Shown here: in pieces, positions 1 through 32,526 of the stretch
Layout of the letters: each line of letters starts with the position of its first letter
Numbering within the stretch: position 1 is the first letter of the stretch
Assembly: GCA_034439655.1 (NCBI GenBank)
Contig: JAWXAU010000126.1
Span: 1-32,526, forward strand
Origin: Bacteroidota bacterium
GTDB lineage: Bacteria > Bacteroidota > Bacteroidia > UKL13-3
Direction: 5' to 3'
DNA: 32,526 nt
Translations under genes and position numbers: made by a program
Notes under the pieces: generated by a model
What the model was told of the DNA's origin: nothing
Databases searched by the model: none
Seen by the model: the letters and a program-made list of their open reading frames with translations, nothing else

Positions 1-137
1 AAAGAAAGGGACTAATCCCCCCGCATCCCGATAATTATCGGGATTAAGCGGGGCTTTCGGGATGTAGTTCGGCATTACCATTCTACAAACTAATCCGCCA
101 CAGGCGGAGAACTATTATAGGTTAAGAATTGGTATAA
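1..137. repeat. MITE-like dispersed repeat, copy A (cut by window edge)
   Basis: Shares long blocks with four other places in the window (near 5666, 5850, 24516 in reverse, and 32278). It contains the perfect palindrome ATCCCGATAATTATCGGGAT at 25-44 inside an outer stem CCCCGC/GCGGGG (19-24 with 48-53), then the block with TCCGCCACAGGCGGA (94-108), and ends in GGTATAA at 131-137. The outer end with TTATACCGAAAC lies before base 1. No coding potential is seen; it lies downstream of the response regulator gene and its hairpins could act as a terminator (inference). Confidence 0.8.
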
Positions 138-197
138 GAAAATTGAAAAGAAGTTAGTGAAAACAAAAACAGATGGCTGTCGTTAATTATCGTGTGC

Positions 198-881
198 TTA
201 CTTATCAAACTTATATCCGACACCTTTTACGGTGCCAATATAATCATCGCCAAGTTTTTCACGAATTTTGCGAACATGCACATCAATGGTGCGGTCAATA
301 ACCAGTACATCATCGCCCCATATTTTTTCCAAAATAGTTTCGCGGTTGAATACTTTCCCTGGCTTGGACGCTAATAGATATAATAGTTCGAATTCTTTGC
401 GTGCCAATTGGATTTTTTCGAGACCACGAAATACCATAAACTGTTCGCGGTCTATTAATATATCTCCAACTGTAAGCGTTTCCGATTCTTTAAGCGTGCT
501 TTTGCGGCGAAGAATGGCTTTAAGTCTGCTTAGTAGCAACCGTGGTTTGATAGGTTTGGCCACATAGTCATCAGCACCGGCATTGAATCCACTAATCTCA
601 GAATACTCTTCGCTACGGGCTGTTAGGAATACGATGAAATTTCCTTTCATTTCGGGAAGTTCACGCAGTTGAATGCAGGTTTCAATTCCATCTTGAATAG
701 GCATCATCACATCTAACAGTACTAAATCGGGATTAAATACTTTGGCTTTCTCCACAGCTTCTTTGCCATTGGCAGCTGTTTCCACTCTATAGCCATCTTT
801 AATGAGATTGTATGAAATAAATTCAACAATGTCTGGTTCATCATCTACCACCAATATTTTATGGCTTGTATTATTACTCAT
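198..881 (-). CDS. OmpR/PhoB-family response regulator transcription factor
   Basis: A two-domain response regulator of 227 residues from the ATG at 881. The receiver domain (about 7-120) has the acidic pocket D13-D14, phosphoacceptor D57 in LVLLDVMMP, switch T87 and K109 before proline. The C-terminal part (about 135-227) is a winged-helix DNA-binding domain, ending in the typical VGYKF. An in-frame TTG seven codons upstream (902) gives an Asn/Gln-rich extension; the ATG is preferred because it starts close to the receiver fold. The domain order is that of PhoB. No histidine kinase gene adjoins it, so its partner is elsewhere or outside the window. Upstream lie three exact GTTACGT repeats at 11-bp spacing, suggesting autoregulation by an OmpR-type dimer. 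A link to phosphate is inferred from those sites and from the nearby porin O/P gene. Confidence 0.93.
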   Translation of the reverse strand: MSNNTSHKILVVDDEPDIVEFISYNLIKDGYRVETAANGKEAVEKAKVFNPDLVLLDVMMPIQDGIETCIQLRELPEMKGNFIVFLTARSEEYSEISGFNAGADDYVAKPIKPRLLLSRLKAILRRKSTLKESETLTVGDILIDREQFMVFRGLEKIQLARKEFELLYLLASKPGKVFNRETILEKIWGDDVLVIDRTIDVHVRKIREKLGDDYIGTVKGVGYKFDK

Positions 882-928
882 ATTATTATTTTGTTGCTGC
901 AATATTATTATAATAATTTGACTAGCGT

Positions 929-968
929 GTTACGTGTGAGTTACGTGTGAGTTACGTTTGTGTTATGC
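929..968 (-). promoter_or_regulatory. 11-bp-period direct repeats (Pho-box-like array 1)
   Basis: Read on the plus strand, GTTACGT occurs at 929, 940 and 951, with a decayed GTTATGC at 962, separated by 4-bp spacers (GTGA twice). In the sense of the response regulator gene this is TAAC-N7-TAAC-N7-TAAC, about 48 bp upstream of its ATG. A 7-bp half-site plus 4-bp spacer is the known geometry of PhoB/OmpR-type sites. That this regulator binds here is inference. Confidence 0.65.
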
Positions 969-1109
969 GTTAAAAAAGCTTGTCCAAGAGCAGATTTTCA
1001 CTAGCTAAAAAGGCGAGCCTCGGTATTAGAGAGTATATAATACACCTCTGCAAACTTACAATAATTTCGTCAAGATTTTTTTTTAAATATTGAAGTCCTG
1101 TTCATATTT

Positions 1110-1175
1110 TCATAATCAACTAATAACGCTATGATAACCCCATGCCAATAGTGTGATAACGCTATGATAATTATT
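1110..1175 (+). promoter_or_regulatory. 11-bp-period direct repeats (Pho-box-like array 2)
   Basis: Six consecutive 11-bp units begin TCATAA, TAATAA, TGATAA, TGCCAA, TGATAA and TGATAA at 1110, 1121, 1132, 1143, 1154 and 1165. A 15-bp exact repeat ATAACGCTATGATAA (1123 and 1156) is part of it. The last unit abuts TTATTTTG (1171-1178), a one-mismatch match to the Bacteroidota -7 element TAnnTTTG, about 50 bp before the ATG at 1228. The position fits an activator site for the secreted-protein gene. Confidence 0.6.
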
Positions 1176-1227
1176 TTGCAGCACCAAATAAGGCAAATAA
1201 AAAAACACAAAAACATAATTTATCAAA

Positions 1228-3135
1228 ATGAAAAAACGCAAATTACTTACGCTTGCTACAATCCTGTGCATGGGATTATCGGCACTTGTTACCAATGCAC
1301 AAATTACTGTTGTTACTATACAAGATAGTATAAGCACCGACACCAAATGGGCCTGCGATAAACAATACCTGCTAAAAGGGTATATATATGTAACGGCAGG
1401 AGCTACTCTCACAATAGACCCTGGTACTATTATTAAAGGCGATAAAAACAGTAAAGGCACTTTAATTATTGAACGTGGTGCTAAAATTATGGCTGCAGGT
1501 ACACTTGCAAATCCAATTGTTTTTACCAGTAATCAAGCGGCAGGCAACCGCAGTTATGGTGATTGGGGTGGTTTAGTTATTTGTGGAAGTGCACCTACCA
1601 ATTGGATTGCAGGACAAGGCCAGGTAGAAGGTGGTCCACGTAGTTTATACGGTGGTACTAATGCACAAGACAATTCAGGTATCTTAACTTTTGTACGTCT
1701 TGAATTTGGCGGCATAGCTTTTTCACCCAATAATGAGGTGAACGGACTTACACTATGTGGTGTGGGAGAAGCTACTACAATTCACCATATACAAGTATCA
1801 TACTGTGGTGATGATAGCTATGAGTGGTTTGGCGGAAATGTAAATGCCAAATACTTGGTATCATATCGCTGCTGGGACGATGATTTTGACAATGATGTTG
1901 CCTACAAAGGCAAAAACCAATTTTTAGTATCCATGCGTGACCCTTATGCTGCTGACCAATCGGGAAGTAAATGTTTTGAGAGTGATAGTTATCTAAGTGG
2001 AACCAAAACAGGTTTAAGTGGCGACACTAGTGGGCTTAATCGTTCCATATATGCAAATGTAACTGCTGTAGGACCGCTAGTTAGCCCAACGTCTACCGCT
2101 TATGATCCTCAATTTATAGCTGCCGCCCATATAAGAAGAGGCAGCAGTATGAGCATCCTGAATAGTTTGCTTATAGGATATCCTGCTGGAATATTAATTG
2201 ATGAATCATCATCTTCCTTTGGCTCAACTGTAGCCAATCTGCAAGACTCATTATTAGAAATTGCAGGAGTAGTAATTGCAGGAATTCCATCAGGAGGAAG
2301 CCCTGCACAAAAAGAAGTAATGTATGTGGTAAATGGTGCCCGTAACTTAACACCTACCAATACAAGTGCTGATACTGTTACTGGCAACCCATTTGCACCT
2401 TATGATGGCCCATTCTCGTGGTTCAACAACAAAAGTCATCGCAATAAAATATATGCAAATGCTCAAAATGGTTTAAAACTTCAAAGCCCATTCAACTTGG
2501 TGAATCCCAATTTTGTACCCACAAGTAGTTCGGCTATATGCTACAACAGCAAAGGGCTGCCTTCCTATATGACCGATAAGTCGCATTTTGCTACTACTGA
2601 CCCTTTCAGTAATGGAAAAACCTATCCCTTCAATGCTACTAAACCAATCAATACCGATACCTCTAATTGGTTTGCTAATTATAATGCCCCCGATTTAGTT
2701 CCATCTACTAGCCCTAAATTATCAGATCCATTCTTTGATAAAGTAAACTATTTAGGTGCGTTTTCTGGCACGCAAACCACTAGCGACGACTGGACTAAAG
2801 GCTGGTGCAACTTTGACCCTGTAAATACTGATTATTCTGGTGTATGCAATAAATTAAGTATCACAAAAGTAAACAATACTTTTACTGCACATGTATTCCC
2901 CAATCCTGCTCACGACTATACTACTATCTCAATATCACTTACCATCAGTGCTGATGTTATGAGTAATCTATATGATGTAACAGGCAAATTGGTTTATAGT
3001 ACTGGCAAACAAAATATGGGTGCTGGTCAAAATTATATCATTGTAAATACTGCTCAGCTTCCCGAAGGTATCTATTATAATAATATTACCAGTGGAAACA
3101 CCACTATTACCAATAAAATTGTAGTAGTTAAATAA
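1228..3135 (+). CDS. T9SS type A sorting-domain secreted protein
   Basis: A 635-residue exported protein. Residues 1-24 form a signal peptide ending at NAQ. The body (about 25-540) resembles the right-handed beta-helix-like secreted proteins common in Bacteroidota, with stretches such as GATLTIDPGTIIKG and GDWGGLVICGSAP; no catalytic motif is evident. The last about 80 residues are a type A sorting domain: FPNPAHDYTT, a YDVTGKLV strand and a LPEGIYY loop, ending in a KIVVVK-type tail. It should cross the outer membrane through the T9SS and be released or anchored. The gene has its own upstream control region with the 11-bp-period array and is followed by a hairpin terminator. Its function is unknown; membership in the same regulon as the divergent regulator is inferred. 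Confidence 0.9.
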   Translation: MKKRKLLTLATILCMGLSALVTNAQITVVTIQDSISTDTKWACDKQYLLKGYIYVTAGATLTIDPGTIIKGDKNSKGTLIIERGAKIMAAGTLANPIVFTSNQAAGNRSYGDWGGLVICGSAPTNWIAGQGQVEGGPRSLYGGTNAQDNSGILTFVRLEFGGIAFSPNNEVNGLTLCGVGEATTIHHIQVSYCGDDSYEWFGGNVNAKYLVSYRCWDDDFDNDVAYKGKNQFLVSMRDPYAADQSGSKCFESDSYLSGTKTGLSGDTSGLNRSIYANVTAVGPLVSPTSTAYDPQFIAAAHIRRGSSMSILNSLLIGYPAGILIDESSSSFGSTVANLQDSLLEIAGVVIAGIPSGGSPAQKEVMYVVNGARNLTPTNTSADTVTGNPFAPYDGPFSWFNNKSHRNKIYANAQNGLKLQSPFNLVNPNFVPTSSSAICYNSKGLPSYMTDKSHFATTDPFSNGKTYPFNATKPINTDTSNWFANYNAPDLVPSTSPKLSDPFFDKVNYLGAFSGTQTTSDDWTKGWCNFDPVNTDYSGVCNKLSITKVNNTFTAHVFPNPAHDYTTISISLTISADVMSNLYDVTGKLVYSTGKQNMGAGQNYIIVNTAQLPEGIYYNNITSGNTTITNKIVVVK

Positions 3136-3154
3136 AATTAATTGTCTTTTGAAT

Positions 3155-3186
3155 AAAAAAGTCCCTCATAAACGAGGGACTTTTTT
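3155..3186 (+). terminator. Rho-independent terminator
   Basis: GTCCCTC (3161-3167) pairs with GAGGGAC (3174-3180) across a 6-nt loop, flanked by A6 and T6, so it can work in both directions. It starts 20 bp after the stop codon of the T9SS protein gene. Confidence 0.9.
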
Positions 3187-3328
3187 GTTATATATAACAC
3201 TATCATATCAATCATGAAATATAATTATTAGATTAAGCATAAATGTAATCAAGACAAAATAGCCCACCGATACCGTTGTTGTGTGTCCACACATTCCGAT
3301 AGCTGTCGGGATTATTTTGATTAAATAA

Positions 3329-3579
3329 TTATTCCACAATAACCTTAACCTTTTCGTTTCCTATGGAAAGTATATATAATCCCTTAGGTAAAAAACAAAC
3401 TGATAAACTATATAATGCTTCTCCGTTAGTAAAAGTATCCGCCGCGGCGGATACTTTCTTACCTAACATATCATATATAACGACATTAGTTTTTGAAGGA
3501 GGTAAGCCGTTTATATATATAATCTTTAGCCCGTAAATGCAATACCCATAAAACATATAATTAAGGTTAGCTTTTTCAT
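3329..3579 (-). pseudogene. Internally deleted T9SS protein: signal peptide joined to sorting domain
   Basis: From the ATG at 3579 the frame reads a short signal peptide (MKKLTLIICFMGIAFTG) and then stops. In another frame the remaining sequence encodes a T9SS type A sorting-domain tail: NVVIYDMLGKKV, then LPKGLYILSIG and KVKVIVE at 3329. The body of a secreted protein therefore appears to be missing, leaving the two ends almost fused and frameshifted. A perfect 26-bp palindrome built on CCGCCGCGGCGG (3432-3457) sits within the tail and is read in frame as alanines between KKVS and DTF. I call this a pseudogene; a functional 75-residue protein is unlikely because it lacks an export signal in frame. 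Confidence 0.75.
3432..3457. repeat. Perfect 26-bp palindrome with CCGCCGCGGCGG core
   Basis: The core at 3439-3450 is flanked by AAAGTAT on one side and its complement ATACTTT on the other, giving a fully self-complementary 26-mer. The same core recurs at 16373, 27489, 27578, 27616 and 32211. It is far more GC-rich than its surroundings and lies inside a decayed coding sequence. Confidence 0.85.
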
Positions 3580-3649
3580 GGTCACTGTTCTTTAGTTTAA
3601 TTCATCATTCCTCCCTCCAATTAGAGAGAGGTCAAATGGATATCTGTCT

Positions 3650-3829
3650 TTATTGCACAATCAATTTCACGGTCTTGCTTCCAACAGGTGTTTGCAATCG
3701 TAGCCAGTACATTCCTTTTGCAAGTTCAAAGGTATAACCAATTTTATAATTTCCTGCTTCTTGTTCACTGATATTTGCAATATCAGCCACTTTCATTCCG
3801 AGGGAATTTTGCAGACTTAAGTTCACACC
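3650..3829 (-). pseudogene. Remnant of a T9SS sorting domain
   Basis: The minus strand reads an open stretch without a start codon: SLQNSLGMKVADI, then FELAKGMYWLRLQTP and KTVKLIVQ followed by a stop. This is the pattern of a T9SS type A C-terminal domain (strand, LG.kV turn, L..G.Y.lr, K.v.v end). The upstream part of the gene is gone; the open stretch ends at the inverted repeat at 3821-3870. It is a second, independent secreted-protein tail next to the one at 3329-3579. Confidence 0.65.
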
Positions 3830-3870
3830 TTTATATAATCACAACTCATTAATAAAAAAGAGGTGTGAAC
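3821..3870. repeat. 10-bp inverted repeat, 30-bp spacing
   Basis: GTTCACACCT (3821-3830) and AGGTGTGAAC (3861-3870) are perfect inverted copies around an AT-rich 30-bp centre. It marks the boundary where the sorting-domain remnant stops. A small hairpin CACCCC/GGGGTG follows at 3939-3955. The two may belong to a short insertion that split the remnant, but no second copy is present to test this. Confidence 0.55.
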
Positions 3871-3955
3871 TCTCCGACCTTTCTCTCAAAAAGCAGGTAG
3901 TGGAATACCCATACATGGAAGAATTGAAGAAAAGAACACACCCCTGAGCGGGGTG

Positions 3956-4067
3956 CATTCAGTTCAACAAGACAGCCTGCATTGTAAATTTCCAGTTTAG
4001 CTTTTTGACCGTTTTGTTTTAAAGAACGCTTAATATTTTTTGATACTAATATTTTATTTCGTGGCAA
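3956..4067 (-). pseudogene. Possible further T9SS-tail remnant
   Basis: A minus-strand stretch reads KAKLEIYNAGCLVELNA preceded by basic residues. The piece LEIYNAGCLVE resembles the first strand and turn of a T9SS sorting domain (v.iYna.G.lv). It could be the front half of the domain whose second half is at 3650-3829, interrupted by about 100 bp of hairpin-rich DNA. The match is short and no start is convincing. Confidence 0.35.
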
Positions 4068-4069
4068 AA

Positions 4070-4311
4070 CAAAAGGATAAGAAACAAGTAAAATGTGAAA
4101 ATTAGGGATTTCCCTAGTATGATACCTAAGGAAAACCCCACATCTATCTCACTTACCTGCCGCAATATCGTAGAATTAAATAATGACAGTGGTCTAATGA
4201 CCTAAATGAAGTTGAGAAAAAACCTCACGGCATCTGTTCGTAATGATCTCGACTGCAAGTGAGACAACCACTGGCTTTAGGCTTCTATTATGTTCGGAGT
4301 ATGTATATACT
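4070..4311. other. Gene-free stretch with interleaved inverted repeats
   Basis: No coding sequence is seen. TAGGGA/TCCCTA form a tight palindrome at 4103-4116. TCTCACTT (4147-4154) is complementary to AAGTGAGA (4257-4264), and a CAGTGGT near 4186-4192 to an ACCACTG near 4267-4273; the two pairings interleave as in a pseudoknot. It lies downstream of the porin gene stop. No known RNA family is recognised. Confidence 0.35.
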
Positions 4312-5532
4312 TTAAAAATTTATTTGTGCCTGTAATCTCAAAAGGTTTCCTTTTTGAAAATTAGATTGCTTACCATAATCTTCAAATCTTCTTTCTGATA
4401 TTGTGTAAATAGCAACCAACTCAAATTGCTTAACAGGCTGCCATTCTATGCCAAATTCTAGGTCATTCACTTTATAACTTCTTGCATCTTTTTCATGTTT
4501 TTTTCCTCCATCATAATATTGGTATTTAACGAACGGCATAATTACTTGATTTTTTAAAACTATATTGTACATCATTTGCACATAACCACCTTTTAAATCT
4601 CTCACTTCTATTGAGTCTGTAACCTTGTTAAACTCTGGACCTTTACCAACATTATATTCGGCTTGTATTCCAAATGGTTTTGGGTACACTATAAAAGATG
4701 CTGCAACCCGTTGGTCTAAGTAATTCAAATCTTTACTATATTTAACTCCAGTGCTCAGATTTGATTTGGTTAGCACAAACTTGCCTTTGTAAGCTTGAAT
4801 TCCTGTTTCAATAATCTGATTTTTGATTTTAAAAGGATAGGTAACTCTACCCACTATATGTGGTTCATTATTTAGTTCGGGATTGTTAGCTGTTTGTCCA
4901 TTGTATGCTCCCAAACCTATGATACCATAATCTCCAGACCCCTTTAATCCTGAGCGAACTAGTTCGCTAAATAATGCTCTTTTTTCTTTAGTTGCCCAGT
5001 AGAAAAACACCCCTAAATCTCGTTCATTAGATACGGCACTATTTAAAGCGTCATTACGGTCAAGTGCCAAACGATTTTGACTCGATTGCATATTTTCAAA
5101 TCCAAAAGGTACTTTACTTTGTCCTATTCTAAAACGAAATTCATTATCTTTATCCAATCCTATATCAAAGTATGCATCTCTAAGTTGTGCAAAATGCAAT
5201 TTATCACTTGTTGGGCTACTGGCAATATCAGGTTGAATATAAAAGTAAACCTGTTTGCTAATTTGTCCATAAAATATTATTCGCATTCGTCTTATAAAAA
5301 AACCTCCATCTTTACCCCAAGATTTGTCACATTGTTCGCATCCCAAATTCTCGTTGGTTTCAAGCAATCTATTATATCGTACTTGTGTGTAGCCTCGAAT
5401 TGAGAAGCTCTCGTACCATTTTTTTTCAACGTGCTTTTCTTTTTTAATACTGGTTGAATCAGCTTGTGCACTTACTTTTATTGAAGTGATACAAATTGTT
5501 AAAACTAAAATAAAGGGTATTAGATTTTTCAT
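4312..5532 (-). CDS. Porin O/P family outer-membrane channel
   Basis: A 406-residue outer-membrane beta-barrel of the phosphate-selective porin O and P family. Residues 1-22 are a signal peptide ending at VSAQ. The barrel starts at about 45 with FSIRGYTQVRYNR, followed by FFIRRMRIIFYGQI and YFYIQPDIA, the typical strand order of this family, and ends in an aromatic-terminated strand (RLQAQINF) as needed for BAM-dependent insertion. Family members in Proteobacteria (OprP/OprO) carry phosphate or pyrophosphate; many Bacteroidota homologues have unknown substrates. It is a single gene, with a perfect -7 element and two ATGTTAA repeats 11 bp apart upstream, so phosphate-starvation control is plausible. 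A cysteine pair (CEQC, about residues 65-68) in an early loop is unusual. Confidence 0.88.
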   Translation of the reverse strand: MKNLIPFILVLTICITSIKVSAQADSTSIKKEKHVEKKWYESFSIRGYTQVRYNRLLETNENLGCEQCDKSWGKDGGFFIRRMRIIFYGQISKQVYFYIQPDIASSPTSDKLHFAQLRDAYFDIGLDKDNEFRFRIGQSKVPFGFENMQSSQNRLALDRNDALNSAVSNERDLGVFFYWATKEKRALFSELVRSGLKGSGDYGIIGLGAYNGQTANNPELNNEPHIVGRVTYPFKIKNQIIETGIQAYKGKFVLTKSNLSTGVKYSKDLNYLDQRVAASFIVYPKPFGIQAEYNVGKGPEFNKVTDSIEVRDLKGGYVQMMYNIVLKNQVIMPFVKYQYYDGGKKHEKDARSYKVNDLEFGIEWQPVKQFELVAIYTISERRFEDYGKQSNFQKGNLLRLQAQINF

Positions 5533-5574
5533 TGTTAAATATTTATTACTATTAATTAAATGTTAATGTAACCG

Positions 5575-5582
5575 CAAAAGTA
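5575..5582 (-). promoter_or_regulatory. -7 promoter element of the porin gene
   Basis: On the minus strand the sequence is TACTTTTG, an exact match to the Bacteroidota -7 element TAnnTTTG, 43 bp before the ATG. No well-spaced TTG -33 element is seen, which would fit an activator-dependent promoter. Confidence 0.6.
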
Positions 5583-5612
5583 TATTAATCAATCATGAAT
5601 AATAAAACCAAA

Positions 5613-5645
5613 ACATTACTGTAATGTTAAATTTATGTTAAGTAG
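5613..5645 (-). promoter_or_regulatory. 11-bp-period direct repeats (Pho-box-like array 3)
   Basis: In the gene's sense the region carries TTAACAT-AAAT-TTAACAT (plus-strand 5624-5641), a 7-bp direct repeat with a 4-bp spacer, followed 11 bp later by a weaker TAATGT. The TAAC cores have the same period and the same orientation to the gene as the arrays at 929-968 and 1110-1175. The 7+4 layout matches the enterobacterial Pho box, whose half-site is CTGTCAT. Confidence 0.55.
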
Positions 5646-5665
5646 GATAAAGACCACCCATAACA

Positions 5666-5799
5666 TAATACCGAAACTCAATATATAGTAGTCCCAAAAA
5701 AAAGGGGTAATCCCGAATGCTTTCGGGATGTAGTTCGTCATTACCATTCTACAAACTAATCCGCCACAGGCGGAGAACCATTAATGCTTAAGAAATGTT
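5666..5799 (+). repeat. MITE-like dispersed repeat, copy B
   Basis: Begins TAATACCGAAACTC and ends near AAGAAATGTT. Inside are the palindrome TCCCGAATGCTTTCGGGA (5711-5728) and TCCGCCACAGGCGGA (5760-5774). The hexamer ATAACA flanks it on both sides (5660-5665 and 5800-5805), a candidate target-site duplication. It lies just upstream of the porin gene's array. Confidence 0.75.
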
Positions 5800-5847
5800 A
5801 TAACATTATAATATAATCGTTAATACTTTAATATTACTTGTATATAT

Positions 5848-5997
5848 AATAATACCGAAACTAAACATATAATCGTGCAAAGTAGGAGGAAAAGCCCCCG
5901 CAAGTTTGCGGGGCTTTGGGGATGTAATTCGGAATTTTCATTCTAAAAACTAATCAGCCTCAGGCAGAGAACTATTTTAGTTTAAAAATTTGTATAA
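5848..5997 (+). repeat. MITE-like dispersed repeat, copy C (diverged)
   Basis: Starts AATACCGAAACT and ends TTGTATAA like the other copies, but with many substitutions; the TCCGCC..GGCGGA motif has decayed to TCAGCCTCAGGCAGA. The central hairpin is replaced by CCCCGCAA-G-TTGCGGGG-type pairing (5896-5913) flanked by AAAG/CTTT, which could work as a terminator. It is probably an older copy than B and E. Confidence 0.65.
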
Positions 5998-6182
5998 AAC
6001 ATTTTATCAAAACATGTTGTCAAATAAAATCAGCATTGATTCCTTCATAGAATTTGAATAATTGTACTACCATAATTGAGATTTTCTAAATACGCCTATT
6101 TCGCATTTCAATAATATTCTCGTGAAAAAGATACCCCGATAACGAGGGTGCCGCCCTGCTAATTTTCAAAATAATTTCACCC
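5998..6182. other. Gene-free stretch
   Basis: No open reading frame of note and no promoter element was recognised. An imperfect pairing around ACCCTTTCAGGGT (near 6179-6191) leads into the tandem repeat that follows. Confidence 0.4.
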
Positions 6183-6356
6183 TTTCAGGGTTGCAGGTTT
6201 ACTCTATTTTGTTCAGCTATAATACTATCATCCTTTCCGTGGTTGCAATATAAAAATACGATGATTATTATTATATAGCAATGTCATCTTTCCGTGATTG
6301 CAAAATAAAAAACGCTGACTATTGTTCTATAATAATGTCATCACTGTGAGATTGCT
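6183..6356. repeat. Tandem repeat, 51-55-bp units
   Basis: Units start at about 6183, 6234, 6289 and 6343. Each begins TTTC-C/A-G-T/G-GTTGCA and ends TATA-N3-T-TATCATC or TATAATAATGTCATC; the fourth is partial. Unit ends are conserved and centres vary. It lies between the bcp gene (minus, stop at 6434) and the porin region, with no gene in it. Function unknown. Confidence 0.7.
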
Positions 6357-6433
6357 TGTGGAATTTTGGGTAACTTATCGCACCAAACTAATTAGGTATT
6401 CTGAGCCACGAAATACATAAAATGCGTATCATA

Positions 6434-6880
6434 TTATATTAGTTGTGAAGCGTGATTCTTCGTATCCACTTTGTCAATTATTTGTTCTATAATACCTTTT
6501 TCGCTTATAACAAAAGTTGTTCGGTTGATGCCCATATACTTTCTGCCCCACATTGTTTTTTCTCCCCACACTCCATAATCTAGGGCAATGATATGCTCAG
6601 TGTCGGCTAGAAGCGAAAAAGGTAAATCATATTTCGCAATGAACTTGCTATGTTTCTTTTCGGTATCGGGGCTTATACCTAGTATTTCGTAAGCTAGGTT
6701 TTGGAAACGGGCATAATTATCACGTAAGTCGCAAGCCTCGGCAGTACATCCGGGGGTGTCATCTTTGGGATAGAAGTATAATACTAATTTTTTGCCTTTG
6801 TAATCAACCAATGAAATAGTTTCACCTTTTTCGTTGGTACTCTTAAATATGGGTGCTTTTTCCCCTATCGTTAATGCCAT
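6434..6880 (-). CDS. bcp: Thioredoxin-dependent thiol peroxidase (Bcp/PrxQ)
   Basis: A complete 148-residue atypical two-cysteine peroxiredoxin, which reduces hydroperoxides using thioredoxin. The active site is TPGCTAEACDLR: T42, peroxidatic C45 and resolving C50, the five-residue spacing characteristic of the Bcp/PrxQ class. KLVLYFYPKDDTPGC precedes it and the conserved GVWGEK..WGRKYMGI..TTFVI follows. It is cytoplasmic. The gene lies 26 bp after the receiver/coiled-coil gene in the same direction and is probably co-transcribed with it, coupling an oxidant defence enzyme to the signalling locus, though this may be mere adjacency. Confidence 0.96.
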   Translation of the reverse strand: MALTIGEKAPIFKSTNEKGETISLVDYKGKKLVLYFYPKDDTPGCTAEACDLRDNYARFQNLAYEILGISPDTEKKHSKFIAKYDLPFSLLADTEHIIALDYGVWGEKTMWGRKYMGINRTTFVISEKGIIEQIIDKVDTKNHASQLI

Positions 6881-6906
6881 GTAATTATAGATATTTGAAA
6901 GATGAA

Positions 6907-7449
6907 TTAGGAAAGTAATTGTTGCCTAAGTAAAAACTCTAACTGCCCATTTACCTTTTCAAGCTCATTGTTCAGATTTTCAAGTTCCTCATTTTGGCTT
7001 GCCAATTTTTCATTTTTCTCTTTAACTTCTTCTAAAAGTCTAGTGCGTTCACGCCTAAGGAAAAAAACTTCAGTGCCCTGCTTAATTGTGGTAAGCATTT
7101 GGTGTTCATCCCAAGGTTTTTGATGGTATTGAAATATATTCCCTTTATTGATGGCATCGACCAAAGCTGTAAAATCGGTATAGCCAGTAAGTAATACTCT
7201 GATAGGTTCTGGATTAATTTCGACCAATTTTTGCAAAAATTCCGTGCCTGTCATCTCAGGCATCCGTTGGTCGGTAATAACCATGGCAAAATCGTGAAGA
7301 TGGATTTCCTCCAAGGCTTTGATGGCTGAATCGCAGGTGTGCACCTCATAGTCTTTTCTAAAATGAGACTTAAACCCAATCAGATTCCCTGCCTCATCGT
7401 CAACATACAATATTTTTATTTTTGGGGTATTTAATTCTGAGTCCGTCAT
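6907..7449 (-). CDS. Receiver-domain protein with C-terminal coiled coil
   Basis: A 180-residue protein with no output domain other than a coiled coil. The receiver (about 10-125) has D17-D18, phosphoacceptor D60 in VITDQRMPEMTG, T88 in LLTGYTD and K111 in HQKPWD. The sequence around GNIFQYHQKPW is typical of the RpfG/hybrid-kinase receiver subclass. Residues 129-175 (RRERTRLLEEVKEKNEKL...) are charged, heptad-like and likely dimerise. The start is 35 bp from the start of the divergent ThiF-fusion gene, so both share one small control region. It resembles the receiver of the RR-kinase at 12565 and probably joins the same phosphorelay, perhaps docking a kinase or receiving phosphate as a sink. 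Confidence 0.9.
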   Translation of the reverse strand: MTDSELNTPKIKILYVDDEAGNLIGFKSHFRKDYEVHTCDSAIKALEEIHLHDFAMVITDQRMPEMTGTEFLQKLVEINPEPIRVLLTGYTDFTALVDAINKGNIFQYHQKPWDEHQMLTTIKQGTEVFFLRRERTRLLEEVKEKNEKLASQNEELENLNNELEKVNGQLEFLLRQQLLS

Positions 7450-7484
7450 CCTAAATTCGCCTGCAATTTATTAGAATTTTAAAA

Positions 7485-9755
7485 ATGTCCAAACAAAAAT
7501 TTTCAGAAATAAAAAATCACCGCACCTTTAACTTCAAGCCTGAGGTATGTACATTCAACGACACAAAGGATATACGGCATTTTGAGAAGGCATATCTGGG
7601 TGTGCAAATTCATGATGAAATTGTTAGCCAACTGTATGAATTGATTAAAATTGAACACCCCACGGTCAACTTTAAGGGTACAGATGTATATACAACAGTG
7701 AGAGATTATGATAAATTGGAATATAAGGGAGTATGGTTTTATTACCCCTGGAAAAACACTTTGGTGCATACTTTACAAAAAGAAGATTTTATAAAGGTGC
7801 GTACCAATCGCAATTTATATAAAATTACTCCTGCACAACAACAATTGCTAAGCACTAAAACTATTGGAATAATTGGACTCTCGGTGGGCAGCATTATTGC
7901 TACAACTATGGCCATGGAGCGAATAGCGGGTAATTTTAAGTTGGCAGATTTTGACACTCTGGAATTGTCGAACCTAAACCGCGTAAAAGCAGGGATAGAC
8001 AATTTGGGTTTACCCAAAGTAGTTGCTACTGCCCGACAAATATTGGAAATGGATCCCTATATTAATATCGAACTTTTTGAAGAAGGGATTACCGAAAACA
8101 ATATAGATACATTTATTGGAGGTAAAAAGCCCCTTGATATTTTGATCGAGGAGTGTGATACTTTATATATAAAATTTTTGGCCCGAGAAAAATGCAAATC
8201 ATTGCGGATACCTTTAGTAATGGATACGAGTGAAAGGAGTATGCTTGATATTGAACGATATGATTTGAATAAATCGCAAGCCTTATTTAATGGATTGGTG
8301 AAAAATATAAGTTCAGACCGAATATTAAAGATGAGTGCGATTGAAAAATTTGCAACCACAGTGCAGATAGTTGGCGAGGAGAATCTATCAGTAAAAATGA
8401 AAGCCAGTTTTTTGGAGATCCAACAAAGTATCCCCACTTGGCCACAATTGGCTTCATCGGTAGTGGGTGGAGGAGCATACACCACCATGGTGGCTCGTAG
8501 AATACTATTGGGCGAAAAAATACTGTCAGGAAGATATATCATGGATGCCGAAAGTATGATATTATCTGAACCAAAGGAAGCTATTAAAATAGATAAAAGT
8601 GACTGGGAATTGCCAAAAAAAGATATATTAACTGCGAAGCAACAAAAGCAAATTATTGGTCGCATAAAAAAGCAATATATATCTACAGAATCTATCGATA
8701 GTAAAACCATCAAAGCAATAGTAAAAGCAGGCTGCCGAGCTCCCTCAGGAGGAAATACGCAACCTTGGGAATGGATATTTAAACAAAATGTACTCTATCT
8801 TTTTCACCGCACCGAATTATCACATTCATTATTGGATAGTCAGCAATATGGAAGTTATATAGCTTTTGGGGCTGCTCTTAAAAATGTGGACATAGCCGCA
8901 AAGCATTTCGGTTTCAAAGCCAGCTATAATCGATTCCCCGATTCTGATTCGAGATTGATTGCAAGCATTGTATTTAAAAAGGAAATTTCTGAGGACGCTA
9001 ATGCATTTTATGATGCACTATTTCATCGTGTAACCAATAGAGAAATAGAACCACAAAAACTAACAGCCGCCGATAAGAAGAATATCATAGAACTAGAAAA
9101 GCTCAAAATGCCCAAAGGTTTAATTCTTCATACCGTTACCGATGAGGCTACCAAAAAATTGATGGGCGAATTTACAGGACATGGAACTGTATTTCGTTTC
9201 TTAAGTGACCGAGGTCACTATGACCTCTTTGAAAAAGAAATAAGATGGACAGAAAAAGAATATAATAAAACCAAAACGGGTATCGATATGGAATCTTTGG
9301 GTGTGGGTAAAGGTGAGGAAACCCTTTTTCGCTTTGCAGCCCAACCAGAGGTGATGCACAGCATGAAAAACTTTGACGGTGGGAACATCTTTTTCAACAG
9401 TGATGTGAAGGCCGCTCTCAATTCGATTTTTATAGGTATAATTGCAGGTAACAAGCACGATAATACTAGCTGGATAAAGGCCGGAGAACAACTACAAAAC
9501 GTGTGGTTGTGGCTTACCCATCAAGGTTATGCGGTGCAACCGATAGCAGCTTCAGTATTTATGGCAAACCAATTTCAGCACTTACCCAAAAATAGCAAAC
9601 TTGAGGAAGCAGTTCTGAAAAAATGGACAGCTATAAAAAAAATACTGCCATCAGGTTATGAACCTAAATTCATCATTAGAATATATAAACCTTTAAAAAA
9701 TCAAAAAATTGCTCTGCGAAAAAATACCAATGAGGTGTTGAAAATTATGAGCTAA
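7485..9755 (+). CDS. ThiF (E1-like) adenylyltransferase-nitroreductase fusion, Rv1355c/MoeY type
   Basis: A 756-residue two-enzyme fusion. Residues 1-115 are an unassigned N-terminal part. Residues about 120-350 form an E1-like/ThiF Rossmann domain: GLSVGS at 131-136 in place of GxGxxG, then DFDTLELSNLNR at 155-166, the ATP-binding signature, and K178. Residues about 405-735 are a nitroreductase-like flavin domain starting CRAPSGGNTQPWEW (417-430), the FMN-binding motif. The same architecture is known from mycobacterial Rv1355c (annotated MoeY), whose function is not settled. I see no zinc-binding CxxC pairs or ThiS/MoaD partner gene nearby, so adenylation of a small carboxylic substrate, followed by redox change, is as likely as protein modification. 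First gene of a five-gene plus-strand operon; 9 bp before the acyltransferase-like gene. Confidence 0.88.
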   Translation: MSKQKFSEIKNHRTFNFKPEVCTFNDTKDIRHFEKAYLGVQIHDEIVSQLYELIKIEHPTVNFKGTDVYTTVRDYDKLEYKGVWFYYPWKNTLVHTLQKEDFIKVRTNRNLYKITPAQQQLLSTKTIGIIGLSVGSIIATTMAMERIAGNFKLADFDTLELSNLNRVKAGIDNLGLPKVVATARQILEMDPYINIELFEEGITENNIDTFIGGKKPLDILIEECDTLYIKFLAREKCKSLRIPLVMDTSERSMLDIERYDLNKSQALFNGLVKNISSDRILKMSAIEKFATTVQIVGEENLSVKMKASFLEIQQSIPTWPQLASSVVGGGAYTTMVARRILLGEKILSGRYIMDAESMILSEPKEAIKIDKSDWELPKKDILTAKQQKQIIGRIKKQYISTESIDSKTIKAIVKAGCRAPSGGNTQPWEWIFKQNVLYLFHRTELSHSLLDSQQYGSYIAFGAALKNVDIAAKHFGFKASYNRFPDSDSRLIASIVFKKEISEDANAFYDALFHRVTNREIEPQKLTAADKKNIIELEKLKMPKGLILHTVTDEATKKLMGEFTGHGTVFRFLSDRGHYDLFEKEIRWTEKEYNKTKTGIDMESLGVGKGEETLFRFAAQPEVMHSMKNFDGGNIFFNSDVKAALNSIFIGIIAGNKHDNTSWIKAGEQLQNVWLWLTHQGYAVQPIAASVFMANQFQHLPKNSKLEEAVLKKWTAIKKILPSGYEPKFIIRIYKPLKNQKIALRKNTNEVLKIMS

Positions 9756-9764
9756 AAAAATCCC

Positions 9765-10466
9765 ATGATAGCAAATGTAAAAGTTTTTAGGCCCATCGAC
9801 GATGCCATGTCCACCGACAAGTTTATTGCAGGCTACGCAGAAGTACTGAAGGTATATGGTGTAACCAAGGTAACCTCAACCAATACCGATTGGCGATATA
9901 ATCCTAATAATTATATTATTTTATTTGAAGATGAGCATGGTGATAAAGCATTAGGTGGTGGGCGGATACAGATTTTCACACCCGAACAACGCTTGCCCAT
10001 GGAAAGTGCGGTAATGGAGAAGGACCCTAAGATATATGATATCATTAGAGAATTTAAACATTATGAAGCTGCTGAATTTTGTGGTTTATGGAATTCAAAA
10101 GAAGTAGCGGGGCATGGCATTGGCAGTATTTTTTTAGGCCAAGTTTGTGTTGCTATTTCCACCTTAATCCATCTTAAAGGCCTTTTTGCCCTTTGCTCTC
10201 CTCCATCACTCAGGAATGCTGTGCAAGCAGGTTTTGAGGTTATACGTTCACTTGGAAATAATGGAACATTTTATTATCCGAAAGAAAATCTCTTGGCAAC
10301 AGCAACCTGTGTGAAAGACTTGGTAAACCTCTCAACAGCGGACCCCAAACACCGCGTTGAAATTTTATCTTTGAGAAACAACCCCGAGCAGGTATATCAT
10401 GCAAATGGACCCAAAGGTGATCTAGTAATGAACTGCAATCTGAGCATTACACGTAGTAGGAGATGA
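9765..10466 (+). CDS. Putative GNAT/LuxI-like acyltransferase
   Basis: A 233-residue soluble protein that I cannot assign firmly. Its layout resembles GNAT-fold N-acyl transferases, including LuxI-type and N-acyl amino acid synthases: a strand YIILFEDEHGDKALGGGRIQIF (about residues 50-71), a charged loop, then E-A-A-E-F-C-G-L-W-N (105-114) where such enzymes have the conserved acidic strand, a G-H-G-I-G motif (118-122) where acyl-CoA binding occurs, and a late SPPSLRNAVQAGFEVI helix-strand typical of GNAT folds. No signal peptide. It starts 9 bp after the ThiF fusion and its stop overlaps the kinase start by ATGA, so the three are made together. A role in making the ligand for the sensor kinase is inferred; an unrelated enzyme is possible. 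Confidence 0.55.
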   Translation: MIANVKVFRPIDDAMSTDKFIAGYAEVLKVYGVTKVTSTNTDWRYNPNNYIILFEDEHGDKALGGGRIQIFTPEQRLPMESAVMEKDPKIYDIIREFKHYEAAEFCGLWNSKEVAGHGIGSIFLGQVCVAISTLIHLKGLFALCSPPSLRNAVQAGFEVIRSLGNNGTFYYPKENLLATATCVKDLVNLSTADPKHRVEILSLRNNPEQVYHANGPKGDLVMNCNLSITRSRR

Positions 10467-12568
10467 AACTTAGGTTATATATAGTCTTTACTTTAGTTTA
10501 TTTATATAAACCTGTTTCCGCTCAAATTATTTTTGAACAAAAAACAGGCGAGATGAATTTAGGCAAAAAATTAGATTACTTTGTAGATTCTAACCAAACT
10601 TTGCAAATTGGAGAGGTAATAAAACTTCCATTCAATAAAAAAATTTCAAGTGATTTTGAAATACCCAACTTGCAACTTACCAATTTTAATTTTTGGTTTA
10701 AGTTTCAAGTAAAAAACTACTCCGAATACCGCAAAATATTATTGGTATACGACCAACCTATATTAAATGATATTATATTATATAAAGTAAAAAATGGTGT
10801 CATCGATTCCACAGTATCTGGCGAAAGGGTTCCCATAAGTGATAGACAATTTAAATATAATATCCCTGTATTTGAGGTGGTAGACGATTCATCTGATTAT
10901 TATTTGAAAATAAGAAGTATAGGCACGCTACAACTTGACCTCAAACTTGCCACAGTCAATAAATTTGTGGAAGCACGATTTACCAAAAACCTATTATTGG
11001 GTATCTATTATGGTATACTCATTGTGATGTTTTTTTACAACTTTTTTATCTACTTCACGGTGCGGGATAAAACCTATATATACTATTCTGTATATATGAT
11101 AGTACTTATCGTTACGCAACTTGCACTTGAGGGATATGGAAACGTACTATTATGGCCTGATAATTTATGGCTCACGCAATATGCTATACTTCTATTTTCG
11201 CCATTGGTCAATATAACAGGAATTCTGTTTGCCAATAAATTTCTGAATGTAAAGGAAAATATTCCCATTCTGCATAAAGCAAGTAAAATTGTATTGGCGT
11301 TGCTTATTTTTATACTTGCTGTTAATTTATTTTATTCTAGACCCGTTGGTTATTATTATTTGAGAACTTTAATGGGACTAAGTGCTACTTATTTATTTGT
11401 GACCAGTATAGTAGCTGTTAGAAAAAAAATTCCTTCAGCCACTTATTTTTTGCTGTCGTGGAGCAGTCTTATAGCAGCCTTGGTGGTATATATATTGCGT
11501 GATGCGGGCGTGCTCGAACATAACAATCTCACCAATTATGCACTACAAATAGGCACAGCGATAGAAGTAACCTTGCTCTCCTTTGCACTGGGCGATAAAA
11601 TAAGACAGTATCGAGTTGAAAAAGAAATATCGCAGGCCGAAGCAGTGCGGGTGGCCAAACTAAATGAAGAAATATTGGCTGAACAAAATGTATTTTTGGA
11701 ACATCAAGTAAAGGAACGCACCTCGGAATTGAACAAAACTTTGAGCGATTTGAAACTAGCCCAAACCAAATTGGTGGATACCGAAAAAATGTCGTCATTG
11801 GGTCAGCTTACCGCAGGTATTGCACACGAAATAAATAACCCTATTAATTTTGTGAGTTCCAATATCAAACCCTTAAAACGTGATGTACAAGAATTGTTGG
11901 ACATAGTGCAAGAATCGGAAACATTATATATTGATGCTGGAGATACTGAAATGGTGGCCAAGCTCAATGCCATTAAGAAGAAATATGATTTTGATTATTT
12001 GAAAGAAGAAATCCCCTTATTATTTGATGCCATACAAAATGGTGCCGAGCGTACCGCCGAAATAGTAAAGGGTCTTAAATCATTTTCGAGAGTAGATGAG
12101 CAATCGCTTAGATTGTCCCACATTCACGAAGGAATCGACTCTACCTTGATGTTGCTAAAAACACAAATGGCTGGAATAATAGTTAGCAAAGAATATGGCG
12201 AAATACCCTTGGTAGAGTGTTTCATTGGGAAAATGAATCAAGTATTTATGAATATACTTAGCAATTCCGTTTATGCACTTAGTCATAGCAAAGAAACATT
12301 GACACCCCTCGAAATAAAAATAAAAACCTACAACGATGATATAAACTTATACATGGAATTTAGTGATAACGGATCCGGTATTTCCGAAGAAAATGTAAAT
12401 AAAATATTTGAACCTTTCTTTACTACCAAACCAGTGGGTGATGGAACGGGGCTGGGATTGTCAATAGTTTATAGCATTATTGAAATGCACAAAGGCCAAA
12501 TTATAGCATTGTCGAATAATAATTTTGGAACATTATTTAAAATCACCATACCTTTGAAACAAGAATGA
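10463..12568 (+). CDS. 7TM-DISM sensor histidine kinase
   Basis: A 701-residue membrane sensor kinase. Residues 1-20 are a signal peptide; 21-170 are an extracytoplasmic 7TMR-DISMED2-like domain; 175-385 hold seven transmembrane helices of the 7TMR-DISM type, which bind small ligands in characterised relatives. A coiled coil (390-440) leads to the kinase: H-box SSLGQLTAGIAHEINNP with H455, an insertion at 490-525, N-box MNQVFMNILSNSVYAL (591-606), G1 DNGSGI (635-640), and G2 GDGTGLGLSI (659-668). All catalytic motifs are intact. Overlaps both neighbours by ATGA. Sensing a product of the two upstream enzymes is an inference from the operon. Confidence 0.93.
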   Translation: MKLRLYIVFTLVYLYKPVSAQIIFEQKTGEMNLGKKLDYFVDSNQTLQIGEVIKLPFNKKISSDFEIPNLQLTNFNFWFKFQVKNYSEYRKILLVYDQPILNDIILYKVKNGVIDSTVSGERVPISDRQFKYNIPVFEVVDDSSDYYLKIRSIGTLQLDLKLATVNKFVEARFTKNLLLGIYYGILIVMFFYNFFIYFTVRDKTYIYYSVYMIVLIVTQLALEGYGNVLLWPDNLWLTQYAILLFSPLVNITGILFANKFLNVKENIPILHKASKIVLALLIFILAVNLFYSRPVGYYYLRTLMGLSATYLFVTSIVAVRKKIPSATYFLLSWSSLIAALVVYILRDAGVLEHNNLTNYALQIGTAIEVTLLSFALGDKIRQYRVEKEISQAEAVRVAKLNEEILAEQNVFLEHQVKERTSELNKTLSDLKLAQTKLVDTEKMSSLGQLTAGIAHEINNPINFVSSNIKPLKRDVQELLDIVQESETLYIDAGDTEMVAKLNAIKKKYDFDYLKEEIPLLFDAIQNGAERTAEIVKGLKSFSRVDEQSLRLSHIHEGIDSTLMLLKTQMAGIIVSKEYGEIPLVECFIGKMNQVFMNILSNSVYALSHSKETLTPLEIKIKTYNDDINLYMEFSDNGSGISEENVNKIFEPFFTTKPVGDGTGLGLSIVYSIIEMHKGQIIALSNNNFGTLFKITIPLKQE

Positions 12569-13674
12569 AGCCATCTGAAAGCAAACCCAAAATTTTATAC
12601 GTAGATGATGAACCACATAATATAACTGGTTTAAGAGCTATACTTCGTAAGGAATACGAGGTTATTGGGTGCATGTCAGTAAAGGAGGCTTATGTGTTAT
12701 TAGCAGAGCAAGAGTTCCAAATAATAGTAGCCGATCTTAAACTGGGAGAGGATGATGGTGTGGATTTTTTGGACGATATCAGGCTAAAATATCCCCGCCC
12801 AGTAAAAATATTGCTTACTGCATTTTTCGATTTTGAAGCAGCGGTTAAAGGTATCAACAAGGCCAAAATATTTAGCTACCTATTTAAACCCCTCAACGAG
12901 GACGAGGTATTGTCGACCATTAGAATTGCTTACGAGCATTATCAGAATAATACATTGCTCGAGTTCAGGAAAGACGAACTAGAAAAAGCACATGAAGAAC
13001 TTAACCGTTTCGTGTATAGTGCCTCACACGACATGCGTGCCCCACTTAGATCGATAATGGGCATTATAAAAGTGGCCGAAATGGAAGGTATTGATGAAAG
13101 GGTGCAACACTATTTTAGTTTGATAGAAAGAAGTGTGAACCAGCTCGATGCTTTTAATGTAAACCTTATTTCCTACTTTAAAAACAGTAAACAAGAAACT
13201 GTAATTGAACCTATTGATTTTAAAGAGATAGCCCGAGATATATTCGAACAATTCCAATACTATCCAGGGGCAGAGTCAATTAATTTTATAATAAACACAA
13301 ACCAAAATACACCTTGGATGGGTGATCTATTTAGGATCAAAATTATTTTTAATAACCTAATAACCAATGCTATTAAATTTCAGCGGAACGAAATAGCCAA
13401 TAAGCACATTATTTTTACGTGCGATACCAAAGGCCCAGACAAAGCTGTTTTAACATTTGAAGATAATGGTATTGGCATAGACGAAGAGAACCAAAAGAGA
13501 ATTTTTGAAATGTTTTATAGGGCCACCAGAGAAAATTCAGGATCGGGAATCGGATTGTATATTGTAAAAGAAGCAATAAATAAAATAGGAGCTCTAATTA
13601 GAATTGAATCAAAACCAAATATGGGAACTAAATTTATTTTGGAAATACCATCTAAATTAAACATTGAAGCATGA
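12565..13674 (+). CDS. Receiver-histidine kinase hybrid (N-terminal receiver)
   Basis: A cytoplasmic 369-residue protein with the receiver in front of the kinase. Receiver 8-125: D14-D15, phosphoacceptor D57 in IIVADLKLGEDDG, T85, K108 in LFKPL. A helix (130-148) leads to H-box SASHDMRAPL with H155, N-box N264/N268 (FNNLITNAIKF), G1 DNGIGI (300-305) and G2 GSGIGLYIV (326-334). All key residues are present. Such proteins often take phosphate from an upstream kinase at the receiver and pass it on after a control of their own kinase activity. Its receiver resembles that of the divergent 6907-7449 protein. ATGA overlaps on both sides imply translational coupling with the sensor kinase and the CheY-like protein. 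Confidence 0.93.
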   Translation: MKPSESKPKILYVDDEPHNITGLRAILRKEYEVIGCMSVKEAYVLLAEQEFQIIVADLKLGEDDGVDFLDDIRLKYPRPVKILLTAFFDFEAAVKGINKAKIFSYLFKPLNEDEVLSTIRIAYEHYQNNTLLEFRKDELEKAHEELNRFVYSASHDMRAPLRSIMGIIKVAEMEGIDERVQHYFSLIERSVNQLDAFNVNLISYFKNSKQETVIEPIDFKEIARDIFEQFQYYPGAESINFIINTNQNTPWMGDLFRIKIIFNNLITNAIKFQRNEIANKHIIFTCDTKGPDKAVLTFEDNGIGIDEENQKRIFEMFYRATRENSGSGIGLYIVKEAINKIGALIRIESKPNMGTKFILEIPSKLNIEA

Positions 13675-14066
13675 AGTTTTTATTAATTGACGATAGCGAA
13701 ATTGAACTTTATGTAACCTCTAGGTTGCTCGACAATGCAGGTTTATCTAGCAGTGTTCAAACATTTTTGGAGGCTAAGGATGCTTTGTCGCATTTGCATA
13801 CCATAAAAATGGAAGACCATAATCTTCCTGATGTAATTTTGCTTGATATACATATGCCAACCATGAGTGGCTTTGATTTTTTAGATAATTATATACAATC
13901 GTTAGGAGAAGTGTTGAGCGAACGCATTTCTATTATCATATTGTCGAGCACGGCCGACCAGAAAGATTTTGAGAAAGCAGCCAGATATGAAGTGGTAAAA
14001 GGTGTATTTGATAAACCACTTGATACTATAAGGCTTAAAAGCTTACTAGAAGAAATCAATTCTTAA
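13671..14066 (+). CDS. CheY-like single-domain response regulator
   Basis: A 131-residue stand-alone receiver: D7-D8, phosphoacceptor D59 in VILLDIHMPTMSG, switch S92/S93, and K115 in FDKPL. The form LLDIHMPTMSGFDFL...IIILSS is that of Rcp1-type receivers, which serve as partners of the preceding kind of receiver-kinase. There is no output domain. Last gene of the operon; it overlaps the hybrid kinase by ATGA and the convergent M23 peptidase gene by 11 bp, so no terminator lies between them. Confidence 0.92.
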   Translation: MKFLLIDDSEIELYVTSRLLDNAGLSSSVQTFLEAKDALSHLHTIKMEDHNLPDVILLDIHMPTMSGFDFLDNYIQSLGEVLSERISIIILSSTADQKDFEKAARYEVVKGVFDKPLDTIRLKSLLEEINS

Positions 14067-15723
14067 TACATACTTTCTTAGTATATATAGTTTCATTACC
14101 CATTTTATCTAATACTTTTAAAGTTACTACCTGCCAGCCTTGTTGTGTTTGCGTATCGAAAAAGTAAGTAATCATATCGCTTTTGGCATCATACTCAGCA
14201 AGCACCCATTGGTTATTGAAATATAAATTATATTTATCTATTCCGCTCAGTTTGTCAACAATTTTAAAACTGAGGTGTCTGCCTTTTATATAATTTTTCT
14301 TGGTAATATTAATGGGTTTTATCACAGGTTTTTGCAAATCTTCACCTATAAAATAGATGCCAGGTTTAGCTACATTTCCTGAAACATACCCTCCTTTAAA
14401 ACTACCACCCGCATATATTATATTTTTATTATAATCAATATAATACAATGCCGATTTGCTTGATGATGTGCTACCTTCATAATAAATATAAATGGTACAG
14501 GGTTTTACAAAGGTGATAGGCAAATCGGAATGTTTGTATTTTACCTTTACCCTACCGTTCCCAATTTCGATAGCTTCAAGCTCGTCGGGGATACTTAAAC
14601 TATTTTCAAGATATTCAAGTTTGGAATAATTGTTAATTCTTTTCGGCTCACTTACTATTGAATCTTTCAGCGTATCGTTGATGCCCATTATAAAAAAATC
14701 GAACTGCTTTGAAAACCCTGCCAAGTCAATTGCTTCAATATTGATATGGTAAAGTTTATTTTCCTGTACCTCAAAAATACCTTCCCGTTTTGTTTGATAA
14801 AAATATAATTGATTTGAACTAAGTTTATAGAGTCTCTGATACTTGATTCCATAGTTCCACCAACTGCTATAGTTGAGGTGTCCGTTTACATATTTAGATT
14901 TATCGAATGAAAATTTTTCAAACTTACAAGTATAATATTTCTCATCGTTGATATATAAATTAATTTCGTACGGGTTAAAAGGTATCACTTTAAATGTGGT
15001 ATAGTCATTCACCACTGCGTCAATCCCTGTGGTGCCTGCTGGTATAAATATTGTATCGGAGTTTAGCAGCCTCGACTGATTAGAATTAATTACCGCAAGT
15101 GTTTTATTTGCCTGAAAATTATTTGGATAAATCCTATTAATTGCTACTTGTTTTATTTCTGGTGCAATCGTGTCATTAACCTCAATGCCGAATAAAATTG
15201 GGTTTATGATTTCTTCTGTCTTTGTATCCCTAATTTCAAAATGCACATGCGGCCCCGATGAACCGCCAGTGTTCCCGCTCAAAGCCACCAATTGCCCTTT
15301 CACTATCCTTAGTTCGTCCTTTTTGGGAAACACATCTATTTCGAAACTTTTAACATTGTACTGGATTTGTTTTACGTACTTTCCTATCTCATCTGTATAA
15401 GAATTCAAATGTCCGTATACTGTGGTATAACCATTGGGATGGTCAATATACAATGCTTTGCCATAGCCGAAAGGTGATACTTTTATGCGAGAAACCCATC
15501 CATCGGCAGCAGCCAATACATTCATATTTTCTCTCTCATAAGTTGTGATATCAATACCTGAATGAAAATGGTCATTTCGCAAAGTACAAAAGCCACCCGA
15601 AAGGTAGATGGGTGAATCGATGGGAGAGCGAAAATAATCTTTTGGATAAGATTCCTGTGCAAAAACTAGGTTACTTGAAAGCAGAACAAAAACTATATAT
15701 ATATATATTATTTTTTTGTTCAT
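14056..15723 (-). CDS. M23 family (LytM-type) metallopeptidase
   Basis: An exported 555-residue zinc endopeptidase. Residues 1-22 form a signal peptide (ending VFAQ). The M23 domain (about 38-170) has H54-x3-D58 in DHFHSGID, H105 in YGHL and H159-x-H161 in GPHVHFE; all four zinc/catalytic positions are intact. M23 enzymes cut peptide cross-links of peptidoglycan. The remaining 380 residues are beta-rich repeats, probably Ig-like and envelope-located, of unknown function. The start codon overlaps the stop of the FAH-family gene by ATGA, so both are translated from one transcript; the pair does not suggest a shared pathway. Confidence 0.92.
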   Translation of the reverse strand: MNKKIIYIYIVFVLLSSNLVFAQESYPKDYFRSPIDSPIYLSGGFCTLRNDHFHSGIDITTYERENMNVLAAADGWVSRIKVSPFGYGKALYIDHPNGYTTVYGHLNSYTDEIGKYVKQIQYNVKSFEIDVFPKKDELRIVKGQLVALSGNTGGSSGPHVHFEIRDTKTEEIINPILFGIEVNDTIAPEIKQVAINRIYPNNFQANKTLAVINSNQSRLLNSDTIFIPAGTTGIDAVVNDYTTFKVIPFNPYEINLYINDEKYYTCKFEKFSFDKSKYVNGHLNYSSWWNYGIKYQRLYKLSSNQLYFYQTKREGIFEVQENKLYHINIEAIDLAGFSKQFDFFIMGINDTLKDSIVSEPKRINNYSKLEYLENSLSIPDELEAIEIGNGRVKVKYKHSDLPITFVKPCTIYIYYEGSTSSSKSALYYIDYNKNIIYAGGSFKGGYVSGNVAKPGIYFIGEDLQKPVIKPINITKKNYIKGRHLSFKIVDKLSGIDKYNLYFNNQWVLAEYDAKSDMITYFFDTQTQQGWQVVTLKVLDKMGNETIYTKKVCIKN

Positions 15724-16331
15724 TTAATCAATACTTCCAAATTTTTCTGTTCAAAAATATAAGCTTCCAGTTTGTCGCCAATTTGCACGGGGCCAACCCC
15801 AGCAGGAGTGCCCGTAAATATAATATCGCCTTTCTTGAACATAAAATACTTTGACATAAACGCTATAAGTTCGTCTATTTTATATATCATATCTGCGGTA
15901 TTCCCTTGCTGCTTTTTCTCCCCGTTTTTATATAAGGAGAATTCTATCTTTTGCAAATCTTCGAATTTACTTTTGCTTATAAAATCTCCAATTGCTGCAC
16001 TCATATCAAAACCTTTGGCTAACTCCCAAGGTAATCCTTTTTTCTTTAAATCATTTTGCAAATCGCGTGCGGTAAAATCAATTCCCAATGCTATTTCATC
16101 ATAATACTTGTGAGCGAATTGAGGTAATATATGTTTACCCGTATTATTTATTTTTACAATCAATTCTACTTCGTAATGTATATCATTTGAAAACTCTGGA
16201 TAATAAAAATCATAACCGGGTCTAAGCACAGCACTATCAGGCTTGATGAAGATAACCGGATTTTCTGGCACTTCATTTTGCAGCTCTTTTATATGCTCGC
16301 TATAGTTGCGGCCAACGCAAAGGATTTTCAT
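15720..16331 (-). CDS. Fumarylacetoacetate hydrolase family protein
   Basis: A complete 203-residue single-domain member of the FAH family, which cleaves or decarboxylates beta-keto acids such as oxaloacetate or acylpyruvates. It begins at the conserved KILCVGRNYSEH and shows IHYEVELIVKI with metal ligands E54/E56, IDFTARDLQ with D85, and the conserved GDIIFTGTPAGVGP. The length and the short N-terminus fit the YcgM/FAHD1 type rather than full-length FAH. Cytoplasmic. The start is 83 bp after the stop of pruA on the same strand, separated by a palindromic repeat; it overlaps the M23 gene by 4 bp. Confidence 0.92.
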   Translation of the reverse strand: MKILCVGRNYSEHIKELQNEVPENPVIFIKPDSAVLRPGYDFYYPEFSNDIHYEVELIVKINNTGKHILPQFAHKYYDEIALGIDFTARDLQNDLKKKGLPWELAKGFDMSAAIGDFISKSKFEDLQKIEFSLYKNGEKKQQGNTADMIYKIDELIAFMSKYFMFKKGDIIFTGTPAGVGPVQIGDKLEAYIFEQKNLEVLIK

Positions 16332-16371
16332 GTTATTTAGGAGTAAGGGATAAGAAGCAAGGAATATGGGT

Positions 16372-16385
16372 TCCGCCGCGGCGGA
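16372..16385. repeat. Short GC-rich palindrome TCCGCCGCGGCGGA
   Basis: Exact 14-bp palindrome in the gap between pruA and the FAH-family gene, and another copy of the core found at 3439, 27489, 27578, 27616 and 32211. Confidence 0.8.
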
Positions 16386-16414
16386 CGGCGTCAGCCCCTT
16401 ATTCCTAATTGTTT

Positions 16415-18043
16415 TTATTCTTCGTTAAAATTAGGATACGTATAATTTGATGGTGGGGTAAATGTTTCTTTAATGGTACGCATACTGCACCAACGTAATA
16501 AATTTACTTTTGCTCCTGCTTTGTCATTTGTTCCGCTTGCACGCCCGCCGCCAAATGGTTGCTGACCTACTACAGCTCCTGTAGGTTTATCATTGATATA
16601 GAAATTACCAGCCGAGTGACGCAAAATTTTTGTAGCCAATTCTATAGCGTAACGGTCTTGCGAAATGACAGCACCGGTTAGTGCATAAGGAGATGTTTTA
16701 TCCAATAGATGCAAAGTCTCTTCAAACTTATTATCTTCATAAACATATATAGTAAGTACTGGCCCAAATATTTCTTCGCACATGGTAACTGATTGCGGGT
16801 TTTGGGTAAGTATAATAGTTGGTCTAATAAAATACCCCTGCGATTTATCGTAAGTGCCGCCAGCAATTACTTTCACATTGGGGTCGGCATGTGCTTGGTC
16901 AATATAGGAAGCAATTTTGTCAAAAGATTTTTCGTCGATCACGGCGTTTACAAAATTCCTAAAATCTTCTACGGGTCCCACTTTAATGTTATTAACTTCT
17001 GTTACCAAATCGTTCTCCAATTTCGACCACAATGTTTTAGGAACATATACTCTGGAAGCCGCTGAACATTTTTGTCCCTGATACTCGAAAGCACCGCGAA
17101 CTATTGCTGTTCGCACCACATCGGCATTGGCAGATGGATGAACCATGATATAATCTTTACCACCTGTTTCGCCCACTATGCGGGGATAGCTTTTATAAGT
17201 TTGTATATTGTCGCCAATTTGTTTCCATACATTTTGGAACACGCCCGTAGAGCCTGTAAAATGTATACCTGCAAATTCAGGATGTTTGAATATAATATCT
17301 CCTGTTTCGGGGCCACTTGTATATACTAAATTAATAACCCCACTAGGCACACCTGCTTCGCGGAAAATTTCCATCAATACATTGGCTGCATATATTTGTG
17401 TGAATGCAGGTTTCCATACCACTACATTCCCCATCATAGCTGCTGAAGTGGGAAGATTTCCTGCAATGGCTGTGAAATTGAAAGGCGTGAGAGCGAACAC
17501 AAAACCTTCGAGGGGCCTATATTCCAATCTATTCCAAATTCCTTTCGATGATATGGGTTGTTCATTATAAATTTCGCTCATATAAGCCACATTGAAACGC
17601 AGGAAATCAATCATTTCGCAGGCTGCATCAATCTCGGCTTGAAATGCGTTCTTCGATTGTCCTAACATGGTGGCCGCATTTAGTTTATATCTGTAGGGGC
17701 CAGCTAAAAGTTCGGCAGCTTTCAAAAATATCGCAGCACGATGCTCCCACGGCATATTCTCCCAATCGGCTTTGGCCGCAAGTGCCGCATCGATTGCTTG
17801 TTGCACATGCGATGCATCGCCCCTGTGAAAACGCCCAAGCTTGTGGTGCCTGTCGTGAGGCGGGTGCAAATCGGTGGTATTTCCGGTTCTCAACTCTTCA
17901 CCTCCAATATACATGGGTATATCCAAAGTTTTTGAGCGTGCCTCGGTCACTGCTTCTTTTAATAATTTGCGTTCAATACTACCTGGTGCATAAGAATATA
18001 TAGGCTCATTTACTGGTATTGGGACTTTGAAAAAACCGTTCAT
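16415..18043 (-). CDS. pruA: L-glutamate gamma-semialdehyde dehydrogenase (delta-1-pyrroline-5-carboxylate dehydrogenase)
   Basis: A complete 542-residue aldehyde dehydrogenase of the single-function P5C dehydrogenase type, the second step of proline breakdown to glutamate with NAD+. Catalytic C326 lies in GQKCSAASR, the general base E292 in GETGGKD, and the nucleotide-binding piece is FTGSTG. N-terminal VPIPVNEPIYSYAPGS and the terminal segment QPFGGGRASGTNDKAG are characteristic of the Bacteroidota/eukaryote-like P5CDH group. No proline dehydrogenase gene is present here. A perfect -7 element TAGGTTTG lies 23 bp before the ATG. Confidence 0.95.
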   Translation of the reverse strand: MNGFFKVPIPVNEPIYSYAPGSIERKLLKEAVTEARSKTLDIPMYIGGEELRTGNTTDLHPPHDRHHKLGRFHRGDASHVQQAIDAALAAKADWENMPWEHRAAIFLKAAELLAGPYRYKLNAATMLGQSKNAFQAEIDAACEMIDFLRFNVAYMSEIYNEQPISSKGIWNRLEYRPLEGFVFALTPFNFTAIAGNLPTSAAMMGNVVVWKPAFTQIYAANVLMEIFREAGVPSGVINLVYTSGPETGDIIFKHPEFAGIHFTGSTGVFQNVWKQIGDNIQTYKSYPRIVGETGGKDYIMVHPSANADVVRTAIVRGAFEYQGQKCSAASRVYVPKTLWSKLENDLVTEVNNIKVGPVEDFRNFVNAVIDEKSFDKIASYIDQAHADPNVKVIAGGTYDKSQGYFIRPTIILTQNPQSVTMCEEIFGPVLTIYVYEDNKFEETLHLLDKTSPYALTGAVISQDRYAIELATKILRHSAGNFYINDKPTGAVVGQQPFGGGRASGTNDKAGAKVNLLRWCSMRTIKETFTPPSNYTYPNFNEE

Positions 18044-18066
18044 TTTGTAATTGTTTAATTTGGGTG

Positions 18067-18074
18067 CAAACCTA
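18067..18074 (-). promoter_or_regulatory. -7 promoter element of pruA
   Basis: The minus strand reads TAGGTTTG, an exact TAnnTTTG. A well-spaced TTG -33 was not found. The same 133-bp gap must also drive the divergent surface-protein gene, for which no clear element is seen. Confidence 0.6.
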
Positions 18075-18176
18075 CAAAAACAAAGTCCTAAAAAAAATCA
18101 CAAAACAAAGATAAAAAAATATCTGATTTTATGACGAAAATGAACTTAATTCGCATCCCTTTTAAAATCACAAATT

Positions 18177-21100
18177 ATGTTTAATCCAATGCAAAAAAAA
18201 ATCAAATTCAAAGCAGTGTCAACCTTATTAGGGTTGATTTTTTTATTCTGTAGTTACCTATCTCAGGCCCAATACTGCCAACCGCAGTACACAAATGGAA
18301 CTGGTTTTGGGGTCTTTACTACCACAGTTCTCCTCGATTCATTGTTTGATAGTACTGGAGCCTCGGCCTCGCCTTACTATACTTACGATACTACTAAAAC
18401 CACTTCTTTATTTATAGGCAATACCTATAAAATGTCAATTAGCCCTGGCACCTTAAACAATTCCAATAGCATGGCTGTTTGGATTGATTTCAATGTTGAT
18501 GGCGATTTTACAGATGCGGGGGAAAAGCTTACACAAATGAACAATATGCCAACCAATGCTACCAGGAGTTCATTCAATTTCACGGTGCCCTGCGGTGCAA
18601 CTTTAGGCAAAACACGAATGCGGGTTAGGAATATGTTTAATAACAACAATACCAACATGGCTTCCTGTACGACCTATGGTTATGGGGAGACACAAGATTA
18701 TAACATTACCTTACTGGACAATCCATTACAGGTGGCTTCATCATTTGCCACCCAATACAATAACTATAATGTAGGCAAAGGGCTTACAAAACAAGAACTA
18801 TTATGTCTTAAAGTTTTTGTGGCTGGCTGTTCAGACACTGCTGATATGACCCAAATAAACTTTAACCTAAACGGAACAACTGACACTACTAATATCACAA
18901 AAGCTACGGTATATTATACAGGAAATACCAATCAATTTGACACCACGGTATTATTTGGTTCGTTGTCATCGCCAGGCAATTTATTTTCTATCTCGGGCAG
19001 TCAAGATATGTTGAAAGATACAAACTATTTTTGGTTAGCAGTTGATATTGCTGCCAATTCGACTAGTGGAAATAGTGTAGATGCTGAAGTGTTAGATTTT
19101 GTGGCGGATGGTTCACAGGATACCCCATCGATTACTGCTCCCAAAGGCAAACGCGTTATTGCTACCCCTATGACATTTAGTGATCTAAACGCCACTCAAT
19201 ATACTACTGGACAAGTAGGACGTGGAAGTTATAATAATGAAATTATAGGGATTGAAGTAGATATGAGTTCTACTGGTGCCCAAGTACCCCTTACCCAGTT
19301 AGCTTTGCATACAGGCGGTTCCACCAATCCTTCTACAGATATAACGCGGGCCCGTCTATATTATACTGGCGGCCAATCTTATTTCGATTCAGCGATATAT
19401 AAATTTGGGTCTAGCATCACCAACCCCAATGCTTCAATGGTATTTAATGGATCCGTTTATTTGCAGCCCGGCACCAATTATTTTTGGTTAACTTATGATA
19501 TAGCAGTAGGTGCAACCTTAGGCGATTCGGTTGATGCAATTTTGGATAGTGCCATAATTAACGGATCTCAACAATCAGCCACGGTTAGTGACCCTGCTGG
19601 TGAGCGTTTTATTTTGAACAATTATTGTGTTCCTGTGCACCCTGCCTGTGGAACTACATTTATTGACGGTGTGATATTTGGCAGTATTTCCAATACCAAA
19701 AGCGGGTGTTCAAGCCTGAACGGAAATGGATATAATGATTATCCACAATCATCCTATTATACTGCGGTAAACAAGGGCAATGCATATAATCTCACGGTTA
19801 ATAATAGTAACCAAAATCAAAGCTATTCATTATGGGGCGATTGGAACCAAAATGGTACTTTTGATGCAGGAGAGTGGACTCAGATACATAATGGAAATCA
19901 GTTGAACGCAAATGCTTCAATAACAAAATCGATTACAATTCCTTGCAGTGCTACCAAAGGTTGGACAAAAATCCGTTTACGCTCACGTGGTGTTCCTGCT
20001 AACAATGGTGCGGGTGATGCTTGCACGCAATTTGGTTCGGGCGAGACCGAAGACTATGTAATTTATGTAACCGACTCGCAAGTTTTCCAAAAAACTACAG
20101 TGACAGCAAGTTCTGCAGACGTAGCCACAAGCTCGACTAACAATGTAATTGTGAAAATACAAATGATGGCCTCCAATTGTGCCAGCACTCCTCAAGCTAC
20201 CGACTTTTATTTGCGGACAGCAGGCAGTACAAGTGCGTCAGCAGATATAACCAATGCAAAAATGTGGTATACCGGAGCCGTTGACACTTTTAAAACTACT
20301 ACACAATTTGGAAGTACATCAACTTCGCCCAGTGGTGCCATGAATTTCTCGGGTACTGCAAATATGACAGTAGGTATAAATTATTTTTGGTTGAGTTATG
20401 ATATTGCTTCGGGTGCCACCAATGGCAATTTTGTTGATGCTGTTTGTGATTCATTTAAGGTTTCTAGCAAAACCTATTTGCCAGAAGTAACTGCTCCATC
20501 GGGCAATAGGAAAATTGCTGCTTTGATGACATTTAGCGATGCAGTTTCGTTTCATAAAGATACAACGCCGTTGGTAGCGGGGTCAACCGGAAATCAAATA
20601 TTGACAGTGGCTGTGGTGATGAACCAAGGTGCTTCGGTAAACCTTACCGATATGACTTTTAACGCAAAAGGAAGTACCAGCATTACCAATGATATAACAA
20701 ATGCCCAACTTTATTCTTCTGGAAGCAGCAAAGCTTTTAATATTGCTACCTCTACAAAAGTAGGAAATACAATTACTGCATTAACTTCAACTTTTACCTT
20801 CACAGGTTCTGTTGCACTTATTCCTGACACAAACTGGTTTTGGTTAGTATATGATATAACCGCAATTGCCACCGGTAATGACCTAATTGATGCAGAATGT
20901 GTAAGCATGAAAATAAATAGCATCAACAATACGCCTTCTGTTACCGCACCCTCTGGCTCACGCTCAGTACTTCTTACCTACTGTGTTCCGGGTTTCCAAA
21001 ACGGTGGATGCAACAATTGGATTCAGGGTGTAACATTCAATAATATCAAAAACTTGAATACAGGTTGCACCAGTACTACTGCCAACCGTTATAATAATTA

Positions 21101-23228
21101 TCCTTATACCGCATTTACTACCACCGTGCTCAAAAACAGTAAGTATGAATTAAAAATGACTGCAGCAACTAATGGTACGCAGATTTTTGGCGTTTGGATT
21201 GACTTTAATCAAAACAGTACTTTTGATGCTAACGAATTTTATAATTCAGGAAATGCTATTAGTGCTAATGCAAACGATTCAATTACTATAACGATTCCTT
21301 GTACCGCAAAATTGGGTTATACAAGAATGCGTATTCGTTCACGTTCTAGCCAGGCAACAATTACAAGCACCGACCCTTGCACTACCAATTTTGGGTCGGG
21401 TGAGGCAGAAGACTATACTATACTAATAGAAAACAATGATAACACTGGAGCCTTAGGCAAAGATAAAATGCTATGTGCTGGTAGTTTGATTAATTTAAGC
21501 CCAGGTGGTGGATTTGTAAGTTACGATTGGAGTACAGGCGATACTACCAGTTCTGTTGGTATAATAACTGCAGGAACTTACTATGTTACTTACAAAAGCG
21601 GCTCTGGTTGCGTAAATATAGACACCATACTTATTACTGATGCAGCACCAGTTACTGTGAGCGTAGGAAACGACACTTCAATATGCAATGGAGGTCCAGC
21701 CACCTTTAATGCAGGAACAGGATATACTTCATATCTGTGGAATACTGGCGATACTACACAAAAAATTACAGTAACTACGCCCGGATATTATTATGCAACC
21801 GTTACCAACACCGATGGCTGCACAGCTACCGATACTGTGGAGTTAATTAAAAAGCAACCTGCTAATTTCACCTTAGGTGTAGACAAAACTATATGTGTTG
21901 GATTCACTACGGACCTTGATCCAGGCTCTGGACTGGTTAGCTATTTATGGAGTACGGGTGCTACTACACAAAAAATAACTGTGAGTACAGCAGGTACCTA
22001 TAAAGTAACTGTGGTTGACAATGGTGGTTGTGTGGGCGAGGACTCAATCGATATAAGTGTATCGACTGCCATGACCAATTTCGGCAATGATATTACTACT
22101 TGCTTTGGCAATGATATTATATTAGATGCTGGTAACAATTCAACTTATAAATGGAATACTGGAGCTACTACACAAACTATTAAATTGTCAAATGTAGGAA
22201 CAGGTACATTTATAGTTGATGTGGTAGATCAATATGGATGTAAAGCTACCGACACTATAATGGCAACCATTAATCCATTGCCTACTTTAAATTTAGGCCC
22301 TGATAAATATATATGCAATGGTGGACCTATAGCCCTAGATGCTGGTAGCGGACAAAGCACTTATGCATGGAATACAGGTGCCGCTACGCAAATTATCAAT
22401 GTGACAACTGCTGGCACATTTGGCTTAATTATTACTTCTCCATTGGGATGTACTGCCAGCGATTCTATTACGCTTACAGCCTCTTCCGTTTCAGTAAATG
22501 CGGGCCCCGATAAAACCTATTGCGAAGGCAACGTCGATTCTTTCTTTGTGGCACAAGGATATGGAAGTTATAGTTGGAAAGACTTGAGTAACGGAACCTT
22601 AATGAGCATCGGTAATTATTTTACACCCGCTAAATCGGGAACTTATAGTATCACAGTTTCTAATAGTGTAGGCTGTACCGCAACCGATACCGTGATGGCA
22701 ACCATCAACCCGATGCCAGATGCAAGCTTTACCTATGCATGGATTAGTAGCGTTGTTAATTCTGTCAAATTTACTCCGAGCAAAACAGGACAAGGAACTT
22801 ATAAATGGGACTTCGGCGATGGAGGACAAAACACGCAAGAAAGCCCAATATATACTTACCCTACTTTTGGTACTTATAAAGTAACCTTGCTTGTAACCAC
22901 CCCTGCAGGATGTGCCAAAACATTTGTACAATCATTGTCTATTACAGGTGTGTGGGAAGCTGAACAAAATGATTTTGCTGCTACCGTAATGCCCAACCCA
23001 TTCAATGAGCAAAGTATTATACAATACACTTTGAAGCAAGGTGAATATATTACCGCTCAATTATATGATATTCAAGGAAACTTGGTTGAAACATTATATA
23101 ATGGTAAACAAGAAAGTGGTAAGCAACAACTCTTCATCGATGGTGGTAAATTAGCCGCTGGATTATATATGATTCGTATTGCAGGACAGAATAGTAATTC
23201 AGTAATTAAAGTTAGTAAGACTGAATAG
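18177..23228 (+). CDS. Giant modular T9SS surface protein (GEVED, BNR-associated, Ig-like, PKD)
   Basis: An exported 1683-residue protein. Signal peptide 1-32 (ending SQAQ; the second ATG, codon 5, is an equally likely start). GEVED domains at about 33-180, 483-632 and 935-1085; BNR_assoc_N-like domains in pairs at 184-328/331-478 and 637-780/783-932, each with a NYFWL.YDI or NWFWLVYDI motif. So the front is [GEVED-BNR-BNR] twice, then GEVED. Six Ig-like repeats (1086-1512), with YLWNTGDTTQKI-type cores, follow; a PKD domain (1513-1592, KWDFGDGG) and a type A sorting domain (1603-1683, MPNPFNEQS to KVSKTE) end it. The role is probably adhesion or carbohydrate/glycoprotein binding at the surface; no catalytic site is visible. 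Confidence 0.92.
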   Translation: MFNPMQKKIKFKAVSTLLGLIFLFCSYLSQAQYCQPQYTNGTGFGVFTTTVLLDSLFDSTGASASPYYTYDTTKTTSLFIGNTYKMSISPGTLNNSNSMAVWIDFNVDGDFTDAGEKLTQMNNMPTNATRSSFNFTVPCGATLGKTRMRVRNMFNNNNTNMASCTTYGYGETQDYNITLLDNPLQVASSFATQYNNYNVGKGLTKQELLCLKVFVAGCSDTADMTQINFNLNGTTDTTNITKATVYYTGNTNQFDTTVLFGSLSSPGNLFSISGSQDMLKDTNYFWLAVDIAANSTSGNSVDAEVLDFVADGSQDTPSITAPKGKRVIATPMTFSDLNATQYTTGQVGRGSYNNEIIGIEVDMSSTGAQVPLTQLALHTGGSTNPSTDITRARLYYTGGQSYFDSAIYKFGSSITNPNASMVFNGSVYLQPGTNYFWLTYDIAVGATLGDSVDAILDSAIINGSQQSATVSDPAGERFILNNYCVPVHPACGTTFIDGVIFGSISNTKSGCSSLNGNGYNDYPQSSYYTAVNKGNAYNLTVNNSNQNQSYSLWGDWNQNGTFDAGEWTQIHNGNQLNANASITKSITIPCSATKGWTKIRLRSRGVPANNGAGDACTQFGSGETEDYVIYVTDSQVFQKTTVTASSADVATSSTNNVIVKIQMMASNCASTPQATDFYLRTAGSTSASADITNAKMWYTGAVDTFKTTTQFGSTSTSPSGAMNFSGTANMTVGINYFWLSYDIASGATNGNFVDAVCDSFKVSSKTYLPEVTAPSGNRKIAALMTFSDAVSFHKDTTPLVAGSTGNQILTVAVVMNQGASVNLTDMTFNAKGSTSITNDITNAQLYSSGSSKAFNIATSTKVGNTITALTSTFTFTGSVALIPDTNWFWLVYDITAIATGNDLIDAECVSMKINSINNTPSVTAPSGSRSVLLTYCVPGFQNGGCNNWIQGVTFNNIKNLNTGCTSTTANRYNNYPYTAFTTTVLKNSKYELKMTAATNGTQIFGVWIDFNQNSTFDANEFYNSGNAISANANDSITITIPCTAKLGYTRMRIRSRSSQATITSTDPCTTNFGSGEAEDYTILIENNDNTGALGKDKMLCAGSLINLSPGGGFVSYDWSTGDTTSSVGIITAGTYYVTYKSGSGCVNIDTILITDAAPVTVSVGNDTSICNGGPATFNAGTGYTSYLWNTGDTTQKITVTTPGYYYATVTNTDGCTATDTVELIKKQPANFTLGVDKTICVGFTTDLDPGSGLVSYLWSTGATTQKITVSTAGTYKVTVVDNGGCVGEDSIDISVSTAMTNFGNDITTCFGNDIILDAGNNSTYKWNTGATTQTIKLSNVGTGTFIVDVVDQYGCKATDTIMATINPLPTLNLGPDKYICNGGPIALDAGSGQSTYAWNTGAATQIINVTTAGTFGLIITSPLGCTASDSITLTASSVSVNAGPDKTYCEGNVDSFFVAQGYGSYSWKDLSNGTLMSIGNYFTPAKSGTYSITVSNSVGCTATDTVMATINPMPDASFTYAWISSVVNSVKFTPSKTGQGTYKWDFGDGGQNTQESPIYTYPTFGTYKVTLLVTTPAGCAKTFVQSLSITGVWEAEQNDFAATVMPNPFNEQSIIQYTLKQGEYITAQLYDIQGNLVETLYNGKQESGKQQLFIDGGKLAAGLYMIRIAGQNSNSVIKVSKTE

Positions 23229-23231
23229 TTG

Positions 23232-23284
23232 CTTTTTCAACTTTCCAATCCCGAAAGCATTCGGGATTGGAAAGTTGAAAAAAG
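23232..23284 (+). terminator. Very long hairpin terminator containing TCCCGA..TCGGGA palindrome
   Basis: Positions 23233-23255 pair perfectly over 23 bp with 23260-23282, loop AGCA, with T and A tracts at the ends. The tip is TCCCGAAAGCATTCGGGA (23249-23266), the same palindrome as in the dispersed repeats. Confidence 0.9.
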
Positions 23285-23293
23285 GATATTTCT

Positions 23294-23330
23294 AAAAAAA
23301 CCACTCCCTATAAAACGGAGTGGTTTTTTT
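23294..23330 (+). terminator. Second Rho-independent terminator
   Basis: AAAAAAACCACTCC (23294-23307) pairs with GGAGTGGTTTTTTT (23317-23330), 9-nt loop, 14-bp stem with a T7 tail. It backs up the first hairpin and may also insulate the next gene. Confidence 0.93.
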
Positions 23331-23354
23331 ATTTAATGATTTGTTGAAGTATGA

Positions 23355-23387
23355 TTGGGTGAATATTGCACCTCATTATTATATTTG
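23355..23387 (+). promoter_or_regulatory. Promoter of the broken TonB_C gene
   Basis: TATATTTG (23380-23387) matches TAnnTTTG exactly and TTG (23355-23357) lies 22 bp upstream as a -33 element, within the family's range but long. Transcription would start about 75 bp before the ATG at 23469. Confidence 0.5.
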
Positions 23388-23410
23388 CACACCTACAAAT
23401 TATTTTGCAA

Positions 23411-23467
23411 ATGAAACATCGTAGATCATTGTCAGGTGAATACTGCTGTACCAAAAAATATTACTAA
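23411..23467 (+). CDS. Possible 18-residue leader peptide
   Basis: An ATG-started frame of 18 codons (MKHRRSLSGEYCCTKKYY) ends in TAA one base before the next ATG (23469). Such a spacing permits coupled reinitiation. The sequence is basic with no known homology, and a chance open frame is quite possible. Confidence 0.2.
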   Translation: MKHRRSLSGEYCCTKKYY

Positions 23468-23468
23468 A

Positions 23469-24753
23469 ATGAAACAATATGAAACATTTCTTATCATACT
23501 TTTCTTAATTGTATATTTTAGCTCAAGTGGGCAAATTCAACAATTCTCAAAAGCAACTAATGAATATGCAACATATTCGTATACAGAAAAGTTAAAAACT
23601 ATAACTAAGAAAGAAGTATTTCAATTTTGCTTTTGTAAATGGCAAGATAAAATTTCTCATGATAGTTTGGTCGATTTGTATATACGTGAGTTTAAAACCA
23701 AAGAATATGATATTGTAAAAAATAATCCTAAGGCATACCAAATTATGAAAAAAGAGTATCATGATTCGGTGCCGCTCTATAAAGGCGAGAATACTATCTA
23801 TTGTTCTGAACCTATTGCTAATTCATGGAATAATTATGACATCGTAAATGAGAGATTTGATTTGAACATTAAAAATGAATTGGTATATATATATAATAAT
23901 GCGATTCATAATAGAAAAATGCGATATGGACTAAAACTTGAGTACGGCGACTATGAATTCCCTTTAAAATTAAAGCTAAATAAGAAAAATGCACGCAAAT
24001 TCACTAACGCAAAAACAAGTAAAAATGCACAAAGCAAATGGGTAACAAATAAGAATATTTATTTAGTATATATCTATAGTTTGGATAATAATTCATTCCA
24101 ATCATTGATATCAGCTATTTGTGCCAATTAGATAGAATAGAGGTCTGGGACTCGAAGGAAAAGAAAAATTATTTGGGAGATATTGAGATGGGAAATTATT
24201 CTCATGCTTATGATATTATAGAAGAGGGTGATAGAGTTGGTTCTACAACTATGTCTTCTCCAGAAGGGGATATTGAACCTCCAAGTACTGATACATCCAC
24301 AGCTTATGACGTTTCCCAAGTAGATGATAATCCTAAATTTAATAATTTGAATGAGTATATTATGCGAGAACTTGAATATCCAGCCTATGAAAAAGATGCT
24401 GGGATACAAGGCGTTGTTCATGTTAAATTTGTTGTTGAAGTTGATGGAAGTTTGAGAAATATTAAAGTTGTAAAAAAGGTTACCGAAAGAATGGACAATG
24501 AAGCTCTTAGAATAATTAATACCAATTCTTAACCTATAATAGTTCTCCGCCTGTGGCGGATTAGGTTAAGAATGGTAATGCCGAACTACATCCCGAAAGT
24601 ATTCGGGATTAGTCCCTTTCTTTTGGACTATTATATATTGAGTTTCGGTATAAAAGAATAAGTGGCCCTGGTAAATGGAAACCAGCAAAGAAGAATGGGA
24701 ATGCAGTAAGATTTAGTTATATATTACCAGTGATTTATACAATTGATGAATAG
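23469..24753 (+). pseudogene. Secreted TonB_C-domain protein gene, frameshifted and interrupted by a MITE-like repeat
   Basis: From the ATG at 23469 a signal peptide (MKQYETFLIILFLIVYFSSSG) starts a 220-residue frame ending at 24131. A second frame, from about 24119, continues in a way that reads like the same protein and reaches a TonB C-terminal domain (YPAYEKDAGIQGVVHVKFVVEVDG to NEALRI). This domain stops at 24532, but its missing end, KWKPAKKNGNAVRFSYILP, resumes after 24655 and ends at the TAG at 24751. Between them sits the repeat at 24516-24654, flanked by AGAATAA twice; removing the insert and one copy restores EALRI-SGPGKWKPAKKNG. The family (energy transducer TonB-like, periplasmic) is often a sensor or stress protein. 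Two independent breaks make the gene non-functional. Confidence 0.8.
24516..24654 (-). mobile_element. MITE-like element, copy E, with 7-bp target duplication
   Basis: A 139-bp copy, in reverse orientation to copies A-D, flanked by AGAATAA at 24509-24515 and 24655-24661. Ends are near-inverted: TTAATACC and, from the other side, TTTATACC. Internally it holds TCCGCCTGTGGCGGA (24546-24560) and TCCCGAAAGTATTCGGGA (24591-24608). No transposase is encoded; a helper transposase would be elsewhere. Confidence 0.8.
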
Positions 24754-24809
24754 TTGTTCTTGTAAACTTTCCACAATTTTGGAACTTTTGGAAAGCAATT
24801 AATATATAT

Positions 24810-24830
24810 TGTCAGGTAAAAAACCTGACA
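24810..24830. terminator. Short hairpin between converging genes
   Basis: TGTCAGGT (24810-24817) pairs with ACCTGACA (24823-24830) across a 5-A loop, between the broken TonB_C gene and the stop of the phosphatase gene. It could terminate the latter; no long T tract follows. Confidence 0.45.
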
Positions 24831-24843
24831 GCACTCAGCACTA

Positions 24844-25485
24844 CTATGTCAAATCATCCAAAACTGCTATACCATCCAAATGGCTGCGGTCATTGGTTTT
24901 GAGGAGTGTGAATTTTTCATAATCATAATCGAAGATATATAAACCTGTATTGCTATGGTCGTGATCGTCCATGTGCTCAAGACCCATATTTTGGATTAGG
25001 CACAAAAAAGATTTGAGGGCACGGCCATGCATGCATATCAAAACATTTTTCTCCTGTGTTTGAGCCATGATATATTCTAATGTGGGTTCTTGTCGGGCTG
25101 CAAGCTCTAGCGGACTTTCGCCACCAGTTATCTTAATATGCAAATGCCCCTCACGCCATTCTTTTACACGTTTCCAATATTCGTTATCGAATTCTTTATT
25201 ATGTTCCAAACCTTCGTGTACACCCCAACTTATTTCATTAAGTCCTGCCAATGCTTCGTAGCCGATACCTTGGTCGATAAAATGCTCAACCGTTTGCTTG
25301 GTACGTTTCAATTGTGATATATATATCTTATCGAAGGGGATACTTTTATAACTCTGATAAAACGACAATGCCTGACTACGTCCAGTATCGTTCAAGTCGC
25401 TGTCCACACCGCTTCCCTGTACGATATTCTTTTTATTGAAATCTGTTTCTCCGTGACGTATGATATATATATTTTTCTTGTCCAT
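24844..25485 (-). CDS. Histidine phosphatase family protein (phosphoglycerate mutase-like)
   Basis: A 213-residue cytoplasmic member of histidine phosphatase branch 1. The signature IRHGETDFNKKNIVQG supplies the nucleophile H11 in RHG; the second catalytic histidine is in CMHGRALKSFL. The R-x-x-Q-T region (LKRTKQTVEHF) and the ISWGVHEGLE acidic motif are as in this family. The substrate cannot be read from sequence; phosphoglycerate mutase, fructose bisphosphatase and cobalamin/alpha-ribazole phosphatase share these motifs. It ends in a region that converges on the broken TonB_C gene. Confidence 0.92.
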   Translation of the reverse strand: MDKKNIYIIRHGETDFNKKNIVQGSGVDSDLNDTGRSQALSFYQSYKSIPFDKIYISQLKRTKQTVEHFIDQGIGYEALAGLNEISWGVHEGLEHNKEFDNEYWKRVKEWREGHLHIKITGGESPLELAARQEPTLEYIMAQTQEKNVLICMHGRALKSFLCLIQNMGLEHMDDHDHSNTGLYIFDYDYEKFTLLKTNDRSHLDGIAVLDDLT

Positions 25486-25498
25486 TTAAAAAAATTTA

Positions 25499-25513
25499 TC
25501 CGCCTCAAGCGGA
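25499..25513. repeat. Short palindrome TCCGC-CTCAA-GCGGA
   Basis: A member of the TCCGCC-N-GGCGGA palindrome family with arms TCCGC/GCGGA, located directly upstream of the histidine phosphatase start and downstream of the rplS terminator. Confidence 0.6.
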
Positions 25514-25531
25514 CTATTATTAAAATAAAAA

Positions 25532-25557
25532 AGGCTGTCCGTTTGTATAGACAGCCT
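25532..25557 (-). terminator. Terminator of rplS
   Basis: AGGCTGTC (25532-25539) pairs with GACAGCCT (25550-25557), loop of 10 nt; on the minus strand the stem is followed by a long T-rich tail. It lies 21 bp after the rplS stop. Confidence 0.9.
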
Positions 25558-25577
25558 GAAATATAATGTTTTTGAGA

Positions 25578-25925
25578 TTAACCTCTTTTTTCTTTGATAC
25601 GGGCTTTTTTGCCTGTAAGTCCACGTTGATAGAAAATCCTGGCACGTCTTACTTTACCGCGGCTCATCACTACTATTTTATCAATATTGGGACTGTGAAC
25701 AGGGAATATACGCTCTACACCAATACCGTTTGAAATTTTACGCACGGTAAAAGTTTCGTTTAGACCACTGTTGCGGCGTTGTATAACCACACCTTGGTAC
25801 AACTGGATACGCTCTTTGGCACCCTCTTTAATTTTGTATGATACTGCTACAGTATCGCCAGCCTTGAATGTTGGAACATCGGCCTTTAAAAATTCTTGCT
25901 CTACGATTTTTAATAAATTGCTCAT
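25578..25925 (-). CDS. rplS: 50S ribosomal protein L19
   Basis: A complete 115-residue L19, a protein at the 30S-50S interface. It shows [44 protein letters not shown] and the basic end [21 protein letters not shown]. Length is normal for the family. It has its own promoter with well-placed -33 and -7 elements and its own terminator, so it is probably monocistronic and strongly expressed. The usual trmD-rimM neighbours are absent from the window. Confidence 0.97.
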
Positions 25926-25947
25926 GATAGCTTAAAATTTGGGAGTG

Positions 25948-25977
25948 CAAAAATAGGGCTTTATCCTTTATAAACAA
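25948..25977 (-). promoter_or_regulatory. Promoter of rplS (TTG-N19-TATTTTTG)
   Basis: In the gene's sense, TTG (25975-25977) is followed after exactly 19 bp by TATTTTTG (25948-25955). This is the most canonical Bacteroidota promoter in the window, 23 bp before the ATG, as expected for a ribosomal protein gene. Confidence 0.85.
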
Positions 25978-25989
25978 ATGTTTTTTTGT

Positions 25990-26454
25990 TTATTCCTCCT
26001 CCACGTCCTCTACTTTGAAAACCAGCTTATTGCTCGCCAAAAAATTGATGCCGGAGCTAATAACCGTTGCAAAGATAGGGGCTAGGAACAGCCTGTTTTT
26101 GTGCAAGTATCCAGGCAGGTAATCTGCTATATCCACAAAATAATACACCAAAGCGATATTGATAAAGAAGCCAATGGCATACACCATAGCAAACTTCCTG
26201 AAATACTTTTTCTCTTTATGGGTCTGGTGTCTGAAAGTCCAGTTTTTATTAACCACATAGCTCACAAACAAACCTACAATGCTTCCAATTACCTGGTAAA
26301 TGAGATAATATTTCTTCACATCATGATACATCATCAAGTGCAACTCACATAAAACTGCGTAAGTGATATAACCTGCTACAAAGGAGGCTGCACCTACAAT
26401 CCCAAACTTTACCAGTTTGCGTATGAGCTTATTTTGAAGAATAATGCGAATCAT
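25990..26454 (-). CDS. GtrA-family membrane protein
   Basis: A 154-residue protein with four transmembrane helices (about 15-35, 50-70, 85-110, 125-145 from the ATG at 26454; an in-frame TTG at 26466 adds four residues). LVKFGIVGAASFVAGYITYAVL, a VVNKNWTFRHQ motif between helices and the terminal SSGINFLASNKLVFK are characteristic of the GtrA family, which flips or helps flip polyprenyl-linked sugars for surface glycan modification. No glycosyltransferase gene is next to it. It lies upstream of rplS, whose promoter sits 13 bp beyond its stop. Confidence 0.9.
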   Translation of the reverse strand: MIRIILQNKLIRKLVKFGIVGAASFVAGYITYAVLCELHLMMYHDVKKYYLIYQVIGSIVGLFVSYVVNKNWTFRHQTHKEKKYFRKFAMVYAIGFFINIALVYYFVDIADYLPGYLHKNRLFLAPIFATVISSGINFLASNKLVFKVEDVEEE

Positions 26455-26732
26455 AAAGGTCGGCAAAAATAATGGTTAATGGTTAATTATAAATGGTTAA
26501 GTTAATGGTTAATTATACCCGCCGCCGCGGAGCTAATGGGCTACGCAAAGTTTTTCCCGTCGGCTGAAGCAGACGATAATCGTTAATGGGCTACGCAATC
26601 AATTCAATGGTTAATGTCGCGACCTAACCAATTGAAATCTTGTTTTTGAAATTGCCAATAGTATCTTTCCAGTAATCTTTATTGCCTGAATTCATTTACC
26701 ATTAACCATTATATATCCCTATTTTTGCGACC
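26455..26732. repeat. Gene-free stretch of AATGGTTAAT-type repeats
   Basis: The block near 26471-26510 holds several copies of AATGGTTAA with varying spacers; ATGGGCTACGCAA occurs twice (near 26537 and 26587), and inverted copies TTTACCATTAACCATTA close the block near 26695. A fragment GCCGCCGCGGAGC (near 26521) is a decayed palindrome. Upstream of the LutA-like gene a TATTTTTG (26719-26726) is a perfect -7 element only 6 bp before its start codon. Confidence 0.6.
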
Positions 26733-27473
26733 TTGCAAAAAGATAAAACCATACATGTAGATTTATTTGTACCCTGCCACATCGATCAGTTTTGGCCTGA
26801 GACGGGCTTTAATATGAAACGACTTTTGGAACTGGCAGGATGTGTTACACATTATAATACGGAACAAACTTGCTGCGGTCAGCCCGCCTTCAATGCAGGT
26901 TTTTGGGACGATGCCAAAGAAGTAGGTGAAAAATTAATTGGCGAACAACTTGCCGGTCATTATATGGTTGCCGCTTCATCTGGTTGTGTGAGCATGGTGC
27001 GTCAATCCTATAATCAGCTTTTCGAAAATTCATCAGTGCATAATCCCAGTAAAAATTTACAAAAAAACTTTTTCGACTTTGCAGAATTCTGGGTGGATAT
27101 ATTAGGCAACCCTCATTTAAACGCAACTTTTAATTCTCGCGTTGCTTTGCTCGACAATTGCAAAGGCATGCGTGATTGTAAAATATTTGATCAGCCTCGA
27201 AAACTGCTCGCTCAGGTGGAAGGACTCGAATTGGTTGAAATAAAAGACTATGATACATGTTGCGGTTTTGGCGGAATATTTTCGGTAAAGTATGAACTTC
27301 TATCAGTTGCACTGGCCGAAGAAAAATTGAAAAATGTAATGGATACTGGTGCCGAATTTTTAGTGTGTACCGATGGCGGTTGTTTGATGCATTTAGATTC
27401 CTATATCAAAAAAAACAACTTGCATATTAAAGCTATACATATAGTAGATTTGCTGGTGAAAGGGTTGAAGTAG
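26733..27473 (+). CDS. lutA: LutA/YkgE-type (Fe-S)-binding oxidoreductase subunit
   Basis: A 246-residue protein with two CCG domains (TCCGQPAFNAG at 46-56 with CCG 47-49; TCCGFGG at 175-181 with CCG 176-178), the conserved HDRD-like DNCKGMRDCK, and ASSGC. LutA is one of three subunits (LutABC) converting L-lactate to pyruvate. No lutB or lutC gene is next to it. The start is TTG at 26733: an in-frame stop lies at 26703, no ATG lies between, and the conserved N-terminal VDLFVPCHIDQFWPETG begins at residue 9, so a downstream ATG (codon 28) would remove it. A -7 element ends 6 bp before the TTG, so the message may be leaderless. Confidence 0.88.
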   Translation: MQKDKTIHVDLFVPCHIDQFWPETGFNMKRLLELAGCVTHYNTEQTCCGQPAFNAGFWDDAKEVGEKLIGEQLAGHYMVAASSGCVSMVRQSYNQLFENSSVHNPSKNLQKNFFDFAEFWVDILGNPHLNATFNSRVALLDNCKGMRDCKIFDQPRKLLAQVEGLELVEIKDYDTCCGFGGIFSVKYELLSVALAEEKLKNVMDTGAEFLVCTDGGCLMHLDSYIKKNNLHIKAIHIVDLLVKGLK

Positions 27474-27726
27474 TAGATAGTGGTCAGCCCGCCGCGGCGG
27501 GCAGTAGATAGTAGTAAGTAGACAGTAGATAGAAGTAAGTAGTAAGTAGATAGATAGTGGTCAGTAGAGTAGACAGCCCGCCGCGGCGGGTAGTAGTAAG
27601 TAGATAGTAGACAGCCCGCCGCGGCGGGTAGTAGAAAGTAATAATATTAAGATGAAAAAAATGTTGCGTCAGCACCCCATCCCGATTGCAATCGGGGCCT
27701 AAATCTCATATCCCAATCCCTAGCCC
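27474..27726. repeat. GTAGATAGTAAGTAGA-like simple repeat with three GC palindromes
   Basis: A low-complexity purine-rich run built from GTAG, GATA and TAAGTAG words (about 27474-27640). It carries three identical CCCGCCGCGGCGGG palindromes (27488-27501, 27577-27590, 27615-27628). A further perfect 16-bp palindrome CCCGATTGCAATCGGG follows at 27681-27696. No gene or clear promoter for ruvB is seen; the open frame on the minus strand here is a product of the low complexity. Confidence 0.75.
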
Positions 27727-28755
27727 ATGCGTAACCCAAATATAGATGCCGACGAAGAAAACCTAGACAATACCGAAAAGGAATTGGAGAAGGTTTTACG
27801 CCCGCAAGCTTTTGGCGATTTTACAGGACAAGATAAAACTATAGAAAATTTAAAAATATTTGTGGGGGCCGCCCGCCTACGTAGCGAAGCACTCGACCAT
27901 GTATTGTTGCACGGGCCTCCGGGTTTGGGCAAAACTACCTTGGCACATATTATATCAAATGAATTGGGTGCAGGCATTAAAATTACTTCAGGACCTGTTA
28001 TAGAAAAGCCCGGTGACCTTGCCGGACTTCTTACCAATTTAGAACAAGGCGATGTATTATTTATTGATGAAATACATAGACTAAGTCCTGTGGTGGAAGA
28101 GTATTTATACTCAGCCATGGAAGATTATAAAATAGATATCATGCTGGAGAGTGGCCCCAATGCCCGCTCTATACAAATTGGTATCAATCCCTTTACTTTA
28201 ATTGGTGCTACAACCCGAAGTGGTTTGCTAACTGCTCCGTTGCGTGCAAGGTTTGGTATCAATGCCCGATTAGAATATTATGATGTAAAATTATTGACCA
28301 CGATTGTAAAACGTTCTGCAGGAATTTTAAAAACTACAATAGCCGATACCGCAGCTCACGAAATTGCCAAACGCAGCAGGGGAACCCCACGTATTGCAAA
28401 TGCATTATTGCGTCGTACCCGAGATTTTGCACAAATGAAAGGCGATGGAACTATTACTTTAGACATTGCCCAAATGGCTCTCGATGCATTGAATGTAGAC
28501 TCGCACGGACTGGATGAAATGGATAATAAAATCCTCACAACTATTATAGAAAAATTTAAAGGCGGCCCTGTAGGATTAAATACTATTGCCACTGCCGTAA
28601 GCGAAGATGCAGGAACCATAGAAGAAGTATATGAACCTTTCCTCATACAAGAAGGATTTTTGATGCGTACCGCCCGTGGCCGTGAGGCAACCGAAATGGC
28701 TTATAAGCATTTGGGCATTATGCCGCACAGGGGGAATAGTAATCAGTTGTTTTAG
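27727..28755 (+). CDS. ruvB: Holliday junction ATP-dependent DNA helicase RuvB
   Basis: A complete 342-residue AAA+ motor that drives branch migration of Holliday junctions with RuvA. Walker [11 protein letters not shown] (62-71), Walker [11 protein letters not shown] (111-120), sensor/arginine-finger region [16 protein letters not shown], and the RuvB-specific winged-helix C-terminus with [23 protein letters not shown]. The N-terminal [12 protein letters not shown] is also typical. ATG at 27727 fits the family's length. No ruvA or ruvC nearby. Confidence 0.97.
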
Positions 28756-28773
28756 TATTATATATTATTGTAT

Positions 28774-30101
28774 ATGAAAAAATATATTGTTTTATTTTTT
28801 TGTTTGATATCGCTTAGTTGTTTTGCTCAGGAGATAAAGTGGTACGTGCCGCCATTTGCTGATTCGGTTACTTTAGAAAATATAAATAAAAATGATTCCT
28901 CTTTTTATGAGAATGGTATGAAAGGCATTTATATGGTTTGCAAATAACTGTTCCTGCTAAATATGATGATATCGTTTTTAATGACTACTATCATTTATTT
29001 TATTATGTGGAAAACAAAAACAGATGGGGTATATATTATGCAAATGATACAATGCAAAAAGAATTATTCCCTTGCATTTATGATACCATTTGCGAAGTAG
29101 AGTATCCCATATTTAAAGTGCTAATAGGAAATGCTTGTGCTTTCTATCATATGTACTATAAAAAATGGGTGACAACTTTTGTGAAGAATTGCAAACAAGC
29201 ATCAAAACCAAAGAAAAGAATAACAGAAGGAGGATCAAAGTTAATGCATTCAGGTATGTACGGAGACGGTGCACCGCCAAAAGCCAGTAGCTCAAGAGAT
29301 GGAAATCAGAAAAAACGAACAAATTACTCAAAAGATGTAGAAACCAAGATTGAACAACTTGACGAAGCGAAAGTATATAAAAATGAATTAGAAGAAATTA
29401 GGAGGAAATTACGGAATGAAACCATTCTATTTAGCTCTAAAATTTGTGATAATTTCTATACCTTTAATTTCTCCAGTAGAAACACTTATATAGTTTTTAA
29501 TTACTCCAAAAAAATCAATCATTAGCGATCCAATATCGGGAGCTATATTAGAAGGGAAACTATTGCTATGCTTTAATAAAAAAGGTGTATGGGCTATTGA
29601 TACCTTTAGCAACAATATTGTATCTCCAATGCTCGAAAGAGTTAGATTAAAAAACAATTATTTTTTTGAAAAAAATGGATTGAATACAAAATATACAATT
29701 GCTAAAGTAAATGGTAAACACGGCTTGTACAGCAGAAACTATCAAACCGTAATCCCTTTCCAATTTATCAATTTACAATTCAAAGAAAATAAAGATGTAG
29801 TATATTGTGAAACTGAAAATAGGAAAGTGCATTTGTTACTTGAATTTATGATAGTATATATACGGATCGCGTAAAATATACTTCTGGGGCCAAGCCATTA
29901 ATTCTGTTAGTTAAAGATGGTAAACTTGGATTCAACTTTTGGGAACACAACGCTATTCCACCCTTATTTGATGATTATAAATTTGGAAGAAACTATTTGC
30001 TATGGGCAAAATATGAAGGAAAGTGGGGAATATTAGACCCCAATCAAAAGTATAGAAAACATAAGAAAAAACGAAAAAAATTTATTCGATTCATTAAATA
30101 A
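28774..30101 (+). pseudogene. WG-repeat secreted protein, broken into four frames
   Basis: One ancestral gene is visible in four consecutive pieces. Piece 1 (28774-28947): signal peptide MKKYIVLFFCLISLSCFAQ and 38 more residues. Piece 2 (28938-29525): KYDDIVFNDYYHLFYYVENKNRWGIYY, then a charged helical stretch. Piece 3 (about 29530-29874): LLLCFNKKGVWAIDTFSNNIVSPMLERV and NGKHGLYSRNYQTVIPFQF. Piece 4 (about 29850-30101): LVKDGKLGFNFWEHNAIPPLFDDY and YEGKWGILDPNQK, ending KKFIRFIK. The repeated 'K.G.W/FG(I)..ipp.fD.' pattern is that of WG (KWG) repeats. The reading frame changes three times (frames 1, 0, 1, 0), so no full protein can be made unless the sequence has errors. Confidence 0.75.
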
Positions 30102-30142
30102 ATTGTCGAAATTTCCCACGCAAAAAACCTCCAACATTTAAC

Positions 30143-30150
30143 TATCTTTG
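30143..30150 (+). promoter_or_regulatory. -7 promoter element of ribD, next to its start codon
   Basis: TATCTTTG matches TAnnTTTG exactly and its last base is 6 bp before the A of the ATG at 30156. With the usual distance, transcription would start on or beside the ATG, so ribD may be made from a leaderless message. No -33 TTG at normal spacing was found. Confidence 0.5.
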
Positions 30151-30155
30151 CCACC

Positions 30156-31211
30156 ATGCATACCCATTACATGAAACGTTGTTTACAATTGGCTGCCAAT
30201 GGCGAAGGACTTGTGGAGCCCAACCCGATGGTGGGTTGCGTGATTGTTCACGAGGATGAAATTATTGCTGAAGGATTTCACCATCAATATGGTGGCAATC
30301 ATGCCGAGGTAGATGCGATTAACAACCTTCAAGGGTTTGGCAAGTTTAACGAATGTAGTATATATATAAATTTGGAACCTTGTTCGCATACGGGCAAAAC
30401 ACCGCCTTGTGTAGATTTAATTATCGAGAAAAAATTCAAACAAGTTATTATAGCCCAACAAGATCCCAATCCATTAGTTGCAGGACAAGGAATAGAAAAA
30501 TTAAAAGCTGCAGGCATAGAAACTATTATAGAAATTTGTGAAGATGACGCATTGAAACTGAATAATAAATTCAATTGTTTTCACCAAAAAAATAGACCGT
30601 TCGTTACGCTTAAGTGGGCACAAACCGCCGATGATATTATCGCTCCGCAAATGCGTGACCCCAATTACCAACAGTTACGATATATTAGTAACCAATATTC
30701 GGTGAGGCAAGTGCACCGCTATAGGGCTTGTCATGGAGCTATATTGGTTGGTTCTAATACGGCATTGAATGATAATCCTACTTTGGATGTGCGACATTGG
30801 GAAGGAAAAAACCCAATAAGAGTTGTTTGGGATCCACAACTGCGATTGAGTCAAGAACTCAATGTATTTGATGGCAGCACCCCTACATTAGTTTTGGTGG
30901 ATCAATATTTTCAATCGAACAAACATTGGGAAAAAGAAAATGTAGAATTTATATATATAGATTTTTCGATGGGAGCTGCCAAACAAACTTTGGAAGTATT
31001 ATATAAAAAAGGAATACAATCGGTTTTGGTGGAAGGGGGTAGAATGGTATTACAAACTTTTATCTCAGAAAATATTTGGGATGAAACCAAGGTATTTACC
31101 GCTCCGCAAAAAACGTATCATATTGGCTTGAAAGCCCCGTTCATCAACCAAGAACCCAACTACACAGAAAACATTTCAGGCGACATTTTGAAAACATATA
31201 TACATGGCTAA
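30156..31211 (+). CDS. ribD: Bifunctional riboflavin biosynthesis protein RibD (deaminase/reductase)
   Basis: A complete 351-residue two-domain enzyme for the second and third steps of riboflavin synthesis. The N-terminal deaminase has zinc ligands H49 in NHAEVDA, C76 and C85 in EPCSHTGKTPPC, catalytic E51. The C-terminal reductase (about 145-345) shows KWAQTADD, HRYRACHGAILVGSNTALNDNPTLDVR and the conserved VEGGR. Length is normal. The start ATG at 30156 is nine residues before MKRC-LQLAANGEG; a second ATG (30171) is nearer the conserved start. No FMN riboswitch is seen, since only about 55 bp lie upstream. Overlaps the methyltransferase gene by 8 bp. Confidence 0.95.
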   Translation: MHTHYMKRCLQLAANGEGLVEPNPMVGCVIVHEDEIIAEGFHHQYGGNHAEVDAINNLQGFGKFNECSIYINLEPCSHTGKTPPCVDLIIEKKFKQVIIAQQDPNPLVAGQGIEKLKAAGIETIIEICEDDALKLNNKFNCFHQKNRPFVTLKWAQTADDIIAPQMRDPNYQQLRYISNQYSVRQVHRYRACHGAILVGSNTALNDNPTLDVRHWEGKNPIRVVWDPQLRLSQELNVFDGSTPTLVLVDQYFQSNKHWEKENVEFIYIDFSMGAAKQTLEVLYKKGIQSVLVEGGRMVLQTFISENIWDETKVFTAPQKTYHIGLKAPFINQEPNYTENISGDILKTYIHG

Positions 31212-32115
31212 GAACAATATTATTAAAAATATATTAAAGCGGGCATTATATCCTTGGAATACTTATAAGGTTATTAAACTACAACGTAACCGCAAGCGTG
31301 GAAACCGCCACCAAGATGATGCTCAATTAAAACTGTACAGCAAAATATTGAAAGGAGATTTTTTGCATTATGGATATTTTGATAATGCAAAAATTGAAGC
31401 AGAAGATATCAGTTTGAATATGATATACAATGCACAAAAGCGTTATGCAGAAAAATTGGTAGAGCTTATTACAGACAAATCTTCTCCTGCACTAGACGTG
31501 GGTTGTGGTATGGGTGGACTATTAAAACTATTAAACGAAAACAATATAAATGCAATCGGTTTAACACCTGATAATACACAGATAAAACATATCATCAATA
31601 CGTATCCGAACAAGGTATTACATTGCCGTTTTGAAGATATAAAAGCTGATGATTATATACAGCATTTTGGCACGGTGATTACTTCAGAATCATTACAATA
31701 TTTGCAACTCGACAAAGCATTACCTATCATCGATAAAATTATGAAACCCGGCGGCACATGGGTAGCTTGTGATTATTTCAGGCTGGGTAAAGCACATGAG
31801 AAAAGTGGTCATAATTGGGAATCATTTAATACACTGTTAACCAAGCATGGTTTCAAAATGACGCATGAAGAAAATATCACGCCGCATATATTGCCTACCA
31901 TTGCTTATATATATATGTGGGCTACACAAATTGGTATGCCTGTGAAAGAATTTCTGATAGAAAAAATTAAAGTAAAAAATCCAGGACTCTATTATATTAT
32001 AGAAAAATCTTTACCAGAGATTGATGGCAAATTGGATAAGAATATTAATATTATAAATCCAACATTATTTGCTTTAGAGAAGAAGTATGTTTTGATGAAA
32101 ATTGAGAGGAATTGA
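31204..32115 (+). CDS. Class I SAM-dependent methyltransferase
   Basis: A 303-residue cytoplasmic methyltransferase. The SAM-binding motif is ALDVGCGMGGLLKLL (about residues 97-111), followed by the acidic strand GLTPDNTQ, DIKADDYIQHFGTVITSESLQYL and PGGTWVACDYF, as in the cyclopropane-fatty-acid-synthase/ubiE-like superfamily. The N-terminal LHYGYFDNAKIEAEDIS also fits that group. The substrate is not evident; the fatty-acid or small-molecule type is likelier than nucleic acid. The start overlaps ribD by 8 bp, so they are probably co-transcribed, though no riboflavin role is implied. Confidence 0.88.
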   Translation: MAKNNIIKNILKRALYPWNTYKVIKLQRNRKRGNRHQDDAQLKLYSKILKGDFLHYGYFDNAKIEAEDISLNMIYNAQKRYAEKLVELITDKSSPALDVGCGMGGLLKLLNENNINAIGLTPDNTQIKHIINTYPNKVLHCRFEDIKADDYIQHFGTVITSESLQYLQLDKALPIIDKIMKPGGTWVACDYFRLGKAHEKSGHNWESFNTLLTKHGFKMTHEENITPHILPTIAYIYMWATQIGMPVKEFLIEKIKVKNPGLYYIIEKSLPEIDGKLDKNINIINPTLFALEKKYVLMKIERN

Positions 32116-32277
32116 CGATGTACGATGTACGATGTTTGTCATGCTGTTCCTACAACTATCGGGTTTATCGAAGCATGAACAAACGGTCTTCGATAGACGG
32201 TCTTTGATATCCGCCGCGGCGGACAGACTGACAGCAAGTCTTTTAACCACAGTGTTACACGGAGTTTGGCACAGAGA
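32116..32277. other. Gene-free stretch with ACGATGT triplet repeat and palindromes
   Basis: ACGATGT occurs three times in tandem at about 32116-32136. TCATGCT (near 32138) and AGCATGA (near 32171) form an inverted repeat, and TCCGCCGCGGCGGA lies at 32210-32223. No gene: the plus-strand open frame across here consists of repeat sequence. Confidence 0.55.
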
Positions 32278-32370
32278 TTATACCGAAACTCAATATATAA
32301 TAGTAAAAAAAAGAGGGACTAATCCCCCCGCATCCCGATAATTATCGGGATTAAGCGAGGCTTTCGGGAT
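32278..32370 (+). repeat. MITE-like dispersed repeat, copy D (first half only)
   Basis: Starts TTATACCGAAACTC and contains the same 20-bp palindrome ATCCCGATAATTATCGGGAT (32332-32351) and the surrounding CCCCGC stem as copy A (the second arm is degenerate). It stops matching after CTTTCGGGAT (32370); the second half with TCCGCC..GGCGGA is missing. Confidence 0.75.
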
Positions 32371-32526
32371 TCTTCTTTTTCACATGAAATATAGGCGTTG
32401 ATTCTCCTATTAATTTAGAGTTAACACAACCTTCTGCACGGATATTGAGCAATTTCGCTAAAAAGCCTTGCAGCAAAATCAACGACCTAATTGCATAAAA
32501 TACTAATTTATAGTAAGTATAACAGT
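32371..32526. other. Unassigned end of window
   Basis: No convincing gene. On the minus strand a frame reads SLILLQGFLAKLLNIRAEGCVNSKLIGES without a start codon; it may be a fragment of a gene cut by the window edge or repeat sequence. Confidence 0.3.

What the first reader, a model, noticed from the sequence alone, without database searches (positions are those of the whole stretch)
6907..14066. ThiF-nitroreductase fusion + LuxI-like acyltransferase + three-protein phosphorelay: a possible signal synthesis-and-sensing module
Five plus-strand genes are tightly packed: a ThiF-nitroreductase fusion, a GNAT/LuxI-like protein, a 7TM-DISM histidine kinase, a receiver-kinase hybrid and a lone receiver. 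Gaps are 9 bp, then three ATGA overlaps. A further receiver with a coiled coil diverges from 35 bp away. The seen facts are the motifs and the arrangement. Known: 7TM-DISM domains bind small ligands, ThiF domains adenylate carboxylates, Rv1355c has the same fusion and no settled role. Inferred: the two enzymes make a small (perhaps acylated) molecule which the kinase senses, a quorum-like circuit not known from Bacteroidota. Seeing biosynthetic and sensory genes translationally coupled supports a shared purpose.
Basis: partly seen in the sequence, partly recalled or inferred. Interest (0 to 1): 0.85.

Follow-up and report, generated by a model that had tools for sequence, protein, structure and literature searches.

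The report
Bacteroidota acyl-amino-acid signal-and-sensor module
A conserved five-to-six-gene block found across Bacteroidota couples enzymes that probably make a capped N-acyl amino acid (an oxazolone here) to a membrane sensor kinase whose sensing half has changed together with the capping enzyme, which suggests an undescribed chemical signalling circuit and gives a lead on what bacterial oxazolones are for.

Summary
The 756-aa protein belongs to the Rv1355c (TrzS) family, known to turn N-acyl amino acids into oxazolones. The 233-aa protein has no sequence-family match, but its confident model is closest to FeeM N-acyl amino acid synthase and AHL synthases. In 64 genomes of the window's family, acyltransferase and this kinase type are present in the same 32 and absent from the same 32; across Bacteroidota, 95 of 96 acyltransferase loci with enough downstream sequence have the kinase. 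The capping enzyme varies: ThiF-FDO, ThiF alone, or one of three unrelated methyltransferases; all could mask the carboxylate. The kinase's sensor domain follows the capping enzyme in phylogeny, whereas the kinase core of the same protein and the acyltransferase do not. This favours product sensing over a regulator with an unrelated cue. Product, ligand, export and output are inferred. I found no earlier description in the papers I could search. It works like LuxM/LuxN, CqsA/CqsS or PhcB/PhcS, with different parts.

The parts
6907..7449 (-). Divergent response regulator: receiver domain plus C-terminal coiled-coil-like tail, no DNA-binding domain (180 aa)
   Evidence: PF00072 E 8.6e-17; an opposite-strand REC is present at 76 of 89 AT loci with long flanks
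7450..7484 (.). 35-bp intergenic stretch between the divergent receiver and the operon; must hold or overlap the divergent promoters (inferred)
   Evidence: sequence
7485..9755 (+). TrzS/OxzB-type fusion: ThiF-like cyclase (about 109-360) and flavin-dependent oxidase of the nitroreductase superfamily (about 400-700)
   Evidence: NCBIfam NF005901 620 bits against cut-off 476; PF00899 and PF00881; ThiF residues D155, D157, N165, R166, K178, D225, D255, R258 invariant in 84 relatives and in two actinobacterial TrzS-like proteins; 31% identity over 707 aa to a Rhodococcus Rv1355c-family protein
9765..10466 (+). FeeM/AHL-synthase-fold acyltransferase (AT), probable N-acyl amino acid synthase (TrzA/TyzA/OxzA role)
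   Evidence: AlphaFold2 pLDDT 90.7; FeeM 2g0b Z 15.8, rmsd 2.8, 177 aligned; LasI 14.9, BjaI 14.8; 13 invariant positions in 33 homologues
10463..12568 (+). 7TMR-DISM sensor histidine kinase (signal peptide-like start, DISMED2 periplasmic domain, 7 TM helices, HisKA with AHEINNP, HATPase)
   Evidence: PF07696, PF07695, PF00512, PF02518; periplasmic part resembles RetS sensor 3jyb Z 14.2; kinase His motif in 92 of 97 relatives, two of the rest being truncated at contig ends
12565..13674 (+). Receiver-histidine kinase hybrid (REC-HisKA-HATPase), second relay protein
   Evidence: PF00072, PF00512, PF02518; REC-HK or REC-PAS-HK follows at 80 of 89 loci
13671..14066 (+). Stand-alone receiver, last relay protein; a REC-GerE (NarL-type) regulator takes its place in some relatives (L044, L138, L182)
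   Evidence: PF00072 E 7e-14

Best explanation
A signal synthesis-and-sensing module. Step 1 (inferred from fold and relatives): the 233-aa enzyme transfers a fatty acyl group from acyl-CoA or acyl-ACP to an amino acid, probably aromatic. Step 2 (inferred from the TrzS family, whose activity is published): the ThiF domain of the 756-aa fusion activates the carboxylate with ATP and closes an oxazolone ring, and the FMN oxidase domain desaturates it, giving a neutral acyl-oxazolone. In relatives the same carboxylate would be capped by ThiF alone or by a methyltransferase (methyl ester). Step 3 (inferred, with phylogenetic support): the product partitions into or across the inner membrane and binds the 7TM-DISM sensor of the neighbouring kinase. 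Step 4 (anatomy shown, direction inferred): the kinase phosphorylates the receiver-kinase hybrid and/or the two stand-alone receivers. Output here is through protein contacts or an unlinked regulator; in variant loci it is through a NarL-type DNA-binding regulator. Shown here: conservation as one unit, the enzyme families and folds, and covariation of the sensor domain with the capping enzyme. Not shown: product, ligand, secretion, cell-density dependence. My split: single functional unit 0.97; sensor reads the unit's own product 0.7; acts between cells 0.45-0.5.
For: Unit: in the window's family AT in 32 of 64 genomes, module-type DISM-HK in the same 32, Rv1355c-family ThiF in those plus one contig-end fragment. 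In a 395-genome phylum sample all 13 AT genomes have the kinase and no kinase scoring as high lacks AT. Overall 95 of 96. Chemistry: NF005901 over cut-off, catalytic residues invariant; Rv1355c/TrzS makes oxazolones (PMC12856293); AT fold is nearest FeeM and AHL synthases including BjaI, the same two neighbours reported for TyzA (PMC10404671). Sensing: capping enzymes are exchangeable (ThiF-FDO 53, ThiF 35, class-I methyltransferase 7, ICMT 2, Methyltransf_2 1) and the sensor domain follows them: 11 changes on the sensor tree against 18 on the kinase core of the same protein and 21 on AT; equal-column resampling 13.7 (7TM) / 19.2 / 20.4; methyltransferase loci as one clade are rejected by kinase core (p 1.5e-8) and AT (p 2e-7) but not by the sensor (p 0.73). 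L172, L176 and L182 have kinase cores near ThiF-type loci but sensors nearest methyltransferase loci of other families. Same-genus pair L044/L138, which differ in capping enzyme: kinase core 87%, AT 76%, sensor 47% identical.
Against: No experiment. TrzS relatives in Actinomycetota have no adjacent kinase at the loci inspected, so the enzymes work without this sensor elsewhere. Published oxazolones are mainly cell-associated and acid-labile (PMC12856293), which is awkward for a diffusing signal. No conserved pocket residue sets module sensors clearly apart from other DISM proteins. The capping gene lies next to the sensor-coding half, so part of the sensor covariation could be simple co-transfer by linkage; few independent swaps underlie it, and the periplasmic half of the sensor alone does not show it. 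One relative keeps AT and kinase while the linked fusion is lost (G002); another has AT-like and ThiF genes with no kinase (G628). No output gene is identified.
Confidence: 0.68

Rival explanations
1. Cluster-situated regulation: the relay senses an unrelated cue (envelope stress, oxygen, antibiotic) and turns on an oxazolone or N-acyl amino acid that acts as an antimicrobial, surfactant or membrane lipid; the product is not the ligand.
For: Oxazolone production in Proteobacteria is induced by sub-inhibitory antibiotics and the trz/tyz loci are linked to stress (PMC12856293); N-acyl tyrosine derivatives have antimicrobial activity (PMC12856293). Regulatory genes beside biosynthetic genes are common. 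No conserved module-specific pocket was found.
Against: The sensor domain follows the capping enzyme more closely than the kinase core of the same polypeptide does, which an unrelated cue does not predict. No exporter, resistance gene or further biosynthetic gene is part of the conserved block.
Confidence: 0.2
2. Product feedback inside one cell: the kinase measures the membrane level of the lipid made by the same cell and adjusts its synthesis (homeostasis), with no cell-to-cell role.
For: Tyrazolones and tryptazolones are enriched in cell pellets (PMC12856293, PMC10404671); the sensor is in the membrane; genes are translationally coupled. It fits the sensor covariation equally well.
Against: Acyl-tryptophan intermediates accumulate in the supernatant (PMC12856293); a relay of two kinases, two receivers and in variants a NarL-type regulator is large for simple feedback.
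Confidence: 0.25
3. Protein-modifying pair: the ThiF domain acts E1-like or the GNAT acylates a relay protein, and no small molecule is made.
For: ThiF and GNAT families include protein-modifying members; the genes sit with signalling proteins.
Against: Family assignment is Rv1355c (over cut-off), whose relatives make small molecules; no ubiquitin-like partner in the conserved block; replacement by SAM methyltransferases in the same slot fits carboxyl capping of a small acid better; AT fold is nearest to N-acyl amino acid and AHL synthases.
Confidence: 0.04

Closest known systems
TrzAS (Rv1356c-Rv1355c) tryptazolone pathway of mycobacteria and Rhodococcus
   Same: ThiF-flavin oxidase fusion of the same curated family, next to an N-acyltransferase gene
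   Different: No histidine kinase or receivers at the actinobacterial loci inspected (c-di-GMP genes instead in Mtb and one Rhodococcus plasmid); acyltransferases barely alike in sequence; substrate in Bacteroidota unknown
OxzAB (Pseudoalteromonas) and TyzACB (M. tuberculosis) acyl-oxazolone pathways
   Same: Same three reactions expected: N-acylation, cyclisation, desaturation; TyzA has the same nearest folds (FeeM, BjaI)
   Different: No sensory genes described with them; TyzB and TyzC are separate proteins
Synthase-membrane kinase quorum systems: LuxM/LuxN, CqsA/CqsS, LqsA/LqsS/LqsR
   Same: Signal synthase gene beside a multi-TM sensor kinase and a relay; LqsR, like the receivers here, has no known output domain
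   Different: Different synthases and sensor domains; a two-kinase relay and swappable capping enzymes are not known there (own knowledge)
PhcB/PhcS/PhcR methyl ester signalling in Ralstonia
   Same: A methyltransferase makes a methyl-ester signal read by a histidine kinase; parallels the methyltransferase variants of this module
   Different: No N-acyl amino acid synthase; different kinase and regulators
7TMR-DISM sensors such as RetS and SagS
   Same: Same sensor domain family; the periplasmic domain model matches RetS
   Different: No linked biosynthetic enzymes; no acyl-oxazolone ligand is known for them (own knowledge)

Membership tests
Rv1355c/TrzS family of ThiF-FDO cyclase-desaturases | Score over the curated NCBIfam NF005901 cut-off (476 bits) | tested here: met
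   620 bits over residues 19-754
Rv1355c/TrzS family of ThiF-FDO cyclase-desaturases | Intact nucleotide-binding and acidic residues of the ThiF domain and FMN-site motif of the oxidase | tested here: met
   invariant D155, D157, N165, R166, K178, D225, D255, R258 and APSGGN/QPW motif, shared with actinobacterial members; exact equivalents of TrzS D217, R540, Q651 not mapped, no sequence at hand
Rv1355c/TrzS family of ThiF-FDO cyclase-desaturases | ATP-dependent oxazolone formation and O2-dependent desaturation | not testable with these tools
   needs purified enzyme and LC-MS
FeeM / TyzA-like N-acyl amino acid synthases | GNAT / AHL-synthase-type fold | tested here: met
   FeeM Z 15.8, LasI 14.9, BjaI 14.8
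FeeM / TyzA-like N-acyl amino acid synthases | Sequence match to Pfam FeeM (PF21926) | tested here: not met
   no match for the window protein; 1 of 33 homologues at E 0.045 only
LuxI autoinducer synthases | Sequence match to the LuxI/Autoind_synth family | tested here: not met
   no Pfam family matched; resemblance is of fold only
7TMR-DISM sensor histidine kinases | DISMED and 7TM domains over cut-off, plus HisKA and HATPase | tested here: met
   75.5, 165.6, 31.5 and 70.4 bits, all over cut-off
Synthase-kinase quorum-sensing systems | Synthase gene conserved beside a membrane histidine kinase | tested here: met
   95 of 96 loci
Synthase-kinase quorum-sensing systems | Kinase binds the product and response depends on cell density | not testable with these tools
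   only indirect support from sensor-capping enzyme covariation

The most novel reading that the evidence does not exclude
A widespread, undescribed quorum-sensing family of Bacteroidota (the acyltransferase is in 76 of 395 sampled Bacteroidia genomes): a LuxI/FeeM-fold N-acyl amino acid synthase with an interchangeable carboxyl-capping enzyme (oxazolone-forming or methyl-ester-forming) makes a neutral signal read by a 7TM-DISM kinase, and capping enzyme and sensor domain are exchanged together as a specificity cassette while synthase and kinase core stay.
Probability: 0.45. Interest if true: 0.95.

Novelty: new variant of a known kind. Interest (0 to 1): 0.87.

Why it matters
The authors of the TrzAS work call the physiological role of oxazolones a major unresolved question (PMC12856293). 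In Bacteroidota the enzymes are tied to a dedicated sensor kinase, so the question becomes directly testable: ask whether the kinase answers to the product. No small-molecule quorum-sensing system of this synthase-plus-kinase type turned up for Bacteroidota in the papers I could search, although the phylum is abundant in gut, marine and soil communities. The exchange of capping enzyme together with sensor domain would be a natural set of matched signal-receptor pairs. [quoted passage not shown]

Tried and rejected
Looked for a module-specific ligand pocket in the sensor: most conserved residues (G184, Y192, N193, Y205, Y208, Q219, G224, W333) are shared with other DISM proteins, so none can be called specific. 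Sequence searches of the 233-aa protein in Pfam, NCBIfam, PDB sequences and plasmids gave nothing useful. Comparison with actinobacterial neighbours: the Streptomyces GNAT beside ThiF is not alike, the Rhodococcus 259-aa neighbour is weakly alike (hhalign E 0.0039 over 166 columns). Tried to map TrzS D217/R540/Q651 on the window protein by a constant offset; failed, no Msmeg sequence at hand. Chance adjacency rejected by the co-presence tests. The apparent exception L045 was my ORF caller's error: the module is complete. The apparent kinase-less fusion L046 belongs to a genome whose module is elsewhere. Papers: no description of a ThiF/acyltransferase/kinase module in Bacteroidota found; preprints and most subscription journals are not in that library. 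The ranking of module kinases is partly circular because the profile was built from module members; the presence/absence of AT and ThiF and the tree tests are not.

Full report
WHAT IS IN THE WINDOW. Pfam supports each domain. The 756-aa protein scores 620 bits against NCBIfam NF005901, 'Rv1355c family', cut-off 476. The 233-aa protein has no family match. The window's genome has 3.5 Mb in 205 contigs, a single ThiF-family protein and three 7TMR-DISM genes over the cut-off. The close relative L002 is recorded as a Flavobacteriaceae MAG.

THE CHEMISTRY IS NO LONGER UNKNOWN. Rv1355c is now TrzS: with the N-acyltransferase TrzA (Rv1356c) it makes N-acyl tryptazolones by ATP-dependent cyclisation followed by O2-dependent desaturation (PMC12856293). 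The related TyzACB and OxzAB make tyrazolones and phenazolones (PMC10404671). Those authors note the likeness to AHLs and leave the physiological role open. The window's fusion keeps the ThiF residues D155, D157, N165, R166, K178, D225, D255 and R258, invariant in 84 full-length relatives including the ThiF-only ones and in two actinobacterial members, and the FMN-site motif APSGGN..QPW, kept with few changes in 51 fusions. Substrate and product in this organism are inferred.

THE 233-AA PROTEIN IS AN AHL-SYNTHASE/FeeM-FOLD ACYLTRANSFERASE. With 33 homologues AlphaFold2 gives pLDDT 90.7. [quoted passage not shown] Foldseek puts RpaI, LasI, MesI and BjaI first, with E-values near 5e-6. The published model of TyzA gives the same neighbours, FeeM and BjaI (PMC10404671). 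[quoted passage not shown] It is not a member of the LuxI or FeeM sequence families as tested.

THE GENES ARE ONE UNIT. In the window's own family (order level, 64 genomes, patchy) the acyltransferase (AT) is in 32 genomes, the module-type kinase (at least 370 bits) in the same 32, and the ThiF protein in those 32 plus one genome where it runs into a contig end. In 395 genomes spread over the phylum, 13 have AT; all 13 have the kinase beside it, and these 13 kinases are the 13 best hits to the sensor profile, with no AT-less kinase above them (the profile was built from module members, so this ranking alone is partly circular). In 395 genomes of the class, 76 have AT. Pooling all loci read: 100 genomes with AT; of 96 with more than 1.5 kb downstream, 95 have the DISM kinase. 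Of 89 with long flanks, 80 have a receiver-kinase after it and 76 an opposite-strand receiver. Genes beyond the block vary. Outside Bacteroidota I could inspect only plasmids: Rhodococcus and Mycolicibacterium fusions have no kinase beside them, and the Rhodococcus one has a GGDEF gene nearby.

THE CAPPING ENZYME IS INTERCHANGEABLE. Of the 100 loci 53 have the ThiF-FDO fusion, 35 ThiF alone, 7 a class-I SAM methyltransferase of about 255 aa (L134, L142, L146, L153, L172, L176, L182), 2 an ICMT-family membrane methyltransferase (L073, L074) and 1 a Methyltransf_2 O-methyltransferase (L138); two are undetermined (a contig end, and G002). In every methyltransferase locus it sits between AT and the kinase. 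Cyclisation and methyl-ester formation would both remove the free carboxylate, as the lactone does in AHLs; that the methyltransferases act on this carboxylate is an inference. In L044, L138 and L182 a NarL-type REC-GerE regulator follows the relay, so at least some modules end in transcription.

THE SENSOR DOMAIN FOLLOWS THE CAPPING ENZYME. This is the strongest new evidence. On trees of 93 loci the five capping types need 11 changes on the sensor-domain tree, 18 on the kinase core of the same protein and 21 on AT; cyclase-versus-methyltransferase needs 3, 7 and 6. With equal numbers of resampled columns the 7TM part still does best (13.7 changes against 19.2 for the kinase core and 20.4 for AT), while the fast-evolving periplasmic domain alone does not (20.8 with 120 columns). 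Holding the seven class-I methyltransferase loci together, a group defined by gene content, is rejected by the kinase core (log-likelihood 143 lower, p 1.5e-8) and by AT (126 lower, p 2e-7) but not by the sensor, where the held tree is 24 better. L172, L176 and L182 show it directly: their kinase cores are nearest to ThiF-type loci (in L172 and L176 of their own family, and so is AT), but their sensors are nearest to methyltransferase loci of other families. In one genus, L044 (ThiF-FDO) and L138 (Methyltransf_2) are 87% identical in the kinase core and 76% in AT but 47% in the sensor. A kinase that reads the tailored product predicts this; a kinase that reads an unrelated cue does not. The caveat is that the capping gene lies next to the sensor-coding half, so co-transfer by linkage contributes, and the independent swaps are few.

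MECHANISM PROPOSED. Acylation of an amino acid, carboxyl capping (here oxazolone formation and desaturation), partition into the membrane or out of the cell, binding to the 7TM-DISM sensor, and phosphoryl flow to the hybrid and the two stand-alone receivers. The sensor model has a RetS-like periplasmic domain (3jyb, Z 14.2) and a seven-helix bundle that aligns with several GPCR bundles, which for helical bundles may be only a common arrangement. Known analogues in logic are CqsA/CqsS and LqsA/LqsS/LqsR, synthase and kinase genes side by side (PMC3376566), and PhcB/PhcS for methyl esters (PMC11960443, PMC8578825). LuxM/LuxN is named from general knowledge.

WHAT REMAINS OPEN. Substrate amino acid and chain length, whether the product leaves the cell, the ligand site (no module-specific pocket residues found), relay order and output. 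Within-cell product feedback is not excluded. The literature library used holds no preprints and few subscription papers, so absence of an earlier description is not proof of novelty.

Noticed in passing
L131 (G002:C3:251500-271400) about 10600-10961, and L046 8689-10926: In a same-genus genome the module keeps AT, kinase, hybrid and both receivers, but the linked fusion is reduced to a C-terminal remnant (residues about 635-756), while an intact, divergent fusion sits unlinked on another contig.
   Followed up: partly
L184 8005-9450 (G767): Two tandem acyltransferase genes in one module, between a ThiF-FDO fusion and the kinase.
   Followed up: no
L154 8007-9900 (G628:C1:6894800-6911600): Divergent AT-like gene (62 bits) beside ThiF with no kinase: the only AT locus with flanks that lacks the sensor.
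   Followed up: no
[quoted passage not shown]
   Followed up: partly
L121 2240-3802 (G000:C37): Second DISM protein of the window's genome ends after a kinase-like dimerisation helix with no ATPase domain (520 aa); similar 500-550 aa kinase-less DISM proteins occur in other phylum members (L115-L118).
   Followed up: no
family-level sample: Module presence seems to go with larger genomes within genera of the window's family (in genus g3, 3.2 Mb and over with, 2.8 Mb and under without); not tested statistically.
   Followed up: no
window 18177-23228 (+): 1683-aa protein with BNR_assoc_N, GEVED repeats, PKD and a type IX secretion sorting tail.
   Followed up: no
window 198-902 (-): OmpR-type response regulator (REC plus Trans_reg_C), a conceivable but unlinked output partner.
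   Followed up: no

Follow-up and report, generated by a model that had tools for sequence, protein, structure and literature searches.

An abundant orphan MITE family with a probable 3-bp TWA target duplication in a Bacteroidota genome

The palindromic repeat that breaks a TonB-type gene in the stretch of DNA analysed here (the window, 32,526 nucleotides) belongs to a new orphan MITE family, specific to a single lineage and present in one species. Its members are in all likelihood non-autonomous elements of 115–165 bp that occupy T-A/T-A sites, duplicate 3 bp of their target and would be mobilised in trans by a putative DDE transposase, a reading to which a probability of about 0.88 is assigned. 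The duplication can be recognized because one copy, here called copy E, lies inside a gene whose intact relatives preserve the empty site.

The window is contig C126 of a 3.5-Mb MAG of 205 contigs that is 97% complete, and whose gene content, namely TonB_C proteins and IS types, suggests a member of the Bacteroidota. The search for all copies proposed in the first-pass annotation returned approximately 243 right-end sites genome-wide (at most three mismatches), against none for a reversed control pattern. A profile was run over 1.54 Mb (44% of the genome), taken in stretches for base-by-base reading as a sample that leans to copy-bearing contigs, and found 97 full-length copies and 62 partial ones. 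None of 58 related genomes, among them both same-genus genomes (G001 and G002), contains a match to the repeat. Its exact 19-base right end was matched three times in 84,980 species genomes and once in viral contigs, which is about chance level, and the element itself had no significant match there. Hundreds of copies in one species and zero in two genomes of the same genus amount to a lineage-specific burst, and several genes are interrupted by the repeat. MITE and resident IS copies are also located at many contig ends, and together they have probably broken up the assembly.

Besides copy E, sequence matching places copies on the reverse strand of the window at 1–134 (truncated by the contig start), 5669–5800 (132 bp), 5853–5994 (142 bp, diverged) and 32281–32370 (partial, B side only). 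The second and third of these are both flanked by TTA/TTA, share one orientation and lie 52 bp apart. At 27472–27644, units resembling AGTAGATAGTAGTAA form an array that is punctuated by the palindrome GCCCGCCGCGGCGGGC. Elsewhere in the sample, a MITE copy lies no more than 400 bp from four of the five ATPase-like genes identified by a P-loop motif (C31:41637, C66:22011, C177:22604 and C150:18743), while 16% of ORFs overall have one at 300 bp or less. This association with DUF4143 ATPases is post hoc, draws on small numbers and is offered as a lead.

Folded as single-stranded DNA, the element forms two adjacent palindromic hairpins, A of about 58 nt and B of about 74 nt, with a z-score of -6.9 for the whole. 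In copy E (forward strand), module A is a long hairpin, TACCAATTC...GAATGGTA, at 24520–24577, and is also delimited by A-only partial copies, which match model positions 2–62. Module B, TGCCGAAC...GTTTCGGTA, follows at 24578–24651, and the fold together with the class consensus sequences locates a variable inner arm within it. The three size classes (about 120, 133 and 161 bp) differ in this arm, which is absent, consists of CCCGAAAG-CATT-CGGG, or forms a nested hairpin CCCCGC...GCGGGG that holds a further ATCCCGATAATTATCGGGAT. No gene is present inside the element, and the full range of 115–165 bp is too short for a transposase.

The modules also occur in larger arrangements. A-AB composites are found on C4, C150, C41 and C99, and one copy is nested in the A/B junction of another on C172. 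The outer TWA trinucleotides match on both sides in five composite or nested units, and therefore composites seem to move as units. This architecture could be extended to a fully modular MITE whose palindromic halves join, repeat as A-AB, nest at TWA and travel as one, whose size classes arose as the hairpin grew at one arm, and whose amplification to hundreds of copies in a single species depended on an enzyme that is not recognizable among the transposase families searched. Such an extended scheme is considered unlikely.

The non-autonomous MITE proposed above finds support at the element ends, which read TWA-TACC...GGTA-TWA over all copies. The terminal inverted repeats are short, and TACC...GGTA is near-invariant in 96 copies. 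The W on the left agrees with that on the right in 66 of 89 copies (p=1.1e-5); among 90 simple copies, the flanking TWA are concordant in 64 of 83 (Fisher p=1.5e-6). Agreement is strong in the better-conserved half of the copies (24/29) and disappears in the diverged half (18/32). Such a loss fits a duplication that erodes as copies grow older, although the two halves differ also in size class. About a quarter of the simple copies carry a discordant W while the other end bases are near-invariant. This discordance exceeds what the other mutations suggest, and copies may therefore also have been altered by repair of their ends or by recombining with one another.

The correlation of W between flanks bears directly on whether the elements are instead TA-specific MITEs of the IS630/Tc1 type, comparable to RUP or Correia elements. 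TA is found at both termini, the targets are AT-rich and bacteria commonly carry elements of this kind (PMC2229807). A bare TA duplication nevertheless does not predict correlated W bases; W therefore lies within the duplication, and a TA-specific origin has a low probability.

A 3-bp duplication of TWA is also what copy E displays. Its mobile unit, TACC...GGTA, covers 131 bp at 24520–24650 on the forward strand and belongs to the 133-bp class, as defined by the profile match, by boundaries from 96 copies and by the empty site in homologues. It is flanked by TAA at 24517–24519 and 24651–24653, called as the target duplication from a gap-free empty site and from the concordance of left and right TWA over copies. 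The first-pass annotation had instead proposed a 7-bp duplication of AGAATAA. This heptamer is indeed present on both sides (24509–24515 and 24655–24661, forward strand), and exactly 139 bp lie between (24516–24654) with near-inverted ends, TTAATACC...GGTATAAA.

The interrupted gene distinguishes the two duplications by length. Its 5′ part (24119–24532, forward strand; Pfam and ORF list) ends at a stop codon within the element and matches TonB_C over profile positions 2–53 of 79 (E 2.8e-10). The 3′ part (24654–24753, forward strand), identified from sequence and homologue alignment, remains an open frame that ends in ...RISGPGKWKPAKKNGNAVRFSYILPVIYTIDE with a stop at 24751–24753. Copy E thus truncates the TonB_C domain after EALRII and supplies the stop codon, supporting the earlier view of a mobile MITE-like element inside a TonB_C domain whose end continues 3′ of it. 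Excision under either model keeps the frame, the products differing by 12 nt: removal with one AGAATAA gives EALRI-SGPGKW, and removal of TACC...GGTA with one TAA gives EALRIIKRISGPGKW. The intact same-genus homologues read EALRVLKKISGPGKW in G001 and EALRVMKKISGRGKW in G002, a second G001 homologue reads EALRVVQLISGKGKW, and an intact paralogue in the genome itself (contig C43) reads EALRVMRKISGAGKW. Alignment of the excised DNA with the G001, G002 and C43 homologues has no gap across the junction when TAA is counted once, and therefore the 3-bp duplication is right. The 7-bp excision loses four conserved residues (EALR[IIKR]ISGPGKW against EALRI-SGPGKW); the domain end that it was said to restore does stay in frame but falls four residues short of the homologues. 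The refuting condition set in the first-pass annotation, relatives that lack both the repeat and the tail, does not hold: the intact same-genus homologues carry the GKWxPAKxxG tail. The insertion itself is real.

Since the duplication is TAA and not AGAATAA, the mobile unit is 24520–24650 and both heptamers are host-gene sequence, each covering R-I codons. By the homologue alignment and the chance expectation, they are the gene's own AGA ATA ATT AAA AGA ATA, and their 7-base match is a coincidence. A flanking 7-mer match beyond the ends is found in one of 96 copies, against the 0.6 expected by chance after random re-pairing of left with right flanks among the copies. Three further intragenic copies also fit 3 bp. 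Removing the element together with one TWA recovers a DUF2306 membrane protein on C128, with 88% and 84% protein identity to G002 and G001, respectively, and gap-free DNA. In a glyoxalase-like gene (C90) compared with G001, such excision gives the same junction length, with two compensating single-base gaps upstream. A response regulator (C146) aligns gap-free at the junction with both G001 and G002, with one single-base gap about 36 nt off. Two syntenic intergenic copies (C156 and C87) aligned too poorly with G002 for an empty site to be defined. In total, four independent intragenic copies with same-genus empty sites fit a 3-bp duplication. Although the 7-bp model explains an exact AGAATAA on both sides and a frame restored on excision, the homologues and the genome's own paralogue need four more codons, which already refutes it, and its probability is very small. 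A plausible but wrong duplication call was in this way corrected by the length of the empty gene, the sole test able to decide.

The same comparison dates copy E, which was inserted after the lineages of G001 and G002 had separated from that of its host. At 94.2% identity to the class consensus, it sits at the median of its class (about rank 22 of 36) and is not an especially recent copy. The earlier description of copy E as relatively young is weakly supported, given this median divergence, although the insertion is post-split and the 3′ half still open. The TonB_C frame at 24119–24532 is also missing the customary membrane anchor, and an upstream ORF of 231 aa (23436–24131), for which Pfam gives no match, overlaps it; a frameshift may have affected the gene before or besides the MITE insertion.

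Strong hairpins, two tandem palindromic modules and high abundance mostly outside genes are equally features of REP/REPIN-type palindromes mobilised by a RAYT (Y1/HUH) transposase. However, Y1_Tnp (PF01797) is absent from the 97%-complete MAG, while control genomes gave matches, and a target duplication is present here. Y1 enzymes are not known to make such a duplication, and a REPIN origin is highly improbable. Least probable of all is that the repeat is no transposon but a structured RNA or a regulatory sequence under conservation. The low fold z-score would suit this, but covariation is not in excess (8 double changes, where shuffling predicts 12) and so gives no indication of RNA selection; moreover, Rfam gives no match, genes are disrupted and the repeat is absent from the same-genus genomes.

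For the non-autonomous MITE, a DDE transposase supplied in trans would recognize short inverted ends made up of TACC with a few further bases, and would paste the element into TWA targets in the manner of IS5/PIF-Harbinger-type enzymes. TWA is the hallmark of PIF/Harbinger elements, and bacterial IS5 elements belong to the same superfamily (PMC4482050); by this analogy, the duplication points to an enzyme of that type and offers a concrete handle for finding it. A transposase with TACC-type ends, which the first-pass annotation suggested looking for, was not found. The DDE_Tnp_1, DDE_Tnp_4 and DDE_Tnp_1_2 matches include no partner with matching ends and all belong to other-ended ISs: the DDE_Tnp_1 matches are IS4-like (C83) and IS1182-like (C95) elements with unrelated ends, and the DDE_Tnp_4 and DDE_Tnp_1_2 matches are fragments of ISs with other ends. 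DUF4096 is absent from the genome, and long TACC...GGTA pairs of 0.6–3.5 kb in 44% of the genome enclose nothing but apparently ordinary host genes. The resident IS5-type ISs end in GACCTCTTTCATAATT and GGGTCTGGTCAAAAACTC, which differ from TACC, so no partner is assigned. The autonomous partner may be extinct, missing from the MAG, or too diverged in its ends to be seen.

Resident ISs are also found within MITE copies. One copy is interrupted by an IS4-like element whose ends read CCTATCGTGTGGACACA (L178, G000:C83, 294–1901). Many contig ends (for example C146:39678, C81, C150:34954, C39, C129, C184 and L030) cut through the IS5-type IS with ends (A)GACCTCTTTCATAATT, of which C19 and C168 carry DDE_Tnp_4 fragments. 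This IS5-type element is also found repeatedly inside MITE copies at one internal site, ATATT/GAG, which suggests a hot spot.

Several known systems resemble the family in part. The IS5 superfamily and PIF-Harbinger elements (PHIS) share the 3-bp AT-rich duplication and its TWA signature (PMC4482050), whereas here no such transposase with the MITE's ends was found in the genome. The MITEs of Porphyromonas gingivalis (BrickBuilt, MITEPgRS, MITE239/700) likewise reside in a Bacteroidetes genome, but their TIRs match resident IS5-family elements and they number 10–20 copies (PMC4596501), in contrast to the TACC... TIR, the lack of a matching IS and the ~243 right ends seen here. Correia/NEMIS and RUP are also non-autonomous elements of 100–165 bp with TA termini and, for Correia, size classes (PMC2229807); RUP differs by its TA target and IS630 link, a comparison made by description. 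The family is ERIC-like in size, termini and abundance, and this likeness, set by description, is confined to those properties. ERIC/IRU, an enterobacterial MITE of 127 bp, is palindromic with a short TIR of about 7 bp and TA termini, and its copy number can run into the hundreds (PMC2229807, PMC10969869). The present family differs from it in an unrelated host organism, a 3-bp TWA duplication and a modular body of two hairpins.
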